A DNA stretch of 64,000 nucleotides from Jiulongibacter sediminis. GTDB taxonomy: Bacteria; Bacteroidota; Bacteroidia; Cytophagales; Spirosomataceae. Position 1 is the first letter of the stretch; every line of letters starts with the position of its first letter. A program made the translations under genes and the position numbers. The stretch is from assembly GCF_001306455.1 (NCBI RefSeq), contig NZ_LGTQ01000006.1, positions 496,001 to 560,000 on the forward strand. The letters run 5' to 3'. A model generated the notes under the pieces. The model worked only from the letters and a program-made list of their open reading frames with translations. It was not told where the DNA came from and ran no database searches. Positions 1 to 64,000 of the stretch are shown in pieces.

Positions 1-1
1 T

Positions 2-466
2 GTTACCGTAACCCATCCTGATATCATTCGTTATTTTATGACGATACCGGAGGCTTGTCAATTGGTGTTGGAGGCCGGTACCATGGGGAAAGGAGGGGAG
101 ATTTACGTCTTTGAAATGGGCGAGCCGGTTCGTATTGTCGATCTGGCTCATCGGATGATTCGACTCTCGGGTTTTGAGCCAGATGAGGATGTTCGAATAG
201 AATTCACCGGACTTCGTCCGGGAGAAAAGTTATATGAAGAACTACTGGGCGATTTGGAGAAAACCAAAGCAACTCACCATCCCAAGATATTAATTGCCCA
301 GGTAAAGCCGGAACCCCATGAGGAACTCCAAAGAGCTTTTATGGAGCTGTTAAAAGAGCTGGAAACAAAGAGTAAGGTGGAAATCGTAAGACACATTAAG
401 GCCTTGGTTCCTGAATATGTGAGCGAGAATTCAGTTTATTCTAGCCTTGATGAGACTAAAAGCTAA
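2..466 (+). CDS. CapD/FlaA1-like nucleoside-diphosphate-sugar dehydratase/epimerase, C-terminal part
   Basis: The gene enters the window from the left; the open frame runs from base 2, so the ATG at 38 is internal. The 154 visible residues match the end of the membrane CapD/FlaA1/WbpM family (inference from recognised sequence): the stretch THPDIIRYFMTIPEA, then VFEMGEPVRIVDLA and the GLRPGEKLYEELL motif that closes the Rossmann-type SDR domain. Family members dehydrate or epimerise UDP-HexNAc sugars to start capsule or O-antigen repeat synthesis. The catalytic TxxxYxxxK part lies outside the window. Its last 11 bases overlap the end of the opposite-strand Wzi-like gene. The context (Wzi-like pair, gmd) fits surface polysaccharide synthesis. 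Confidence 0.88.
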   Translation, partial: VTVTHPDIIRYFMTIPEACQLVLEAGTMGKGGEIYVFEMGEPVRIVDLAHRMIRLSGFEPDEDVRIEFTGLRPGEKLYEELLGDLEKTKATHHPKILIAQVKPEPHEELQRAFMELLKELETKSKVEIVRHIKALVPEYVSENSVYSSLDETKS

Positions 467-1916
467 GCTTTTTAATGACGGACAAATGTGCCCCTGTTCT
501 GGAATTCCAAAAATCACCAATGTCTGAGGCTACGGAAAGTTGATAATTCATGCTATCTTTTTGATAGAGTACGCTAAGGAAAGTGGAATGATTTTTCAAA
601 GTCTGCTTTGAGCCATATCTGCCCGGGCTTTCGATGAAACTATAACTTATATGTGCCTGAAGGTTTGGAAGCCAATAAGACAGCGAAGAGTAAATGACTT
701 TTATACGGTTAAAGTATAGATAATTGGGATTAATGTTTGAGCCCTCAACGTTTGACGAAAACTGTCTAAAGGGCATAAGAAAAGGTGTACCCAGGGTGCG
801 GCTTAGATACGTGTAACCATCTTCATACAAGCCATTGTTAAAATAATTGTCAAAACCCCTCAACTGTGGAATGACATTTCCTGATCCGGTATTGCCACCC
901 TGATTTCGGGTATCCAAATATTCCAAACCAATCCCCAATCTGGAATTCTTAAAGCCAAGCCCCAGCAAACCATCTGAAATATTGTTTAAGTAAAACAGAG
1001 AACCGTCCTCATAAATGCTTTGACGATAAAGCATGAAAGTACCAAAGTGGGTGTTGAAATCCATAGCAATATCGATGGTTCCCAAATGATTGCCGGCCCG
1101 GTTAAAGGCTTCATTATAGGGGATACCATCCTTTATTTCTCCCGCATCCAGATTTTTGTTCAGACTTATTCCAGTAACTACGTTAATATAAGTTGATAGG
1201 TCCGATGGAAATGAAGTGATGGTTTGATCAGTCGGAGTATCATAAAAGGGCACCGTTGGTTTACCTCCCCACTGCACCTGATGATTAAAACCCGCATAAA
1301 ACTTCATTCGCCATTGAGGTTTGCCCAAACGGGCATAGAAAGTTTTCTGATGCAGATAATAATTTTGTACAGAATCAGCACTTCCAAACCAGCCGTGGGC
1401 ATAGGTACCTTTGATGTTCAAAAGTTTATTTTTTAGAATTGGAGTATAATTGGGGATACTCAATTGAACCTTGGGAAGCGGTAAGGCATTGCCTGACCAG
1501 ATATAAGAACCTGAGCTGAGTGTCGAATCCACTAAACCCACAATTTCTCTTCTTCGACCTGCATAGAACTCAAAAGGCCCCGCACGCCCTTTTAAATAGG
1601 CCTCAGTCAACCTTAAAACGTTTACACGCCCAACATTACCATTTGCCCTAAGCCCATACCCCAAAGCCATTTTGTTTAACTTTTGATCAACTGAATAAGT
1701 GCTATCATATTCATGATGAGCCGATGCCATGACCTGAAGAACATTCCCTTCAAACGGGACTTCGCCATATTGATTGCTATGTAACCAAAAAGGCAATTGA
1801 TTTCCCGAAGTGAGGTAGGTCGAGAGACCAGCCTGATAGCTGTTATTCCTTAGTAGGTTTTGACAATAGGTCAGCACCGGGGTGATGAGGAGCAATATGA
1901 AAAGATTATATTTCAA
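456..1916 (-). CDS. Capsule assembly Wzi family outer-membrane protein (second copy)
   Basis: 486 residues with a signal peptide (MKYNLFILLLITPVLTYCQ) and a sequence rich in alternating aromatic residues, as in beta-barrels. Wzi-family features seen here: a PFWLHSNQYG block near residue 43, YAGRRREIVGL, SGSYIWSGNALPLPK and HGWFG. Wzi of E. coli is an outer-membrane barrel that helps hold capsule at the cell surface; Bacteroidota members of this family are not well characterised, so the exact role is inferred. Its ATG overlaps the TGA of the upstream paralogue by 4 bases (ATGA), indicating translational coupling. It is the last gene of a three-gene leftward operon. Confidence 0.85.
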   Translation of the reverse strand: MKYNLFILLLITPVLTYCQNLLRNNSYQAGLSTYLTSGNQLPFWLHSNQYGEVPFEGNVLQVMASAHHEYDSTYSVDQKLNKMALGYGLRANGNVGRVNVLRLTEAYLKGRAGPFEFYAGRRREIVGLVDSTLSSGSYIWSGNALPLPKVQLSIPNYTPILKNKLLNIKGTYAHGWFGSADSVQNYYLHQKTFYARLGKPQWRMKFYAGFNHQVQWGGKPTVPFYDTPTDQTITSFPSDLSTYINVVTGISLNKNLDAGEIKDGIPYNEAFNRAGNHLGTIDIAMDFNTHFGTFMLYRQSIYEDGSLFYLNNISDGLLGLGFKNSRLGIGLEYLDTRNQGGNTGSGNVIPQLRGFDNYFNNGLYEDGYTYLSRTLGTPFLMPFRQFSSNVEGSNINPNYLYFNRIKVIYSSLSYWLPNLQAHISYSFIESPGRYGSKQTLKNHSTFLSVLYQKDSMNYQLSVASDIGDFWNSRTGAHLSVIKKLSF

Positions 1917-3379
1917 TACAGTTGACGTTGCCAGGACAAAGATAGACCGATGTTTTGATCATACAAGCGACCATGGTCCATCATGAATTGTCCTGAAATA
2001 AGGCTGGATCCGGCTTGGTATATCAGTTGTAGACTCCCGCTGTATTGACTCAAATGAATGGAGCGGGAATAGGTTCCAAAATTCCGGCTATAAACCTGTT
2101 TAAGCGTGTAGCTCAGTTTAGGCTTGAGTTTTCCTTGGAGAGAAAGGTAATAATACTTTAAACGATTATTGAATCGCCTTTGATTTTGTCCTTCAAAAAG
2201 AATAAAGGGCGTTCCCAGTATTTGATTTTGGTATGACCAACTTTGGTATTGACCGTGGAAAAAGTAATTATCAATCTCACCGTAATTGCTTTCCTGGTAT
2301 TTTCCAAAACGATACCGGCCCTGGCTTTTACTGTAAAAAAACTCTGCGGTAATATTTTGTAAGAATTTACCATTCGGCAGGCTTATGCTAATACCATGAA
2401 GGCCATCCTCGATATTATTTAAATTATAAAGGGAGCGGGCAAAGTCATAAGGTTGTTGTTTATACAATAACCAGACAGTATTCTCTCCTTTGTATTGAAA
2501 AGAAATATCAACTGAACCTAGTTGATTTCCTACTGCTAAGCCACCATCATATCCGGGCACTTTTGAGGGATCAGGGGGGGTGAATTTTTGAAGAAACGGT
2601 AAAATGATATACTGATAGGAGTAGAGCGGGTAGGGGGCTAATTTCCCAGCTATAGTTACCGTATATTGACTGTCGTCTTCAAGCAAGTCAGAATACCCGC
2701 CCCACATGACCTGATGGTTTATTCCGGCCGTTACCTGAACTTTTGAATTTGGCTTCCCAATTCTTCCATAAAGCCATTTTTGATGAAGCCAATGACCTTG
2801 TATTATGGAGTCTTTGCCAAACCACCCGTGCGAAATACCGGCATTAAAACTGATTCTATCCTTTTTACCAAGTGCAATATATTTTGGCGTATGGATCTGA
2901 ATTTTAGGCATCGGCAAGGCATTACCGGACCAGATATAAGAGCCGGAGGTATGGGTGGTGTCAGTTAATCCAAATATTTCTTTCCTTCTTCCGCCATACA
3001 ATTCCCAATGTTTATGCCGCAGTTTGACAAAGGCTTCCGGAACGATCAATCGTGTTTTATTGGATTGCTGTACAATGAGTTGTGCACCATAGCCCATCGA
3101 GAAGGGTTTTAATGTCGATTTTTTCTGAAAAAGGCTGTCATAGTCTTGCTGTACATTCAGATAGCCTTGTAAGAAATGAGGAGCATCAGGGTATTGATCG
3201 TAATCATTTGCTCTTAACCAGAAAGGAGTTGTACCCGCTGAGGACACTCCGGCTTCAAGTCCCAAATAAACAGCTGGTTTCAGGTTCTTTTGATGCTGAC
3301 CGAAAACGACGGCACTCAAACCCAGTAACACTCCGAGGAAAGCCAGGCCTTTTTTAGCGTAGTAGGACCATATAACCAT
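1913..3379 (-). CDS. Capsule assembly Wzi family outer-membrane protein (first copy)
   Basis: 488 residues, paralogous to the next gene in the operon: the same order of blocks is seen (TPFWLRANDYDQYP, LYGGRRKEIFGLTD, SGSYIWSGNALPMPK, HGWFGKD, NHQVMWGG). The N-terminus has a hydrophobic segment (AFLGVLLGLSAVVFGQ), consistent with a signal peptide. The gene begins inside the last 26 bases of the upstream T9SS-sorted protein gene, so the three genes are tightly packed. The tandem copies look like an old duplication because many positions between the conserved blocks differ. Role in capsule or exopolysaccharide anchoring is inferred from the family. Confidence 0.85.
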   Translation of the reverse strand: MVIWSYYAKKGLAFLGVLLGLSAVVFGQHQKNLKPAVYLGLEAGVSSAGTTPFWLRANDYDQYPDAPHFLQGYLNVQQDYDSLFQKKSTLKPFSMGYGAQLIVQQSNKTRLIVPEAFVKLRHKHWELYGGRRKEIFGLTDTTHTSGSYIWSGNALPMPKIQIHTPKYIALGKKDRISFNAGISHGWFGKDSIIQGHWLHQKWLYGRIGKPNSKVQVTAGINHQVMWGGYSDLLEDDSQYTVTIAGKLAPYPLYSYQYIILPFLQKFTPPDPSKVPGYDGGLAVGNQLGSVDISFQYKGENTVWLLYKQQPYDFARSLYNLNNIEDGLHGISISLPNGKFLQNITAEFFYSKSQGRYRFGKYQESNYGEIDNYFFHGQYQSWSYQNQILGTPFILFEGQNQRRFNNRLKYYYLSLQGKLKPKLSYTLKQVYSRNFGTYSRSIHLSQYSGSLQLIYQAGSSLISGQFMMDHGRLYDQNIGLSLSWQRQLY

Positions 3380-5366
3380 GTTTGTGGATTTCTTCGTTTT
3401 GTTTATTAGTGGCTTTTAGGGCATACAGATAGGTGCCACTGGGTAGGGGGCTTCCATTGAGCGTTCCGTCCCAGATCTCTTTAGGATCAGTGCTTCGAAA
3501 AACCTCATGAGCCAGTCGATCATAAATGAAAAGTTCGAAACTCGACAGTGAACTGAGGTTACCCTTGATTTCAAAAGTGTCATTTATTTGATCTCCATTT
3601 GGACTAAAGGCAGTAGGGAAGTAAAGGTTGGTCGATATTGGGATTAAGACCTGATTTGAAAAACTTTCAAGTCCCGATTGACTTATGACCTTCAATTTAT
3701 ATCTGGCGGAATTCTCGAACATTTCCAGATTGGGAGAATGTTCAAATTTCTCTGCAGGGAACGAGTTTATAAGTTCGAAACTTAACGTTTGTTCATTTTG
3801 GCTAAAGAGGGAATAACCTACAACTTCTTCTTTAGCAAAAGGGTTATTGCTAGTCCAATTCAAGGCTTCAGCATTTGCCGAGAGCTCAACAATACAAACC
3901 TCCGGGCTATTTTCACTCAAATTATGACATTGGTCTCGAAAAAAAACAGAAAAACAATTTTCATCATTTACAACATTGAAAATGTTTTTGTCGGTAGAAA
4001 TACTATCCAAGGCAATACTTTCTCCACTTTTTACCAGCATATATTTCTCTCTTTCTATGGGCCAAACGCTATTATCATTGAAATAAATTGATTTAGATTC
4101 ATCATCGTTATAGGTGATGTAGAGATCAGTTATTGCCGGAGGTTTGATTTCATCTAAGTCTGTGCAGATTTTGTTCGAGATACTGACACTCGAATATCCA
4201 ATTGAAGCTCCAAACTTCGGTATCCCTGAGACAATTGTCTCTATTTGATAACAGTAGTTTTTAGTGCATTCTATGTCGTCTGAGAAGGGTGGTAAGATGT
4301 TTTCAATTTTCGAAACAACCCCATCTTCTTCCTTGATAAGGTTGTACGTTACATTTTGAGTTTCACCATTGGATCCAAATAGTGTGTTCAGGCCTGTCGG
4401 ATGCAAGACCCAGTTTAAAACTGCAGCATCTCTTGTGATTTCCATAAACTTTAAAGGAGTCGTACAAACCTCTCCGGAACTTTCAAAGCAACCTCCGGAA
4501 TTTCGGAAGGTAGCAAAACACATTTGGGTATCAACATTTTGATACTGAAGTGACGAAATTCCGGGGACAATAGTTGTCTCCGCCTGATTATTATTATAGG
4601 AGTTAGGTGGTACTCGCCTAAAAATCCTGTGATCAGTATCCAAGCCGTCGAAAACTAGTTCAATCTTTTGCTCATCTTCAATTAAATAAAGAGAGTCGAT
4701 GTTCGGATAGTTTCCACCTTCGGTCATCTCTACATTCACTACAACCTCAGTAGCACAATTGACAGAATTGTCTGAAAATAGACCTTTTACAGTAATTGGT
4801 CTCTCTGATTGTTGGTCATTAAATGAATGTGACTTCTCTAATGGTAAACTGCTGCCAAAGTCAAGAGTTCCATCTCCCCAATCTATCTGATACGAATCAA
4901 AATTATTTTGAGGCAAAAGCGGAATGGTGACATTTATTCTGTTTCCATTGCATGAGGTGTAACTAAACACTGGCTTATTATTCGCCCTCACCGTCACATT
5001 CTTACACGAATAAAAGTCATCTCCGTTATTGTCTTTGCCGTACTGAAGAATGGTGTAGGTGGTGTTTTCGTCTTCTGCAAAATAAAGGTTTGTTGTGGAG
5101 GAAGTAAGGAGGCCAGAATTCAATACTTCATCAAGCGATTCTCCATTGTAATAGAAGTGGTATTGAACATTATTGAGACCGGAAGTATTTTTTACTTTAA
5201 TTGTTAATGGTCCACAGCCAGAAGATGGCCCGTCAAATTCAAATCCACCAGGCGAAGCACTTTCGCACAAACTTTGTCCATGTATTGCCGTTGCAAAAAG
5301 CAACACAAACCCACCTGGGAACAAGAGTTTTCTGACAAAATAGTATAGGCGATAGAGGATTTTCAT
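3354..5366 (-). CDS. Large secreted protein with T9SS C-terminal sorting domain (gliding-motility type)
   Basis: 670 residues. There is an N-terminal signal segment (about residues 8-30, ending ATAIHGQS), then several PKD/Ig-like and fibronectin-type beta domains with paired cysteines (for example FSYTSCNGN and CATEV). The C-terminal 90 residues begin FPTAFSPNGDQINDTFEIKG and end with DGTLNGSPLPSGTYLYALK, the classic CHU_C/type B sorting domain recognised by the type IX secretion system. The protein is therefore predicted to be exported and attached to the surface. Its central part matches no function that I recognise. First gene of the operon with the two Wzi-like genes, which suggests a surface-polysaccharide partner role (inference). 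Confidence 0.86.
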   Translation of the reverse strand: MKILYRLYYFVRKLLFPGGFVLLFATAIHGQSLCESASPGGFEFDGPSSGCGPLTIKVKNTSGLNNVQYHFYYNGESLDEVLNSGLLTSSTTNLYFAEDENTTYTILQYGKDNNGDDFYSCKNVTVRANNKPVFSYTSCNGNRINVTIPLLPQNNFDSYQIDWGDGTLDFGSSLPLEKSHSFNDQQSERPITVKGLFSDNSVNCATEVVVNVEMTEGGNYPNIDSLYLIEDEQKIELVFDGLDTDHRIFRRVPPNSYNNNQAETTIVPGISSLQYQNVDTQMCFATFRNSGGCFESSGEVCTTPLKFMEITRDAAVLNWVLHPTGLNTLFGSNGETQNVTYNLIKEEDGVVSKIENILPPFSDDIECTKNYCYQIETIVSGIPKFGASIGYSSVSISNKICTDLDEIKPPAITDLYITYNDDESKSIYFNDNSVWPIEREKYMLVKSGESIALDSISTDKNIFNVVNDENCFSVFFRDQCHNLSENSPEVCIVELSANAEALNWTSNNPFAKEEVVGYSLFSQNEQTLSFELINSFPAEKFEHSPNLEMFENSARYKLKVISQSGLESFSNQVLIPISTNLYFPTAFSPNGDQINDTFEIKGNLSSLSSFELFIYDRLAHEVFRSTDPKEIWDGTLNGSPLPSGTYLYALKATNKQNEEIHKHGYMVLLR

Positions 5367-5387
5367 CCGGTCATCTTTAAAGAACCT

Positions 5388-5395
5388 TAAAGTTA
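5388..5395 (-). promoter_or_regulatory. Possible -7 element for the leftward Wzi operon
   Basis: On the minus strand TAACTTTA lies 22 bases before the start codon of the 670-residue secreted protein; it matches TAnnTTTG at all but the last base. No TTG is visible at the expected -33 distance. A small inverted repeat CTTTAA/TTAAAG (5375-5392) overlaps it. Confidence 0.3.
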
Positions 5396-5444
5396 CAGGC
5401 TTTTGAGGGCTTTTTGAAATATTATTATTTAATGGTTTTTTGGG

Positions 5445-5479
5445 AAGACAAGAGATTTAAGACGCAAGACAAGAGACCC
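5445..5479. repeat. Heptanucleotide-period repeat (xAGAxxx units)
   Basis: Five consecutive 7-base units read AAGACAA, GAGATTT, AAGACGC, AAGACAA, GAGACCC. The period is exact although the units are degenerate. Confidence 0.6.
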
Positions 5480-5666
5480 TCTACCGTTCGGCCCTTCGGT
5501 CCCGGCTTATAGAGGCCCAAACCAGTTATATAAAAGTTTGCTTGAAAGGCTTGTTTTCCTTCGACATATATTATTGGAACACTGATAGTACGGATATAAC
5601 TGATTTACATAGATCTTGTTTGGGATGGTGTCCAGTCAACCCTATTCAAGCATAGACAAACACCTG

Positions 5667-5756
5667 TCATCGGCCATCCGTCATCGGTCATCCCTGTCCG
5701 GCAAGCGGGTGTTCTCCAAAAACACCCGTCATCGGTCATCTGTCATCCGTCAAAGC
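5667..5756. repeat. Two heptanucleotide-period arrays (TCATCSG units) flanking a hairpin
   Basis: Units TCATCGG, CCATCCG, TCATCGG, TCATCCC, TGTCCGG at 5667-5701 and TCATCGG, TCATCTG, TCATCCG at 5729-5749. Between them is a perfect 8-bp stem with a 7-base loop (5706-5728). There are no unique spacers, so this is not a CRISPR array. Confidence 0.65.
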
Positions 5757-5800
5757 TCCCCTTTCTACATGTTCCCTTCTCCTTTCTCCAAACTTTACCT

Positions 5801-5808
5801 TAACTTTG
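5801..5808 (+). promoter_or_regulatory. -7 promoter element for the SPOR/gmd operon
   Basis: TAACTTTG is a perfect match to the Bacteroidota -7 consensus TAnnTTTG, 19 bases before the SPOR protein start. A -33 TTG is not obvious. Confidence 0.5.
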
Positions 5809-5827
5809 CTTTTCTTTTTAAATCGTT

Positions 5828-6373
5828 ATGAAGCAAGTCCTATTTGTCGTCCTTCTTTTGAGCCTGGGTTCTTGTGCCCGGAATATCAGTTCGGGTTCCG
5901 GGAATGGCGGAGCTTTGAGTTCCTATGCCGAGGATTTGTCTGCAGTACGGCCTGTCCCTGAAATTGAGTTGCCAGCTACTGAAGAAGAGGGAGCTGATTT
6001 AGAAGAAAATGAACTAGAAGAGGCGGCCTACTTATCCGAGGGCTTGACTAATGAGAATGAGCGAATTGATAAAGCGATCGGTGAGATCGCTGCTTATAAT
6101 GCCACGCAAACCGATGCTCCGGGTTTCAGAATACAAGTATTTTCCGGGAACAGTCGGGGTGAGTTTGAATCAGCCAAAGGGTATTTATTACAGCACTTCC
6201 CGGAGCTTGAGATTTACGAATCCTACAGCCAGCCAACGTATCGGATTAAAGTCGGGGATTTCCTGAGGCGGATGGATGCTGAGCAATACTATTCTTCACT
6301 ACGGTCGCGGTTTAGTTCCTCAAAAATCATGATGGAAACTGTAAACCTCCAAAATGGATTGAATATCAACTAA
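5828..6373 (+). CDS. SPOR-domain lipoprotein
   Basis: 181 residues. A lipoprotein signal peptide ends [11 protein letters not shown], with the lipobox cysteine at residue 16. An acidic linker follows ([17 protein letters not shown]), then a C-terminal SPOR domain beginning [14 protein letters not shown] and ending in a [20 protein letters not shown]-type repeat. SPOR domains bind denuded glycan strands of peptidoglycan, so the protein is probably an envelope or division-site lipoprotein; the specific partner is unknown. Gene gmd follows after 23 bases in the same direction, so the two are probably co-transcribed. Confidence 0.85.
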
Positions 6374-6396
6374 AATTTCACAGTTATAAAGCGTTA

Positions 6397-7494
6397 ATGA
6401 AAAAGGCATTAATTACAGGAGTTACCGGTCAGGATGGTGCTTATCTGGCAGAGTTTCTTCTGGAAAAGGGTTACGAAGTACATGGTATCAAAAGAAGAGC
6501 TTCTCTTTTCAACACCGATCGTATTGATCACATCTATAAAGACCTTCATGAGGCCAATGTTCGTTTCATTCTTCATTATGGGGATTTGAGCGACTCAACC
6601 AATATTATTCGAATTATTCAGGAAATTCAACCGGATGAGATTTATAACCTCGGAGCCATGTCGCATGTAAAAGTGAGTTTTGACTCTCCTGAATATACAG
6701 CAAATGTGGACGGTATCGGTACTTTAAGAATTCTGGAGGCTGTTCGTCTTTTAGGTTTGACCAAAAAGACCCGCATTTATCAGGCTTCTACCTCAGAACT
6801 TTATGGATTGGTTCAGGAAGTACCTCAGTCAGAGAAAACGCCTTTTTATCCAAGATCACCTTATGCCGTAGCCAAATTATACGGCTACTGGATTACAGTT
6901 AATTATCGGGAGGCTTATGATATGTTTGCCTGTAATGGTATTCTTTTCAATCATGAGTCGCCACTTCGTGGAGAGACTTTTGTGACTCGTAAAATCACCA
7001 GAGCGGTGGCTCAGATTGCGTTGAAAGAAGAAGATTGCCTTTTCCTGGGTAACCTGGATGCCAAAAGAGACTGGGGTCATGCCAAAGATTATATTGAAGC
7101 CATGTGGCTGATTCTTCAGCAGGATGAACCGGAGGACTTCGTGATTGCCACTGGCGAAACTACAACAGTACGTGATTTTGTGAAGATGGCTTTTGCTGAA
7201 ATCGGTGTGGAGCTGGAGTTTAAAGGAACGGAAGAAAACGAAGAAGCATTTGTGAAGTCGTGTTCAAATCCTGAATATGTTTTGGAGATCGGGCAGAAAG
7301 TCGTGGCGGTTGATCCGAAATACTACAGACCTACAGAAGTAGAGCTTTTGATTGGTGACCCTACAAAATCAAAAACCAAACTGGGCTGGGAACCAAAATA
7401 TGATTTACCTGCCCTGGTGAAAGAAATGGTTCAGGCAGATTTGGAGCTTTTCAAAAATCAATCAGGAGTAAATAAGGCCGGCAGACGGATTTGA
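6397..7494 (+). CDS. gmd: GDP-mannose 4,6-dehydratase
   Basis: 365 residues, the normal size for Gmd. Cytoplasmic enzyme converting GDP-mannose to GDP-4-keto-6-deoxymannose, precursor of GDP-fucose, GDP-rhamnose or GDP-perosamine. Visible motifs: nucleotide-binding [10 protein letters not shown] (residues 8-17), STSELYG (131-137) with the catalytic S/T and E, and the SDR YAVAK (156-160). [10 protein letters not shown] and the [14 protein letters not shown] block are diagnostic of Gmd against other SDR epimerases. No fcl/wcaG follows, so the end sugar cannot be read from this window. Together with the CapD-like gene it points to a deoxysugar-containing surface polysaccharide. Confidence 0.95.
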
Positions 7495-7592
7495 GATAAT
7501 TTACAGCCGTTCTCTTCGTTTTTGAATGACCTGAAGCCTTGTTTCGCAGTCATTTGGTTGATTCCAATGTAAAGTAGTTTTTGGAATGAATA

Positions 7593-7623
7593 TTGTAATC
7601 ATTTCCAATATGAACTGAATTTG
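7593..7623 (+). promoter_or_regulatory. Promoter of the PorP/SprF gene
   Basis: TTG at 7593-7595, exactly 20 bases, then TGAATTTG at 7616-7623 (one mismatch to TAnnTTTG). An inverted repeat TTGGAATGA/TCAtTTCCAA spans 7581-7608 and covers the -33 element, so it could be an operator. Confidence 0.5.
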
Positions 7624-7654
7624 CGAAAGCAATCAGCAAAAAGAACTTATACAG

Positions 7655-8683
7655 ATGAAGAAACAGCTGCTATTAATATTGGTTTTATTAACCGGCCTGA
7701 ATGCGTTTGGACAAGATCCGCAGTTTTCTCAATTCTACGCGGCTCCTATGTATCATAATCCGGCCTTTACCGGTAGTGGGTATGCTCCACGAATGATTTT
7801 CAACTTTAGAAATCAGTGGCCTTCGCTTTCAGCTAACTTTACCACTTCTGTATTGGCGGTTGATCATTATATCGATCGCTTTGGAAGTGGTATTGGCCTG
7901 ATGGTTTTGACCGATCAGCAGGGAGCGGCTCGTTTAAAAAACACAGAGATTTCAGGTTTTTATTCGTATCAGTTGAATCTGGTGGACGATCATTTTTTAC
8001 GATTGGGCGTTCAGGCTACGCGATCAAACCGTGGTTTTAATACGAATGGTTTGACTTTTCCTGATCAGTTTGATAATAACGGGTTTAATGGAAGTCCTAC
8101 TAGTGATCCTTTGGCAGGTATACAATCAAATGCCAATTTTATGGATTTCAGCACCGGTTTATTGTATTATAATCCGAAAGCTTATCTGGGTGTTTCTGTT
8201 CATCATTTAACGGAGCCAGATTTAGGTTTGACAAACTCAGCTGAAGTTTTGCAACGTAAATACATGGTGAATGGGGGACTCAATATTCCTTTGAGAGACC
8301 CGTCTGGACTGGGGGCCAATAGTGATAAGGAATTTGTGTTGATCCCGACCTTCCTGTACAAACAGCAAGGGAAATTCTCTCAATTAGATCTGGGTGCATA
8401 TGTGACCTACAGTCCATTAACAGTTGGTCTTTGGTATCGTGGAATTCCTCTCAAGAAGAACGGAACAAACTCAGTAAATCATGATGCACTTGTGGCTCTG
8501 GCAGGTTTTAGGTTTGACCAGTTCTCCTTTGGATATAGTTATGATCTCACCATTAGTAGCTTGGGCACAAGCTCCGGCGGAGCCCATGAAATTTCTGTAG
8601 CCTATCAGTTTGAAGCCTTCGAGTCAGAACGAAACCCCCACGTCAGAAGAAGAAAAAAGGCGTTGTCGTGCCCCAAGTTTTAG
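7655..8683 (+). CDS. PorP/SprF family type IX secretion system membrane protein
   Basis: 342 residues. The signal peptide ends at GLNAFG|Q, followed by the hallmark DPQFSQFYAAPMYHNPAFTG of the PorP/SprF family. The rest is a beta-barrel-like sequence with conserved FNFRNQWPSL, GIGLMVLTDQQGAARL and LGVSVHHLTEPD. SprF helps secrete the SprB adhesin in Flavobacterium johnsoniae and PorP is required for gingipain secretion in Porphyromonas; Bacteroidota carry many paralogues, often each tied to one T9SS substrate. The nearby T9SS-sorted protein at 3354-5366 is a possible substrate, though it lies on the other strand (inference). A strong terminator follows. Confidence 0.9.
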   Translation: MKKQLLLILVLLTGLNAFGQDPQFSQFYAAPMYHNPAFTGSGYAPRMIFNFRNQWPSLSANFTTSVLAVDHYIDRFGSGIGLMVLTDQQGAARLKNTEISGFYSYQLNLVDDHFLRLGVQATRSNRGFNTNGLTFPDQFDNNGFNGSPTSDPLAGIQSNANFMDFSTGLLYYNPKAYLGVSVHHLTEPDLGLTNSAEVLQRKYMVNGGLNIPLRDPSGLGANSDKEFVLIPTFLYKQQGKFSQLDLGAYVTYSPLTVGLWYRGIPLKKNGTNSVNHDALVALAGFRFDQFSFGYSYDLTISSLGTSSGGAHEISVAYQFEAFESERNPHVRRRKKALSCPKF

Positions 8684-8712
8684 GCGGTACGACGCCTCCG
8701 AAAGATTTATAG

Positions 8713-8745
8713 AAGGGACGCTGTTTTTGCAGCGTCCCTTTTCTT
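8713..8745 (+). terminator. Rho-independent terminator after the PorP/SprF gene
   Basis: Perfect stem AAGGGACGCTG / CAGCGTCCCTT (11 bp) with a short T-rich loop, followed by a T-rich tract. Lies 30 bases past the stop codon. Confidence 0.85.
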
Positions 8746-8774
8746 TATATTGCATAGAAACTAATCAAATCAGA

Positions 8775-10232
8775 ATGGCATCAAATATTTGGGCAAGGAA
8801 GTCGATTGATAAACTCATTGAAGGTGTTTCGGGAGAAGCCAATCAGCTGAAGCGGTCGCTGAGTGCCACCAGTTTGGTGGCTTTAGGAATCGGGGCTATA
8901 ATTGGTGCAGGGCTTTTTTCTTTGACTGGAATTGCTGCCGCCAACCATGCGGGACCTGCGGTCACTATTTCTTTTATTCTGGCAGCAGTGGGTTGTGCTT
9001 TTGCAGGTCTTTGCTATGCTGAATTTGCCTCTATGATCCCTGTGGCGGGTAGTGCCTATACCTACTCTTATGCCACCATGGGTGAATTTATCGCCTGGAT
9101 TATTGGTTGGGACCTCGTTTTGGAGTATGCCCTCGGTGCTGCCACGGTAGCGGTGAGCTGGTCTAGATATTTATTGGAATTGCTCAGTTCATGGGGTATT
9201 CACCTACCTGCTCATTTTGTTACCTCTCCTTACGAAACCCTTTCCCTAGCGGACGGAACCGTCATTGACGGTGGCTTTATCAATTTACCGGCGGTCATTA
9301 TCGTCTTTCTGCTTTCTTTGCTTCTTATTCGTGGAACACAAGGCTCGGCTAGAATGAACAATGTTCTGGTGGTATTAAAAATCGCTGTGGTTTTGGTCTT
9401 TATCATTCTCGGTTGGAGTCATATTGATCCTCAGAACTATGTACCGTATATTCCTGAGAATACAGGGGTAAGAAGTGAATTTGGCTGGACAGGCATAGCC
9501 ACCGGGGCGGCGGTTGTATTCTTTGCTTTTATCGGTTTTGATGCCGTTTCTACAGCAGCACAGGAAGCCAAAAACCCTCAAAAAGGAATGCCAATTGGTA
9601 TTCTGGGCTCACTAGTCGTTTGTACCATACTCTATGTTTTGTTTTCTCATGTGATGACCGGTCTGGTTCACTATTCAGAGTTTGCGAATGATGCTAAGCC
9701 GGCAGCAACGGCTTTTGCTAAAACGGGTTATGATTTTCTTCAGCAAGGTTTGATTTTAGCCATTCTGGCAGGTTATACCTCGGTTATGTTAGTGATGTTG
9801 CTCGGGCAAAGCCGGGTTTTCTACAGCATGTCTCAGGATGGTCTCTTGCCGAAATTCTTTGGCGATGTACATCAAAAATTCAAATCACCCTGGAAAACAA
9901 ATCTCTTCTTTATGGTTTTCGTGAGTCTTTTTGCGGGTTTTGTTCCGGTGAGTGATTTGGGGCATATGGTAAGCATAGGTACGCTGTTTGCATTTAGTTT
10001 GGTGTGTGCCGGGGTGTGGCTGATGCGGGTGAAACAGCCTGAAATGAAAAGGTCTTTTAAAACACCGTTGGTTCCGTTTGTTCCTATCATGGGAATTGCC
10101 GTTTGCGTGTATTTGATGTCTTCATTGCCAGTTGAGGCCTGGTATCGTTTGGCTGCATGGTTAGGTCTGGGTTTGATTATTTATTTCGGATATGGTAGAA
10201 AACACAGTAAAATCAACCATGAAATAGAATAA
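8775..10232 (+). CDS. APC-superfamily amino acid permease (cationic amino acid transporter-like)
   Basis: 485 residues counting from MASNIWARKS. The frame is open further upstream to 8610, but that would run through the previous gene and the terminator, so the ATG at 8775 is chosen. About 12-14 hydrophobic segments are visible. The first holds ALGIGAIIGAGLFSLTG, the substrate-binding GIGAGLF turn of APC transporters; FFAFIGFDAVSTAAQEAKNPQKGMPIGI is the conserved loop of the YfnA/CAT group. Predicted to be an inner-membrane amino acid:proton transporter; the substrate is not determinable. A 169-bp palindrome follows the stop codon. Confidence 0.9.
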   Translation: MASNIWARKSIDKLIEGVSGEANQLKRSLSATSLVALGIGAIIGAGLFSLTGIAAANHAGPAVTISFILAAVGCAFAGLCYAEFASMIPVAGSAYTYSYATMGEFIAWIIGWDLVLEYALGAATVAVSWSRYLLELLSSWGIHLPAHFVTSPYETLSLADGTVIDGGFINLPAVIIVFLLSLLLIRGTQGSARMNNVLVVLKIAVVLVFIILGWSHIDPQNYVPYIPENTGVRSEFGWTGIATGAAVVFFAFIGFDAVSTAAQEAKNPQKGMPIGILGSLVVCTILYVLFSHVMTGLVHYSEFANDAKPAATAFAKTGYDFLQQGLILAILAGYTSVMLVMLLGQSRVFYSMSQDGLLPKFFGDVHQKFKSPWKTNLFFMVFVSLFAGFVPVSDLGHMVSIGTLFAFSLVCAGVWLMRVKQPEMKRSFKTPLVPFVPIMGIAVCVYLMSSLPVEAWYRLAAWLGLGLIIYFGYGRKHSKINHEIE

Positions 10233-10242
10233 TGGTGCAATA

Positions 10243-10411
10243 AACCCGAATTATGTATTGGGGGATCGTAGTGAGAGCTTAAATTACAAAGAATCAGACA
10301 TCTAAATTAAATAATCATAGCATCGTTATGTTTATTGAATTTAGATGGGTTTACGAACTGATTCAAAGTAATTTCGGCTCGTAATAGATTTTCCAATGCA
10401 TAATTCGGGTT
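10243..10411. repeat. 169-bp imperfect palindrome (MITE-like or structured RNA element)
   Basis: The outer arms AACCCGAATTATGTATTGG (10243-10261) and its near-complement at 10393-10411 differ at one base. Inner parts also pair: AAATTACAAAGAATCAG near 10281-10297 with CTGATTCAAAGTAATTT near 10359-10375, and CATCTAAATT with a matching segment near 10333-10347. It contains no gene and fills most of the space between two transporter genes. TA dinucleotides stand at both edges, as in elements that target TA. Confidence 0.7.
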
Positions 10412-10471
10412 AGATCATATTTCTTTTATCTTGCGAATTGATTTTTCAATTCATCAACCCAAACCTTTTAT

Positions 10472-12046
10472 ATGAATTTAGATAAATTAGCTTATCTGGC
10501 CCCGGAAAAAGGGATTGACGAAATTATTAACGACGCTTTTACTCCTGTTGCAGATGCTTGGGGAAGTATCGTACTCTTTCGTGTTTTTGATATTCCTTTT
10601 ATTCTCATCCTTCTTGTCGGCGGGGCATTGGTTTTTACCGTTTATTTCTCCTTTGTTAATATTCGCCGTTTTCCGCTGTCCATCAATATTGTTCGTGGAA
10701 AATATGATGAAATAGAGCAAGGTGGTGATCCGATTACTACACCCAACCTCAATATTGTCGATGGTGATATTGTAGATACTATCCGAATTGAGGGCCAGGC
10801 TGGCGAAGTTAGCCATTTTCAGGCCCTGGCTACTGCGGTTTCAGGTACGGTAGGTTTAGGAAATATTGCTGGTGTGGCTTTAGCCATAGCACTAGGAGGG
10901 CCCGGAGCTACCTTCTGGATGATCGCAGTAGGTATTTTAGGTATGTCAACGAAATTTGTGGAATGCACCCTTGGAGTGAAATACCGGGACATAGCGGCCG
11001 ATGGTACAGTCTACGGTGGGCCAATGTATTATCTGACTAAAGGTTTTAAGGATATTGGCAAAACGGGTCTTGGTAAGGCTTTGGCTGCCATATTCGCGGT
11101 CCTGTGTGTAGGTGCTTCTTTCGGTGGTGGTAATGCGGCTCAATCGAATCAGGCCGCTTCTCAATTAGCCTCGCTGATTGGTTGGGAAGGCGGAAGCTCC
11201 GGAACTGTGATAGGTATTGTTTTGGCTATTGTTGTAGGTGTGGTAATCATAGGTGGTATCAAGCGGATAGCTCAGGTCACTGAGAAGGTTGTTCCTTTCA
11301 TGGCGGCCATTTATGTGGCAGCCTGTCTATTTATCATTTTTGCGAATTTTAGTTTCATTGATGACGCTTTCGCCTTGATTTTCAAAAATGCTTTCACTCC
11401 TGAAGCGGGCCTTGGTGGTATTTTCGGGGTAATGATCGTCGGCTTTCAGAGAGCTGCTTTCTCCAATGAAGCAGGTGCCGGTTCCGCGTCCATTGCTCAC
11501 TCTGCTGTAAAAACGAAGTATCCTGCTTCAGAAGGCCTCGTTGCCTTACTGGAGCCATTTATTGATACGGTTGTGATTTGTACCATGACGGCTTTGGTGA
11601 TCATCATGTACAACAGTTCAGGTATTTTTGAGTACGGTGGTGCCAGCGTTATGATTGGTGGTGAAGAAGTGGAAGGTGCAGTTTTGACCTCCATGGCTTT
11701 TGAAGCGGCTATTCCGTGGTTCCCTTACATTCTAACGGTGGCTATTGTTTTATTCGCCGTCTCAACCATGATTTCCTGGTCTTATTACGGTCTTCAGGCC
11801 TGGATGTACCTTTTTGGTAAAAGCAAGGCTGCAGACCTTTCATACAAAATCATTTTCCTCGTCTTTATTGTTATTGGAGCGGCGGCCAATATGAGTGCCG
11901 TTTGGGGTTTCTCAGATGCCATGATTCTGGCTCTGGTTTACCCTAACATGATAGGTCTGTTCTTCCTTTTCCCGAAAGTTAAAGAAGAACTGAACAGATA
12001 CCTCGATGCCATTGGTGTGGCCAGATTCTTCAATAAGAAAGAGTAA
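10472..12046 (+). CDS. Alanine/glycine:cation symporter (AGCS family)
   Basis: 524 residues. Inner-membrane Na+- or H+-coupled uptake of alanine or glycine. Family signatures are clear: [21 protein letters not shown] near residue 115, [27 protein letters not shown], and the late [22 protein letters not shown] block. About 11 hydrophobic segments. The N-terminal extension of about 30 residues before the first membrane segment is common in Bacteroidota members. Its last 17 bases overlap the convergent class IV aminotransferase gene. A possible variant -7 (TATCTTG, 10427-10433) and a small hairpin GAATTGA/TCAATTC lie just upstream. Confidence 0.93.
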
Positions 12047-12851
12047 AGGCATTGAAATCACTCAATAAGGATTGAGAAATAGGACCGGGTTTTCCGTTTC
12101 CGATAATCAGGTTATCAATTTGAGTGATGCTTAAAACTTTTTTAGTGGAAGAGGTCGTAAAGACCTCTTCTGCATTTTTAAGCTCCTCAAAAAGAACAGG
12201 ACGTTCTTCAATTTTATATTTTTCTTTGGCGAACTCCAAAACCTTTCGGCGGGTAATGCCTTTGAGAATATTTCTTGAAGGGGTAATCAAGACATTGTCT
12301 TTGACGAGGAAAATATTGCTTCGGCTTAATTCAGAAATTTCTCCATTTTGATGATAAAGCACATCGTAAGACCCATTTTTAGCCAGTTCAGGCCTTATGG
12401 TAAGTAAAAATTTGTAGTCAGTACTTTTGGCCTCAGCCATATCCCTGAGATACTCCCGTGACTCTATTTTAATTCCTTTTTGATACGTGCTTTCGCTGAC
12501 CTCTGCGATTTTTTCAGAGAAGACAATTAGAGTTGGATCTTCTGCATCAGTTCCGTTTATGGTAGTACCTCCGGTAAGAATAAATCGTATCGCACATTCA
12601 TCCTCTGGAGATAGCCCAATCAATCGGTCAACCACCTCGCGGGCATCATTTTTTTCAATCGGAATTTTGAGATTTAGTTTCTCTGAGGAGTTCTCAAAAC
12701 GCTTCCAGTACCAGTCCCATTGAAAAGGTTTTTTCTGATAGGTTCTGAAATAATCAAAAACTCCGTATCCCCTGAAAAGACCCAGGTCGTTGGCAGGAAT
12801 TCTGCATTCCGATACGGGTAAAATCTCCCCTTTGTAATAGCAATGAAACAT
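12030..12851 (-). CDS. Class IV PLP-dependent aminotransferase/lyase family protein
   Basis: 273 residues, the size of the BCAT, D-amino acid transaminase and aminodeoxychorismate lyase group. Visible: N-terminal [21 protein letters not shown], the PLP-binding lysine K147 in STDYKFLL, the glutamate motif [13 protein letters not shown] (residues 171-183) and the phosphate-binding ILKGITR (195-201). Which reaction it performs (branched-chain amino acid, D-amino acid or pabC-like lyase) cannot be settled by eye. The shortness and the [10 protein letters not shown] segment suggest a pabC/DAT-like member rather than a canonical IlvE. It converges on the AGCS symporter gene. Confidence 0.85.
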
Positions 12852-12890
12852 ATTCTATTCGATTAGGGTTGTAAAATAGCAAAAGGATTC

Positions 12891-12923
12891 TTTTGACGGT
12901 CCATCTTAATCTTAATTACTTTG
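12891..12923 (+). promoter_or_regulatory. Promoter of the DUF349 gene
   Basis: TTTTG at 12891-12895, 20 bases, then TTACTTTG at 12916-12923, one base off TAnnTTTG. The start codon is 72 bases downstream. Confidence 0.5.
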
Positions 12924-12995
12924 GATTCTTCAAAAAAACTGCGAGTTTTACGCTTACCAAACAACCGTAGCCAGTTTAATAAATAAAATAAACCA

Positions 12996-14273
12996 ATGGA
13001 AGGTGTTACACTAGAAAATGAATACGCTTACATCAAAGACAGTAAGGTATTTTTAAAAGGGTATGCAGAAATGCCCGACAGACAAATAGGAGAGGTAAAA
13101 AGGACAGAAGAAGAGGCTTTCCAATACTTTGTTGATCGCTATGATATTGCGGTTAAAAAAGTTGAACAATTAGAGGAAGACATTGACAATGCCCAAAACA
13201 AGGGCTCCTATCTAACCAAACTTATTCAGCTCAGGAAAAGACTGTTGAATTTTGACGGAATCGGTGACTTTACCCCGTTACTGAAAAAATTGGACATCAA
13301 AGAGGCTTACCTTAACGGCCTGATTGAAGTTAATCAAAAGAATAATCTTCGAGTAAAGAACGAGCTCCTTGAAGAAGCCCGAAAACACAAAGACAGTGAG
13401 GACTGGGGAGATTCTTCGGACACACTTCAGGATATAAGAGCTAAATGGATCAGAACCGGTCCGGTTGACAAAAAGCGAAATGATGAAATGGAGGAAGAAT
13501 TCAGGGACATTCTGGATACCTTTTACCAGCGTCGTAAAACGCATTTTGACGAGCAGAACCGCATTATTGATGTCAATAAGGCTAAGTTCGAAGAGCTTAT
13601 AGAGAAATCTCAGGCTTTACATCGAAGAGATGATCTTGAAGAAGCCTTTGAAGATATGAAGTCTTATCAAAGGGAATGGAAAGACGTGGGACCTGTTCCT
13701 CCAAAAATGCTCAAGTTTCTTTACAAGAACTTCAAAAGATCTAATTCATCTTTCTACGAGAAATATGCCCGTTCTAAAGGTATTACGGTACAACGCCGTG
13801 TAGATCCTCGTGTGGAGTCTCAAAAAAGGATGATGGCTGAGGCGGAGCTTCTTTCTCAGGCAGAAAATGAGGCTATTTTTGATGCTACTACCAAAGCAAA
13901 GGTTCTCCTGAATCAATGGAAAAATATCCGGGTTCCTTCTCATGTGGCAGATAGAAATGTGGCGGAGCGTTTCAGGGCGGCTTGCGATAAGATTTTTGAA
14001 TTGAGTTACCTGATGAAGGTGGTAGGTAGAAAGCACCCGACATTCAATTTCCTGGACGATAATCAAAAAGACATGGTGAAATACCGTGAAATGGAGAATA
14101 TCGTGAGAAGAGCCAGAAATGACTTACAGGAGCTGGAGGAAAGCACTGAAAGAGATGCTGGTCAAAGTGGTGATATGGACAGAATGATGTTCAACAACCT
14201 TAAAACTCAGAAAAGAAAACTCTTAATGAAAGAGATTATTCTGGAAGAGCTACGCCAAAAAGTGAATTCCTGA
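12996..14273 (+). CDS. DUF349 domain protein
   Basis: 425 residues, predicted soluble and almost entirely helical and charged. Repeated DUF349 modules are seen, each with the pattern ...W....VP/GPV..K...: DIRAKWIRTGPVDKKRNDEMEEEF (from about residue 148), SYQREWKDVGPVPPKMLKFLYKNF (about 225) and LNQWKNIRVPSHVADRNVAERF (about 308). The domain is widespread in Bacteroidota and Actinobacteria and has no well-defined biochemical role. The gene is followed after 11 bases by the membrane glycosyltransferase, so the two are probably co-transcribed from the promoter upstream. Confidence 0.88.
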   Translation: MEGVTLENEYAYIKDSKVFLKGYAEMPDRQIGEVKRTEEEAFQYFVDRYDIAVKKVEQLEEDIDNAQNKGSYLTKLIQLRKRLLNFDGIGDFTPLLKKLDIKEAYLNGLIEVNQKNNLRVKNELLEEARKHKDSEDWGDSSDTLQDIRAKWIRTGPVDKKRNDEMEEEFRDILDTFYQRRKTHFDEQNRIIDVNKAKFEELIEKSQALHRRDDLEEAFEDMKSYQREWKDVGPVPPKMLKFLYKNFKRSNSSFYEKYARSKGITVQRRVDPRVESQKRMMAEAELLSQAENEAIFDATTKAKVLLNQWKNIRVPSHVADRNVAERFRAACDKIFELSYLMKVVGRKHPTFNFLDDNQKDMVKYREMENIVRRARNDLQELEESTERDAGQSGDMDRMMFNNLKTQKRKLLMKEIILEELRQKVNS

Positions 14274-14284
14274 TTTCAGTTTAG

Positions 14285-16282
14285 ATGGCCGTTTTAGCTA
14301 TTCTATTATATCTTATCTTTTTTGGGCTGATTCATAAAAACAGCCTCAAAATTTCTCAAAACCCAGAAGAGTATTTTATGTACTGTTTTCTGGGTTTTGT
14401 TGTTAGTATAATCCCCACAGGGTATCTCCTTAGTGCTTTTAACCTCATCAACAGGCCGGTGGTTTGGGGTTTGGTTTTGCTTCTTTTCGTCTTACTCCAA
14501 AACTTTGCAATCAAATTAAAAAGCGAAGATGGCTACCGTTCAATAAAAGATGTCTTTTCTGAAATTAGAACTGGCCTGAGCTCTTTTTGGAGTTCTTGTG
14601 GTAGATGGGAGAAAGGCATTTTCGTGGTTCTGAGTCTTTTTATGCTCATCGTTACCATAATCAACATCTTGGTTTTGGTAATGACATATCCCAATGAATG
14701 GGATAGTATGACTGGTCACCTGGTCAAATGTGCTTATTACCTTCAAAATGGTCATATGGGCAGAGTGAACGGAACCACCTGGTCAATTGACTACTACCCG
14801 AATTCATTACCAACACTTCAGATTTTCGGATATCATCTTTTGGGAGAGAAAGGCTTTAAGTTGATTCATTTTCTGTCATACTGGGTCTTTGTGATTTCCA
14901 CTCATGGGATTGCCAGAAAGCTTTTCCAAAACACAAAAGGGGCCATATTTGCAGCTTTCATGGCGGCCCTACTTCCCTCGGCCTTGATACAGGCCGTGAC
15001 AACAGAGACCGATATTGTTCAGTCGGCTTATCTCGGCATGGTAGTTTATTTTTTGCTGGAGTTAAAAGAACAGGTCAACTTTAAAAATATTCTTATTCTG
15101 GCTCTGATCCTGGGCGTCTGGATTTCGCACAAGGTGACGTTTATGTTGATAGGGCCTGCGGTTTTTGTGATCGCTCTTTATGTCTTGTTCTCAGCAAAGG
15201 GATTGACCAAAAAGCTACCTCTTGCTTTTGGCCTTTTGGTCTTAAGCATGGCGGTTTATGTGGCCCCAAATGGCTATATCGGCAACCTCAAAGTGGCTGA
15301 GAAGCCGAGTCTGGGAGCACTTTCTGCTCCACCGATTATGATGAAATACCACGGTATTGAAGGCTATTCTAATCGCGACAAACTCCGAAACTTTGAGTTT
15401 AATGTTTTAAGGTACTCGTCTGACTTCCTGCATTTGGATGGACTCAGGAACACGGAATGGGGAGAAAAGTTGAACAATAGCTTTCGGGCTGTTCCGAATA
15501 AGGTTTTTAACAAATTCGGACTGGAGAGAGGAGAGTTTTGGGTGGTATATCCTTTTGAGATGATGGGTAACCCGCAAATGCAGTTTTATAAAGAACGGCC
15601 TTTTTGGGGAATCATCAGTTTTGCCTTAGTTCTTCCGGTTTTTGTATTGATTCTCATTGCTTATTTTAGAAAAAAGGTTGATTTATTGCCGGTTTTATTC
15701 GTCTCGGCGGCAGCTATTCATTTCTTTACCTTAAGTTTCACGGCTCCTTATGACCCCATCAAAGGCCGCTATTTCATGAATATGGCTGTTTGGTGCTTGC
15801 CTTTGTTGGCTTTTCTGTTTGAGAAGAAAACCAAATGGAAACCGTATTTACTGGTTTGTAGTGTTATCATCGGAATTACAGCAGTTTTGACATTGAGTCA
15901 TCGCAGGCTCTATCCGCTGGTAGGTGAGAATAATATTTTTGAAATAGACAGAACAGCTCAGCTCACATTAAGCAGGCCCGAGTTTAGCGATGCCTACTAT
16001 AAGTTTGAGGAGTTAGTGCCTGAAGATGCTATTGTGGCTTTGGGTACCCAACAGGAGCATGAAGACTATGTTTATCCACTTTGGGGTAAAGATTTTGAAC
16101 GTACACTGATTCCAATTCACCCTTTCAGATCTCCGGTGAAACCCATACCACCTGAGGCCCAGTATTTATTCTATTCTGAAGGAGTTATACCTTTCAAAGA
16201 CGGTGATATTCAGTTGGGAAAAGGTGACCAAACAAATGATACACCTGTACCGGAAAGTAAATATTTTCTCAGAAAGCTTTAG
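14285..16282 (+). CDS. Multipass membrane glycosyltransferase (PMT/ArnT-like, GT-C fold)
   Basis: 665 residues with about 11-12 hydrophobic segments and a soluble C-terminal part (about residues 540-665). The first large loop holds PNEWDSMTGHLVKCAYYLQNGH. The acidic D/E pair in such a loop after the early membrane helices is typical of GT-C enzymes that use polyprenyl-phosphate sugars, but this alignment is by eye. Later there is TTETDIVQSAYLG and a region resembling the dolichyl-phosphate-mannose mannosyltransferase family. Predicted to transfer a lipid-linked sugar to a glycan, lipid or protein on the periplasmic side. It directly precedes the ACP/KAS III genes but may belong to the DUF349 transcript. 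Confidence 0.7.
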   Translation: MAVLAILLYLIFFGLIHKNSLKISQNPEEYFMYCFLGFVVSIIPTGYLLSAFNLINRPVVWGLVLLLFVLLQNFAIKLKSEDGYRSIKDVFSEIRTGLSSFWSSCGRWEKGIFVVLSLFMLIVTIINILVLVMTYPNEWDSMTGHLVKCAYYLQNGHMGRVNGTTWSIDYYPNSLPTLQIFGYHLLGEKGFKLIHFLSYWVFVISTHGIARKLFQNTKGAIFAAFMAALLPSALIQAVTTETDIVQSAYLGMVVYFLLELKEQVNFKNILILALILGVWISHKVTFMLIGPAVFVIALYVLFSAKGLTKKLPLAFGLLVLSMAVYVAPNGYIGNLKVAEKPSLGALSAPPIMMKYHGIEGYSNRDKLRNFEFNVLRYSSDFLHLDGLRNTEWGEKLNNSFRAVPNKVFNKFGLERGEFWVVYPFEMMGNPQMQFYKERPFWGIISFALVLPVFVLILIAYFRKKVDLLPVLFVSAAAIHFFTLSFTAPYDPIKGRYFMNMAVWCLPLLAFLFEKKTKWKPYLLVCSVIIGITAVLTLSHRRLYPLVGENNIFEIDRTAQLTLSRPEFSDAYYKFEELVPEDAIVALGTQQEHEDYVYPLWGKDFERTLIPIHPFRSPVKPIPPEAQYLFYSEGVIPFKDGDIQLGKGDQTNDTPVPESKYFLRKL

Positions 16283-16320
16283 AGGCTGACAGTCGTCATA
16301 CATCTTCGACCGTTTTTACG

Positions 16321-16328
16321 TAGTTTTG
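16321..16328 (+). promoter_or_regulatory. -7 promoter element of the ACP/KAS III cluster
   Basis: TAGTTTTG matches TAnnTTTG perfectly and lies 30 bases before the ACP start codon. This implies that the ACP-to-FAD-oxidoreductase gene set has its own promoter. No TTG is visible at -33. Confidence 0.5.
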
Positions 16329-16357
16329 TGTTCCGAAATTGATAATTAGACTACGAA

Positions 16358-16588
16358 ATGAATAAGGAAGAATTTATCCAGTTTTTTGCCGAGCAATTTG
16401 ACGAGACCGAGCCGGAAGAATTCAAGGCGGAGACAGAGTTCAGGCAATTGGAAGAATGGGATTCAATGGTGGCTCTCATGGTAATTGCCATGATAGACGA
16501 GGAATATAATGTCAAAGTTAGCGGAGATGACATTCGCAACTCTACAACTATTGCTGACCTTATGGCGGTGGTAGAATCAAAAAAATAA
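16358..16588 (+). CDS. Acyl carrier protein, dedicated (non-FAS type)
   Basis: 76 residues, acidic. The phosphopantetheine serine is S36 in EEWDSMVALMVIAMID, matching the D-S-L/M motif; helix IV ends DLMAVVESKK. The sequence differs from a housekeeping AcpP (which reads GADSLDTVELVMALEE), so this is a specialised carrier. It should be modified by a phosphopantetheinyl transferase encoded elsewhere. The next gene, a KAS III, starts 3 bases after its stop codon, a strong sign that the two work together. Confidence 0.9.
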   Translation: MNKEEFIQFFAEQFDETEPEEFKAETEFRQLEEWDSMVALMVIAMIDEEYNVKVSGDDIRNSTTIADLMAVVESKK

Positions 16589-16591
16589 TAC

Positions 16592-17644
16592 ATGGCTTTT
16601 CTGGAAATACCCAATGTGAGCATCAAAGGAATGGCTGCTACTATGCCAGCCAATAGAAAGGATAACCTGACTGATCCTTTAGTGAATGATGCGGAGAAAA
16701 TTCTCAAAAATACGGGTATCCAATATCGTCATCTGGCTGACGAAGGTATGACTGCTTCTGACTTATGTGAAGATGCGGCAAAAAGACTCCTTTCTGATCT
16801 CAAATGGAATGCTGAAGAGGTAGACTGCCTCATCTTTGTCAGACAAACGCCGGATTATATTTTACCGGCCTCTGCAACGATCTTGCAGGATAAACTTGGC
16901 CTTTCACAAAATGCCTATGCCCTTGATGTCGCCATGGGCTGTAGTGGATATGTTTTCGGTCTGAGTAATATTGCTGCACTTATGCAATCGGGCCATTTCA
17001 AAAAAGGGCTTCTTCTTGTAGGGGATACCATTTCAAGAACTTGTTCAGTCAATGACAAAAGCACGTATCCACTTTTTGGAGACGCAGGTACAGCCACTGC
17101 TCTGGAATACAAAGAAGGGGCTCCAACCATGAAGTTTCACTTCGGAACAGATGGCTCGGGGAAAGATGCAATCATCATTCCTGATGGAGGATCAAGGAAT
17201 CCGTTTTCTGAGGATTCTGCGAGAGAAGAAGATATAGACGAAGGTATTTCGCGATCAAAAGCACAATTGGTGCTTGAAGGGATGGACGTCTTTTCTTTTG
17301 GAATTAGTAAGGCTCCCCAAAGTGTAAAGGCTTTGCTAGAGCATTTTGAGATTGATCAGGAAACGGTTGATAACTTCGCTTTTCATCAGGCCAATCTTTT
17401 CATGAATGAGAAGATTAGAAAAAAGCTCAAAATTGACCCGGAGAAAGTGCCTTATTCTTTGCCAAAATATGGGAACACGAGTTGTGCGACCATTCCATTG
17501 ACCTTAATAAGTGAACGCAAAGAGGCATTAGAGAAAGGTTCTCAAAAGAACGTTGGCTGTGGTTTTGGTGTCGGCTTATCCTGGGGTTCAGTTTATTTTG
17601 AAACTGAAAACCTGACCATTTCTGAAATCGGAATACTAAAATAA
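16592..17644 (+). CDS. 3-oxoacyl-ACP synthase III family protein (KAS III), copy 1
   Basis: 350 residues. The Cys-His-Asn triad is complete: C117 in DVAMGCSGYVFGL, H265 in NFAFHQANLF, N295 in YGNTSCATIPL. KAS III enzymes condense an acyl-CoA with malonyl-ACP, or transfer acyl groups. It is longer than FabH (about 317 residues), with an insert near 195-225. It is not the fatty-acid FabH by context: it stands between a dedicated ACP and a second KAS III. The substrate is unknown. Together with its neighbours it probably makes or transfers a short acyl unit for glycan modification (inference). Confidence 0.88.
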   Translation: MAFLEIPNVSIKGMAATMPANRKDNLTDPLVNDAEKILKNTGIQYRHLADEGMTASDLCEDAAKRLLSDLKWNAEEVDCLIFVRQTPDYILPASATILQDKLGLSQNAYALDVAMGCSGYVFGLSNIAALMQSGHFKKGLLLVGDTISRTCSVNDKSTYPLFGDAGTATALEYKEGAPTMKFHFGTDGSGKDAIIIPDGGSRNPFSEDSAREEDIDEGISRSKAQLVLEGMDVFSFGISKAPQSVKALLEHFEIDQETVDNFAFHQANLFMNEKIRKKLKIDPEKVPYSLPKYGNTSCATIPLTLISERKEALEKGSQKNVGCGFGVGLSWGSVYFETENLTISEIGILK

Positions 17645-17648
17645 TCAA

Positions 17649-18638
17649 ATGATGTCTCAAGCCTATATTAAAGCTATTTCGTACTATCTGCCTGAGCATA
17701 TCTTGACCAATGAAGCTTTGGTTAAGGAATTTCCGGAATGGACGGTGGAGAAAGTGGCGAAAAAGGTAGGTATTAATCAGAGACACATTTCAGCTCAGGA
17801 TGAATTTACGTCTGATATGGCCATAAAGGCTTCTCAAAAACTTTTTGAGGAGCATTCTATCGATAAGGCTGATATAGACTTTATTTTGCTCTGTACGCAA
17901 AGCCCGGACTACTTTTTGCCAACCACGGCCTGTATAGTCCAGGATAGACTTGGGATTCCCACCTCAGCGGGGGCATTGGACTATAATCAGGGGTGTTCGG
18001 GCTACGTTTATGGTCTGGCCTTGGCAAAGGGTTTAATTGCCGGAGGAATTGCTAAGAATGTTTTATTGATTACTTCTGAGGTTTATTCAAAGCATATCCA
18101 TCAATCAGACAAAGGAAACCGAACCATCTTTGGTGATGCAGCTTCTGCGAGTTTGATCAGTACAGACGGATTTGCTGCAATTGGGGAGTTTGAATTAGGG
18201 ACTGATGGTAGTGGTTTTGATGATTTGATTGTTAAGAATGGTGCCATGAAGTCAGGTACAAAGTCAACTGACACCAATATTGAGATGGATGATTTCCTGT
18301 TTATGAATGGTGCAGGAGTCTTTAATTTCACTTTGGCTGCCGTTCCATCGCTGGTTGAAAATACCTTAAGCAAAAATCAGTTGGAAGGTGTGGAATCAGT
18401 TGATTGGTTTGTTTTTCATCAGGCTAATTCTTTCATGCTCAATCACCTAAGAAAGAAAATTGGGATAGAGCAGGAGAACTTCCTGATGCACATGCAGGAT
18501 TGTGGAAACACGGTTTCATCGACTCTTCCAATAGTCCTGAAAGAACATCACGAGAAGTTTAAAACGGGTCAAAAGGCTCTTCTTGCAGGTTTTGGTGTTG
18601 GTTATTCATGGGGAGGAAATGTTCTTACCTTCTGTTAG
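17649..18638 (+). CDS. 3-oxoacyl-ACP synthase III family protein (KAS III), copy 2
   Basis: 329 residues; the start could equally be the second ATG at 17652. The triad is intact: C116 in DYNQGCSGYVYGL, H257 in WFVFHQANSF, N287 in DCGNTVSSTLP. It begins 4 bases after copy 1 ends. The two copies share the same architecture (RQTPDYILPAS versus TQSPDYFLPTT near residue 85) but have clearly diverged, so they probably do different steps, such as two rounds of elongation or condensation then transfer (inference). A weak GC hairpin (AGGGCC/GGCCTT) lies shortly after the stop codon. Confidence 0.88.
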   Translation: MMSQAYIKAISYYLPEHILTNEALVKEFPEWTVEKVAKKVGINQRHISAQDEFTSDMAIKASQKLFEEHSIDKADIDFILLCTQSPDYFLPTTACIVQDRLGIPTSAGALDYNQGCSGYVYGLALAKGLIAGGIAKNVLLITSEVYSKHIHQSDKGNRTIFGDAASASLISTDGFAAIGEFELGTDGSGFDDLIVKNGAMKSGTKSTDTNIEMDDFLFMNGAGVFNFTLAAVPSLVENTLSKNQLEGVESVDWFVFHQANSFMLNHLRKKIGIEQENFLMHMQDCGNTVSSTLPIVLKEHHEKFKTGQKALLAGFGVGYSWGGNVLTFC

Positions 18639-18691
18639 AGAAAAAATATTCCAGGGCCACCTTTATGGGCCTTTGGAGGCAATAAAACGGT

Positions 18692-19330
18692 ATGAAAAAT
18701 TTAGTCATTATTGGTGCCCGGGGCTTTGGCCGTGAGGTTTTTGATCTTGCGACCAACACACAGGCTTTCATCGATGGAGAGTATCAAATCAAAGGGTTTC
18801 TGGATGATAAAATAGACGCATTAGAGGGCTACAAAGGATATCCGGAAATCATTGACAGCGTGGAGCATTATACGCCCGAGGAAAACGACGTTTTCGTTTG
18901 TGCCTTAGGTACTGTGCAGCCTAAAAAGGAATATGCTGAAATGATTCTGGCCAAGGGCGGAGAATTTATCAATCTCGTAGATTTAAAAGCAAACGTTCGT
19001 TCCAATATCAGTCACCTGAAAGGTGTTTTGATTTTCTCTTTCGTGTTTGTTTCTGTTGATGTTACCCTTTCTGATTTTGTTTCATTACAGCACTTTTCTT
19101 GTTTAGGTCATGATGCCCGTGTGGGGAAATGGTCTCATATGAGTTCTTATTCTACGATTACAGGCTATACGGTTTTGGAGGATGAAGTGATGCTTCAAAC
19201 AGGAGCTAAGGTAGTGCCGAAGAAAACCGTGGGTAAAGGTGGTTTTGTGGGAGCTGGATCTCTGGTAATCAGAAATGTTAAACCGGGTCAATCTGTTTTC
19301 GGCAGTCCGGCCTTACCGATGACTCTTTAA
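18692..19330 (+). CDS. NeuD/PglD-type sugar acyltransferase (left-handed beta-helix)
   Basis: 212 residues. The N-terminal Rossmann-like PglD domain starts MKNLVIIGARGFGREVFDLA; the C-terminal hexapeptide repeats form the left-handed beta-helix, with a catalytic-type histidine in the segment LQHFSCLGHDARVGKWSHM and a V.DEVMLQTGAKVVP block. This family usually N- or O-acetylates (amino)sugars from acetyl-CoA. In this cluster, next to a private ACP and two KAS III enzymes, it may instead use an acyl group made on that ACP (inference). The next gene starts 3 bases later. Confidence 0.87.
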   Translation: MKNLVIIGARGFGREVFDLATNTQAFIDGEYQIKGFLDDKIDALEGYKGYPEIIDSVEHYTPEENDVFVCALGTVQPKKEYAEMILAKGGEFINLVDLKANVRSNISHLKGVLIFSFVFVSVDVTLSDFVSLQHFSCLGHDARVGKWSHMSSYSTITGYTVLEDEVMLQTGAKVVPKKTVGKGGFVGAGSLVIRNVKPGQSVFGSPALPMTL

Positions 19331-19333
19331 CCA

Positions 19334-20344
19334 ATGATAAAAGTGAGTGTGGTCATGCTGACCTACCGGCATGAAAAGTTTTTGCAACAGTCAGTGGAGG
19401 CTGTTCTTAATCAGCAAACAGATTTTGACTTTGAGCTGATTTTAGCTAATGATAATTCGCCGGATAACACTGATGCTATTGTAGAGAAAATCAAGCAAAA
19501 CCATCCTCAGGCACAAAGACTCCGTTATTACCGAAATTCAACGAATTTGGGCGTAATGCCAAACTCCCGGAAAGCACTGGAAATGGTGCGGGGAGAGTAT
19601 TTTGCCACCTGCGAATCTGATGACTATTGGAGCGACCCTTCGAAGCTTCAAAAACAGGTGAAATTTCTGGATGCTCATCCTGACTACAGCATTTGTTTTC
19701 ATAATGCCAGAATAGAGTATTTTGATGATTTTGGGAGTAAAGACTCCGATTTCCTTCGTTCTGAGCTTCAGGATGATGACCTTCTCAACCCATGGAAAGA
19801 ACAAAAAACTTTTGGTGTTGAAGATCTGATCGGCGAAGATGAGATCTGGTTTATGGCTACGGCCAGTCTGATGATCAGGAGCTCTGCTTTTTTCCCATTT
19901 CCTGATTGGCTTGAGAAGTCAAAGAGTGGTGATATTCCAATCCTGATTTTGTCAGCAAAGAATGGCAAAATTGGATATTTGCCAGAGGTTATGGCCGTAT
20001 ATCGCAAACATGCCGGCGGAGCTAGTTTGACAGATAATAAGAAAGACGAGAAGTTTCTGAGGAACCGGATATTTATGTATAAGGAGCTCAATAAGGCTAC
20101 CGGGTTCAGTTTTAAGAAATCTTTTGAACGAAATATAGCACGGTACTACTTTATGTTGCTTGGTGCCTCTCAATACGAAAACCATTATTTTAAGAAACTC
20201 GGGCCTGCACTAAAGTATTTGCAGTTAACTTTTCCCCAGATTCCGCATAAAAAAGAGCTAATCAGAGATCACCTTCTCCCTCCATTCTTAATTCGGCTTT
20301 ATGCCGGTTTTAAGAAGGCACTGGGGCTTTGGAAAGAAGATTGA
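19334..20344 (+). CDS. Family 2 glycosyltransferase
   Basis: 336 residues. GT-A fold signatures: start KVSVVMLTYRHEKFLQQSVEAVLNQ, the D-N-S segment LILANDNSPDNTD (about residues 36-48), and the metal-binding acidic motif EYFATCESDDYWSDPSKL near residue 90. Predicted soluble or membrane-associated, inverting, adding a sugar to a growing glycan. The C-terminal 130 residues are helical and variable, as usual for acceptor specificity. Located between the acyltransferase and the Rieske oxygenase in a tightly spaced gene row. Confidence 0.9.
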   Translation: MIKVSVVMLTYRHEKFLQQSVEAVLNQQTDFDFELILANDNSPDNTDAIVEKIKQNHPQAQRLRYYRNSTNLGVMPNSRKALEMVRGEYFATCESDDYWSDPSKLQKQVKFLDAHPDYSICFHNARIEYFDDFGSKDSDFLRSELQDDDLLNPWKEQKTFGVEDLIGEDEIWFMATASLMIRSSAFFPFPDWLEKSKSGDIPILILSAKNGKIGYLPEVMAVYRKHAGGASLTDNKKDEKFLRNRIFMYKELNKATGFSFKKSFERNIARYYFMLLGASQYENHYFKKLGPALKYLQLTFPQIPHKKELIRDHLLPPFLIRLYAGFKKALGLWKED

Positions 20345-20377
20345 TTGATTTTGTATCTTGCTGAATAATTTACCACT

Positions 20378-21517
20378 ATGATTGAGAATTCGCAGTTTCT
20401 AAAGGCGATTGTTCCGAATTCGGCCTACTATAGTAAGGAAACTTTTGAAATGGAGCAGGAAAGAGTGTTTCAGGCTTCATGGTATTATGTTGGTCTTACT
20501 CTTGACCTACAAGAGCATAACGATTTTCTGACCCGAGAAATAGGAGGAAAATCTGTAGTGATTCAGAACTTCAAAGGTGAGCTGAAGGCGTTTCATAATG
20601 TATGCACCCATCGGTTCAATAAAATACATTCAAAAAAATGCGGTAACGGCCCTTTGGCCTGTCCATATCATAATTGGAATTACAATAAAGATGGCATTCC
20701 TTTCGGAATACCTTTAAAAAAAGAGTTTCAGGGACTGGATAAGGAATCACTCAACGAACTTAGACTTACCCAATTTAAGTTGGACACCTGTGGGAAGTTT
20801 GTTTTTGTAAATGTTTCAAACGATGCCCCTCTTTTGACTGAATTTCTCGGCAGCAGTGCAGAAAAGCTTCTTGAAATTAGTTCGATGCTAGGTCGAAAAG
20901 CCGAACATTATGAGATACAAAATAAGGCTAATTGGAAAATCGTAATTGAAAACACCTTAGAAGGCTATCATATCTCTTCAGTTCATCCGAGTACGTTTTA
21001 TAAGCAGGGTTTTAACCTTAAATCAACCGTTGATTTTGGGAACCATGGTGATCATACCGATATGACACTTCATCTCTCTGAAAATGCTGAAAAGGATAAG
21101 AAGAGGGAGCGTTTTCATAAGTTATTAAAAGACCGCCCTTTTCAGCCTGATGGCTTTTATCATCTTCTTGTTTTTCCTAACCTTTCAATAGGTTCTCTTT
21201 TTGGTGTTACGGCCTACATTGGATCCATAGAGCCTGTATCTGAAAATGAATCGGTTTTTAGCTATGATTTGTATGAAACTAATTTCGGCGAAGGGCGTTT
21301 GATTGATGAAAATATTTCGGAAGTCCTAAGGTACTCGTCTATTGAATTTACCCGAACCACCCTTGAGGAAGACCGGGAAATTTGTGAAAATGTACAAAAA
21401 GGTATTGAGCAGTCTAATGCCTTAAAAGGTGTTTTAAATTCTTCTGAAGTTCGTATTTGGGACTTTCAAAATACCTACATGAAATTTATAGAACGCGAAA
21501 AAAACGTCTTAATATAG
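20378..21517 (+). CDS. Rieske non-heme iron oxygenase, alpha-subunit type
   Basis: 379 residues. The Rieske [2Fe-2S] ligands are C76/H78 (NVCTHRF) and C95/H98 (ACPYHNW). The catalytic iron ligands fit H198 and H203 in ENTLEGYHISSVHPSTF plus D332 in LEEDREICENVQ. All ligands are present, so it should be active. Such enzymes hydroxylate or demethylate small molecules, for example choline, aromatic acids and CMP-Neu5Ac-like sugars. No ferredoxin reductase lies nearby, so electrons must come from elsewhere or from the FAD protein 5 bases downstream. The substrate is unknown; hydroxylation of the acyl group or sugar made by this cluster is a reasonable guess. Confidence 0.88.
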   Translation: MIENSQFLKAIVPNSAYYSKETFEMEQERVFQASWYYVGLTLDLQEHNDFLTREIGGKSVVIQNFKGELKAFHNVCTHRFNKIHSKKCGNGPLACPYHNWNYNKDGIPFGIPLKKEFQGLDKESLNELRLTQFKLDTCGKFVFVNVSNDAPLLTEFLGSSAEKLLEISSMLGRKAEHYEIQNKANWKIVIENTLEGYHISSVHPSTFYKQGFNLKSTVDFGNHGDHTDMTLHLSENAEKDKKRERFHKLLKDRPFQPDGFYHLLVFPNLSIGSLFGVTAYIGSIEPVSENESVFSYDLYETNFGEGRLIDENISEVLRYSSIEFTRTTLEEDREICENVQKGIEQSNALKGVLNSSEVRIWDFQNTYMKFIEREKNVLI

Positions 21518-21522
21518 GTTAA

Positions 21523-22890
21523 ATGACCAAAGAAAAAATCACCATTATTGGTGGAGGAATGACAGGGCTTTCGGCAGCGTATCTTGCTGCGAAAGACGGT
21601 TTTGAAGTGACTTTGTTGGAAGGGTCTTCAAAAGTTGGGGGGTTACTTAACACCTTTGAGATTGGAGGGAATCAGCTGGAGCATTATTATCATCATTTCT
21701 TTACCCAGGATGCTGAGTTTCATTGGCTGCTGAAAGAACTGAATTTGATGGATAAAGTGGTTTACCATAAGACGACTATGGGCGTTTTCAGAAATGGAAA
21801 AATCTATAATTTCAATGGTATCGTTGATCTTCTGAAATTCAGGCCGGCTAACCTTTGGGATAAGTTTTTGTGGGGCCTCAGCACGCTCTATTTAGGCAAA
21901 ATGGTGAAGTGGGAGGATAAAGAGCACATTGCCACTCTCGACTGGTTTTATAAGTATTCCGGCAAAGGCATGACGGACGCTTTATGGAAACCCATGCTTG
22001 ATATCAAATTTGGTCCATATGCTGATAAGGTTCCATTATCCTGGATGATTGGTCGTCTTGCACAACGACTGAATTCGAGATCTGGAGGAGATGAACGACT
22101 TGCCTATATTAAGGGAAGTTGGAAAGTTCTTCTTGACAAAATGGTTGAGGAACTCACAGCTATGGGAGTCAAGATCAAGGTAAATGAGCCAGTAGAAGAA
22201 TTGATTATTCAAGACAATGAACTCAAAGGAATTAAGACTTCAAAAAATAAATATTCGGGAGGAAAGTATCTCATAACCATCCCTTCAGTCTACTTTGATA
22301 AGGTCAAAAATCTCCCTCAATCTTTCGGCGGAAATGGAGTTCAGTACTTTGGTGCAGTATGCACTATTCTGGAGTTAAAGAAGAAATTCAGCGATATTTA
22401 CTGGATGAACGTTGCAGATGAGGGTTATCCTTTTGGTGGAATTATTGAGCATACCAATATGATTCCGAAGGAGGAATATAACGGCTCTCACATCCTTTAC
22501 CTCTCCCGTTATTTTGCCATGTCTGAAGATCTTGCCGGAATGGATGCTCAGCAAATCAAAGAACGAATGATTCCGCCTTTGAAAAGAATCAATCCTGAGT
22601 TTTCAGAGGATTGGATTAAAGATGTTCATGTTTTTAAAACCAATACCGCGGCTACCGTTTGTGATTTATATTTCTCTGAGAAGGTTCCTCAAAGTAAAAC
22701 GGAACTTAAGAATCTTTTTGTAGCCAATATGGCTCACATTTACCCCGATGAGAGAAGCACCAACAACTCTATCAGAGTAGCAGCGGAGGCTTGCGGCTTA
22801 ATGGGTGTTAAAACAGGCCATGTTCCTTACGGAGCCAGTCTTTCAGGTAAGATTGGTTTTGGGAATAATCCCTTTGAAAAAGTTTCTTAA
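21523..22890 (+). CDS. NAD(P)/FAD-dependent oxidoreductase (amine oxidase/UDP-galactopyranose mutase-like fold)
   Basis: 455 residues. The N-terminal FAD-binding motif ITIIGGGMTGLSAAYLA is followed by EGSSKVGGLL, typical of the protoporphyrinogen oxidase/UGM/amine oxidase superfamily. The histidine-rich LEHYYHHFFTQD follows. The C-terminal FAD contact region reads FVANMAHIYPDERSTNNSIRVAAEA. Relatives occur in polysaccharide gene clusters, usually without assigned function. It could oxidise a glycan or lipid intermediate, or support the Rieske enzyme beside it (inference). It ends with no gap before the convergent lgt gene. Confidence 0.82.
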   Translation: MTKEKITIIGGGMTGLSAAYLAAKDGFEVTLLEGSSKVGGLLNTFEIGGNQLEHYYHHFFTQDAEFHWLLKELNLMDKVVYHKTTMGVFRNGKIYNFNGIVDLLKFRPANLWDKFLWGLSTLYLGKMVKWEDKEHIATLDWFYKYSGKGMTDALWKPMLDIKFGPYADKVPLSWMIGRLAQRLNSRSGGDERLAYIKGSWKVLLDKMVEELTAMGVKIKVNEPVEELIIQDNELKGIKTSKNKYSGGKYLITIPSVYFDKVKNLPQSFGGNGVQYFGAVCTILELKKKFSDIYWMNVADEGYPFGGIIEHTNMIPKEEYNGSHILYLSRYFAMSEDLAGMDAQQIKERMIPPLKRINPEFSEDWIKDVHVFKTNTAATVCDLYFSEKVPQSKTELKNLFVANMAHIYPDERSTNNSIRVAAEACGLMGVKTGHVPYGASLSGKIGFGNNPFEKVS

Positions 22891-23709
22891 TCAGGCAGGT
22901 TTAAGCCCTCTTTTATAAGCTCTTGATAAAAGGAATAATCCGAATAGAACCATCGGAATACTCAGCCATTGGCCCATGTTTAGAGCCATACCGTCTTCAA
23001 ATTCTACCTGATTCTCTTTAAGGAACTCATAGAAGAATCGAAGGGTGAAAATCCATGTAAAGAAAAGCCCCGAAAGTAAACCATCCGGTAGCCTTTGTTT
23101 GTATTTATTCCAGATGAAATACATGATTATGAAAAGTAATAGACAGCTAAGTGACTCGTACAGCTGAGCAGGGTGACGAGGTACCTGGGAGTATTCAAAG
23201 TTTTGCTTGAACACAAAAGCCCAAGGTACATCCGAGGCTTTCCCAACAATCTCTGAATTCATTAAATTGCCGAAACGAATGAAAGCTCCGGTGAGAGCAA
23301 CGGCTACAGACATTCTATCCAATACCCAGAAAAAAGGTTGATCGGGGCGTTTTCTGGAATATAGCCAAAGAGCGAAAACAATCCCGAAACCACCACCGTG
23401 ACTCGCAAGTCCAGCATAAGGTGGAATAAGCATTTCCGTGATAAAATGCACCGGATCTTCCAGAAAATGAGACCCTTCATAGAATACATAATGACCAATT
23501 CTGGCACCTAGAACTGTCGAAATAATCATGGTCAGAAGCAAAGGGTCAAGGTCTTTTTCGGGTTTACCCTCTGTTCTGAAAATTCGGGTAAAAACCATAT
23601 AGCCTAGAAGAAAACCTCCGGCGAAACACAGGCCATACCAGCGTAATTGAAAGCCAAATATTTCGGTGATAATGGAATCTACGTCCCAGATTATTTCAGT
23701 TAAGATCAT
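22891..23709 (-). CDS. lgt: Prolipoprotein diacylglyceryl transferase
   Basis: 272 residues, seven hydrophobic segments. Inner-membrane enzyme that moves diacylglycerol from phosphatidylglycerol to the lipobox cysteine of prolipoproteins. Signature seen: AFIRFGNLMNSEIVGK (about residues 140-155), with the essential arginine and the GN; HPAQLYESL near 180; and the early GARIGHYVFYE with the HG-containing SHGGGFG segment. This is the single lipoprotein-maturation gene in the window and supports the several lipoproteins predicted here. Convergent with the FAD oxidoreductase gene. Confidence 0.95.
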   Translation of the reverse strand: MILTEIIWDVDSIITEIFGFQLRWYGLCFAGGFLLGYMVFTRIFRTEGKPEKDLDPLLLTMIISTVLGARIGHYVFYEGSHFLEDPVHFITEMLIPPYAGLASHGGGFGIVFALWLYSRKRPDQPFFWVLDRMSVAVALTGAFIRFGNLMNSEIVGKASDVPWAFVFKQNFEYSQVPRHPAQLYESLSCLLLFIIMYFIWNKYKQRLPDGLLSGLFFTWIFTLRFFYEFLKENQVEFEDGMALNMGQWLSIPMVLFGLFLLSRAYKRGLKPA

Positions 23710-23870
23710 TCAGTGATTTGAGTTATAGTCTGGTAAAATTAGGCCTTTCTTTAGAAAACGAATTAAAAACCTTGCGTTTCTTACTGCCTTTGCGGATTTT
23801 TGCCCCGCATTATGAGCACTAGTCAATTACATACTTTATCGTTTTTCATCGCCATCGAGCGACGAATTTT

Positions 23871-23894
23871 CCGTGTCTAATGCGTTAGATACGG
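23871..23894. promoter_or_regulatory. Stable hairpin upstream of argC
   Basis: Stem CCGTGTCTAA / TTAGATACGG (10 bp, one G-T pair) with loop TGCG, 46 bases before the argC start codon. No T-tract follows, so it is not a simple terminator. It may act in the argC leader or as an operator. Confidence 0.45.
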
Positions 23895-23939
23895 CCATTT
23901 CTATCTTCAGATCTATTTTTGACTATTAAAATTTAATCA

Positions 23940-24908
23940 ATGCAAATCATTAAAGCAGGTATTATAGGTGGTGCTGGTTACACCGGTGGGGAGCTATTGC
24001 GTATTCTTATTCACCATCCACAGACGGAAATCGTTTTTGTTAATTCTCAAAGTCAGGCAGGGAAAGCCGTTTGGGAGACCCACAAAGACCTTTTTGGGGA
24101 CACAGATTTACATTTCACAACTGATCTCCCCTTTGACAAAGTAGATGTTATTTTCCTATGTTCGGGTCATGGTCAATCAGTTAAGTTTCTCGAGGAAAAT
24201 CAGGTGCCAGCCAAGGTTAAGATTGTTGACCTCAGTACTGATTTCAGAGATGAGTCAAACGGTTTTACTTATGGATTGCCGGAGCTGAAGAGAGAGGCTA
24301 TAAAAACATCTGACAAGATTGCCAATCCAGGATGCTTTGCTACGAGTATTCAACTTGCTTTGTTGCCGCTGGCTAAAGCAGGCTTGCTGAAAGAAGATGT
24401 TCATGTAAGTGCAGTAACGGGTTCTACCGGTGCCGGACAATCTCTGAGTCCGACCGGGCATTTTAGCTGGAGAAATAATAATATTTCTGTTTACAAGGCC
24501 TTCACACACCAACACTTAAAAGAGATTGGTCAGAGTATGCGTTTTCTTCAAGATGGCTTTGATAAAAACATTCACTTTATTCCTTATCGCGGTGACTTTA
24601 CTCGTGGAATTATGGCGAATGTTTATACATCTTTTGAAGGGAGTTTGGATGAGGCCAAAACTCTTTTCAAATCGTTTTACGCTGACCAACCTTACACGCA
24701 TGTTAGTGATTCTACTATTGACCTCAAAATGGTGGTGAATACCAACAAATGCATTCTTCAATTGCAAAAGGAGTGCGATCAACTTCTGATTACAAGTATC
24801 ATCGATAATCTCACGAAAGGAGCCTCCGGACAGGCAGTTCAAAACATGAATTTGATTTTTGGGATTGATGAAAAAACAGGACTTGGTTTAAAGTCTGTCG
24901 GTTTTTAA
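23940..24908 (+). CDS. argC: N-acetyl(or succinyl)-gamma-glutamyl-phosphate reductase
   Basis: 322 residues. NADPH-dependent reduction of the acyl-glutamyl phosphate to the semialdehyde, third step of arginine synthesis. N-terminal GIIGGAGYTGGELLRIL binds NADP; the active-site cysteine is C132 in IANPGCFATSIQLALLPL; HLKEI and FIPYRGDFTRGI near 200-220 are typical of ArgC. Begins the argC-argD pair; argD starts 25 bases after its stop codon. Bacteroides relatives use N-succinyl rather than N-acetyl intermediates, and this cannot be decided from ArgC sequence by eye. Confidence 0.95.
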   Translation: MQIIKAGIIGGAGYTGGELLRILIHHPQTEIVFVNSQSQAGKAVWETHKDLFGDTDLHFTTDLPFDKVDVIFLCSGHGQSVKFLEENQVPAKVKIVDLSTDFRDESNGFTYGLPELKREAIKTSDKIANPGCFATSIQLALLPLAKAGLLKEDVHVSAVTGSTGAGQSLSPTGHFSWRNNNISVYKAFTHQHLKEIGQSMRFLQDGFDKNIHFIPYRGDFTRGIMANVYTSFEGSLDEAKTLFKSFYADQPYTHVSDSTIDLKMVVNTNKCILQLQKECDQLLITSIIDNLTKGASGQAVQNMNLIFGIDEKTGLGLKSVGF

Positions 24909-24933
24909 GAATAGTAATTTAAAACGAAAAGAA

Positions 24934-26055
24934 ATGAATACTTTCAATGTATATCCTATATATGACATTAACCCAGTTAAAGCTCTGAATTCTACACTTT
25001 GGGATGAAAACGGAACGAAGTATACTGATCTATACGGTGGTCATGCCGTTATTTCTATCGGTCATTCACATCCTGAGTATGTTAAGGCTATCTCTGATCA
25101 AGTAGCCAATCTTGGTTTTTACTCAAATTCTGTACGCATCCCTTTGCAACAACAATTGGCAGAAAAACTAGGCGAATTGTCAGGTTTACCTGACTATCAA
25201 TTATTCCTGGCTAATTCTGGTGCGGAGGCCAATGAAAACGCTTTAAAGCTGGCTTCTTTTCACAACGGGCGTAAGAAAATTATTGCTTTCAAAAAGGGAT
25301 TCCATGGACGTTCTTCTGCCGCCGTTGCTGTTACAGATAACCCGAATATTAAAGCGGCGATCAACGATGACTCTCATGTTATTTTTCTGGATTATAATGA
25401 TGCAGAAGCGGTACGAGAGGCAGTAGATGATGAAACCTGTGCTGTAATAGTTGAAGGAATTCAGGGAGTAGGTGGAATACACGTGGGGTCTGACGAATTC
25501 ATGAAGGCTATCCGCGAATCCTGTGATCAACATGGAGCTGTTTTTATTCACGACAGCGTTCAATGTGGTTATGGGCGTTCAGGTAAATTTTTCACCTGGG
25601 AGTTTTCAGGCGTAAAGCCCGATATTATTTCAATGGCGAAAGGCATGGGAAATGGTTTTCCGGTTGGTGGTATACTTATTTCTCCAAAATTTGAAGCTAA
25701 ATACGGTTTGCTTGGTACTACTTTCGGTGGTAATCATTTGGCCTGTGCCGCTGCACTTTCAGTTCTGCAGGTAATTGAAGAGGAGGGCTTGCTTGATAAT
25801 GCCAGAGTTGTAGGTGAGTATGCTTTTGATCAATTGAAGAAAATATCCGGTATAAAAGAACTTAGAGGTAGAGGTTTGATGATCGGCATTGAGCTCGATC
25901 AACCCGTTAAGGAAATCAGAGAGAAAATCTTATTTGATGATAAGATTTTTACCGGTGTAGCCGGTGCTCATACGATTCGATTGCTTCCTAGCCTTGGGGT
26001 TTGTAAAGAAGAAATAGATGCTTTTATAAGTGCTCTTAAAAAGTATCTGATTTAA
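24934..26055 (+). CDS. argD: Acetylornithine/succinylornithine aminotransferase
   Basis: 373 residues. Class III PLP aminotransferase of arginine synthesis, converting the N-acyl-glutamate semialdehyde to N-acylornithine. The PLP lysine is K236 in IISMAKGMGNGFPVGG; D207 in FIHDSVQCGYGRSGKFF contacts the PLP ring nitrogen; NSGAEANENALKLA (about 94-107) is the phosphate-binding segment. The motif reads DSVQC where many ArgD enzymes have DEVQT, a form I recall from Bacteroidota. Same operon as argC; a terminator follows. Acyl specificity (acetyl or succinyl) is open. Confidence 0.92.
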   Translation: MNTFNVYPIYDINPVKALNSTLWDENGTKYTDLYGGHAVISIGHSHPEYVKAISDQVANLGFYSNSVRIPLQQQLAEKLGELSGLPDYQLFLANSGAEANENALKLASFHNGRKKIIAFKKGFHGRSSAAVAVTDNPNIKAAINDDSHVIFLDYNDAEAVREAVDDETCAVIVEGIQGVGGIHVGSDEFMKAIRESCDQHGAVFIHDSVQCGYGRSGKFFTWEFSGVKPDIISMAKGMGNGFPVGGILISPKFEAKYGLLGTTFGGNHLACAAALSVLQVIEEEGLLDNARVVGEYAFDQLKKISGIKELRGRGLMIGIELDQPVKEIREKILFDDKIFTGVAGAHTIRLLPSLGVCKEEIDAFISALKKYLI

Positions 26056-26085
26056 CTTTCATTGAAGGAAGAGATATTTCAAAGC

Positions 26086-26127
26086 GGGCTGTTCAGAATC
26101 AAATTTCTGAGCAGCTCTTTTTTTTTT
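26086..26127 (+). terminator. Rho-independent terminator after argC-argD
   Basis: 13-bp stem GGGCTGTTCAGAA / TTCTGAGCAGCTC (two G-T pairs), loop of six, then a run of ten T. Lies 31 bases past the argD stop. Confidence 0.88.
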
Positions 26128-26261
26128 ATGACATTGCTTTATATTAAATAGGAGATGTTACTATCAACGGTCTTTTCTTATTTAACTTCTTGATAGTCTA
26201 TACTATCCCGTAATAGACATAGAGCTTTTGTAAAAAGGCTGCATCTATGAAAGGATACAAA
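26128..26261. other. Gene-free spacer between argD and the tRNA genes
   Basis: No coding frame that I would defend. An 8-bp inverted repeat ACTATCAA/TTGATAGT is visible near 26160-26200. Nothing else is recognised. Confidence 0.5.
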
Positions 26262-26290
26262 TAAAAAAAGGAAGCTGAAACAGCTTCCTT
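26262..26290 (-). terminator. Terminator of tRNA-Leu (minus strand)
   Basis: Stem AAGGAAGCTG / CAGCTTCCTT with loop of three and, in the minus direction, a run of T. Directly follows the encoded CCA end of tRNA-Leu. Confidence 0.8.
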
Positions 26291-26293
26291 TTA

Positions 26294-26382
26294 TGGTACC
26301 GGGGACGGGGGTCGAACCCGTACGGGCGTTTCGGCCCACAGGATTTTAAGTCCTGCGTGTCTACCAATTCCACCACCCCGGC
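26294..26382 (-). tRNA. tRNA-Leu (anticodon TAA)
   Basis: Reads GCCGGGG at the 5' end, pairing with CCCCGGT (one G-T). The anticodon stem-loop is CAGGA-CTTAAAA-TCCTG, giving anticodon TAA. The long variable arm GTGGGCCGAAACGCCC is typical of tRNA-Leu. The T-arm GGGTTCGACCC is intact, and CCA is encoded (26294-26296). Confidence 0.95.
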
Positions 26383-26401
26383 GGGTTTTGGTTACCCTTG
26401 T

Positions 26402-26431
26402 GAAAAAAAAAGCCCCACAAGATGGGAGCTT
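26402..26431 (-). terminator. Probable terminator between tRNA-Gly and tRNA-Leu
   Basis: In the minus direction AGCTCC pairs with GGGGCT (one G-T), followed by nine T. The stem is short, so confidence is moderate. Confidence 0.5.
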
Positions 26432-26439
26432 TTATTTCG

Positions 26440-26512
26440 AGCAGAAGACGGGTCTCGAACCCGCGACCTTAACCTTGGCAAGGTTACGCTCTACCAACTG
26501 AGCTACTTCTGC
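26440..26512 (-). tRNA. tRNA-Gly (anticodon GCC)
   Basis: 73 bases; acceptor stem GCAGAAG/CTTCTGC, D-arm AGCTCAGTTGGTAGAGC, anticodon stem-loop TAACC-TTGCCAA-GGTTA with anticodon GCC, T-arm CGGGTTCGAGACCCG. CCA is not encoded, unlike in the neighbouring tRNA-Leu. Confidence 0.95.
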
Positions 26513-26599
26513 CTGTAAATGTGGGTGCAAAGATAATCCAAGGGTTTTATTTGTCAATAGATTTTGTAAGAATTTTTCGTCTTTTCTTTCGGGTAGACG

Positions 26600-26607
26600 T
26601 ACTTTTG
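26600..26607 (+). promoter_or_regulatory. -7 promoter element of hisIE
   Basis: TACTTTTG fits TAnnTTTG perfectly, 20 bases before the hisIE start. No clear TTG at the -33 spacing. Confidence 0.5.
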
Positions 26608-26626
26608 TCAACCAGAAAAAACTGCT

Positions 26627-27229
26627 ATGGATAGAAAACCAAACTTCTCTAAAAACGCCGACGGATTGTTACCTGCTGTAATTCAGGATCATTGGACGTT
26701 AAAAGTCTTGATGCTGGGCTACATGAACGAGGAGGCCTATCAAAAAACACTGGCTGAAAAAAAAGTTACTTTTTTTAGCAGAAGTAAAAACCGGCTATGG
26801 ACCAAAGGAGAGGAATCAGGTAATTTTCTTAACTATGTCTCATCAGCTATCGATTGTGATGAAGATACTATCCTAATACAAGCTGACCCGGTAGGTCCTA
26901 CATGTCATACAGGAGATGATACCTGCTGGCAAGAAACCAATGAAGGGAAGGTAGGTTTTCTGGAGCATTTGAGAAAAACCATAAAAGAGCGTAAAGAAAA
27001 TCCTTCTGAAAAATCGTACACCGCCAGTCTTTTTCAAAAGGGTATCAATAAAGTTGCCCAAAAAGTAGGCGAAGAAGCGGTGGAGCTCGTAATTGAAGCA
27101 AAAGACGATAATAAAGACTTGTTTCTTGGTGAGGCTGCAGATTTGATGTATCATTACTTAACCTTACTTGAAGCAAAAGATATCGCTCTTGATGAAGTTA
27201 TTGATACATTAATCAAAAGACATAAGTAA
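26627..27229 (+). CDS. hisIE: Bifunctional phosphoribosyl-AMP cyclohydrolase / phosphoribosyl-ATP pyrophosphatase
   Basis: 200 residues, fused HisI (about 1-105) and HisE (about 110-200), catalysing steps 2 and 3 of histidine synthesis. HisI: VLMLGYMNEEAYQKT, FFSRSKNRLWTKGEESGN, and the zinc/Mg site DCDEDTILIQADPVGPTCHTG. HisE: YTASLFQKGINKVAQKVGEEAVELVIEA, an all-alpha NTP-pyrophosphatase helix with the EE...E pattern. It has its own -7 element and no other his gene is adjacent in this window. The next gene starts on the base after its stop codon. Confidence 0.96.
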   Translation: MDRKPNFSKNADGLLPAVIQDHWTLKVLMLGYMNEEAYQKTLAEKKVTFFSRSKNRLWTKGEESGNFLNYVSSAIDCDEDTILIQADPVGPTCHTGDDTCWQETNEGKVGFLEHLRKTIKERKENPSEKSYTASLFQKGINKVAQKVGEEAVELVIEAKDDNKDLFLGEAADLMYHYLTLLEAKDIALDEVIDTLIKRHK

Positions 27230-27568
27230 ATGTTAAACTACATTGTCAGACTAGCTCTTGTTGGGCTGGTCGTTTACATGATCCCTGATGTGCTCTCTCA
27301 AATTCAAGTGAGTAGTCTTACCTCAGCCATAATTGTGGCTTTTGTGATGAGTCTCCTTAACACCTTTGTGAAGCCGATCCTTACTATCCTTTCTTTACCG
27401 ATTACAATTCTAACCCTCGGGTTATTTTATTTTGTGGTGACCGTGGCTATCGTTTATATCTGTGATGCTTTGGTGGGAGGTTTCAAAGTTGATGGTTTTC
27501 TACAGCCATTAATTTTCAGTTTTATTTTATCAATTGTCAACAGTCTGGTAGGTTCATTTCAGGAATGA
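27230..27568 (+). CDS. Small membrane protein, phage-holin-4/DUF360-like family
   Basis: 112 residues, four hydrophobic segments. The pattern SLLNTFVKPILTILSLPITILTLGLFYF is the recognisable core of the PF04020 (Phage_holin_4_2) family, common in bacterial chromosomes and, despite its name, not tied to prophages; no phage genes are near. Function unknown. Its ATG directly abuts the hisIE stop (TAAATG) and its end overlaps the next gene's start by 4 bases, so the three genes are translationally coupled. Confidence 0.82.
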   Translation: MLNYIVRLALVGLVVYMIPDVLSQIQVSSLTSAIIVAFVMSLLNTFVKPILTILSLPITILTLGLFYFVVTVAIVYICDALVGGFKVDGFLQPLIFSFILSIVNSLVGSFQE

Positions 27569-27948
27569 AGTTTTTAACTCCTCTTTTGTTTCTCTTGTTT
27601 TTTTCGGCCTGCGTATCTGAACCTTTTGAGCTTGGTGATGGAGTAGACCTTGAGTCATTTAAGAAAGATAGAGGAGGATGTGAAAATCTGAGGTCTGGTC
27701 AAATTGAAGCACTAAAAGCTGTGTCGGATAATATTCTGACTCATTCGGAGAATGAGGTCCTCGCAACATTAGGCCGCTACGATTTTCAAATACTTGACCG
27801 TAAAAACCAGAAGGTATTTGTCTATTACCTTGAGGAGGGGCCACATTGTGAAGCTATTCAAAACGAGTCTTCAGCTATTTCAATGGCTGTATATTTCAAT
27901 GCCACCAGCCTGGCAAAAGAAGTTACTTTTCAGCAAGGGATGCCTTAG
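27565..27948 (+). CDS. Small lipoprotein of unknown function
   Basis: 127 residues. The lipoprotein signal ends LFFSACVSE, with the cysteine at residue 16. The mature part contains C39 (GGCEN) and C94 (PHCEA), a possible disulfide pair. I do not recognise a domain. Coupled by ATGA overlap to the holin-like membrane protein. It converges on the GT2 gene with a 4-base overlap of the 3' ends. Confidence 0.75.
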   Translation: MKFLTPLLFLLFFSACVSEPFELGDGVDLESFKKDRGGCENLRSGQIEALKAVSDNILTHSENEVLATLGRYDFQILDRKNQKVFVYYLEEGPHCEAIQNESSAISMAVYFNATSLAKEVTFQQGMP

Positions 27949-29396
27949 CTCTGTAAGGCGTGCCTGACGGTGTAGAATACCACAAGCCCGTAGCCCAGAA
28001 AGACCATAAAATGAAAAGGCATCATGCCGAAAAGGTTTTTCTGAAAATCTATCAGTAGCATTGCAGCGAACAATAGGCTGATCAAAGCCTCAATCCAGGT
28101 GAGTAGCCCGATTTTTTTGATGGAATAGACATTACCACGCCAAGAGTCGTTTTTGTTGACCACATTAAACTTAGGAGTACGTACGAAGGGTGTTTTTCGT
28201 CCCAGATAACCTTCAATTACGGCGATGGTATTATGTAGCGATAGCCCCATCATAAATACCAAAAACATAAAGAAACGCTTGGCGAACAGCCAAAAGTTAG
28301 GATTCTTCCTCCTAAAGGCCAACCAATAAAATGAACCCAGAATGAGCCAGTTGACCTGAAAAAGGGTAGTCAGGTTTACAATTCGATGATATTTCGAAAA
28401 GATATCGGTGTTTAACACCAATGGGATGCTGGCGAAAGCTAAAGCCACCACACTCAAAAAAATGGAGCTGTTTAGCAAGTGATAAAAACCATGCAGTTTG
28501 GTTGAGAGGCTCAAATGGTTAGCCTTAAAGACTTTTCTTGCATTTTTAACAAAACACTCTGCACCACCTTTCATCCAGCGGTATTGCTGCGATTTAATGG
28601 CCGGTAAACTTACGGGTAGCTCGGCAGGGGAAGGAAGCTCTCTTAAATATTGAAATTTCCAGCCTTTTAATTGGGCCCGGTAGCTAAGGTCAAGATCTTC
28701 TGTTAACGTATCAGGCGACCAGCCTCCGGCATCTTCTATGGTTTCCTTTCGCCATACACCGGCGGTACCGTTGAAGTTGATAAAATGCTGTCCGGCAGCC
28801 CGCCCCGGTTGTTCTATGAAAAAATGAGCGTCAAGGCCAAAGGCCTGAAGCTTTGTGAGTAATGAATAGTCCTCATTGATATGCTCCCATCTTGTTTGTA
28901 CCACTCCGGTTCGCGAATCCTGAAAAAGTGGTATACTTTTAAAAAGGAAATCTTTTTGAGGAATGAAATCAGCATCAAAAATGGCTATAAATTCACCTTT
29001 AGCCATCGGAAGGCCGTATTTCAATGCTCCGGCTTTGAAGCCTGTTCGCTCTGGTCTTCTGACTAATTCTATATCAAAACCTAAGTCAGCGTACTCCCGA
29101 GCCTTTTTTTGAAGTATTTCTGTGGTTTTATCGGTAGAGTCATCTAATAGTTGAATCTGTAGTTTGCCTTTCGGGTATTCAATGCTGAGAATTGAATCGA
29201 CTAACCTTTCAGCAACATATTGCTCATTATAAAGAGGTAGCTGAATAGTGACCAATGGCCAATCTTCCTGATTTTCAGATGGAGTTGGTGCCTTATATTT
29301 AAAATGGGTGATGATGAGGCTGGCCTGCATGAGGCAATAGCCAAAAATTATACTTAAAGGAATCAGATACGCTATGAGAAGTAAAGGCTCACTCAT
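27945..29396 (-). CDS. Processive family 2 glycosyltransferase, cellulose-synthase-like, membrane-bound
   Basis: 483 residues. One N-terminal membrane segment (residues 5-28) and about four at the C-terminus. The full set of catalytic motifs is present: DDS at 85-87, DADF at 141-144, TED at 232-234 (catalytic base) and QQYRW at 270-274, the acceptor-site motif of processive beta-glycan synthases and ceramide glucosyltransferase-like enzymes. Predicted to polymerise or transfer hexose at the inner membrane; the product is unknown. No BcsB-like or PilZ partner is adjacent. Coupled by ATGA overlap to the upstream DPM-like GT2. Confidence 0.87.
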   Translation of the reverse strand: MSEPLLLIAYLIPLSIIFGYCLMQASLIITHFKYKAPTPSENQEDWPLVTIQLPLYNEQYVAERLVDSILSIEYPKGKLQIQLLDDSTDKTTEILQKKAREYADLGFDIELVRRPERTGFKAGALKYGLPMAKGEFIAIFDADFIPQKDFLFKSIPLFQDSRTGVVQTRWEHINEDYSLLTKLQAFGLDAHFFIEQPGRAAGQHFINFNGTAGVWRKETIEDAGGWSPDTLTEDLDLSYRAQLKGWKFQYLRELPSPAELPVSLPAIKSQQYRWMKGGAECFVKNARKVFKANHLSLSTKLHGFYHLLNSSIFLSVVALAFASIPLVLNTDIFSKYHRIVNLTTLFQVNWLILGSFYWLAFRRKNPNFWLFAKRFFMFLVFMMGLSLHNTIAVIEGYLGRKTPFVRTPKFNVVNKNDSWRGNVYSIKKIGLLTWIEALISLLFAAMLLIDFQKNLFGMMPFHFMVFLGYGLVVFYTVRHALQS

Positions 29397-30088
29397 TTTG
29401 ATGAAAGTGCGTATTTAAAGATCCAAAGCAAAATTTTGTAACCGGCGAGCACTGTTCCTTTTACTGTTCCTGACACCTTTGATTGACCAATTCGCTTTTT
29501 GTAATTCACAGGGACTTCTGTGATTTTTAATTTGTGCCTTGCGGCTTTAAGCTGCATTTCTACGGTCCAGCCATAGGTTTTATCCTCCATTTTGAGCTTT
29601 TGGAGAGCATCCCAGCGGATTGCCCTGAATGGACCGAGGTCGGTATAATGAACACCAAAAAAAAGTTTGATTAGTCGTGTAGCCAGCCAATTACCAAATA
29701 CCTGCTGTGGAGTCATAGATCCGCTTTCTTTTTGGCCCAAAACACGGCTTCCGATTACCATATCCTTGTTTTGCTCATAAATGGGGGCAATCACCTGTGA
29801 AAGTTCTGCCGGGTAATCGGAATAATCCGCGTCTAGAAAAACTATAGTCTGCGGAGATTTTGTGGCGGCATACTCCATGCCCTTCAGGCAGGCATAGCCG
29901 TAGCCCTGACGGGGTTCATCAAGCACAGTGGCACCAGCCTTTTTCGCCACAGCGGAGGTTTCGTCTCTTGAATTGTTATTAATCACAATTATTTCCTGAA
30001 CACCTTTCGGAATTTCGGCAATAACTTTGTCAATAGAAAGGGCCTCGTTAAAGGCTGGTATAATTACAAATACTCCTTCAGGAACCAA
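29393..30088 (-). CDS. Dolichol-phosphate-mannose-synthase-like GT2
   Basis: 231 residues from a TTG start at 30088. No ATG is available: an in-frame TGA lies four codons upstream, and the conserved VFVIIPAFNEALSIDKVI begins five codons after the TTG. Motifs: NNNSRDET (nucleotide binding), VFLDADYSDYP (DxD, about residue 86), and GSRVLG. There is no C-terminal membrane domain, so this is the short DPM1/polyprenyl-phosphate-sugar form; it probably makes a lipid-linked sugar. Could supply a donor for GT-C transferases such as the one at 14285-16282 (inference). Confidence 0.87.
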   Translation of the reverse strand: MVPEGVFVIIPAFNEALSIDKVIAEIPKGVQEIIVINNNSRDETSAVAKKAGATVLDEPRQGYGYACLKGMEYAATKSPQTIVFLDADYSDYPAELSQVIAPIYEQNKDMVIGSRVLGQKESGSMTPQQVFGNWLATRLIKLFFGVHYTDLGPFRAIRWDALQKLKMEDKTYGWTVEMQLKAARHKLKITEVPVNYKKRIGQSKVSGTVKGTVLAGYKILLWIFKYALSSK

Positions 30089-30144
30089 GAGTTTTCAGTT
30101 TTTGCAAAGGTTAGAAAAAAGTCCTCTGCAATTTACGACAATTG

Positions 30145-31182
30145 TTACTCTATAGTTTCAGGTTTGTAGTTTTCACAGTATTTGTCATATAAATCAGCGG
30201 CTTTTTGCTGCTCCAGCACTTTGAGCTGGAGATAGTCTTTGCAGGCAGAGTTTATATCTTTTCTGAAAACATGGGCTGCGGCTCTGAGGTAATAGGCTTC
30301 TACAAAATATGGATTTTTTTCAATGGCTTTATCGATGTAGTAAACTGAGGTTTTGTAGTTTTTCTCGCCAAAGTAATATTGACCATAGGCTAGGTAATCC
30401 TCTGCCATTTGAGCTTCATTCATAGCTTCTACCTGTTCACTGGAGGTTTTGGTAAAACCAAGGTCAAAATTGAATTCTACTTCACAGTTGACAATTTCAC
30501 CCTGATAGGTGGCAGGTAGCCAATGTCCCTTGGTTTTCTCAACGGCATCGATCAATCGATTATCGTATTTAGGGTCTGAGCTGGCTACCATTCTCAGGCC
30601 TTCCATTTTACCTTCTGTTGTAATCACAAAACGTACGACAAAACCTCCTTTCTTGTATTCGGGGAATTTAAAATCAGAAAAGATCTTGGACATTGCACTC
30701 ATGGTAGGATGAATGAATTTCGGCTCTACCACATCTGGCTGATATACATAAACAAGATCCCCGTTTTTTGCCAGGTAGGCTTCAGGAGTGGTGCTTAGAT
30801 CGTAAATGGGTTTATAGATCATTTTTATCCGCAGCGGTTCTACATCAGAAGGCTGATTAACCTGCTGTAACTCCAGAATAGGCTTCTCAAGGCGAGTTAT
30901 CTTGTAGTGGTCGTTACGGTAAGAGAATACACTGTCAGAGATCCGGTATCGCTGAACAGAATTGACGCCATTCAGTGAAACGATAAGGCTATCACGACGA
31001 AAATCCAGCACAAAGCTGGATCCCGTCACTGAAAGATCATATAGCGGACTCCCGTCCTTTAATGTTACTTCATCTTTTACCCATTCTCCCTGAAGGGCTT
31101 CTTTTAAAGCTTGCTGAGCAAAGCTTTGGAGACCGCTTAATGTCAGGAGAACAATTGATGTGGTTTTTAGGAATTTCTTCAT
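30145..31182 (-). CDS. Secreted protein with TonB C-terminal-like domain and TPR tail
   Basis: 345 residues. Signal peptide (MKKFLKTTSIVLLTLSGLQSFAQ). A middle region resembles a TonB_C domain: GGFVVRFVITTEGKMEGLRMVASSDP, then a partner loop ending WLPATYQGEIVNCEVEFNFDLGF. The C-terminal 90 residues form two or three TPR units (AEDYLAYGQYYFGEKNYKTSVYYIDKAIEKNPYFVEAYYLRAAAH). There is no membrane anchor, so it is not a classic energy transducer. Similar periplasmic proteins are common in Bacteroidota, with unknown roles. Its ATG immediately follows the stop of the S41 peptidase (TAAATG), so the two are co-translated. Confidence 0.75.
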   Translation of the reverse strand: MKKFLKTTSIVLLTLSGLQSFAQQALKEALQGEWVKDEVTLKDGSPLYDLSVTGSSFVLDFRRDSLIVSLNGVNSVQRYRISDSVFSYRNDHYKITRLEKPILELQQVNQPSDVEPLRIKMIYKPIYDLSTTPEAYLAKNGDLVYVYQPDVVEPKFIHPTMSAMSKIFSDFKFPEYKKGGFVVRFVITTEGKMEGLRMVASSDPKYDNRLIDAVEKTKGHWLPATYQGEIVNCEVEFNFDLGFTKTSSEQVEAMNEAQMAEDYLAYGQYYFGEKNYKTSVYYIDKAIEKNPYFVEAYYLRAAAHVFRKDINSACKDYLQLKVLEQQKAADLYDKYCENYKPETIE

Positions 31183-32658
31183 TTAACGTTTACTCAAGTA
31201 CTCTGTAGCAAAGCCAACCCAGTCAACTTCGTTACTTGGTACTTTAACGTCAGGCTTAATGCCCTTATTATCGATGTCCTGGTCTCTCATACTTTTTGCC
31301 ATGCCAATGGCCAGTCTCCAGCCAAATGCAGGTAAGCCCCAGTCTCTAACTTCGATATAATCAGCCAGCCCTTTGGTACGTGTACCTATAACGATTGTTT
31401 TATCGCTTTGCTTAGCTTCTAAAGTAACACTTTCTGCGGTACTTGCCGTATTTTCATTGACCAGAATTGCTACTTTTTTAGGGTAAACAGAGGGTTTTAC
31501 ATATTGGAAAACTTTGTCTGGCCCCTGAACATAGCCGTTCGGGTTATTCTTCATCAGCGAGATCACTTTGTTTAGTTTTGGAGCAAGAATTCTCTTAAAC
31601 TTAGGATCCGTCTGGATTGACTCCAGCTCATGTGAGAGAAGTACAATATTGTCTTCAGATGATCTGAACATTCCTCCCTTTCTTACAATCGGCTTATCAG
31701 CTATGTATGGATAAAGGGCAGCAAAAGCATTTTCATTTCCACCAGGATTGTTTCTCAGGTCAACAATAAGATTTTCAGTGGAGCTGATTAACGGACTGTA
31801 CTTAGTGACCATCGCCATGATTACATCATCAGAATCATACATTGTGAAAGGTGGCAACGTAATCAAGACTGTCTTGTCGTCAATTTGCTCAACACGGTAA
31901 TCAGGCAGTTTAGTCAGAATATCCACATTACTAACAATGGTCTGTGGCTTAGGGTAAACCTTTTTCATTTTATAGATTCCCTCAATAACCAAGTAATCTT
32001 TGATGTGTCTCGCAAACTTGGTCTCAGCCGTGAAGTCGAAATATCTATACTCGGCCTCGTAATGGTCTTTGTACTTTTCTGACAGCGTGAATTTTGATTT
32101 ACCTGCTGTCCAAAGCTCATCTTTAGCCTCCATCAGGAAGGCGGTAAACTCACCTTTACCCTCTTCAATCATGCCGAGACGGTAGTTTTTATCCTCAGTT
32201 TCCCAAATACCCACCAGCTCATGTTGATTTGGTTTACTGTCTAAAAACTTTCTGAATTGCTCCTCACTTCTGTAAGAAACTGAAGCTGTACGGGCCGCTC
32301 TTTTGGCTCTTTCTTCTTCTGGTTCAGGTTTTGTGTAAGGTTCCGGAATATTGATAAACAGGTGGCCGTCTTCAAAGAATGAAAGCCAGTCATTCATCAT
32401 AAAATAGCATTCGGCAGGCTCGTTAACGTTTCTAACCCGCTCACGTGTTTCTTTCGTAAGCTTATCGAACTTCTTTTTGTCTTTGTTCGATCCGGTTTTC
32501 TCATGCCAGCCGGCATAATTTTTTTCAACTTTTTCGTAGGCATCTTCAAAAACCAGCGTGCATTTGCTTTTTAGTTTTTCTGCTGGCTGCTCTTTCTGAG
32601 CAATTGAAGTATTCAGGCTTAATAGGACAGTACCTATCAGGAAAGTGATTTTTTTCAT
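31183..32658 (-). CDS. S41 family peptidase, secreted
   Basis: 491 residues with signal peptide (ends LNTSIAQ). The C-terminal S41 fold: NLIVDLRNNPGGNENAF (about 296-312), catalytic Ser predicted as S406 in LVNENTASTAESV, and GTRTKGLADYIE with a possible K429. There is no PDZ domain, unlike the CtpA gene at 51147-52796, so this is the IRBP-like S41 type. Substrate unknown; perhaps periplasmic turnover. Paired with the TonB-C/TPR gene. Confidence 0.85.
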   Translation of the reverse strand: MKKITFLIGTVLLSLNTSIAQKEQPAEKLKSKCTLVFEDAYEKVEKNYAGWHEKTGSNKDKKKFDKLTKETRERVRNVNEPAECYFMMNDWLSFFEDGHLFINIPEPYTKPEPEEERAKRAARTASVSYRSEEQFRKFLDSKPNQHELVGIWETEDKNYRLGMIEEGKGEFTAFLMEAKDELWTAGKSKFTLSEKYKDHYEAEYRYFDFTAETKFARHIKDYLVIEGIYKMKKVYPKPQTIVSNVDILTKLPDYRVEQIDDKTVLITLPPFTMYDSDDVIMAMVTKYSPLISSTENLIVDLRNNPGGNENAFAALYPYIADKPIVRKGGMFRSSEDNIVLLSHELESIQTDPKFKRILAPKLNKVISLMKNNPNGYVQGPDKVFQYVKPSVYPKKVAILVNENTASTAESVTLEAKQSDKTIVIGTRTKGLADYIEVRDWGLPAFGWRLAIGMAKSMRDQDIDNKGIKPDVKVPSNEVDWVGFATEYLSKR

Positions 32659-32731
32659 TTTAGGACACGTTTTAATGATCTCTGCGAAATCATTCTCTAA
32701 TACTGTGCCAAAAAATGGATCCCCTTAAAAA

Positions 32732-33934
32732 TTATTCGTCTCCTTCAGGGAGTTCAAGGTATTGAATAGGCGAAATGGCGTTCCCTGCGATGCCTTTTAT
32801 ACTTCCATACATGTCAATGGTGTTGCCAATAACCTTATCTATTTGCGTCTCACGTTCTTTCCATATACGTTGCATGGCCCGCTTTTCACGGTCTAACTCA
32901 CTTTTCAGATTGGAGAAGCCCTCGACAATGGCTTCCATCTGCTGTTTAAACTGACTGCTGGTTAAAAAAGAATAGAGTAAACTCATTTTGTCCGCCTTGT
33001 TCTCATTAACAGAACCCGCTTGATGAGCCTTGATCAGAATTTCACGGAGAACATAAACCAGACTTTTTACTTCGTGAAAACCACAGACCCATACTCCTTC
33101 TTTTTCTCCAAAACGATCCATGTCTTTGGGCATGGTCTGAGTTACCAAAACAGCGATTTCAGCTCCGGTTTCACGTTGATCAGTTTTGAGTTTCTCAATC
33201 CAGTCACCGCCCCAGTTTTGAGTTCTTTTACTTTCAAAAATGATTTTCCCACAGATCTGCCCGAATTCGTTTTTTACCTTTTGAATAGCGTCAGCCCCGC
33301 GAATTCCCTTTTTGACCTCCTCAATTTCATCGTAAGGGAAAGTCCTTTCCAGAATGGATTCAATCTCTAATTCCTGAATTTCACCTTGTAACTGCATGGA
33401 GCCTTGTTCGGCTTTTCTTTGCATTTCTTTGACGAGGTTCATCTGGGTCTCCAGCTTTTTCTCGTATTCTTTTTTGACAAGTTCAAACTCCTGGTCTTTT
33501 CGTTTGGCAGCAGACTCTTCAATGGATTTGGCTTTCTCAAGCAACTCTTTTTCCAGTTTGATCCGCATCTGCTCCTGACTCATTTTGAGCTCATTTTCCT
33601 TTTTTAGTAGCTCAAGCTCTTTTTTCTGGGCATCCAGAATCAGCCTTTGTTTATGCTGGTTGTCTTCCTGAAGGGCTTTGAGCATAGCCGCATTTTTTTC
33701 ATCGGCTCGTTTTTGGGCTTCAGACTGAGCGATGGCCCACATTTTCTTTTTTTCTTCCTGTTCAAACTTCGCTTTCTCTTCCTGCAGCTGCTTTTTGAAC
33801 TGTTCTATTTTAGTCGCATTCTCTTTTTCCTGTTGCTCAATACGCTTTTGGAGCTCTATCTGCATGTGTTTTTGCAGGGCTTCGCCGACATCAAAAGAGT
33901 GTCCGCAGTTTGGGCAGGTAGTTTTGTTTTGCAT
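32732..33934 (-). CDS. DUF2130 coiled-coil protein, possibly nuclease-like
   Basis: 400 residues. N-terminal zinc-ribbon-like CPNCGHSFD (residues 7-15), a long coiled coil (about 20-190) rich in K/E/Q, then a conserved C-terminal domain. It carries KGIRGADAIQKV (D215) and, about 20 residues later, KIIFESKRTQN (E234-x-K236). That spacing of D and ExK resembles the core of PD-(D/E)XK nucleases; the similarity is my inference, and the family has no assigned function. Sits one base downstream of the DUF4139 gene in the same direction, so they probably share a transcript. Confidence 0.85.
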   Translation of the reverse strand: MQNKTTCPNCGHSFDVGEALQKHMQIELQKRIEQQEKENATKIEQFKKQLQEEKAKFEQEEKKKMWAIAQSEAQKRADEKNAAMLKALQEDNQHKQRLILDAQKKELELLKKENELKMSQEQMRIKLEKELLEKAKSIEESAAKRKDQEFELVKKEYEKKLETQMNLVKEMQRKAEQGSMQLQGEIQELEIESILERTFPYDEIEEVKKGIRGADAIQKVKNEFGQICGKIIFESKRTQNWGGDWIEKLKTDQRETGAEIAVLVTQTMPKDMDRFGEKEGVWVCGFHEVKSLVYVLREILIKAHQAGSVNENKADKMSLLYSFLTSSQFKQQMEAIVEGFSNLKSELDREKRAMQRIWKERETQIDKVIGNTIDMYGSIKGIAGNAISPIQYLELPEGDE

Positions 33935-33935
33935 A

Positions 33936-35819
33936 TTATTCAGAGATATATCCTGATTTCGGGTATTTCACTTTATAGCCTATTTTGAATGTCTTATTTA
34001 AGTTAGGGGAGACCTTTTCATTCCAGATAACTCTTCCTGATGTTTCGTCAATATTGGCACCTTTGGCCTCCATCTCAGTAATTTCTACTTCCTTGTTTCC
34101 ACTCAATGGAAACTGATCAATTAATTTGAAGTTTATTTCGGAGTCTTTGGTGTTTCTAATCAGAATTTCAAAGTTAAAGGATTCCTCGACGCTACTTCCG
34201 AGGATTTTATTCCGAGCGAAACTTTTCAGGAGCTTTCGTGTAATAAATACACCGGGGTCTTTGCCCAGCGAAATATTTAGGGTGTCTGAAGATGGTAGCT
34301 CGAGATCTATAGTGCCTAAAAAAGTGCCCTCTGCATAAATGCTGGCTTTCCCCGGAAGCAAATTCAGTGCCCCCCAGTCTGTTATGCTTGCATTGACATA
34401 AACGGATTGATCAATTTTAGGAACAGAAATATGTTCAAAAGTTGCCGGTATTTGTAATTCCTTTAATTCGATGGATCGGGCTTTACCGCTCGACTCAAGT
34501 GAGGTCTTCTCTGTAAGGGTAAACTGTAGAGACGTTGGCCCTTCTTCTTCTGCAACCAGCTTTTTGAGTTCTTGTCGTGTATTTATTGTTACTCCTTTTG
34601 CCTTTCCACTTAACACTTCCGAGAATGAAGTTGTTTTTTTGCGTTGAACGGAGTATCCGGTGACTACAACCTCTTCAAGAGCCTGGGTATCCTCGTTGAG
34701 TTTCACCGTTGAAGGTACTTCTTTCGAATTTAGAGTAAGTGAATTAAAGCCTATAAAGCTGTAAGAAAGGAAATTGTCTTTTTTTCTACGATCTGGTGGA
34801 ATGGTCAACGAGTAAAAACCATTTACATCTGTGGAGGTGCCCAAAGTAGTTTCCCTGAGTTGAATAGATACGCCAGGCAGGGGTTCATTGGTTCTTTCAT
34901 CAACTACAAAACCGGTAATTTGCCAATCCGATTTATTGTATGCTAACTCTTCGCCCAGTTCATAGCTATTTGGAAATCCCCAGACCCAGGGCCTTATTTC
35001 AGGAACATTGGCCTTCGCATTTGGCATAAGATTATTAAAGGTCAGGCTTACGTCTTTCCAATTTTCGCCGGTGTACTGGTAAACATCGGCTTTATAGAGG
35101 ATCTGCAGCGGCAGGTCAAAGCTGTTTGCTTTGATATCATAAGTGGGAGCCCAGCCGGCATTTGGTGTAAAGTAGGAAATTTCAATTTCTTTATTTTTGA
35201 GAGCGTTAGAGGACTTTACTGTAAACAAAATCTCAGAGAGCTGATTTTTCTCTTCGTTCATTAGCTCGTTTAGCTCTTTATTAAGATTTCTGATTTGATT
35301 GTCAAAAACTTCAAGACTTTTTGAAATAGATGCCTTCTTATTTAGGATTTCCTGCATTCTTGTTTTGAAGAAGTCTACTGTATTTTTTAAATCCTCGGGT
35401 TTCATACCAGAGTAAGTACCACCTACTTTTTGGTTAGAAAGCAGAAGTTGCTCTTCACGACTTAGGACTGTGAGGTCAATATTGAGTTGACTTTTCTGCT
35501 CTATAATTTGTCTGACTTCTTTCTTGATTTCAGTATTTCTTTTCTGCGTTTCGGGGGCGGAAAGGAATGAACTTTGATAAATCAGATCGGAAACACTTAA
35601 GGAATGATCAGAAAGGTTGACTTGGATACTTTCCGAGCTGATTTCATTCGAAATTCCTCGAATTACGAGTTGGTTTGTGCCAATGGTAAGATCGGTTTTA
35701 AGACTTCTGAAAACCTGTGCACCGGAAGGGTAAATGTTAATTTTAGTGACTTGCGAGTCAATTTGTTTCTGACCGATTGCAGAGAAAGAAACCAGGAGCA
35801 AAAGTTGAAAATATTTCAT
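33936..35819 (-). CDS. DUF4139/MuiA-like secreted protein with an inserted CarboxypepD_reg-SusC-signature segment
   Basis: 627 residues. Signal peptide (ends FSAIGQ), an N-terminal DUF4140-like part (KINIYPSGAQVFRSL), a coiled coil (about 95-195) and the DUF4139 domain (ISYFTPNAGWAPTYDIK at 214-230; KADVYQYTGENWKDVSLTFNNL). Inserted inside the DUF4139 region is a carboxypeptidase-regulatory-like domain (GFVVDERTNEPLPGVSIQL ... DVNGFYSLTIP, about 303-373), then EEVVVTGYSVQRKKT and VLSGKAKGVTI (382-412). The latter is the signature region normally found in SusC/RagA TonB-dependent receptors, yet there is no plug or 22-strand barrel here. DUF4139 then resumes to the end. Function unknown; probably periplasmic or outer-membrane associated. 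Confidence 0.82.
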   Translation of the reverse strand: MKYFQLLLLVSFSAIGQKQIDSQVTKINIYPSGAQVFRSLKTDLTIGTNQLVIRGISNEISSESIQVNLSDHSLSVSDLIYQSSFLSAPETQKRNTEIKKEVRQIIEQKSQLNIDLTVLSREEQLLLSNQKVGGTYSGMKPEDLKNTVDFFKTRMQEILNKKASISKSLEVFDNQIRNLNKELNELMNEEKNQLSEILFTVKSSNALKNKEIEISYFTPNAGWAPTYDIKANSFDLPLQILYKADVYQYTGENWKDVSLTFNNLMPNAKANVPEIRPWVWGFPNSYELGEELAYNKSDWQITGFVVDERTNEPLPGVSIQLRETTLGTSTDVNGFYSLTIPPDRRKKDNFLSYSFIGFNSLTLNSKEVPSTVKLNEDTQALEEVVVTGYSVQRKKTTSFSEVLSGKAKGVTINTRQELKKLVAEEEGPTSLQFTLTEKTSLESSGKARSIELKELQIPATFEHISVPKIDQSVYVNASITDWGALNLLPGKASIYAEGTFLGTIDLELPSSDTLNISLGKDPGVFITRKLLKSFARNKILGSSVEESFNFEILIRNTKDSEINFKLIDQFPLSGNKEVEITEMEAKGANIDETSGRVIWNEKVSPNLNKTFKIGYKVKYPKSGYISE

Positions 35820-35842
35820 AGGGTATGTGGTTATTAGTTATT

Positions 35843-35878
35843 GTAAAACTCCCAAACAATTGAACCATTTGGGAGTTT
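35843..35878 (-). terminator. Terminator after the FAH gene (minus strand, possibly bidirectional)
   Basis: Perfect 11-bp stem AAACTCCCAAA / TTTGGGAGTTT separated by an 11-base loop. A short T-run follows in the minus direction. Separates the FAH/SDR pair from the DUF4139/DUF2130 pair. Confidence 0.65.
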
Positions 35879-35884
35879 ATATAA

Positions 35885-36739
35885 TCATTTCCAGTCCTCA
35901 GCCGTCTGCTTTTGAACTCCTAATCCGTCAATACCGAGTTCGATCACATCGCCGGGCTGCAAATATTGCGGGGGCTTAAAGCCCAGACCTACGCCTGCCG
36001 GTGTTCCGGTGGAAATGACGTCACCAGGAAGAAGGGTCATAAAGTTGCTCAAATAGCTGATGGCTTCATCGATATAGAATATCATGTCATCGGTATTTGA
36101 GTCCTGAATGACCTCTCCGTTTCGGCTGAGCCAAAGACGTAATTTGTGAGGATTGCCAATTTCATCCTTTGATGCCATGAAGGGCCCAAGAGGAGCAAAG
36201 GTGTCATTGGATTTTCCCTTGACCCACTGGCCACCCCTTTCTAACTGGAATTCGCGTTCGCTATAATCGTTATGGAGACAATAGCCGGCCACATATTCCA
36301 TGGCCTCTTCTTTTGAAACGTATGAAGCTTTTTTGCCGATCACCACGGCAAGCTCCACCTCCCAGTCGGTTTTTTTTGAGTTTTTAGGAATAATCACATT
36401 GTCATTCGGACCACAGATAGCAGATGTTGACTTAAAAAATATAACAGGTTCTGAGGGCTTAGCCATACCGGACTCCTCTGCATGTTTGGCATAATTGAGT
36501 CCAATACAAATGATTTTAGAAGGTCTGGCTATGCATGGGCCTAATCTGACATCATCATTGACTTTCGGGCACGTTCCCTGATTTTTTTTGATCCAGTCTG
36601 ACAAGCGGCTTAAACCGTCGGTTTCAAAAAATGCTTCGTTATAGTCTTCTCCAAAATCTGAGACATCCCAATAATTTCCGGTGGCATCCATGATCCCCGG
36701 CTTTTCTTTTCCTGGCTCTCCAAATCGTATTAACTTCAT
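35885..36739 (-). CDS. Fumarylacetoacetate hydrolase family protein (2,4-diketo-3-deoxy-L-fuconate hydrolase-like)
   Basis: 284 residues. The FAH fold core is clear: IICIGLNYAKHAEE, then DWEVELAVVIGKKA with metal-binding acidic residues, YCLHNDYSEREFQ, KGKSNDTFAPLGPF and GDVISTGTPAGVGLGFKPP. The family cleaves C-C bonds in 2,4-diketo acids or isomerises related compounds. The adjacent SDR gene, 16 bases upstream, makes 2,4-diketo-3-deoxy-L-fuconate hydrolase (L-fucose breakdown without phosphorylation) the most likely role. Ureidoglycolate lyase-like or catechol meta-cleavage activities are alternatives. Confidence 0.85.
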   Translation of the reverse strand: MKLIRFGEPGKEKPGIMDATGNYWDVSDFGEDYNEAFFETDGLSRLSDWIKKNQGTCPKVNDDVRLGPCIARPSKIICIGLNYAKHAEESGMAKPSEPVIFFKSTSAICGPNDNVIIPKNSKKTDWEVELAVVIGKKASYVSKEEAMEYVAGYCLHNDYSEREFQLERGGQWVKGKSNDTFAPLGPFMASKDEIGNPHKLRLWLSRNGEVIQDSNTDDMIFYIDEAISYLSNFMTLLPGDVISTGTPAGVGLGFKPPQYLQPGDVIELGIDGLGVQKQTAEDWK

Positions 36740-36755
36740 TTTTATATAGGTTGAA

Positions 36756-37532
36756 TTATGGTGTATTTAATTTGACGAATCCCCCGTCGATAAGGTAGTC
36801 GGCCCCTGTAAGAAATGCAGCTTCGTTAGACGCCAGGTAAACCGCCATAGCGGCTACTTCTGAGGGTTTACCCATGCGACCAATCGGCTGTGATTCGGAA
36901 AGTTTTTTGAAAATCTCCTTCTCTCTTCCGGGGTATTTTGATTCGATATATCCATCTACGAAAGGGGTATGAATACGGGCCGGCGAAATGCTGTTGCATC
37001 GAATATTGTCCTTTAGGAAGTCTTTGGCTACCTGAATGGTCATGGTCAGAACTGCCCCCTTGGCCATTGAATAGGCAAAACGCTCGGGAACGGCTACCGT
37101 GGCAGCCACCGAAGCCATATTGATAATATTACCTCCTCCGTTTTTCTTAAAGTGGGGGATAACGCAGTGGATACAATTGTAGACACCTTTTACATTGATA
37201 TTGTAAATTTTGTCCATGTCTTGCTCGGTGGTTGTTTCTGCGGTGCCGATATGGGCAATACCCGCATTATTGACTAAAATATCAATGGGCTGTACAGCAT
37301 TGATCTTGTCCATTACTTTCTTTACCTGAGCCTGAACGGCAACATCTACTTTATGAATGTAAGCCTGACCACCTGCGGCGATGATGAGGTCTGCCTCTCG
37401 CTCAGCCTGGCTCATATTGAGCTCAAAAATGTGAACGATGGCTCCTTGTTTGGCAAAGCTTCTTGAAATTTCAAGGCCAATACCACTGGCTCCTCCTGTG
37501 ATTATGGCCACTTTTTTATCGAGTCTGAACAT
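36756..37532 (-). CDS. SDR family oxidoreductase (2-keto-3-deoxy-L-fuconate dehydrogenase-like)
   Basis: 258 residues, classical SDR. TGGASGIGLEISRSFA (12-27) binds NAD(P); NNAGIAHIG; the catalytic serine in INMASVAATVAVPERFAYSMAKGAVL, with YSMAK (Y-x-x-x-K); the C-terminal FLTGADYLIDGGF is typical. The gene pairs with the FAH-family hydrolase. The pair matches the last two enzymes of the non-phosphorylating L-fucose/L-fuconate route. The fuconate dehydratase and fucose dehydrogenase are not in the window, so the assignment is inferred from context. Confidence 0.82.
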   Translation of the reverse strand: MFRLDKKVAIITGGASGIGLEISRSFAKQGAIVHIFELNMSQAEREADLIIAAGGQAYIHKVDVAVQAQVKKVMDKINAVQPIDILVNNAGIAHIGTAETTTEQDMDKIYNINVKGVYNCIHCVIPHFKKNGGGNIINMASVAATVAVPERFAYSMAKGAVLTMTIQVAKDFLKDNIRCNSISPARIHTPFVDGYIESKYPGREKEIFKKLSESQPIGRMGKPSEVAAMAVYLASNEAAFLTGADYLIDGGFVKLNTP

Positions 37533-37635
37533 CGATTGATATTAGGGTTTAATGTTTTCGCAAGTTACTTCGATTTTGGTCAAATCAGAGGGTGTAGAAA
37601 TAAGAATCAGGACAGAATAAATTTTAATGATTAAC

Positions 37636-37668
37636 TTTTGCAGATTTTCAGGAATGCATTTACCTTTG
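37636..37668 (+). promoter_or_regulatory. Promoter of tRNA-His
   Basis: TTTTG at 37636-37640, 20 bases, then TACCTTTG at 37661-37668, a perfect TAnnTTTG. This is the clearest complete Bacteroidota promoter in the window. Confidence 0.75.
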
Positions 37669-37684
37669 CACTCCGTTTAAAAAT

Positions 37685-37759
37685 GGAGGTTGTAGCTCAG
37701 CTGGTTAGAGCACCTGATTGTGGTTCAGGGGGTCGTGGGTTCGAACCCCATCTTCCTCC
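37685..37759 (+). tRNA. tRNA-His (anticodon GTG)
   Basis: Cloverleaf with the tRNA-His-specific extra G(-1) opposite C73. D-arm AGCTCAGCTGGTTAGAGC; anticodon stem-loop CCTGA-TTGTGGT-TCAGG gives anticodon GTG; T-arm GTGGGTTCGAACCCCAT. The acceptor stem GGAGGTTG/CTTCCTCC leaves two adjacent U-U oppositions at 5-68 and 6-67. CCA is not encoded directly after C73. Confidence 0.92.
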
Positions 37760-37767
37760 CTCCAAGT

Positions 37768-37796
37768 AGCCTGATTCGAAAGAGTCGGGCTTTTTT
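37768..37796 (+). terminator. Terminator of tRNA-His
   Basis: Stem GCCTGATTC / GAGTCGGGC (9 bp with G-T pairs), GAAA tetraloop, then TTTTTTA. Begins a few bases past the tRNA end. Confidence 0.85.
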
Positions 37797-37959
37797 ATTT
37801 TCAGACCTTCGTTTATTTTTTGATCAAGACTGTTAATCATGGGGTGTAGTGATACAATATTCCTTTTCGAAACCCATCATCTTGCCATGCATTGTAAAGC
37901 ATTATATCGGATATAGCTTTTTCACTTTTAGGAATCGCTGTCTTGTTTTAAGAAATGCC

Positions 37960-37967
37960 TACTTTTG
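37960..37967 (+). promoter_or_regulatory. -7 promoter element of fabI
   Basis: TACTTTTG, a perfect TAnnTTTG, 24 bases before the ATG at 37992. Its position inside the longer open frame starting at 37965 supports the later start. Confidence 0.55.
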
Positions 37968-37991
37968 CAGCGTAACATTAAATCATATTCT

Positions 37992-38804
37992 ATGTCTTAC
38001 GGTTTACTTAAAGGTAAAAAAGGAATCATTTCCGGTGCTTTGGATGAAAACTCAATCGCCTGGAAAACTGCTCTAAAAGCTCATGAAGAAGGAGCGTCTA
38101 TCGTTCTAACAAACGCCCCTATAGCTATGCGTATGGGTAAAATCAATGAGCTGGCTGAAAAGGTGAATGCTGAGATTATTCCTGCAGATGCAACATCTGT
38201 TGAAGACCTTGAGAGTTTATTTTCAAAATCAACCGAAGTTTTGGGTGGTCAGTTAGACTTTGTTCTACACTCTATCGGAATGTCGCCTAATATTAGAAAG
38301 GGTAAAGAGTATGGTGATCTGAATTACGACTGGTATATGAAGAGCCTGGATATCTCGGCTCTTTCTTTTCATAAATTTATGCAGGTGGCCGAGAAGCTCG
38401 ATTCATTAAATGAGTGGGCCTCTATTGTTGGTCTGTCATATATAGCTGCCCAGCGTACGTATCCATTTTATACAGACATGGCAGATGCTAAGGCTGTCTT
38501 AGAGTCGATTGCCAGAGGTTTTGGCTACCGCTTAGGTAAAGCGAAGAATGTAAGAGTAAACACAATTTCTCAATCGCCTACACCTACTACAGCAGGTTCT
38601 GGTATTGGAGGTTTTGACTCTTTCTTTGATTTCGCTGAAAAAATGTCTCCGCTAGGCAATGCCACTGGTGAAGATTGTGCCAATTATATCATTTCTCTTT
38701 TCTCTGATTTTACGAAAATGGTTACGATGCAAAACCTTTATCATGACGGAGGTTATTCGAGCACAGGTATTTCAGAAGAAATCATTGAAATGATGGGCAA
38801 ATAG
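37992..38804 (+). CDS. fabI: Enoyl-ACP reductase [NADH]
   Basis: 270 residues from ATG 37992; an upstream in-frame codon at 37965 is rejected because it overlaps the -7 element. FabI reduces trans-2-enoyl-ACP in the last step of each fatty-acid elongation cycle. The divergent SDR motif GLLKGKKGIISGALDENSIAWKTA at the N-terminus is typical of FabI; the catalytic pair appears as YIAAQRTYPFYTDMADAKAVLE (Y-x6-Y-x6-K), and the C-terminus reads LYHDGGYSSTGI. Single gene with its own promoter and strong terminator. Confidence 0.95.
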   Translation: MSYGLLKGKKGIISGALDENSIAWKTALKAHEEGASIVLTNAPIAMRMGKINELAEKVNAEIIPADATSVEDLESLFSKSTEVLGGQLDFVLHSIGMSPNIRKGKEYGDLNYDWYMKSLDISALSFHKFMQVAEKLDSLNEWASIVGLSYIAAQRTYPFYTDMADAKAVLESIARGFGYRLGKAKNVRVNTISQSPTPTTAGSGIGGFDSFFDFAEKMSPLGNATGEDCANYIISLFSDFTKMVTMQNLYHDGGYSSTGISEEIIEMMGK

Positions 38805-38825
38805 GTTCTCTCACAGATTATATTC

Positions 38826-38861
38826 AAAGGGCGACTCTGTTTTTCAGAGTCGCCCTTTTTT
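38826..38861 (+). terminator. Rho-independent terminator after fabI
   Basis: 14-bp perfect stem AAAGGGCGACTCTG / CAGAGTCGCCCTTT with a T5 loop and a T-tract. Very strong. Confidence 0.92.
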
Positions 38862-39000
38862 ATGTCGAACATAGCAGAATTAAGCGGCAGCTATCTTTTT
38901 TGTGTACCATTAATGCCAATTGATCTTAAATACCTTAGGAGATCATTCCCTTAGAAAAATGCTATTGTTCAATATGTCTGTCAATTTTTATTCAAAACCT

Positions 39001-39063
39001 TTGGATATTTCTTGGATTGGAACATTCTTTGCAACGAAATTGTATTAATTAGCGAATATTCGC
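39001..39063 (+). promoter_or_regulatory. Candidate ilvD promoter and palindromic site
   Basis: TTG at 39001-39003, 20 bases, ATTCTTTG at 39024-39031 (weak -7 match). A perfect 12-base palindrome GCGAATATTCGC (39052-39063) lies 19 bases before the ilvD start, as an operator might. Confidence 0.35.
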
Positions 39064-39082
39064 AGAAAGCGTAAAATCATTT

Positions 39083-40768
39083 ATGTCAGAAAAGCTCAAC
39101 AAGTTTAGCAGCACACTTACTCAGGAAGTTAGTAATCCTGCCGCTCAGGCCATGTTATACGCCATCGGTCTCAAAGAAGACGATATGAAGAAACCTCAGA
39201 TCGGTATCGCCAGTACCGGTTATGAAGGAAACCCTTGTAATATTCATCTCAACGGACTTTCAGCACATGTGAAAAAGGGTGTTCAGGCCAATGATATGGT
39301 TGGACTTGTTTTCAATACCATTGGTGTTTCTGACGGAATGACCAACGGCAATGATGGTATGAGTTTCTCTTTGCCAAGCCGTGATATTATTGCTGACTCT
39401 ATTGAGAATGTTGTTTCAGCACAATGGTATGATGGGCTTATTGCAGTTGTGGGTTGTGACAAAAATATGCCGGGTGCAGTAATGGCCATGGCACGCCTGA
39501 ATCGTCCTGCCATCATGACCTATGGCGGTACTGTTCGTTCTGGAAACTGGAAAGGTAAAAAACTCGACATTGTTTCGGCATTTGAGGCTTATGGTCAGAA
39601 AGTAGCAGGAACTATCGCTGAAGAAGACTATAAAGGAATCATCCAGAATTCCATTCCGGGTCAGGGTGCTTGTGGAGGAATGTACACGGCTAACACGATG
39701 GCTTCTTCTATTGAGGCAATGGGTCTTGCAATGCCGTATAACGCAACTTACCCTGCAACTCACGAGGGCAAAGTACAGGAGTGTATTGATCTTGGAGCAG
39801 CCATGAAAAACTTATTGGCGAAGCAAATCTTACCAAAAGATATTATTTCAAAGAAATCACTGGAAAACGCTCTGACCATTGTGATGGCTCTTGGTGGCTC
39901 TACCAATGCAGTTTTGCATTATCTGGCAATTGCTTATTCTGCCGGAATCGAGTTAACATATGATGATATTCAGAGAATTTCTGATCGCACTCCTTTTATT
40001 GCTGACCTGAAACCTTCAGGTAAATATTTTATGGAAGACATCATGGATCTTGGTGGTGTACCTGCGATCATGAAATACCTTCATAAAAAAGGTTTGATTC
40101 ATGGTGATTGCTTAACAGTGACAGGAAAAACAGTTGCTGAAAATCTTGAAGCCGCCCCTGATCTTGATTTTGACGCTCAGGATATCATTCGTCCTATTGA
40201 AAAGCCAATTAAATCTACCGGTCACCTGCAAATGATGTTTGGGAACCTCGCTGAAAACGGAGGTGTAGCTAAAATCACCGGAAAAGAAGGAACCAAATTC
40301 GAAGGTGTAGCAAAGGTTTGCAATAAAGAGGAAGACATGCTGGAAGCTTTTGCTAAAGGAGAAATCAAAGCGGGTCAGGTTATTGTAATTCGTTATGAAG
40401 GCCCACGTGGAGGTCCGGGAATGCCTGAAATGCTTAAGCCGACTTCAGCTGTAATGGGTGCTGGTCTGGGAGATAAAGTGGCCCTGATTACAGACGGTCG
40501 TTTCAGTGGAGGTACTCATGGCTTTGTGGTGGGGCATATTTCTCCTGAAGCTTATGAGGGTGGTACAATTGCTTTGGTAGAAGACGGGGATAAAATCACG
40601 ATTGACGCTGAAACGAGGGAATTGAAAGTTCACGTTTCCGACGAAATTTTGGCAGAAAGAAAGAAAAACTGGAAGCCGCTGACTCCGCCTTTCGTAGAGC
40701 ACGGCGTACTTAGAAAATACTTTAAAACGGTGTCGCCGGCTCATGAAGGCTGTGTGACTGATAAATAA
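39083..40768 (+). CDS. ilvD: Dihydroxy-acid dehydratase
   Basis: 561 residues. Converts 2,3-dihydroxy-isovalerate (or 3-methylvalerate) to the 2-keto acid in valine, isoleucine and leucine synthesis; Fe-S enzyme. Cluster cysteines sit in [24 protein letters not shown] and [14 protein letters not shown]; the C-terminal [19 protein letters not shown] motif is diagnostic. First gene of the ilvDBNC cluster; ilvB begins within 10 bases of its stop. Confidence 0.97.
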
Positions 40769-40776
40769 TTTTGACT

Positions 40777-42519
40777 ATGGCTACAGCAACAAAAAGCATA
40801 GGAAAAGAAGTGTCAAACTCCTCAAACGGAAAGGTTTACTCAGGTGGGCAGGCACTTATGGAGTGTCTGATTGCCGAAGGAGTGGATACCATTTTTGGTT
40901 ATCCGGGTGGTGCCATCATGCCTGTCTATGATGCCTTGTATGATTACATGGACCGTATCGAGCATATTCTTGTAAGGCATGAACAAGGAGCATCTCATGC
41001 CGCTGAAGGCTATGCCCGAAGCAGCGGAAGAGTAGGTGTTTGTATGGCAACTTCTGGCCCTGGAGCCACTAACCTAATTACCGGAATTGCTGATGCGATT
41101 ATAGACTGTACGCCAATGGTAGCAATTACCGGTCAGGTAGCCTCGGCACTTTTAGGAACAGACGCATTTCAGGAAACAGATGTGATTGGTATTACAGCCC
41201 CGGTTTGTAAATGGAACTACCAGATCACCAGTGCTGATGAGATTCCTGAAATCATGGCAAAGGCTTTTTACATTGCCAGAGCCGGTAAACCTGGTCCTGT
41301 ATTGGTGGATATCACCAAGGATGCTCAGGTGGCGTTCATGACCAAAAAGTTTGAATATAAAAAGGTGGATTGGCTTCCAGGCTATCACCCGCGAATTAAG
41401 CCCAAAATGGAGCAGGTGGAGAAAGCAGCTGAGCTGATCAACTCTGCCAAAAAACCTTACATTTTGGTAGGTCATGGGGTATTGATCTCTGAGGCGATGG
41501 AGGAATTCAAAGCCCTGGTTGAAAAAGCTGATATTCCTGTCGCTAGTACGCTACTAGGCCTTTCTGCCCTATCCATTGAGCACCCGAATTATATGGGTTG
41601 GCTGGGTATGCACGGGATGTATGCTCCTAACGTGATGACGGATGAATGCGATGTGCTTATTGCTATCGGAATGCGTTTTGATGACCGCGTGACAGGCGAT
41701 GCAAATCGTTTTGCAAAGCAGGCTAGAATTGTTCACATTGAGGTAGATCCGGCTGAAATTGACAAAATTAAAAAGGCGGAAGCTCCTGTAATTGGCGATG
41801 CCAAAGAAGCTCTTCAAATGTTACTTCCGCTAATTGAAAAAAGAGATTTCACAGATTGGAAACAACAATTCAGGGATCTTGAACCGGCAGAAAAAGAAGC
41901 CGTTAATAATCGGGATTTGGCGGGTGAAGGCAAAATAAAGATGGCTGAGGTGGTGAAAATGGTGTCTGATAAAACCAACGGAGAAGCCTGTGTGGTTGTT
42001 GACGTAGGGCAGCACCAGATGGTTACAGCAAGATATTACGATTTCAAAAAGCCACATTCTTACATTGCATCTGGCGGATTGGGAACTATGGGGTTTGCCA
42101 TTCCAGCGGCATTTGGAGCGAAAATGGGAGCACCAGATCGTGACGTGATTGCTTTCATTGGTGACGGTTGTTTCCAGATGACCATCCAGGAGCTAGGTAC
42201 TATTGCTCAAAGTGGGAAAGCCGTTAAAATGATCATTCTCAATAACAGTTTTCTGGGTATGGTGCGTCAGTGGCAACAGTTGTTTTTTGACAGAAGATAC
42301 TCTTTTGTAGACCTTCAAAACCCTGATTTCATCACCATCGCCAAAGGCTTTGGTATACCGGGTCATACTTGCGAGGCTCGTGAAAATCTGAGTGAGTCTA
42401 TTGACCAATTATTGAGCTCTGAGGGTTCTTACCTATTGGAGGTGATCGTAGAAAAAGAAGAAAATGTATTCCCGATGGTGCCTGCCGGTACCAGCGTTTC
42501 AGAAATCAGATTGAAATAA
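40777..42519 (+). CDS. ilvB: Acetolactate synthase, large (catalytic) subunit
   Basis: 580 residues from ATG 40777 (a TTG two codons earlier is also in frame). TPP- and FAD-dependent condensation of pyruvate with pyruvate or 2-ketobutyrate. N-terminal GVDTIFGYPGGAIMPVYDAL, the catalytic glutamate in HEQGASHAAEGYAR, the FAD region RFDDRVTGDANRFA, and the TPP motif GDGCFQMTIQELGTI followed by NNSFLGMVRQWQQLFF. The roughly 20-residue N-terminal tail before SGGQALME is low in complexity. Regulatory subunit ilvN follows with one base between. Confidence 0.97.
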   Translation: MATATKSIGKEVSNSSNGKVYSGGQALMECLIAEGVDTIFGYPGGAIMPVYDALYDYMDRIEHILVRHEQGASHAAEGYARSSGRVGVCMATSGPGATNLITGIADAIIDCTPMVAITGQVASALLGTDAFQETDVIGITAPVCKWNYQITSADEIPEIMAKAFYIARAGKPGPVLVDITKDAQVAFMTKKFEYKKVDWLPGYHPRIKPKMEQVEKAAELINSAKKPYILVGHGVLISEAMEEFKALVEKADIPVASTLLGLSALSIEHPNYMGWLGMHGMYAPNVMTDECDVLIAIGMRFDDRVTGDANRFAKQARIVHIEVDPAEIDKIKKAEAPVIGDAKEALQMLLPLIEKRDFTDWKQQFRDLEPAEKEAVNNRDLAGEGKIKMAEVVKMVSDKTNGEACVVVDVGQHQMVTARYYDFKKPHSYIASGGLGTMGFAIPAAFGAKMGAPDRDVIAFIGDGCFQMTIQELGTIAQSGKAVKMIILNNSFLGMVRQWQQLFFDRRYSFVDLQNPDFITIAKGFGIPGHTCEARENLSESIDQLLSSEGSYLLEVIVEKEENVFPMVPAGTSVSEIRLK

Positions 42520-42520
42520 A

Positions 42521-43066
42521 ATGGAGCAATTAAAGACCTATACCATTTGCGTATTTACTGAAAACAGTATCGGGCTTTTGAATAAAATCACGATCATTTT
42601 CACACGCAGAAGACTCAATATTGAAAGTTTAACGGTTTCTGAAACCGAGCGGAAAGGTGTTTCCCGATTCACTATCGTGATTAAGCACGAACAGCGTGAA
42701 GCCGTTGAGAAGTTGGTTCGTCAGATCAGAAAAGTAGTTGAGGTTTTATCCGTTTTCGGTTACCTCAATGAGGATATTGTATATAACGATATCGCCCTTT
42801 TCAAAATCCCGACGCCGCTTGACTCAAAGCCGCTGGATATGGAAACCATTAACCGTGAGCACAAAGCGTATATCGTTTACTGGGGACTTGACTACGTAGT
42901 ACTTCAAAAAACGGGTACGGAAGAAGAGATTTTTGATTTCTTCAAATACATCAAACCTTACGGAATTCTGGAGTTTGTAAGATCAGGAAGAGTGGCCGTG
43001 GCCCGCACCCCAAAAGGTCTGGTAGAATACCTGCCTGACGAAGTGGAATGGGAGTATTATTTATAA
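42521..43066 (+). CDS. ilvN: Acetolactate synthase, small (regulatory) subunit
   Basis: 181 residues. N-terminal ACT domain: YTICVFTENSIGLLNKITIIFTRRRLNIESLTVSETE, the form that binds valine or related effectors and adjusts the catalytic subunit. The C-terminal extension (about 90-181) is longer than in E. coli IlvH and common in Bacteroidota. Starts one base after ilvB. A 136-base gap with its own -7 element separates it from ilvC. Confidence 0.93.
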   Translation: MEQLKTYTICVFTENSIGLLNKITIIFTRRRLNIESLTVSETERKGVSRFTIVIKHEQREAVEKLVRQIRKVVEVLSVFGYLNEDIVYNDIALFKIPTPLDSKPLDMETINREHKAYIVYWGLDYVVLQKTGTEEEIFDFFKYIKPYGILEFVRSGRVAVARTPKGLVEYLPDEVEWEYYL

Positions 43067-43115
43067 TACAGTTAATTCATAATCAAAGAAATAGCTGACT
43101 ATGGGAAATTTAAAA

Positions 43116-43132
43116 CAAAGCACTTAGCTTTG
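43116..43132 (+). promoter_or_regulatory. Internal ilvC promoter overlapped by an inverted repeat
   Basis: TAGCTTTG (43125-43132) is a perfect -7. The inverted repeat CAAAGC-ACTTA-GCTTTG (43116-43132) covers it, so the same bases could be an operator. No clear TTG at -33. Confidence 0.45.
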
Positions 43133-43202
43133 CAGCCCGAATTGCCAGAGTCGGTAAAAAGGAAATCTAAATAGAAAGTATAATAACAATCATAATCAAA
43201 AA

Positions 43203-44246
43203 ATGGCAAAACTAAATTTTGGTGGTGTAGAAGAGGAAGTAGTAACAAGAGAAGAATTTCCTCTGGAAAAAGCCAGAGAAGTCTTGAAAGACGAAACCAT
43301 TGCTGTGATCGGATACGGTGTACAAGGTCCTGGTCAGGCAATGAACATGAGAGATAACGGTTTGAACGTAATCGTAGGACAGCGTAAAGGTAAAACTTAC
43401 GACAAAGCCGTTGCTGATGGCTGGGTTCCGGGCGAAACACTTTTCGAAATCGAAGAAGCTCTTGAGAAAGGTACGATCATTTGTTACCTGCTTTCTGACG
43501 CTGCTCAGATTGAACTTTGGCCTACTGTGAAAAAGCACCTTACTGCTGGTAAGTCGCTTTATTTCTCTCACGGTTTTGGTATCACTTACAAAGAGAAAAC
43601 CGGTATCGTTCCTCCTACTGATGTGGATGTGTTCCTGACAGCTCCTAAAGGTTCTGGTACTTCGCTTCGTCGTTTATTCGTAGAAGGTAAAGGTTTGAAC
43701 TCTTCTTTCGCTGTTTATCAGGATGCTTCTGGTAAGGCTCGTGAGAAGTGTATCGCTATGGGTATCGGTGTAGGTTCTGGTTACCTTTTTGAAACTGATT
43801 TCTATAACGAAGTAACTTCTGACCTTACAGGTGAAAGAGGTACTTTGATGGGTTGTATTCAGGGTATCTTCGCTGCTCAGTACGAAGTATTGAGAGAGAA
43901 CGGTCACTCTCCATCAGAAGCTTTCAACGAGACTGTTGAAGAGCTTACGCAATCATTGATGCCATTGGTAGCTGAAAACGGTATGGACTGGATGTATGCT
44001 AACTGTTCAACTACCGCTCAGCGTGGTGCTTTGGACTGGTGGAAGCCTTTCCGTGATGCTACCAAGCCGGTATTTGAGAAGCTTTATAACTCTGTGAAAA
44101 CACAGAACGAAGCTGAAATCTCAATTACTCGTAACTCACAGCCAGATTACCGTGAGAAGCTTGAAGCTGAACTAGCTGAGCTTCGCGAGTCTGAAATGTG
44201 GCAGGCTGGTAGAACAGTTAGAAGTTTGAGACCGGAGAATAACTAA
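43203..44246 (+). CDS. ilvC: Ketol-acid reductoisomerase
   Basis: 347 residues, class I size. NAD(P)H- and Mg-dependent isomeroreduction of acetolactate. The cofactor motif reads IAVIGYGVQGPGQAMNMRDNG, followed by specificity loop VGQRKGKTYDKA; the Mg/substrate region includes TSDLTGERGTLMGC, with D and E ligands, and the C-terminal SLMPLVAENGMDWMYANCS. The codon choice (frequent GGT, GCT, CGT, TTC) looks more biased than in its neighbours, suggesting high expression, in line with its own promoter. A strong terminator follows. Confidence 0.96.
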   Translation: MAKLNFGGVEEEVVTREEFPLEKAREVLKDETIAVIGYGVQGPGQAMNMRDNGLNVIVGQRKGKTYDKAVADGWVPGETLFEIEEALEKGTIICYLLSDAAQIELWPTVKKHLTAGKSLYFSHGFGITYKEKTGIVPPTDVDVFLTAPKGSGTSLRRLFVEGKGLNSSFAVYQDASGKAREKCIAMGIGVGSGYLFETDFYNEVTSDLTGERGTLMGCIQGIFAAQYEVLRENGHSPSEAFNETVEELTQSLMPLVAENGMDWMYANCSTTAQRGALDWWKPFRDATKPVFEKLYNSVKTQNEAEISITRNSQPDYREKLEAELAELRESEMWQAGRTVRSLRPENN

Positions 44247-44272
44247 GATATAGTTATCCGAAATATTCAAGG

Positions 44273-44306
44273 AGCCGGAAAGAGTCATTTCTTTCCGGCT
44301 TTTTTA
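44273..44306 (+). terminator. Terminator after ilvC
   Basis: Stem AGCCGGAAAG / CTTTCCGGCT (10 bp), eight-base loop, followed by TTTTTATTTT. Separates the ilvDBNC genes from ilvA. Confidence 0.88.
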
Positions 44307-44319
44307 TTTTTGTCAAAAC

Positions 44320-44346
44320 ACTGTTTTCGACTTCGTTCAAACAGAC
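44320..44346. repeat. 27-bp repeat, left copy flanking ilvA
   Basis: Starts ACTGTTTTCGACTTCG; its reverse complement matches 45613-45639 at 23 of 27 positions. Confidence 0.65.
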
Positions 44347-44354
44347 ACCTCATC

Positions 44355-45602
44355 ATGGAAAAGCCTCAATTTGATAAAATTCTTCAGGCGGCTGAACGAC
44401 TAGCCCCTGTGGTAACCCACACGCTTTTGCAATTCAATGCCTCGTTATCTGAGAAGTTTGAGGCCAATGTCTATCTGAAGCGGGAAGATTTGCAGGTGGT
44501 ACGTTCTTACAAACTGAGGGGAGCATATAATAAAATGAGTACGCTAACGCCTTCGGAACTGACCAAAGGAGTCATTTGTGCTTCAGCAGGTAATCATGCT
44601 CAGGGAGTGGCCTGGGCTTGTCAATACCTTCAGGTGAAGGGCACCATCTTTATGCCCAGTACCACCCCGGCACAGAAAATCAGGCAGGTAAGACTTTTCG
44701 GGAAGGAATGGATTGATATCCGTTTAACAGGGGATACCTACGACGATGCCTCCAATGCTGCACGCGTTTTTGAAAACGAAACCGGAGGGACTTTCATTCA
44801 CCCTTTTGATGATATTTCTGTGATGGAAGGGCAGGGGACGGTTGGTCTCGAGATTGTTAAAGATGCTGATTTTGAGATTGATTACGTCTTGTTTGCCATC
44901 GGTGGTGGTGGACTTGGAGCTGGAGTCTCAACGGTTTTTAAAGCTCGTAGTCCTCAAACCAAACTAATCGGTGTAGAACCCGAAGGAGCGGCCTCCATGA
45001 AGGCCTCTTTGGCGAAAGGTGAAGTCGTGTCGTTGGAAGAAATCGACAAGTTTGTGGATGGTGCTGCTGTGAAGCGGGTGGGTGAAATGAGTTTCGCTGT
45101 TTGTAAAGAAAACCTCAATAAGGTGCTAACTGTGCCGGAAGGCAAAGTTTGTTCAACAATTCTTGATTTGTACAGCGGAGACGCCATTGTCGCCGAACCG
45201 GCCGGAGCTTTAAGCATCGCTGCTCTGGACGATATCGCCGAAGAAATCAAAGGCAAAAATGTAGTTTGTATTCTGGGTGGCGGCAATAATGATATCCTTA
45301 GGATGGAGGAAATTCGTGAGCGGTCATTGTTGTACGAAGGATTGAAACACTATTTCATCATTCGTTTTGCTCAACGTGCCGGAGCTTTGCAAAGTTTTGT
45401 GAATGATGCCCTTGGGCCTACAGACGATATCGTGTTTTTTGAATACTCAAAGAAAACAGCCCGTGAACGTGGCCCTGCCTTAGTTGGGATCGAGATTAAA
45501 GCAAAAGAAGATTTTCAAAGCCTGATCACCCGAATGAAAGCCGCTGGCATTGAGTTTACCTATATCAACGACAAACCCGAGTTGTTTGAGTTTTTGATTT
45601 GA
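44355..45602 (+). CDS. ilvA: Threonine ammonia-lyase (biosynthetic)
   Basis: 415 residues from ATG 44355. An in-frame TTG at 44310 is rejected since it would translate a 27-bp intergenic repeat. PLP enzyme making 2-ketobutyrate for isoleucine. The PLP lysine is in VRSYKLRGAYNKM; SAGNHAQGVAWACQYL and IGGGGLGAGVSTVFK bind the phosphate and cofactor. The C-terminal part (about 330-415) is one ACT-like regulatory domain, the short form. Separated from ilvC by a terminator, so probably transcribed on its own. Confidence 0.94.
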   Translation: MEKPQFDKILQAAERLAPVVTHTLLQFNASLSEKFEANVYLKREDLQVVRSYKLRGAYNKMSTLTPSELTKGVICASAGNHAQGVAWACQYLQVKGTIFMPSTTPAQKIRQVRLFGKEWIDIRLTGDTYDDASNAARVFENETGGTFIHPFDDISVMEGQGTVGLEIVKDADFEIDYVLFAIGGGGLGAGVSTVFKARSPQTKLIGVEPEGAASMKASLAKGEVVSLEEIDKFVDGAAVKRVGEMSFAVCKENLNKVLTVPEGKVCSTILDLYSGDAIVAEPAGALSIAALDDIAEEIKGKNVVCILGGGNNDILRMEEIRERSLLYEGLKHYFIIRFAQRAGALQSFVNDALGPTDDIVFFEYSKKTARERGPALVGIEIKAKEDFQSLITRMKAAGIEFTYINDKPELFEFLI

Positions 45603-45612
45603 TAACCCAACT

Positions 45613-45639
45613 GTCAGTTTGAGCAGAGTCGAAAACAGT
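45613..45639. repeat. 27-bp repeat, right copy flanking ilvA (inverted)
   Basis: Reads GTCAGTTTGAGCAGAG onward; inverted relative to the copy at 44320-44346, four mismatches in 27. Confidence 0.65.
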
Positions 45640-45651
45640 CTTCTTGAAATA

Positions 45652-46218
45652 CTAGAAATTAGGTAGTATTAGCTTTTCCGTCAGTTTTGGTTTCAGTAGA
45701 GGATTAACCTGAGGTATTTCCTGAGGAGTCCAATTCCCGGTTCCGCAAGATATTCCCATATAAAGGAAAGGTCTTAATTCAATTAAATCATCATGCTCTA
45801 AAAAGCCAAGTAATTCGCCGTCATTAGAGTGGAATCTCAGATTTTCAATGTCATATTTATCCCAAACCCTATCTTCACCTTTTGAAGACGGTGTTGTGTA
45901 ATGAGAGAATATTTTGAAGAGTACTTGTTGAGGTTTTCCCTCAGTCTTGAATCTTAACTGCTCTAATTCAAAGCGGTTGATTTGGAGAATAGAATCTTCA
46001 GGGGCAGGATTTACCTTTAAGTTATGAGGTATGCCCTTTTCGTCAATTTCAAATGTGAGTTCAAATTCTCCATTCGTTCTTACAAAGTGCCCTTTGGTGA
46101 GATTTTTCATAATGTGGTAAATCTCAATTTCTTTGATATCCAGAGCTAGTTCTGTTTCCTGAGCAAAGAGCCCTGAGAAACTTAATAGAAATACCAATAA
46201 TATGATTAGGCCTTTCAT
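45652..46218 (-). CDS. Secreted protein of unknown function
   Basis: 188 residues. Signal peptide (MKGLIILLVFLLSFSGLFAQ). The mature part has a beta-rich pattern (GEFELTFEIDEKGIPHNLKVNP) that weakly recalls TonB_C-like periplasmic domains, but I cannot assign it. A single cysteine lies in the mature part. Its ATG overlaps the stop of the upstream exonuclease gene by 4 bases, so it is translated together with it; no functional link is apparent. Confidence 0.7.
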   Translation of the reverse strand: MKGLIILLVFLLSFSGLFAQETELALDIKEIEIYHIMKNLTKGHFVRTNGEFELTFEIDEKGIPHNLKVNPAPEDSILQINRFELEQLRFKTEGKPQQVLFKIFSHYTTPSSKGEDRVWDKYDIENLRFHSNDGELLGFLEHDDLIELRPFLYMGISCGTGNWTPQEIPQVNPLLKPKLTEKLILPNF

Positions 46219-46913
46219 ATAGACTCATTAACCCCCTTCAACTTCAAATATAACTCAGCAAGCACCTTCACGTCTCTTTCACAATAATCCATGATGCGTT
46301 GCAGATCGTTTTCTTCGTAAAAAACGCGATTAACATCGGCTCCACTGATATCTGACTTACTTGTCGGGATATCAAAAACAGCTGCCAACAGGTCAAGGGA
46401 GGTATAATTTTTATAATCCCCGAATTTCCACAACTCCATGGTGTCTATATGATTGACCTCCCAGGGCTTCTTGCCAGACAAATCCAGTGCATAGGGCAAA
46501 GGCAAACCATGAATCAGCATTCTACGGGAGAGGTACGGAAAATCGAATTCCTTGCCGTTATGGGCACAGAGTTTTAAAGAGTCTTTGGCTTTGTGAGCAT
46601 TTAAAACTTCTGAGAACTTCTCCAAAAGCTCCTTCTCGGTAGGAGCTGAGAGGGTTGTTGTTTTAAGAGCAAGTTTCTTATCGGCGTCCAGATAAAACCC
46701 GCCTAAACCTATACAAATCACCTGACCAAACTCGGCATAGATGGCGGCCCGCTCAGGGTAAAATTCTGCGGGGCTGAGTTCCTTTTCGTTTTTCAGGTAA
46801 TTTGATTTTCGGTCCCAAAGCGGCTTCATCCGCTCGGGCATTTCTTCATAGGTTCTAAACTGAGCTGCAGTCTCAATGTCTAGGAAAAGAATATTGAAGA
46901 GTTGTGGGTCCAT
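46215..46913 (-). CDS. 3'-5' exonuclease, PolB-exonuclease-like (DEDDy)
   Basis: 232 residues, RNase H-like fold. Exo I: ILFLDIETA (D12, E14). Exo II: LCAHNGKEFDFPYLSRRM with the D in EFDFPYL. Exo III: IMDYCERDVKVL, with Y and D, giving a DEDDy set. It resembles the predicted PolB-like 3'-5' exonucleases (PF10108) found alone in many Bacteroidota. A DNA repair or RNA trimming role is likely but unproven. First gene of a two-gene unit with the secreted protein. Confidence 0.87.
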   Translation of the reverse strand: MDPQLFNILFLDIETAAQFRTYEEMPERMKPLWDRKSNYLKNEKELSPAEFYPERAAIYAEFGQVICIGLGGFYLDADKKLALKTTTLSAPTEKELLEKFSEVLNAHKAKDSLKLCAHNGKEFDFPYLSRRMLIHGLPLPYALDLSGKKPWEVNHIDTMELWKFGDYKNYTSLDLLAAVFDIPTSKSDISGADVNRVFYEENDLQRIMDYCERDVKVLAELYLKLKGVNESI

Positions 46914-46958
46914 CTTAAGTCGATTTTAAACACAAGCTACAGAAAAAATATTTCGATT

Positions 46959-47927
46959 CTAAGACCTCTTCTCTAAAATCGCCTTTACTATCTGTTCGGC
47001 ATGCACCCTTGAATTTTCAATGAACAGGCTATGTGTATTCATACCACCACACACCACCCCAGCCAGGTAAACATTCGGTAGGTTGGTCTCCATGCTTTCA
47101 TCGCTGTATTGTGGTTTCATGATCTCATCTTTTGAGAGATTGATGCCCAAACTTTGCAGAAAAGGTAAATTAGGCTGGTACCCCGTCATGGCAATCACCC
47201 AGTCGTTTTCTATCACCTTTTCACCCTCAGGTGTCGAAATTACCACTTCTTTCTCTCGTATTTCTTTGATTTGAGAACTAAAATGAGCCGTTATTGAGCC
47301 TTCTTTGATTCGGTTCTCAATATCTGGTTTTACCCAGTATTTTACCCGCTCACCAATGCCTTCTTCCCTTATCACCATGGTCACTTTGGCTCCTTTTCTC
47401 CACGTTTCCATGGCGGCATCCACAGCTGAATTATTAGCCCCAACAACCAACACTTTTTGAAAGGCATAGAAGTTAGGATCTTTATAATAATGCGTCACTT
47501 TTGGCAAATCCTCACCCGAGACATTCATCAGGTTTGGGATATCGTAAAAGCCGGTGGCAATGATGACGTTCTCCGCAGTATATTCCGTTTTTGAGCTTTT
47601 GATTTCATAGTTAACTCCGGTTTTCTCAAAACCTTTGACCTCCTCAAAAAGGTGAATGTTCAATTCCCATTGCTTTGTCACTCTTCTGTAATATTCCAAA
47701 GCCTCTATTCTGGTCGGTTTTGAATTGATAGACATAAAAGGCACATTCCCAATTTCCAGTCGCTCAGAAGTACTGAAAAAAGTCATATTCAAAGGGTAAT
47801 TATACAGGGAGTTGACCAAGGCTCCTTTTTCTAAAATGAGGTAAGAAAGGCTGGCTTTTTTAGCTTCAATACCGCAGGCCAGGCCAATAGGCCCGCCTCC
47901 AATGATGATGATATCATAGTGCTTCAT
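46959..47927 (-). CDS. YpdA-like FAD/NAD(P)-binding reductase (bacillithiol disulfide reductase family)
   Basis: 322 residues from ATG 47927; a GTG two codons upstream (47933) is an alternative. Two Rossmann motifs: IIIIGGGPIGLACGIEA for FAD and VLVVGANNSAVDAAME for NAD(P)H. The segments NYPLNMTFFSTSERLEIG, FEEVKGFEK and GVVCGGMNTHSLFIEN are typical of YpdA, the family proposed to recycle oxidised bacillithiol. There is no CxxC, as in YpdA and unlike thioredoxin reductase. This implies bacillithiol chemistry in the organism, which needs bshA/B/C elsewhere. Confidence 0.88.
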   Translation of the reverse strand: MKHYDIIIIGGGPIGLACGIEAKKASLSYLILEKGALVNSLYNYPLNMTFFSTSERLEIGNVPFMSINSKPTRIEALEYYRRVTKQWELNIHLFEEVKGFEKTGVNYEIKSSKTEYTAENVIIATGFYDIPNLMNVSGEDLPKVTHYYKDPNFYAFQKVLVVGANNSAVDAAMETWRKGAKVTMVIREEGIGERVKYWVKPDIENRIKEGSITAHFSSQIKEIREKEVVISTPEGEKVIENDWVIAMTGYQPNLPFLQSLGINLSKDEIMKPQYSDESMETNLPNVYLAGVVCGGMNTHSLFIENSRVHAEQIVKAILEKRS

Positions 47928-47933
47928 ATTCAC

Positions 47934-48266
47934 AAATTAAGAGCTTATGAGCCTCAATAGCAATTTAAACCTGTGCTAAAGCTAAAGCTTTATTCAATCG
48001 GATTTGAGGAAATGTTTCCGGATTAAAAAATTGGAAGTCCATGAACAAGACCGTCAAAGTGTTCGTTGTTCTATCTGGTGCATAAACATTGGCTGATTAT
48101 CAGGAAAAAGCATTGATTTCTCTTAAAGATCACCGATTTTTGCTGCCTTATAAAAGTTTGATCGAAACTGGCTTGAAAGCTTTTCGTTCAAAAGTTAAAT
48201 GCCTTAAAGGCAATGATCCCCAAAACAACAAACACAAATAGCCTGTAGGGGAGCAGGATATACGGT
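47934..48266. other. Gene-free intergenic region before rseP
   Basis: About 330 bases between divergent ypdA-like and rseP. No gene that I would support. Small inverted repeat ATGCCTT/AAGGCAA near 48199-48213. The rseP promoter is not identifiable with confidence. Confidence 0.5.
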
Positions 48267-49613
48267 ATGGAAGGATTAATCATGGCGGGTCAGCTGCTTC
48301 TGGGGCTGACAATACTTGTAGGACTACACGAATGGGGGCATTTTATCGCCGCCCGTATTTTTGGAATCAGAGTCAATAAATTTTACATCTTTTTCGATTT
48401 CCTTTTCCCAATGCCAAACGTGCTGAACTTTGCACTTTGGAAAAAGAAGAAAGGCGATACCGAATACGGATTGGGTTGGTTCCCAATGGGTGGTTACGTG
48501 GATATCGAGGGGATGATCGATGAAACCAAAGATGCCTCAAAACTGGCCTCTGAGCCACAGCCGTATGAGTTCAGAGCTAAGCCGGCCTGGCAGCGACTGT
48601 TAGTGATGCTTGGTGGTATTATTGTCAATATTATTTTAGGTGTTCTCATTTTCTGGGGAATCACCTATAAAAGTGGCGATAACTTCCTTTCAATGGAGGA
48701 GGTCAATAAACGCGGCATTGTAGCCTACCCTGTAGCTGAGGAAGTAGGCCTAAAAACCGGTGATAAAATCATCAATGTTTCAGGTAAAAGCATCAAAGAA
48801 TTCTCTGATGTGATGGGTTCTGATGTGATTTTGGGTGAGAATGTTTACTTCACTGTTGAAAGAGACGGACAAACCATCGAAATTCCTATTCCGAACGATA
48901 TTTACGAAAAACTTTCTGATGAAGACAGCCAAGGCTTCATTGATGCCCTTCATCCATTTGCCATAGGAGAGGTAAGTCCTGATACTCCGGCTGAAAGTGT
49001 GGGTCTGGAGGCTGATGACCGTATCATCAGCATGAACGATACGCCGATCACTTACTATCATGAGTTCGTGGATATGGCTCATAAAAATGCCGGTAAAGAA
49101 GTAACTCTTGGCGTTTTGAGGGGATCTGACACTCTGAATGTGAGTCCTACATTATCAGAAGATGGTAAACTTGGCTTTATTGCCAACCCTGATCTTAATT
49201 ACGAGCATATTGACCTTTCTCTTGGAGAGGCTTTTGTGGTAGGGTCAGGCCGTGCGTTTTCTGTAATTACAGACAATATTAAAGGTTTCAAAAAAATCTT
49301 CACCGGTCAGGTTTCAGCCGGTAAGGCTATTGCTGGTCCGGTGGGTATTGCCAGACGTTTTTATGGTGGTGTTTGGGACTGGGGCCGTTTCATGCTTATC
49401 ACGGGTATGCTTTCTATGGCCTTGGCCTTTATGAACTTATTACCTATACCGGCTCTCGATGGTGGTCATGCCCTGATCCTTCTTTATGAGATGATTACTG
49501 GTCGTCAACCGTCTGAGAAATTCATGGAGCGTACCCAGCAGGTTGGTATGATTATCCTGCTCAGTTTGCTGGCGTATATCATGTTCAATGACGTTATACA
49601 GGCGATGTTCTAA
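48267..49613 (+). CDS. rseP: RseP-type site-2 intramembrane metalloprotease
   Basis: 448 residues. The zinc site HEWGH is at residues 21-25 in the first membrane helix, and the third ligand region MNLLPIPALDGGHAL lies near the C-terminus. Two PDZ-like domains stand between (IGEVSPDTPAESVGLEADDRIISMND is the second). It cleaves membrane-spanning anti-sigma factors or signal peptides inside the inner membrane. The loop after helix 1 is longer than in E. coli RseP. The next gene overlaps its stop by one base (TAATG). Confidence 0.94.
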   Translation: MEGLIMAGQLLLGLTILVGLHEWGHFIAARIFGIRVNKFYIFFDFLFPMPNVLNFALWKKKKGDTEYGLGWFPMGGYVDIEGMIDETKDASKLASEPQPYEFRAKPAWQRLLVMLGGIIVNIILGVLIFWGITYKSGDNFLSMEEVNKRGIVAYPVAEEVGLKTGDKIINVSGKSIKEFSDVMGSDVILGENVYFTVERDGQTIEIPIPNDIYEKLSDEDSQGFIDALHPFAIGEVSPDTPAESVGLEADDRIISMNDTPITYYHEFVDMAHKNAGKEVTLGVLRGSDTLNVSPTLSEDGKLGFIANPDLNYEHIDLSLGEAFVVGSGRAFSVITDNIKGFKKIFTGQVSAGKAIAGPVGIARRFYGGVWDWGRFMLITGMLSMALAFMNLLPIPALDGGHALILLYEMITGRQPSEKFMERTQQVGMIILLSLLAYIMFNDVIQAMF

Positions 49614-50110
49614 TGGGCCGCCTGAAAACATATTTAATGCTGACAGGACTATGCTTAGTCCTGTTTTGCTTTAAAGGCAGGCATGATTTTCATACTTCGC
49701 TGACAGAGGCCAGGCTGAATGAGAAGTCGGGCTCTATTGAGATGACTGTCCGGGTTTTTTCGGATGACTTTGAGCTTGCGTTGCAAAAATTCTCTGACAA
49801 GGAAGACCTGAAAATTACGGATGCTGAAAGTAACGCTGTCATCAGAAATTATTTCAGGAAGCATCTGGCCTTTGTCAAAGACAAGGACGTTGTTTTTGGT
49901 GAATACTTGGGTAAAGAAATTGAAACAGATATAACCTGGATATATATCGAGGTTTCAGAAGCGAAAAAATTGAAAGGTTTTAACCTCCTGAATACCATTT
50001 TCCTTGAGGTTTTTGATGATCAAACGAATGTTGTCAATTTCATTGACGGCGAAAACAGGCAAACACTTCTTTTCAATAAAAAGGACAAATTGAAGGCTAA
50101 TCCTCTATAA
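49613..50110 (+). CDS. DUF6702 family secreted protein
   Basis: 165 residues. Hydrophobic N-terminus (YLMLTGLCLVLFCFKG), then HDFHTSLTEARLNEKSGSIEMTVRVFSDDFELAL and WIYIEVSEAKKLKGFNLLNTIFLEVFDDQTNVVNF. This pattern matches a Bacteroidota family (DUF6702) of unknown function that I recognise from its histidine-rich start and its F.DDFE block. The ATG overlaps the rseP stop by one base, so it is translationally coupled and may act in the same envelope pathway (inference). Confidence 0.75.
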   Translation: MGRLKTYLMLTGLCLVLFCFKGRHDFHTSLTEARLNEKSGSIEMTVRVFSDDFELALQKFSDKEDLKITDAESNAVIRNYFRKHLAFVKDKDVVFGEYLGKEIETDITWIYIEVSEAKKLKGFNLLNTIFLEVFDDQTNVVNFIDGENRQTLLFNKKDKLKANPL

Positions 50111-50197
50111 GTACAATATTTTCTTTTAATAGTATGCTTGCATACCAATAAATCAATTTTAAATTTGTGTTAACTCAAAACTAGCCCAAATCCTATA

Positions 50198-50677
50198 ATG
50201 CGTAAGGAAGATACCATTGATTTTCATATAAAATGGACCTGGCACGCCATCTCTAGGATGTATAATATTTATGCCGGTCAAAATGATATGACCATGTCCA
50301 TTGGTTATGTTTTGCTCAATATTGACCTGGACAACGGCACACCTGCTACTAAAATCGGACCCTCAATAGGTATGGAGCCCCGCAGCCTTACCAGAATGCT
50401 GAAGTCGCTGGAGGAAAAGGGCTGGATTTATCGACAAGTGGACGAAAACGACAAACGTTTCGTGAATGTTTTCTTAACTGAAGAGGGGAAGGAAAAAAGA
50501 AACTTTGCGAGAGATGGCGTGAGAGCATTCAATCACACAATAAGAAAGGTTATTCCTCAAGAGAAATTGGACGTTTTTCTGGAGGTGATTGATAAAATTA
50601 AAGAGGTGGTAGACGATCGCACCGAAGATACCCGAGCAGGCCTTGAAGACCTCAAAAAGATGGAAACCGTTCACTAA
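50198..50677 (+). CDS. MarR family transcriptional regulator
   Basis: 159 residues, cytoplasmic winged-helix dimer. Recognition helix region: TKIGPSIGMEPRSLTRMLKSLEEKGWIYRQVDENDKRFVNVFLTEEGK, the standard wing D..D.R.....LT..G. Helical arms at both ends serve for dimerisation. The target is unknown; the small outer-membrane protein gene overlapping just downstream is a candidate. Confidence 0.9.
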   Translation: MRKEDTIDFHIKWTWHAISRMYNIYAGQNDMTMSIGYVLLNIDLDNGTPATKIGPSIGMEPRSLTRMLKSLEEKGWIYRQVDENDKRFVNVFLTEEGKEKRNFARDGVRAFNHTIRKVIPQEKLDVFLEVIDKIKEVVDDRTEDTRAGLEDLKKMETVH

Positions 50678-50696
50678 GTTTTTCTATCTTGCTTCC

Positions 50697-51143
50697 ATGA
50701 AAATAAGGCTTTTGTTTTTTGTAGCTGCATTAAGTTTCCTGCTAAGTGAAAGCAAGGCTCAAAGTGTTGCATATTATCCTTTCAGTTCTATTCTTTCAGT
50801 TTCTACCAATCCTGACAAAGGCTTTTGGCTGGATGGCCGATTTCAGATGAATTCTTTTTTCTCATCACTGGCCACGGAAATAGCCCCGGCTATCAATCTC
50901 AATAAGAATACCAAAGGGCGGTTTTATTTTGGGGGAGGCATCAGGGCAAATGCATTAGCGGCATCTGCCGGAAATAACTTTATGGAAGGGTACTTTATCA
51001 ATTTAGGAATGCGATCCGCACCTTTTGAAAAGTATCCTCAGGTACAGATCGCTTTTGAGCTTTCGCCTTTTGTTGCCAGTGATTTTGAATCAGGTCTTTT
51101 CAGATCAAGACTTGGTCTGGCTTATAATTTCTCCAGAAAATAA
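50697..51143 (+). CDS. Small secreted beta-barrel-like protein
   Basis: 148 residues from ATG 50697 (start chosen for the signal peptide MKIRLLFFVAALSFLLSESKAQ). The remainder has alternating hydrophobic and aromatic residues and ends YNFSRK, as expected for a small outer-membrane protein terminus. A variant -7 (TATCTTG, 50685-50691) is directly upstream, 20 bases after the marR-like stop. No family recognised. Confidence 0.7.
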   Translation: MKIRLLFFVAALSFLLSESKAQSVAYYPFSSILSVSTNPDKGFWLDGRFQMNSFFSSLATEIAPAINLNKNTKGRFYFGGGIRANALAASAGNNFMEGYFINLGMRSAPFEKYPQVQIAFELSPFVASDFESGLFRSRLGLAYNFSRK

Positions 51144-51146
51144 AGT

Positions 51147-52796
51147 TTAGCTTCCCAGTTTCCCGGCTTCATCAAAATGGCTTAAGGCTGCTTTGATGAA
51201 CTCATCGTCTTTATTCACCACCTTGTAGAATGAATTACTAAGACCTGCCCGGTCTTTCCATATGGCTCTGGCAATCAAAGCTTTTACCTGCTGCTGAATA
51301 AATTCTTTAGACTTTCTGAATTCTTCGGCATTATACTCAATGGACAGCTTCTCACCGTTACTTCTGATTTGAGAAAGCATTTTACTGTCTACAGTAAAGT
51401 TTTTGACATAGGCGTCAATGGACATTTTCTCTAGCTGAGCCTTATGATCATTGGCGTAACTGGTTGCAAACTCCCTTATCACATTATTGCTATATAGTTC
51501 CATCAAATAGCGGCTGATATGAGAGGTGTCTCGGGGCACAAAAATATCCGGAGTAATACCTCCACCACCATAAACTTTACGGCCATGGACGGTTTCATAA
51601 GCCTTTCCATTTTCATTCTGAACGCTATCGGCATTGAAAAATTCGCCATGCTCAGCTCTGTGACCCAGCTCGCCGTAATAATCTTCAAGATTACCGCTTT
51701 CATAAGGCTTCTGAATGCTTCTGCCGCTTGGGATATAATACCTAGAAATCGTTAAACGTAGCTCTGAGCCATCAGATAGTGAAATTGGGGCCTGTACCAG
51801 TCCCTTTCCAAAAGAACGACGACCAACAATCAGAGCCCGGTCGTAGTCCTGAAGGGCACCGGAAACAATTTCTGAGGCCGAAGCTGAACCTTCATCAATT
51901 AAAACAATCAGGGCTCCTTTTTCAAAATCACCTTCGTGACGGGCAAAGATCTTGCGATCATTGCGGTCATCTTTGCCATCGGTGTAAACAAGCACTCCAG
52001 ATCCTTCAATGAATTCGTCAGCGATGTTTACGGCTCTCTCAAGATACCCGCCCGGGTTTCCTCTTAAATCCAAAATCAGGCGTTTCATTCCCTGAGTTTT
52101 AAGCTCTTCAAGGCCTTCCATAAATTCGCTGTAGGTCGTCTCTGAGAAACGGGTGATTTTGATAAATCCGGTTTGTTTATCTTCCATCAGGTAAGCCGCG
52201 TCCACCGAGTAGGTTGGTATTTTATCTCGAACAACGGTGAAGTCCAGAAGGTCATTATATCCTTTTCTTTTGATTTTCATGTCAACACTTGTTCCACGTT
52301 GACCACGAAGAGTGTTGAAAATGAGTCGGGTGTTTACCTTCTCACCTGTAAGTTCAGTGCCGTTGGCTTCAATAATGGCATCACCGCTTTGAATCCCCAC
52401 TTCTTCTGAAGGCCCGCCTGATAAAGGTGTTACCACATAAACCGTGTCATTATAAATATTGAACTCGACCCCGATACCGTCAAAACCATTTTGAAGCTCA
52501 GACATTGCCAGTTCTGCTTCTTCCGCTGGTAAATAAGCCGTATGAGGATCCAGCTTTTCGAGCATCTTCATGATGCCGTAATCTGCCAAAGAGTCTGTAT
52601 CTACCTCATCTACATAACTACGGTCTATGTAAGTCAAAATCTCTTTAAACTTACTCGAGGACTTCACCACATCACCGATCACGCTCTTATTTCCAAAAAA
52701 CTTTGCCCCTATCTGAATTCCTGCGGCCAAAGTAATGGCGATAATAATGGGAAGCCTGATGGCAAATTTGCTGTTATTGATTTTCTTCTTCTCCAA
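51147..52796 (-). CDS. ctpA: C-terminal processing peptidase (S41, CtpA/Prc-like)
   Basis: 549 residues. One N-terminal membrane segment (about 14-30). PDZ domain about 95-175 (GIGVEFNIYNDTVYVVTPLSGGPSEEVGIQSGDAI). The catalytic Ser/Lys dyad is placed at S306 in DEGSASASEIVSGALQD and K331 in RSFGKGLVQ, 25 apart as in E. coli Prc (S430/K455). LILDLRGNPGGYLERAV precedes. Degrades or trims periplasmic proteins at hydrophobic C-termini. The tail (about 400-549) carries an extension often seen in Bacteroidota. Confidence 0.95.
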   Translation of the reverse strand: MEKKKINNSKFAIRLPIIIAITLAAGIQIGAKFFGNKSVIGDVVKSSSKFKEILTYIDRSYVDEVDTDSLADYGIMKMLEKLDPHTAYLPAEEAELAMSELQNGFDGIGVEFNIYNDTVYVVTPLSGGPSEEVGIQSGDAIIEANGTELTGEKVNTRLIFNTLRGQRGTSVDMKIKRKGYNDLLDFTVVRDKIPTYSVDAAYLMEDKQTGFIKITRFSETTYSEFMEGLEELKTQGMKRLILDLRGNPGGYLERAVNIADEFIEGSGVLVYTDGKDDRNDRKIFARHEGDFEKGALIVLIDEGSASASEIVSGALQDYDRALIVGRRSFGKGLVQAPISLSDGSELRLTISRYYIPSGRSIQKPYESGNLEDYYGELGHRAEHGEFFNADSVQNENGKAYETVHGRKVYGGGGITPDIFVPRDTSHISRYLMELYSNNVIREFATSYANDHKAQLEKMSIDAYVKNFTVDSKMLSQIRSNGEKLSIEYNAEEFRKSKEFIQQQVKALIARAIWKDRAGLSNSFYKVVNKDDEFIKAALSHFDEAGKLGS

Positions 52797-52958
52797 GGCG
52801 GTTTGTCTGTTTATTTCCTAGCTAACAAAAGAGTCGGCCAAACTGTTTGCAAGATGCATTATTTTAAAAGATTTCGATTTTCTGATAATGAATTATTCTT
52901 GAAATCAAATGATTCCGATACCAGATATACGCAGGAGGCCAGAACCAGGCTTAAGCTA

Positions 52959-53423
52959 CTAGTGCTTCCGCATTTTGAGAATATAATACCCAATCATGAT
53001 AAAAAGTCCGATAAGTAAAAACCAAAAGAGCCAATCACTTAATTCAGAGTTATTAGCGAGAGCTATTTGGACCATTTGATAAGATATGAACAAGGAAAAA
53101 GCTCCGCACCAAAAAATGATGAAGGAAAGTAGCTCTTTGGAGATTTGGTACAGAACCGGTAGGTTTTCTTTGGTCTTTTTGACCGGCATGTTCATCATTT
53201 CAGGGTCCATTTTTTTGACAAAATGCATGATGAGCATCACCACGGCCATGATGATAAAAACTGCTGAAGCTTCCAGTCGGCTACCTAAACCATTCGGTTG
53301 ACCCTCGCCATCAAAATGCATGGCCACACGCTCAGGCATGGCGTTGTAATACATGAAAAAATACACCACTGCCCAGAGAAGCAGGAAGAATCCGAGCAGT
53401 GTGTATGATTTCTCCTTATTCAT
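52959..53423 (-). CDS. DUF1648 small membrane protein (SdpI-like)
   Basis: 154 residues with about four hydrophobic segments. The DUF1648 hallmark MPERVAMHFDGEGQPNGLGSR follows the first segment, matching the P...P.HF...G.P....... pattern. Related to the SdpI immunity family, but here a stand-alone membrane protein without a toxin gene nearby. Follows nadA in the same direction, with 3 bases between. Confidence 0.82.
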   Translation of the reverse strand: MNKEKSYTLLGFFLLLWAVVYFFMYYNAMPERVAMHFDGEGQPNGLGSRLEASAVFIIMAVVMLIMHFVKKMDPEMMNMPVKKTKENLPVLYQISKELLSFIIFWCGAFSLFISYQMVQIALANNSELSDWLFWFLLIGLFIMIGYYILKMRKH

Positions 53424-53426
53424 TTT

Positions 53427-54395
53427 TTATAAACCAAACTTCGCTGAAATCTCCAGCATGCGGTCAATCGGTGCTTTTGCATCACGAATTACATCTTCAG
53501 GCAAAGTGATTTCAGGCTTTTCATTTTTCAAGCAGTAATAAAGCTTTTCCATGGTGTTTAGCTTCATGTGCGGGCAGTCCTGACAAGCCTGACAGGCGTA
53601 GCCATTTTTAACAGTTGGTGCCACATGAAATTTCTTATCCGGCGAAGCCTTCTTCATTTGGTGAAGAATGCCGGACTCCGTAGCCACGATAAACTCTTTT
53701 GACGGGCTGCTCATGGTATATTTCAGCAAGCCGGTGGTAGAACCAATATAGCTGGCAACATCCAAAACTGGTTTTTCACTCTCAGGGTGAGCAATGATTT
53801 CGGCATCCGGGTGCTTTGCTTTTAACTCGGTGATCATATCAGCGGAGAAAGCCTCGTGTACCATGCAGGCTCCGTCCCACAAAATCATGTCACGGCCGGT
53901 CTTCCTGTTAAGGTAATCACCAAGATTTTTATCCGGAGCAAAAATGATTTGCTTGTCTTTAGGAACACTCTCAACAATCTTAACGGCATTGGTACTGGTA
54001 CATACAATATCTGTCAACGTCTTAAGCTCTGCTGAGCAATTGACATAAGAAATAACGACAGCATCGGGGTGTTTTGCTTTAAAAGCCGAGAAAACATCAG
54101 CCGGGGCCGATTCCTCAAGGGAGCAGCCGGCGTTAATATCCGGCAAGACTACCTTTTTATCCGGCGAAAGAATTTTTGCTGTTTCAGCCATAAAACGTAC
54201 CCCGGCAAAAACAATCATATCAGCCTTGGTCTTGGCCGCTTGTTGAGAAAGCCCGAGGCTATCACCGATGTAATCAGCTACGTCCTGAATGTCAGCCGTC
54301 TGGTAATAATGGGCCAGAATAACAGCGTTTTTCTCTTTCTTCAGGCGATTGATTTCTGCTACGTAATCTATTTTTTCAAGTGCTTCTACTTCCAT
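53427..54395 (-). CDS. nadA: Quinolinate synthase
   Basis: 322 residues. [4Fe-4S] enzyme that condenses iminoaspartate with dihydroxyacetone phosphate in NAD synthesis. N-terminal [33 protein letters not shown]; conserved [42 protein letters not shown] and the C-terminal [15 protein letters not shown] hold the cluster cysteines. It sits 12 bases after the YD-repeat gene and before the DUF1648 gene; nadB and nadC are not in the window. Confidence 0.95.
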
Positions 54396-54406
54396 TTGTT
54401 CTTCAA

Positions 54407-55333
54407 TTAATTGGGGCAGTTATACTCCCAGGTCAGGTTCCTAACTACGTTATTGTCTTTATTAAAATGTGATTCCTGTACTTTATTGCCATTTTGGTCA
54501 AACTCCCTTTTGATGCTACTAAGCGGTTCGCCATTATAAATGAAAACTTCTCCGGTATTATTGCCGGAGGCATCATACGAGTAATTGATGATGTACTCTA
54601 CTCTGACATTTCGGCCAAGACGTGTCTTTTTGCTAAGCAAATTACCAGTATACTCGTAAAGCGTTTGAGCAATGAGTTTATCGTTCAGAAAAGTACTGTC
54701 TTTTTGAAGAACCTGGTCCTGATTGTACTCAAAATACGTTTCTTCCATCATGTTTCCAGCTCTGTCATCACGTTTTTGATAAACCAGAAGACCGTTATCA
54801 GCGTAACTATACTCGGACGAATGATTGATTTTGCCTTCCGCATTGACGATCTGAAAAAGAAGAGGTTTCCCGTCAGCGGTTTCTTTTGATATTTCCTTAC
54901 CACTTACGCTGCCATCTGGTTCAAAGAATAATTTCTCACTTTGACTTTGAGCGGTAACATTCAGGCGGTTAAAGGCCGGAGCATTGGCAAGAGAATCCAG
55001 GGTTTCGGTGGTTGAAATCAATTGACCGCGATCGTCATATTGGTAACTTTTCCTCTTTCTGAAAGTTCCGTTATGGTAGTCGGTCTCAGAAAGAATGAAG
55101 CCTTTGCGATTGTATTCAAAGAGTCTTTTACTCGTGTAAGCTTCCCCGTAATGGGTCATATGAATTTTGGATTCCTCAATGAGTTTACCTTCTGAATTGT
55201 ACGAGTTGGTTTGCTCCAGTTCCAGCCTTCCGTTAACCTCAGAAGTGTGTTTTTGTAAGAGGCAATCTGACTGAGCAAAGCCCATTGAGGCGGTAGCCAG
55301 GAGGCTTGTAAAAAGCAGAAAGCTAAATTTCAT
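54407..55333 (-). CDS. Secreted YD-repeat-like protein
   Basis: 308 residues from ATG 55333 (signal peptide [21 protein letters not shown]; the open frame continues upstream but would put non-signal sequence first). The mature part is a series of about ten repeats of 20-25 residues of the form Y.YD..G.L......, for example [15 protein letters not shown] and [16 protein letters not shown] repeats form beta-barrel or toxin-shell structures; here the short array lacks a toxin domain. Function unknown. Confidence 0.75.
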
Positions 55334-55437
55334 ATTTGGACTTGGTATAAAGTGCGTCAAATTACGAAGTTTTGATTTCTCTTCATAAATTGGGCGTTTC
55401 ATAATTGTATAGAACTTATTTACCGTTTCAGTTTAAC

Positions 55438-57045
55438 ATGACATGGTCCAATAATCTTGGAAAAATTGCCCTTTTTGCAACAATTACTTTTTCTTGCGGC
55501 AGTCCGGTAAAGAAGAAAGAATATAAATCACCAGAAGAAATGTACCCTGTACTTTTTGAAGATATTCAGCTTGGAGGTGTTTTCTCTGATTCCAAAACTT
55601 TTGTGGACTGTGTGCCTAAGTATTCCCCTGAAGAGATTCTGCTGAGGTATGAAGAGTTGAAAGGAGATTCTCTTTTTGTTCTCAGAAAGTTTGTGGAAGA
55701 CAATTTTGAGATTCCGTCTATCAATGAATCTGGTTATAAGTCTGATCTGTCTCTCAGAGCTGATGAGCATATCAATAAACTTTGGCCGGTGCTAACCCGC
55801 CAACCTGAGGATGATGGTGGTACGCTTATTCCGCTAAGAAAACCTTATATCGTGCCGGGCGGGCGTTTTGGTGAAGTCTATTATTGGGATAGCTATTTTA
55901 CCATGCTGGGCCTTCAGGTGGCAGGTAAAGACACGCTGATTGAGAACATGGTGGTTAATTTTGCTCAATTGATTCAGGATTTCGGACATATTCCTAACGG
56001 AAATCGAAGTTATTACCTGACTCGCTCACAGCCACCATTCTTCTCCATGATGGTGGAGCTGCTGGCTGATGTCAAAAAGGATGAGCAGATTTTGGTGGAG
56101 TTTCTACCACAACTTCAGAAAGAATATCAATACTGGATGTCTTCTGCCACTAAAGAACAGGCTGATGAACAATCGGCTGCTCGCTCAAAAGATGAAAAGG
56201 CATTTCACAAAGTAGTTTTTGTGGATGATGAAAATATCCTCAATCGCTACTACGATGAAAGTGCCACTCCTAGACCTGAAGCTTATAAAGAGGACATTCA
56301 TACGGCTGAGTTAAGTGGTCGAAATAAAGAAAAAGTTTATCGCGATTTACGCTCCGGGGCTGAGTCCGGCTGGGATTACACCAGTCGCTGGCTAAAAGAT
56401 GGTGAGCATATGGAGACGATTCATACCACTGACATTCTTCCAGTAGATCTTAATGCTTTGCTTTATCATTTGGAAGATGTTCTGGAAAAGGCCAATCGAA
56501 TTGCCGGAAAAGACCAATATGCTGATAGTTATAAGGCTTTGAAAGAAAAACGTCTGGCTATTTTCAATGACTATTTCTGGGATAAAGAATCAGGTTTCTT
56601 CGTGGATTATGATTTCGTGGAAGGCCAAAAAACACCACATCTTTCTCTCGCGGCTGTCTTTCCTCTTGTTTTTGAAATGGCTTCGGAGGAGCAGGCGGAG
56701 TCGGTAGCTCACTTAATTCGTCACGTTTTTTTGAAGCCGGGCGGCTTAACATCCACGTTATCAGAAACAGGTCAGCAGTGGGATGCTCCCAATGGATGGG
56801 CTCCGTTACAGTGGCTGGCTATTGAAGGTTTACGAAAGTATGGCTATTACCAGCTGGCCAATCAAATTAAAGCCAACTGGGTCAATAACTGCCTCCGTGT
56901 TTATCAAAACACGGGGAAAATGGTTGAAAAGTATAATGTGGAAGACCTTAGCCTGCTGGCCGGTGGTGGCGAATACCCTGTGCAGGATGGTTTCGGCTGG
57001 ACCAACGGAATTTTACTCAAACTGCTTTCAGAGGAAACGGAGTAG
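55438..57045 (+). CDS. treA: Periplasmic trehalase, lipoprotein (GH37)
   Basis: 535 residues from ATG 55438. The signal peptide ends TITFSCGSP with a lipobox-type Cys20, so it is probably membrane-anchored. GH37 signature 1 PGGRFGEVYYWDSYF (140-154) and signature 2 QQWDAPNGWAPLQW are both present; the catalytic acid is predicted as D313 in SGWDYTSRW. Hydrolyses trehalose to two glucose molecules. No trehalose transporter or trehalose-synthesis gene is adjacent. Confidence 0.93.
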   Translation: MTWSNNLGKIALFATITFSCGSPVKKKEYKSPEEMYPVLFEDIQLGGVFSDSKTFVDCVPKYSPEEILLRYEELKGDSLFVLRKFVEDNFEIPSINESGYKSDLSLRADEHINKLWPVLTRQPEDDGGTLIPLRKPYIVPGGRFGEVYYWDSYFTMLGLQVAGKDTLIENMVVNFAQLIQDFGHIPNGNRSYYLTRSQPPFFSMMVELLADVKKDEQILVEFLPQLQKEYQYWMSSATKEQADEQSAARSKDEKAFHKVVFVDDENILNRYYDESATPRPEAYKEDIHTAELSGRNKEKVYRDLRSGAESGWDYTSRWLKDGEHMETIHTTDILPVDLNALLYHLEDVLEKANRIAGKDQYADSYKALKEKRLAIFNDYFWDKESGFFVDYDFVEGQKTPHLSLAAVFPLVFEMASEEQAESVAHLIRHVFLKPGGLTSTLSETGQQWDAPNGWAPLQWLAIEGLRKYGYYQLANQIKANWVNNCLRVYQNTGKMVEKYNVEDLSLLAGGGEYPVQDGFGWTNGILLKLLSEETE

Positions 57046-57049
57046 GTTT

Positions 57050-57523
57050 TTATTCCTTTGATTTCGCCTTCTTCTTTGCTTTTGGAGCTTCTTCTTTTAC
57101 TTCCGGCTCTTCTTCTTTGCTTTCTTCAAAAAGCTCAGGCATTGACGTCGAAAGAAGGTTATACCACTGAATAATTTTTTTGATGTCAGAAGAATAAACT
57201 CTTTCCTGATCAAAATCTGGCATTATTTCGCCAAAGAAGGTGAAGAACTCATCCTGAGAAGCATTTTTTGTGTCAAAGTCTACCTTCTCTCCGTGTTTTT
57301 CACGCATTGTTGTGAAAATCTCAGAAAGTGGGGTTGACTTGTTAAATTCCTCGCTATAGATAGAAATATCTTTCAAAACAGAAACTTTGGCATTCACACT
57401 TACCATTTCTCTTTTGCCCTTGCCATCCATTGATTCTACAATGACACCGGCTCTACCAGGTTTGATAATTCTAAAAAGACCGGGTCTTCCGGCAATGTGA
57501 GCTACTTCTTGTAATGCTTCCAT
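57050..57523 (-). CDS. DUF5606 family protein
   Basis: 157 residues from ATG 57523; the frame continues nine codons upstream. The core MEALQEVAHIAGRPGLFRIIKPGRAGVIVESMDGKGK is a Bacteroidota-specific conserved start. The middle holds SEIFTTMREKHG and a helical QWYNLLSTSMPELF. The lysine/glutamate/alanine-rich tail looks disordered. Cytoplasmic; function unknown. Confidence 0.82.
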   Translation of the reverse strand: MEALQEVAHIAGRPGLFRIIKPGRAGVIVESMDGKGKREMVSVNAKVSVLKDISIYSEEFNKSTPLSEIFTTMREKHGEKVDFDTKNASQDEFFTFFGEIMPDFDQERVYSSDIKKIIQWYNLLSTSMPELFEESKEEEPEVKEEAPKAKKKAKSKE

Positions 57524-57589
57524 TTTTCTGTTTTCGTTTTCAGGCGGCAAAATTAGGGAATTGTTTTATTTCCATGTCAAAAGCTCCGA

Positions 57590-58294
57590 TCAAATGTCAC
57601 CTTCCAGCGGTCGCATCACGATTTCCTCAATCAAAGCTGAAGGAGAAAGATTATAGGAAGCCCAAACGGTATCCGCCACGTCTTTGGCACTAATAAATCT
57701 CGACTCAGGCAGGTCAATACCCTCCCAGCTACTGGTAAAAGTGGCTCCAGGCATGATGGAAGTCACTTTGATACCCTCAGGTTTTAGCTCCTCACGTAAA
57801 GACTTACTGAAGCCCAGAAGAGCAAATTTTGAGATAGAATAAGATCCTGAACCCGGATAAGCCTGGAGGCTTGCAATGGAGCAAATATTAAAAATATGAG
57901 CTCCTTTCGCTTTTCTGATCGTTTCAATAAGGCCTCGTGTTGCATAATATGCAGAGTAGAGGTTAGTATCAATTTGCTTTTCCAAAGCACCATCAGGCTC
58001 GGTCATCAAACCTCCTTGCACAAAGATTCCGGTATTATTGACCAAAACATTGACATTGTCAAAGGTGTTTTTGACCTCGGCTACAAAGGCTTCGGTTTCA
58101 GCTTTGTTACTCAAATCGGCAGCAAAGACAACACATTTTATACCGAATTGAGCTTCAAGCTCTTTTTTTAAAGCCGAAAGATCAGCTTCTGTTCTGGAGG
58201 TCAGGGCCAGATCAAAACCCTCCTGTGCGAAACGAATGGCGATGGCTCTTCCTATACCTTTGGTAGCTCCCGTTATTACTGCTGACTTACTCAT
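57590..58294 (-). CDS. SDR family oxidoreductase (FabG-like)
   Basis: 234 residues from ATG 58294. SAVITGATKGIGRAIAIRFAQEG binds NAD(P); NNTGIF; the catalytic serine in ICSIASLQAYPGSGSYSISKFAL with YSISK. Its short C-terminal half lacks an insertion for a specialised substrate. Activity cannot be named; sepiapterin reductase-like or ketoacyl reductase are options. Divergent from mlaE, with which it shares about 100 bases of upstream DNA. Confidence 0.85.
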   Translation of the reverse strand: MSKSAVITGATKGIGRAIAIRFAQEGFDLALTSRTEADLSALKKELEAQFGIKCVVFAADLSNKAETEAFVAEVKNTFDNVNVLVNNTGIFVQGGLMTEPDGALEKQIDTNLYSAYYATRGLIETIRKAKGAHIFNICSIASLQAYPGSGSYSISKFALLGFSKSLREELKPEGIKVTSIMPGATFTSSWEGIDLPESRFISAKDVADTVWASYNLSPSALIEEIVMRPLEGDI

Positions 58295-58368
58295 GGATTG
58301 ATTTTTGTACAAAACTACATGATTTCAATGGATCGGACTATTGTGTTATGCAGAGCCGATCTATTTAT

Positions 58369-58376
58369 TACCTTTG
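58369..58376 (+). promoter_or_regulatory. -7 promoter element of mlaE-mlaF
   Basis: TACCTTTG, a perfect TAnnTTTG, 24 bases before the ATG at 58400. It falls inside the longer open frame from 58298 and so argues for the later start. Confidence 0.55.
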
Positions 58377-58399
58377 TAAAAGCCGTAAAATCTAGCTTT

Positions 58400-59131
58400 A
58401 TGCTGTCAATAGCAGGAAAATTTTTCCTTTTTCTGGGGAGTCTTTTTGTTCGTCGTGAAACCTTTAAAGTCTATTGGGACAGGTTCATTGACGAATGCAT
58501 CAAAATAGGAACCAACTCTGTCTTCATTGTTGCCATTGTCGCCGTATTTATTGGGGCGGTAACCTGTGTGCAGATATATGCGAACCTTGTTAGTCCGTTT
58601 ATACCGAATTATATCGTAAGTAATGTAGTTAGGGATATGGTTCTTTTAGAGCTTTCTTCCACATTTATGTGTGTGGTTTTGGCCGGTAAAGTGGGGTCGA
58701 ATATTGCTGGTGAATTGGGCACCATGCGAATCACCGAGCAGATCGACGCTCTTGAGGTGATGGGTATCAACTCGGCCTCTTATCTGGTTCTTCCAAAGCT
58801 GCTGGCGGCTGTAGTTACTTTTCCTCTTTTGGCTATACTTTCAGATTTTCTGGGCATCGGAGGTGGTTACTTAGCCGGTACTTTAACGGGCATTCTGACG
58901 CCGGAAGAATATATTTATGGTATCCGCTTTTCTTTTGTGCCTTATAATATCATTATCGCCATTGTGAAGGCTTTCGTATTTGGTTTTCTCATTGCCACCA
59001 TTTCCTCTTATAAAGGCTTTTATACCCGCGGAGGTGCTCTGGAAGTGGGGATGTCAAGCACCGCGGCTGTTACCAATAGTTGTATAGCGATTTTAATTGC
59101 CGATTACTTATTAGCAGAACTTTTAACCTGA
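58400..59131 (+). CDS. mlaE: MlaE family ABC transporter permease
   Basis: 243 residues from ATG 58400, chosen because of the -7 element and the family length (240-260). Five or six hydrophobic segments. Conserved features include ECIKIGTNSVFIVAIVAVFIGAVTCVQ, KVGSNIAGELGTMRITEQIDALEVMGINSASYLVLPKLLA and SSYKGFYTRGGALEVG. Inner-membrane permease of the Mla/MCE lipid-transport system that moves phospholipid between inner and outer membrane. mlaF follows 7 bases later. Confidence 0.93.
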   Translation: MLSIAGKFFLFLGSLFVRRETFKVYWDRFIDECIKIGTNSVFIVAIVAVFIGAVTCVQIYANLVSPFIPNYIVSNVVRDMVLLELSSTFMCVVLAGKVGSNIAGELGTMRITEQIDALEVMGINSASYLVLPKLLAAVVTFPLLAILSDFLGIGGGYLAGTLTGILTPEEYIYGIRFSFVPYNIIIAIVKAFVFGFLIATISSYKGFYTRGGALEVGMSSTAAVTNSCIAILIADYLLAELLT

Positions 59132-59138
59132 TTTTCCA

Positions 59139-59891
59139 TTGATAGAAATTAAGAATATTTCCAAGTCTTTCAACGGCCGTCAGGTACTCCACGATATCAG
59201 CGGGACTTTTGAGAAAGGCAAAACCAGCTTGGTGATTGGTGCCAGCGGAACTGGGAAAAGTGTGTTGCTGAAATGCATGCTTGACCTGATAAAGCCTGAA
59301 GAAGGGCAGGTGCTTTATGACGGTCGTCGTTTCCTGCTTCAGGAAGAAAAAGACAAAAAAGATATCCGCCGCGAAATGGGAGTCCTCTTTCAGGGTGGAG
59401 CTCTTTTCGATAGCAAAACGGTGGAGGAGAATGTTCGTTTTCCGCTGGATATGTTGACGGATATGCCGGAAAACGAAAAGAGAGATCGCGTGGAGTTTTG
59501 TCTTCACCGGGTAGGCCTCGATGGCACCGGCAAACGAATGCCTTCTGAGATTTCCGGTGGTATGAAAAAAAGAGTAGGTATTGCCAGGGCAATTGTAATG
59601 AACCCAAAATACCTTTTCTGCGATGAGCCAAACTCCGGTCTGGATCCACTTACGGCCATCAAAATTGATGAACTCATCAAAGAAATCACTGACGAATACC
59701 AGATCACTACAGTGGTGATTACTCACGACATGAACTCGGTTCTGAGTATCGGCGAATACATCATGTTCCTTTATCAAGGCAAAAAAATCTGGGAAGGAGA
59801 TAGCCAATCCATCATGAAAACCCACATCAAAGAACTGGATGAGTTTGTGTTTTCAAATCATGCTTTGCGTCAGTTGAGGGATGGGCACTAA
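59139..59891 (+). CDS. mlaF: MlaF-like ABC transporter ATP-binding protein
   Basis: 250 residues from a TTG start at 59139. A stop lies in frame three codons upstream and no ATG precedes IEIKNISKSFNGRQVL. Walker A GASGTGKSVLL (about 34-44), signature SGGMKKRVGIARAI, Walker B YLFCDEPNSGLDP, and the MlaF-type VLFQGGALFDSKTVEENVRFPL Q-loop region. ATPase partner of mlaE. The usual third gene (mlaD, MCE domain) is not next; an unrelated lipoprotein gene follows. Confidence 0.93.
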   Translation: MIEIKNISKSFNGRQVLHDISGTFEKGKTSLVIGASGTGKSVLLKCMLDLIKPEEGQVLYDGRRFLLQEEKDKKDIRREMGVLFQGGALFDSKTVEENVRFPLDMLTDMPENEKRDRVEFCLHRVGLDGTGKRMPSEISGGMKKRVGIARAIVMNPKYLFCDEPNSGLDPLTAIKIDELIKEITDEYQITTVVITHDMNSVLSIGEYIMFLYQGKKIWEGDSQSIMKTHIKELDEFVFSNHALRQLRDGH

Positions 59892-60008
59892 AAGCTCTCC
59901 GAAATCTCCGACTTCGATGGGGTGTTTTCAAAACTCTGTTTTGAGGGAATGGTTACTTGTGTTGTATTGGTCACAAGCAGGAGTTTTAATAAAAACACAT
60001 CTTCATAT

Positions 60009-60500
60009 ATGAAAAAGTTGTTGATTTTAACTCTGTTTTCGATGTCTTCATGTTTTTCAAATGACATTGGTTACACATTTGTAAACAATACGAAGTATAA
60101 TATTCAAATAAGACCTTTTGAGTTTGGAAAAAATGGAGAACTCATTGACATAGAAATGGATTTGGTCAATATTGAAATACCACCAAATGGAAAAACCGAG
60201 AGAGTTTATGCCAGCCTTCATGGGGATGGAAGTCCATCTTCCTTTTGGAGTAATTTTGAAATAAAGAACTTACACGTTCTTTTAAGTGATACCGTAAGTT
60301 TTGTTATCACCTGTGATAGTCTGAATAATTCAGAACTTCCATTTCCTTATTGTATTGAAACAGATTCTTTATACCAGAAATTTGATTTTCTTTTCGAACC
60401 AGAAAGCAGGATTCTAGGAGAGAAGGATTTTATTGCTGGGAGGAAAGTATTTAGCCAATATTTTTACGTAATCGAGGAGTCAGATTTAGATAATTTATGA
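60009..60500 (+). CDS. Small lipoprotein of unknown function
   Basis: 163 residues from ATG 60009 (signal peptide MKKLLILTLFSMSSCFSND, lipobox cysteine at residue 15; the open frame extends upstream). Mature part: a beta-rich sequence (GYTFVNNTKYNIQIRPFEFG) with two more cysteines. I recognise no family. By eye it is more AT-rich than its neighbours and is bordered by short inverted repeats, which may indicate acquisition. Confidence 0.65.
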   Translation: MKKLLILTLFSMSSCFSNDIGYTFVNNTKYNIQIRPFEFGKNGELIDIEMDLVNIEIPPNGKTERVYASLHGDGSPSSFWSNFEIKNLHVLLSDTVSFVITCDSLNNSELPFPYCIETDSLYQKFDFLFEPESRILGEKDFIAGRKVFSQYFYVIEESDLDNL

Positions 60501-60588
60501 CCTGTAACTTCGAATCTTCACAATTTCAAAAAAGCAACTGGTCAGAGACCACTATTCACCCCAACGAAGCCTCCGACCTCGCTTAACA

Positions 60589-61983
60589 TTAAATCACAAA
60601 ACCCTCTTGATGCTGCGGAATTTCAATGGTTTTGAAACCCATTCCATGGAGTTTTTCTGCAAAGGCTCGTTGAGTGTCAATTTCTCCGTGAACCAGAAAA
60701 ACCTTTTTAACTTTTGAAGCATCCTGGCAGCTCAGGTAATCCATCATTTCTTCGTAATCGCCATGTGCTGAGAAAGAATCCATGATTTCTACGTTGGCAT
60801 TGAGTTCCAGCTCATCACCAAAGATTCTGATTTTTGGTGCTTTGATCTTGATTTGATAACCCAATGAACTTGGCGAGCAGTAACCCACAATCATGATGGT
60901 GTTCTTCGGGTCTTCGCAGTTATTTTTGATATGGTGCTTGATTCTGCCTGCCTCGGCCATTCCGGAAGCCGAAATAATGATGCAAGGCTGATCATAAAAG
61001 TTAAGGGCCTTAGAATCGTCTACTTTTGTAATGTAATGCAGCGTTTCAAAACCGAATGCATCGCCGTCTCTTTTGATATAATCCAGGATTTCAGGGTTAA
61101 ACTCTTCCTCATGTTTCCGCATGACCAGCGTGGCTTTTACCGAAAGCGGGCTATCAATATAAACCGGTATTTTCGGCAATTTTCCTTCACTCTCCAGAAT
61201 GTCCAAAGCATAAATTAGCTCCTGTGTCCGGTCTACAGAGAATGCAGGAATGATCAGCTTTCCACCTTTTTCTACGCAGGTTTCTTTTACAACTTCTAAA
61301 AGGCGAGCCCTCATATCCTCTGAAGGAGCATGCAGGCGGTCGCCGTAAGTAGATTCACAAATGATATAATCTGATTGTGGAAAAGCCTCCGGACTTCTTA
61401 AAATCTTATCATTTGGTCTTCCAATATCACCGGTAAAGAATATCGACTTTTTGTGCTGATCTTCTTCGTATTCGATAAAGATGCCTGCACTGCCAAGAAT
61501 ATGACCTGTTTCGTAAAAGCTGAAGGTAACCCCGGGCTCAATCTCAAATTTCTGGTGGTAACCCACGGTTTTCATCAGCTCAATTGCCTTTTCTGCATCT
61601 TCTTCTTCATATAAAGCTTCCAGCAGTTCACGACCCTGCTTTTGTCGCCTTTTATTAATGCGTTTTACATCACTCTGCTGAATTTTTGCGGAGTCCAGCA
61701 GCATGATCTGGCAAAGGCTTTTAGTGGCGGGTGTACAATAAACGGTTCCGTTAAATCCTTCTTTGACCAGTCTTGGAAGCAATCCCGTATGGTCAATATG
61801 AGCATGCGATAGAATCACGTAATCAACATCTGCCGGGTTAAACCCAAAGGAGAGATTAAGCTCTGTAGTACCAATACCTTGAAAAAGACCGCAATCCAAA
61901 AGAATCTTGGTGCCTTTATTGGTAGTGAGAAGGTGCTTGCTACCGGTTACCCGACGTGCAGCTCCGTAAAATTGTACTTTCAT
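60589..61983 (-). CDS. MBL-fold RNA-processing exonuclease, beta-CASP family
   Basis: 464 residues. The metallo-beta-lactamase motif is SHAHIDHTG (H60, H62, D64, H65); later GHILGSAGIFIEY with a metal histidine and FTGDIGR with the metal aspartate. The beta-CASP part includes STYGDRLH, PAFSVDRTQELIYAL, and C-terminal SASGMAEAGRIKHHIKN and FSAHGDYEEMMDYL. Predicted RNase J/CPSF73-like nuclease acting on RNA in the cytoplasm; direction and substrate not determinable. Lies downstream of purH, separated by a repeat-containing gap. Confidence 0.92.
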   Translation of the reverse strand: MKVQFYGAARRVTGSKHLLTTNKGTKILLDCGLFQGIGTTELNLSFGFNPADVDYVILSHAHIDHTGLLPRLVKEGFNGTVYCTPATKSLCQIMLLDSAKIQQSDVKRINKRRQKQGRELLEALYEEEDAEKAIELMKTVGYHQKFEIEPGVTFSFYETGHILGSAGIFIEYEEDQHKKSIFFTGDIGRPNDKILRSPEAFPQSDYIICESTYGDRLHAPSEDMRARLLEVVKETCVEKGGKLIIPAFSVDRTQELIYALDILESEGKLPKIPVYIDSPLSVKATLVMRKHEEEFNPEILDYIKRDGDAFGFETLHYITKVDDSKALNFYDQPCIIISASGMAEAGRIKHHIKNNCEDPKNTIMIVGYCSPSSLGYQIKIKAPKIRIFGDELELNANVEIMDSFSAHGDYEEMMDYLSCQDASKVKKVFLVHGEIDTQRAFAEKLHGMGFKTIEIPQHQEGFVI

Positions 61984-61990
61984 TTCAAAT

Positions 61991-62053
61991 AGGTTTGAGG
62001 TCAGAGGTCAGAAGTTTGAAGTCGATTACTTCCGACTTCAAACTTCCAACTTC
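61991..62053. repeat. 63-bp array of nine heptanucleotide units, strand-switching
   Basis: Units AGGTTTG, AGGTCAG, AGGTCAG, AAGTTTG, AAGTCGA, then TTACTTC, CGACTTC, AAACTTC, CAACTTC. The second half is close to the reverse complement of the first, giving a perfect 14-bp stem GAAGTTTGAAGTCG / CGACTTCAAACTTC (62011-62024 and 62033-62046). No T-tract, so not an ordinary terminator. Confidence 0.75.
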
Positions 62054-62057
62054 TTGA

Positions 62058-63572
62058 TTAATGTAAAAAGTGTCTTACACCCGTCATCACCATTGCTACG
62101 CCATTTTCATTGCAATAATCTATGCTGAGTTGGTCGCGGATAGAGCCACCCGGCTGTACTACGGCTGTAATTCCAGCGTTATGACCGATCTCTACGCAAT
62201 CCGGGAACGGGAAGAAGGCTTCTGAAGCCATCACCGCACCATTTAGATCAAAACCAAATTCTTTAGCCTTGTCAATAGCCTGTTTGAGAGCATCCACTCT
62301 TGAGGTTTGACCTACCCCGCAAGCCAGTAGTTGACCTTCTTTCGCCAAAACCACATTGTTTGATTTTAGGTGCTTGCAGATCTTCAAGGCGAATTCCAGA
62401 GCTTTTACTTCTGAATCGGTTGGTTTTTTCTCTGTTGCGGCGTTGAACTGGTCACCACCTTCCATGCTCATGTCTTTATCCTGCTCTAAAACGCCATTGA
62501 GAAGGGTTCTGTATTGTTTTTTGCCAAGGGTAACATCCTTTCTGATCAGCAATCTGCGATCTTTCTTCTTCGTCAAAATGTCCAAGGCTTCCTGATCAAA
62601 AGCCGGAGCTACCAGAATCTCAAAGAACAGCGAATGCATTTCTTCGGCAGTCGCTTTGTCAATGGTAGAATTGGTGATCAAAACACCACCAAAAGCAGAA
62701 ACCGGGTCGCAGGCCAATGCATTTTTGTACGCTTCATGCGTAGTGGCCGCTGAAGCCACCCCACAGGCGTTATTATGCTTCATGATCACAAAGGTGAGAT
62801 CATCAAACTCATCAATAAGCCTAACGGCAGCATCCGTATCCATCAGATTGTTGTACGACAACTCTTTTCCGTGAATCTGATCAAACATAGCATCGAGGTC
62901 GCCATAGAATGTGGCCGCCTGATGCGGATTTTCTCCGTATCGCAATGTTTTTGACGCACCAGCTCTGAAATTTCCGGCTCCCTCTGCTCCAGAGAAATAA
63001 CCATGAATGGCGGAGTCATAATGAGAACTAACCCCAAAAGCCTTCATGGCATAGTGCTTTCTATCTTCAAGATCGGTACCACAGCCTTTTTCTTTCAAAA
63101 TGTCATAGACATCATCGTACTGATCTCTGTTTGACACGATAAGTACATCCTGATAATTTTTGGCCGCTCCTCTGATCAGGGCAATACCCCCGATGTCAAT
63201 TTTTTCAATGATATCATCCTCAGAAGCACCTGAAGCTACGGTTTCTTCAAAAGGATACAGGTCAACAATAACAAGATCGATGGCAGGAATCTCAAATTCA
63301 GCAGCCGTTTTTACATCGTCTTCGTTTTCTCTTCTGTGCAGAATGCCTCCGAATACTTTCGGGTGGAGTGTTTTTACTCTTCCACCAAAAATTGAAGGGT
63401 AAGAAGTAAGGTCTTCAACGGCCGTTACCGGGATACCAAGGTCTTCAATGAATTTCTGAGTTCCGCCGGTAGAGTAAACCTGAACATCGTTTTCATGAAG
63501 TAGTTTAGCGATTTTATCTAAACCATCTTTGTAAAATACTGAGATCAGTGCCGACTGAATTTTCTTTGCCAT
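62058..63572 (-). CDS. purH: Bifunctional AICAR formyltransferase / IMP cyclohydrolase
   Basis: 504 residues from ATG 63572 (an upstream frame extension of 39 codons has no purH sequence). Last two steps of IMP synthesis. N-terminal IMP cyclohydrolase: SALISVFYKDGLDKIAKLLHENDVQVYSTGGTQKF, SYPSIFGGRVKTLHPK, VDLYPFEETV. C-terminal AICAR transformylase: LRYGENPHQAATFYGD, FVIMKHNNACGVA with the catalytic lysine/histidine motif, and CGVGQTSRVDAL. TATTTTTG, a perfect -7 on the minus strand (63607-63614), lies upstream. Confidence 0.97.
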   Translation of the reverse strand: MAKKIQSALISVFYKDGLDKIAKLLHENDVQVYSTGGTQKFIEDLGIPVTAVEDLTSYPSIFGGRVKTLHPKVFGGILHRRENEDDVKTAAEFEIPAIDLVIVDLYPFEETVASGASEDDIIEKIDIGGIALIRGAAKNYQDVLIVSNRDQYDDVYDILKEKGCGTDLEDRKHYAMKAFGVSSHYDSAIHGYFSGAEGAGNFRAGASKTLRYGENPHQAATFYGDLDAMFDQIHGKELSYNNLMDTDAAVRLIDEFDDLTFVIMKHNNACGVASAATTHEAYKNALACDPVSAFGGVLITNSTIDKATAEEMHSLFFEILVAPAFDQEALDILTKKKDRRLLIRKDVTLGKKQYRTLLNGVLEQDKDMSMEGGDQFNAATEKKPTDSEVKALEFALKICKHLKSNNVVLAKEGQLLACGVGQTSRVDALKQAIDKAKEFGFDLNGAVMASEAFFPFPDCVEIGHNAGITAVVQPGGSIRDQLSIDYCNENGVAMVMTGVRHFLH

Positions 63573-63606
63573 CGTAGTTATTAGATTCTTTTGATAATTA
63601 AGAGTG

Positions 63607-63614
63607 CAAAAATA
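63607..63614 (-). promoter_or_regulatory. -7 promoter element of purH
   Basis: On the minus strand TATTTTTG matches TAnnTTTG; it lies 34 bases before the purH start codon. Confidence 0.5.
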
Positions 63615-63699
63615 AGGCTTTTTGATCGTCGAGCTTAATTTCGCTGAGAGTTTAAAAGATTGTGACCGGTACTGTGTATCTTTTACCAAATTTATCAGA

Positions 63700-64000
63700 A
63701 TGTTTCACAAGCTGATCTTACCATTAATTCTATTGATTTTCTGCTTTTCTCCCTTGTTCGGGTTTGGAAAGTATGTGGTTTTGCCAATGGAAAAATCAGT
63801 TTATCAGCGAAATATTAAGAATGTCGGAGCCGTAAGAGTTAGTCTGCAAAATTTGAATCAGTTTAAATCGATTAGGCTCAAAGTCAATGACTTGGAAAGC
63901 CAATGGTCTCTGGAAACTTTCATTGATCTAAAGGCTGGTAAAAGTAAATTGGATACAACTATCCAACTTCAAGGGGGTTGGTATTCGTTTGACTTTGAAT
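63700..64000 (+). CDS. Secreted protein, N-terminal part only
   Basis: The open frame starts at ATG 63700 and runs off the window end (about 100 residues visible). There is a signal peptide (MFHKLILPLILLIFCFSPLFG), then VVLPMEKSVYQRNIKNVGAVRVSLQN and repeating beta-strand-like segments. I cannot name a family from this fragment. It is divergent from purH. Confidence 0.7.
   Translation, partial: MFHKLILPLILLIFCFSPLFGFGKYVVLPMEKSVYQRNIKNVGAVRVSLQNLNQFKSIRLKVNDLESQWSLETFIDLKAGKSKLDTTIQLQGGWYSFDFE

Follow-up and report, generated by a model that had tools for sequence, protein, structure and literature searches.

Heptameric repeats lying between genes are known from several groups of bacteria. 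Those of Xanthomonas (GGGAATC and GGGANTN) and Nostoc (GGGGA(C/T)T) were described by Rehm et al. 2015 (PMC4692102), and the Xanthomonas repeats occur as 70 and 75 convergent pairs and lie nearer to the ORF on their 5' side (mean 28 versus 160 nt), while the Nostoc repeats form few pairs. TAACTGA repeats occur in Beggiatoaceae, Cyanobacteria and some Bacteroidetes (MacGregor 2015, PMC4679880); in Flexibacter litoralis 12 of 14 are forward before start codons and one is reversed right after a stop, and some Bacteroidetes gaps carry larger heptamer assemblages. Mrazek et al. 2007, as cited in PMC4679880 and PMC4692102, found among long heptanucleotide simple sequence repeats that 7 is the commonest long unit in many prokaryote genomes, and proposed slippage by way of a 7-nt polymerase contact. 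With 7 reported, via PMC4679880, as the commonest long repeat unit of many bacterial genomes, the cause of such repeats is of general interest.

We take the arrays described below to be lineage-specific heptameric repeats of the kind in print for Xanthomonas, Nostoc and Beggiatoa, with a polarity that is in print for Xanthomonas. As in other intergenic heptameric repeats of bacteria, units of 7 nt are in excess over other lengths and are mainly intergenic. They share with the Xanthomonas and Nostoc repeats heterogeneous heptads and a mostly intergenic position, and the Xanthomonas polarity matches that of the exact-core runs of this genome. However, those repeats have G-tract units that fold as quadruplexes, whereas here there are several core families in one genome and none of the cores (AAGAY, GARGT, GATGA) contains GGG, so that the tracts of at least three G per unit expected of a quadruplex heptad are absent. 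The TAACTGA repeats resemble ours as intergenic sets of heptads close to ORFs, but there the unit is a single exact sequence and the Beggiatoa genome has few related ones, whereas our units are degenerate and of several families. The repeats of Mrazek et al. 2007 are, by the citing papers, exact and longer than expected by chance, while ours are short and degenerate.

The array between purH and the RNase gene

The window is the whole stretch of DNA analysed, of 64,000 nt, and its relevant features are given in Table 1. The 74-nt gap between purH and the RNase gene, both on the minus strand, is filled by nine in-phase heptads (61991-62053), AGGTTTG AGGTCAG AGGTCAG AAGTTTG AAGTCGA followed by TTACTTC CGACTTC AAACTTC CAACTTC. 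The first-pass annotation, made from the letters of the sequence, had reported nine consecutive heptads, the first five of the form ARGTYNG; the nine units do stand in a single phase, but ARGTYNG fits only four of the five at 61991-62025, the fifth (AAGTCGA) ending in A. The 14-bp stem that it proposed is confirmed as a perfect stem, 62011-62024 with 62033-62046, closed by a loop of 8 nt. In the direction of the mRNA a GAAGTNN block begins 4 nt past the purH stop, and the pyrimidine block stops 7 nt before the next start codon.

Table 1. Features of the window that bear on the heptad arrays
Position	Strand	Feature	Basis
61991..62025	+	Purine-type heptad block, GARGTYN family, five units (fifth imperfect)	Heptad reading, family clustering
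62026..62053	-	Pyrimidine-type block on +, being GARGTYN heptads on the minus strand; four units; 4 nt after purH stop	
62011..62024	.	Stem arm, 14 bp perfect, partner 62033-62046	RNA fold and sister-species pairs
62033..62046	.	Stem arm, partner 62011-62024; loop 62025-62032	Fold, sister-species pairs
62058..63689	-	purH (AICAR transformylase / IMP cyclohydrolase), upstream gene, same strand	
60589..61983	-	RNase-like gene (beta-CASP, metallo-beta-lactamase fold), downstream, same strand; 7 nt between its start codon and the heptad block	
5445..5479	+	AAGAYNN-family array (AAGACAA GAGATTT AAGACGC AAGACAA GAGACCC)	
5661..5692	-	GATGACN-family array (GTCATCN on +)	
5723..5752	-	GATGACN-family array (GTCATCN on +)	

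Folded as RNA, the minus strand of the gap gives an 18-bp stem, G-U pairs included, at -30.5 kcal/mol (z -6.0, with none of 200 shuffles as good), and the plus strand folded as DNA has a z of -5.1. A stable stem-loop just past the purH stop is what one would see in an intrinsic terminator, and in a sister species TTTTTT follows the same stem, but in this genome there is no T-run directly after the stem on either strand and the heptads carry on instead, so the purH hairpin may not terminate. The only Rfam match, to a microRNA family, scored 18.3 bits against a cut-off of 200, and we took it as chance.

Comparison of the purH gap with a sister species

G001 is a sister species in the same genus, its RNase being 82% identical, and its gap after the matching purH end is 79 nt long. 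The alignment of the two gaps covers 42 columns and scores 17; shuffles of 2-mer blocks average 7.5, and none of 1000 scored as well. In the G001 gap TTTTTT follows a stem of 15 bp, which makes a textbook terminator. Twelve base pairs are formed in both species, nine of them unchanged, two with compensatory changes, one with a one-sided change and none broken, while at the stem ends three pairs of one species are impossible in the other. No lag-7 array was called in the G001 gap, this being the one sister locus compared. The corresponding gap of G016, from another genus, has a different stem and a T-run.

The stem is conserved as a terminator-type hairpin, now without its T-run, two species being few for a claim of conservation. 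As the sister gap aligns and has the same hairpin with compensatory changes, the strand switch half-way through 61991-62053 is the two arms of a hairpin, and it is also an instance of a wider tendency for purine-type blocks to precede pyrimidine-type blocks. Given that G001 has the hairpin and that G016 has a different stem with a T-run, the hairpin either predates the clear heptad pattern or evolves together with the heptads.

In two other genera there are pyrimidine-type heptad arrays just before the start codon of the same RNase (ACTCCNN and CCTTTCA; L009 1436-1476 and L013 1412-1460).

Period 7 in the genome and its relatives

We sampled 2.06 Mb of the 4.47 Mb genome, consisting of the window and 2.0 Mb of stretches (a first set of 1.264 Mb and a second of 0.8 Mb), and called arrays at 19 or more of 28 lag matches in the first set and at 18 in the second. 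The ORF calls were home-made, so that distances err by some nt. In the noncoding DNA of the first set, for which lags 4 to 22 were compared, lag 7 has 26 arrays, its multiples 14 and 21 have 13 and 7, and every remaining lag has 0-3. In that of the second set, compared over lags 4 to 16, the numbers are 17 at lag 7, 13 at lag 14 and 0-6 at each of the rest. A further 8 and 5 lag-7 arrays respectively are in called ORFs. Across the gaps of the 2.06 Mb, 7 is the only period in excess, apart from its multiples.

The arrays take up about 1.5% of gap bases. The autocorrelation proposed with the first-pass annotation as a check gives a divided answer, as averaged over all noncoding DNA there is no visible lag-7 peak (0.276, with lags 2-30 at 0.264-0.282), while the local lag-7 arrays, 26 and 17, are far above those at other lags. 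The flat mean is what would be expected if the arrays were chance or low-complexity DNA, but in each of two separate genome samples the lag-7 arrays are many times as numerous as those at other lags, and they are also in excess at foreign loci among the matches listed, and we regard chance as extremely improbable.

Among relatives, G002 had no lag-7 arrays in 400 kb and G001 and G003 had none in 100 kb each, while G005 and G006 had three apiece, of which a crude ORF mask places one in an ORF. Three AAGAY cores with two free bases between them are matched 71 times in this genome and the reversed pattern not at all; there are 10 matches in G001, none in G002 and 24 in G047, and the pattern is present in 24 of 121 genomes of the family. 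Three GAAGT cores are matched 9 times here (reversed control 3) and are present in 12 of the 121 genomes. The genus thus has an array-rich member (this species), a poor one (G001) and one free of matches (G002), which makes the gain of arrays and its cause open to test.

In genus g13 (G014, G079, G090 and G099) the reversed patterns YAGAANN and TGAAGNN are frequent, with up to 38 matches on one strand. Frequent reversed patterns of this kind in some genera other than ours, most of all g13, point to other lineages having heptad families, and cores, of their own.

One called ORF also contains some 150 bp of unbroken heptads whose unit changes slowly along the run (GGATGTC to TTCCATN to CGGTCAT; L086 15723-15876, G000 C27 about 715723).

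Heptad families

When 32 arrays defined by lag alone were clustered with no preset core, 25 fell into three degenerate core families, AAGAYNN (12), GARGTYN (7) and GATGACN (6), the rest being one pair and five singles. Nearest-neighbour profile similarity was 0.586, against 0.515 for a column-permuted null (highest of 20, 0.532). Two other spots in the window had been noted for a 7-base period, and the three spots had been thought to share no sequence. The first of the two is an array as noted (5445-5479), but the second, given as 5667-5756, is two GTCATCN blocks (5661-5692 and 5723-5752) around 30 non-periodic bp, and for each of the three spots there are other loci with arrays of its family.

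One could suppose that the arrays are copies of a dispersed element, either REP/RAYT-like or some small mobile repeat, each reshuffled where it lies. REP elements occur as doublets, which the inverted block pairs resemble, and cores are common to many loci, as copying would give. The order of heptads should then be shared, and for AAGAY (25 arrays) it is weakly so, 2 of 200 shuffles being as good. For GARGT (9 arrays) there is no shared order, 172 of 200 shuffles being as good, so the GARGT arrays do not look like copies of one array, and for GATGA, with 3 arrays only, the order is not clearly shared (26 of 200). The purH gap is alignable with, and about as long as, that of the sister species, and hence there was no insertion at 61991-62053. 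A RAYT/REP system was not taken up as the explanation, the genome having one marginal Y1-transposase match (PF01797, E 5e-4), at a level where RAYT and other Y1 proteins are not distinguished. On balance we think a copied element improbable.

In the AAGAY heptads all four bases occur at positions 6 and 7. Outside AAGAY runs the core drops to background at once, and the first heptad outside GARGT runs, and outside GTDB GAAGT runs among the matches listed, is slightly above background, the run edges being partly fixed by the definition of a run.

Three other features were seen in passing. A small inverted repeat, GGGTGTT ... AACACCC, lies between the two GTCATC blocks of the window (5707-5727), and at 3354-5366 of the window a gene encodes a C-terminal signal for type IX secretion (TIGR04131, PF13585), by which the host can be placed in the Bacteroidota. 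Elsewhere in the genome (L037 8244-8281, G000 C27 about 168244) a heptad array with a core unlike the three families is a perfect palindrome with 17-bp arms (ATTTGTGATTCGCAATT...).

Polarity of the arrays

For polarity we labelled as the reading strand the one on which the core reads AAGAY, GARGT or GATGA. Exact-core runs are in gaps in 30 of 31 cases, and 25 of these 30 are nearer to the ORF on their 5' side, 5 being nearer to the other ORF (p 0.0003). Within 15 nt of an ORF the count is 15 to 0 for the ORF on the 5' side, 8 of the edges being stops and 7 starts. All six gaps with cores in both orientations have the purine block first and then the pyrimidine block, and in four of them the cores differ. 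With arrays detected by lag and labelled by purine content, those of neutral content being excluded, 33 of 46 were nearer to the 5' ORF (p 0.0045). The polarity had been seen by eye in the first sample before testing, and both the 33 of 46 and the exact-core counts pool the first and second samples; in the second sample alone the purine-content label gives 7 of 11 (p 0.55), and the purine-first order is visible there in one clear gap (L283). Where a gap has both labels, the purine block comes first in all 9 cases at a threshold of 17, in all 7 at 18 and in 3 of 4 at 19, the remaining gap being mixed.

A general purine bias of gaps was rejected as the cause, as array-free gaps are flat at 0.46-0.54. 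The three families share one polarity, in which the purine strand leads away from the ORF edge, and this is shown statistically.

Of the 30-nt flanks of the arrays of this genome, taken on the purine strand, 17 of the 50 upstream ones and 13 of the 50 downstream ones contain a run of five or more T, against 14.8% of random gap 30-mers.

Arrays in other bacteria

A scan of GTDB for four successive GAAGTNN units found at least 119 stretches in many phyla. Among 77 GAAGT arrays with full flanks (80 of the matches listed), 23 have an ACTTC block no more than 120 bp away on the 3' side and 5 have one on the 5' side, the purine-then-pyrimidine order thus prevailing as in this genome; one array of the matches listed has such blocks on both sides. 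ACTTC was present in 18 of 582 control bins at the listed loci. Among the matches listed 78 of 123 arrays could be placed, those dropped being 33 in ORFs and 12 without flanking ORFs, and the placed arrays were nearer to the 5' ORF in 54 cases and to the other in 24 (p 0.0009). For these listed matches the preference rests on stop codons (39 of 46) and not on starts (15 of 32), and part of the stop effect may come from the array itself supplying the stop. With regard to polarity of the Xanthomonas type, it is present in the exact-core runs (25 of 30) and two-orientation gaps (6 of 6) of our genome, and is weaker or absent in our second set (7 of 11) and on the start side of the GTDB arrays (15 of 32 among the matches listed). 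Neighbouring pairs of arrays other than GAAGT were purine-first in 6 cases and pyrimidine-first in 3 among the matches listed, too few to decide.

Away from the GAAGT arrays, the noncoding DNA of the 119 listed loci has 105 arrays of period 7, 31 of period 14, 16 of period 8 and at most 11 of any other period from 4 to 16, and there are also 53 ORF-covered period-7 arrays of varied units. A universal consensus, RAWGWYN, to which the arrays of this genome had pointed, was tried and rejected. In 77 foreign arrays it scored 3.04, the null mean being 2.96 and the observed value being reached by 4 of 200 null means, a weak effect at most; the best scorers include GAAGT-like arrays, and in three arrays of relatives 114 of 200 null means were as high. 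The suggestion that a period is shared without shared sequence thus does well across lineages, where the period is common and any consensus is weak at most, and fails inside this genome, where the three families share cores.

Polarity of unrelated units in unrelated bacteria narrows the cause, as it needs no quadruplexes and is not a prediction of plain slippage.

Origin of the arrays

Our preferred explanation, which taken as a whole we give an even chance of being right, is that these are heptameric repeats made by a 7-nt step and tolerated in gaps, laid at purH over a shared hairpin that is kept for the purH transcript. The step would be one of replication or repair, by slippage or template switching, and the resulting arrays would be tolerated where they lie between genes. 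The purH hairpin is in this genome composed of, and lengthened by, GARGTYN heptads, and would presumably be kept as it ends or shields the purH transcript.

The first-pass annotation had suggested slippage or a protein reading every 7 bases. The commonness of the period across lineages favours a suggestion of this sort, but slippage as such does not show itself in the heptads. In 34 arrays nearer heptads are not more alike at distances 1-3 (0.624, 0.623 and 0.612), the values of 0.559 and 0.496 at distances 4 and 5 involving array ends, and at 74 nt against 79 nt the purH gap is not longer than that of the sister. Slippage would explain the step of 7, but predicts neither the polarity nor recurrent cores with free neighbours. 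A directional growth front was rejected, for it predicted a gradient from edge to edge and none was clear in three sets (p 0.84, 0.08 and 0.19).

Array regions number 6 in convergent, 15 in codirectional and 8 in divergent gaps, against 5.5, 16.4 and 7.1 expected, and 2 of 166 perfect hairpins are in arrays, which are 1.5% of gap bases. With neither an array excess in convergent gaps nor an enrichment of perfect hairpins, terminators were rejected as a general explanation, and the hairpin is particular to the purH site.

A possible but doubtful alternative to the 7-nt step is that the arrays are recognition sites for a machine, of protein or RNA, that follows one strand and reads the 5-nt core of each 7-nt unit, selection keeping the cores and their orientation and leaving the two spacer bases free. 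This would account for cores that are common to many loci when heptad order, as in GARGT, is not, for the free positions 6 and 7 of AAGAY, for a polarity common to three cores, and for the flat heptad similarity and unlengthened purH gap that count against slippage. Mismatches cluster in a small number of columns (variance 1.208; null mean 0.902, highest of 200 nulls 1.175), as recognition would have it, but slippage that copies a variant can also concentrate columns, and we rejected this as a sign of selection. Against recognition, the unit sequences vary between lineages, and the gene counts of candidate readers (cold-shock domain, Y1 transposase) gave it no support.

A candidate reader would be Rho, or another OB-fold protein, acting on pyrimidine RNA running into the ORF. 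The pyrimidine strands have C above G and are YC-rich (0.203 per nt, against 0.125 for matched background). The modelled Rho utilisation site is about 78 nt with C above G and a C every 11-13 nt (PMC6407284), whereas our blocks are shorter and have a step of 7, so that on sequence grounds Rho appears to fit the arrays in composition only.

Least conservatively, many phyla might share an undescribed polar process with a 7-nt step that writes or keeps heptads, the cores being set by lineage and the strand by the nearest ORF edge, start and stop alike, and the purH terminator hairpin would here have been rewritten base by base with no insertion; we think this unlikely.

Cold-shock proteins were also tried as readers. 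The heptamer preferred by B. subtilis CspB, given as d(GTCTTTG/C) in PMC7825780, resembles the complement of AAGAC, but the candidate was rejected on the numbers of PF00313 matches, which are one each in the array-rich G000 and G001 against three in the array-free G002, with none in G016 and two in G047. The single matches in G000 and G001 are weaker than those in most of the relatives listed.
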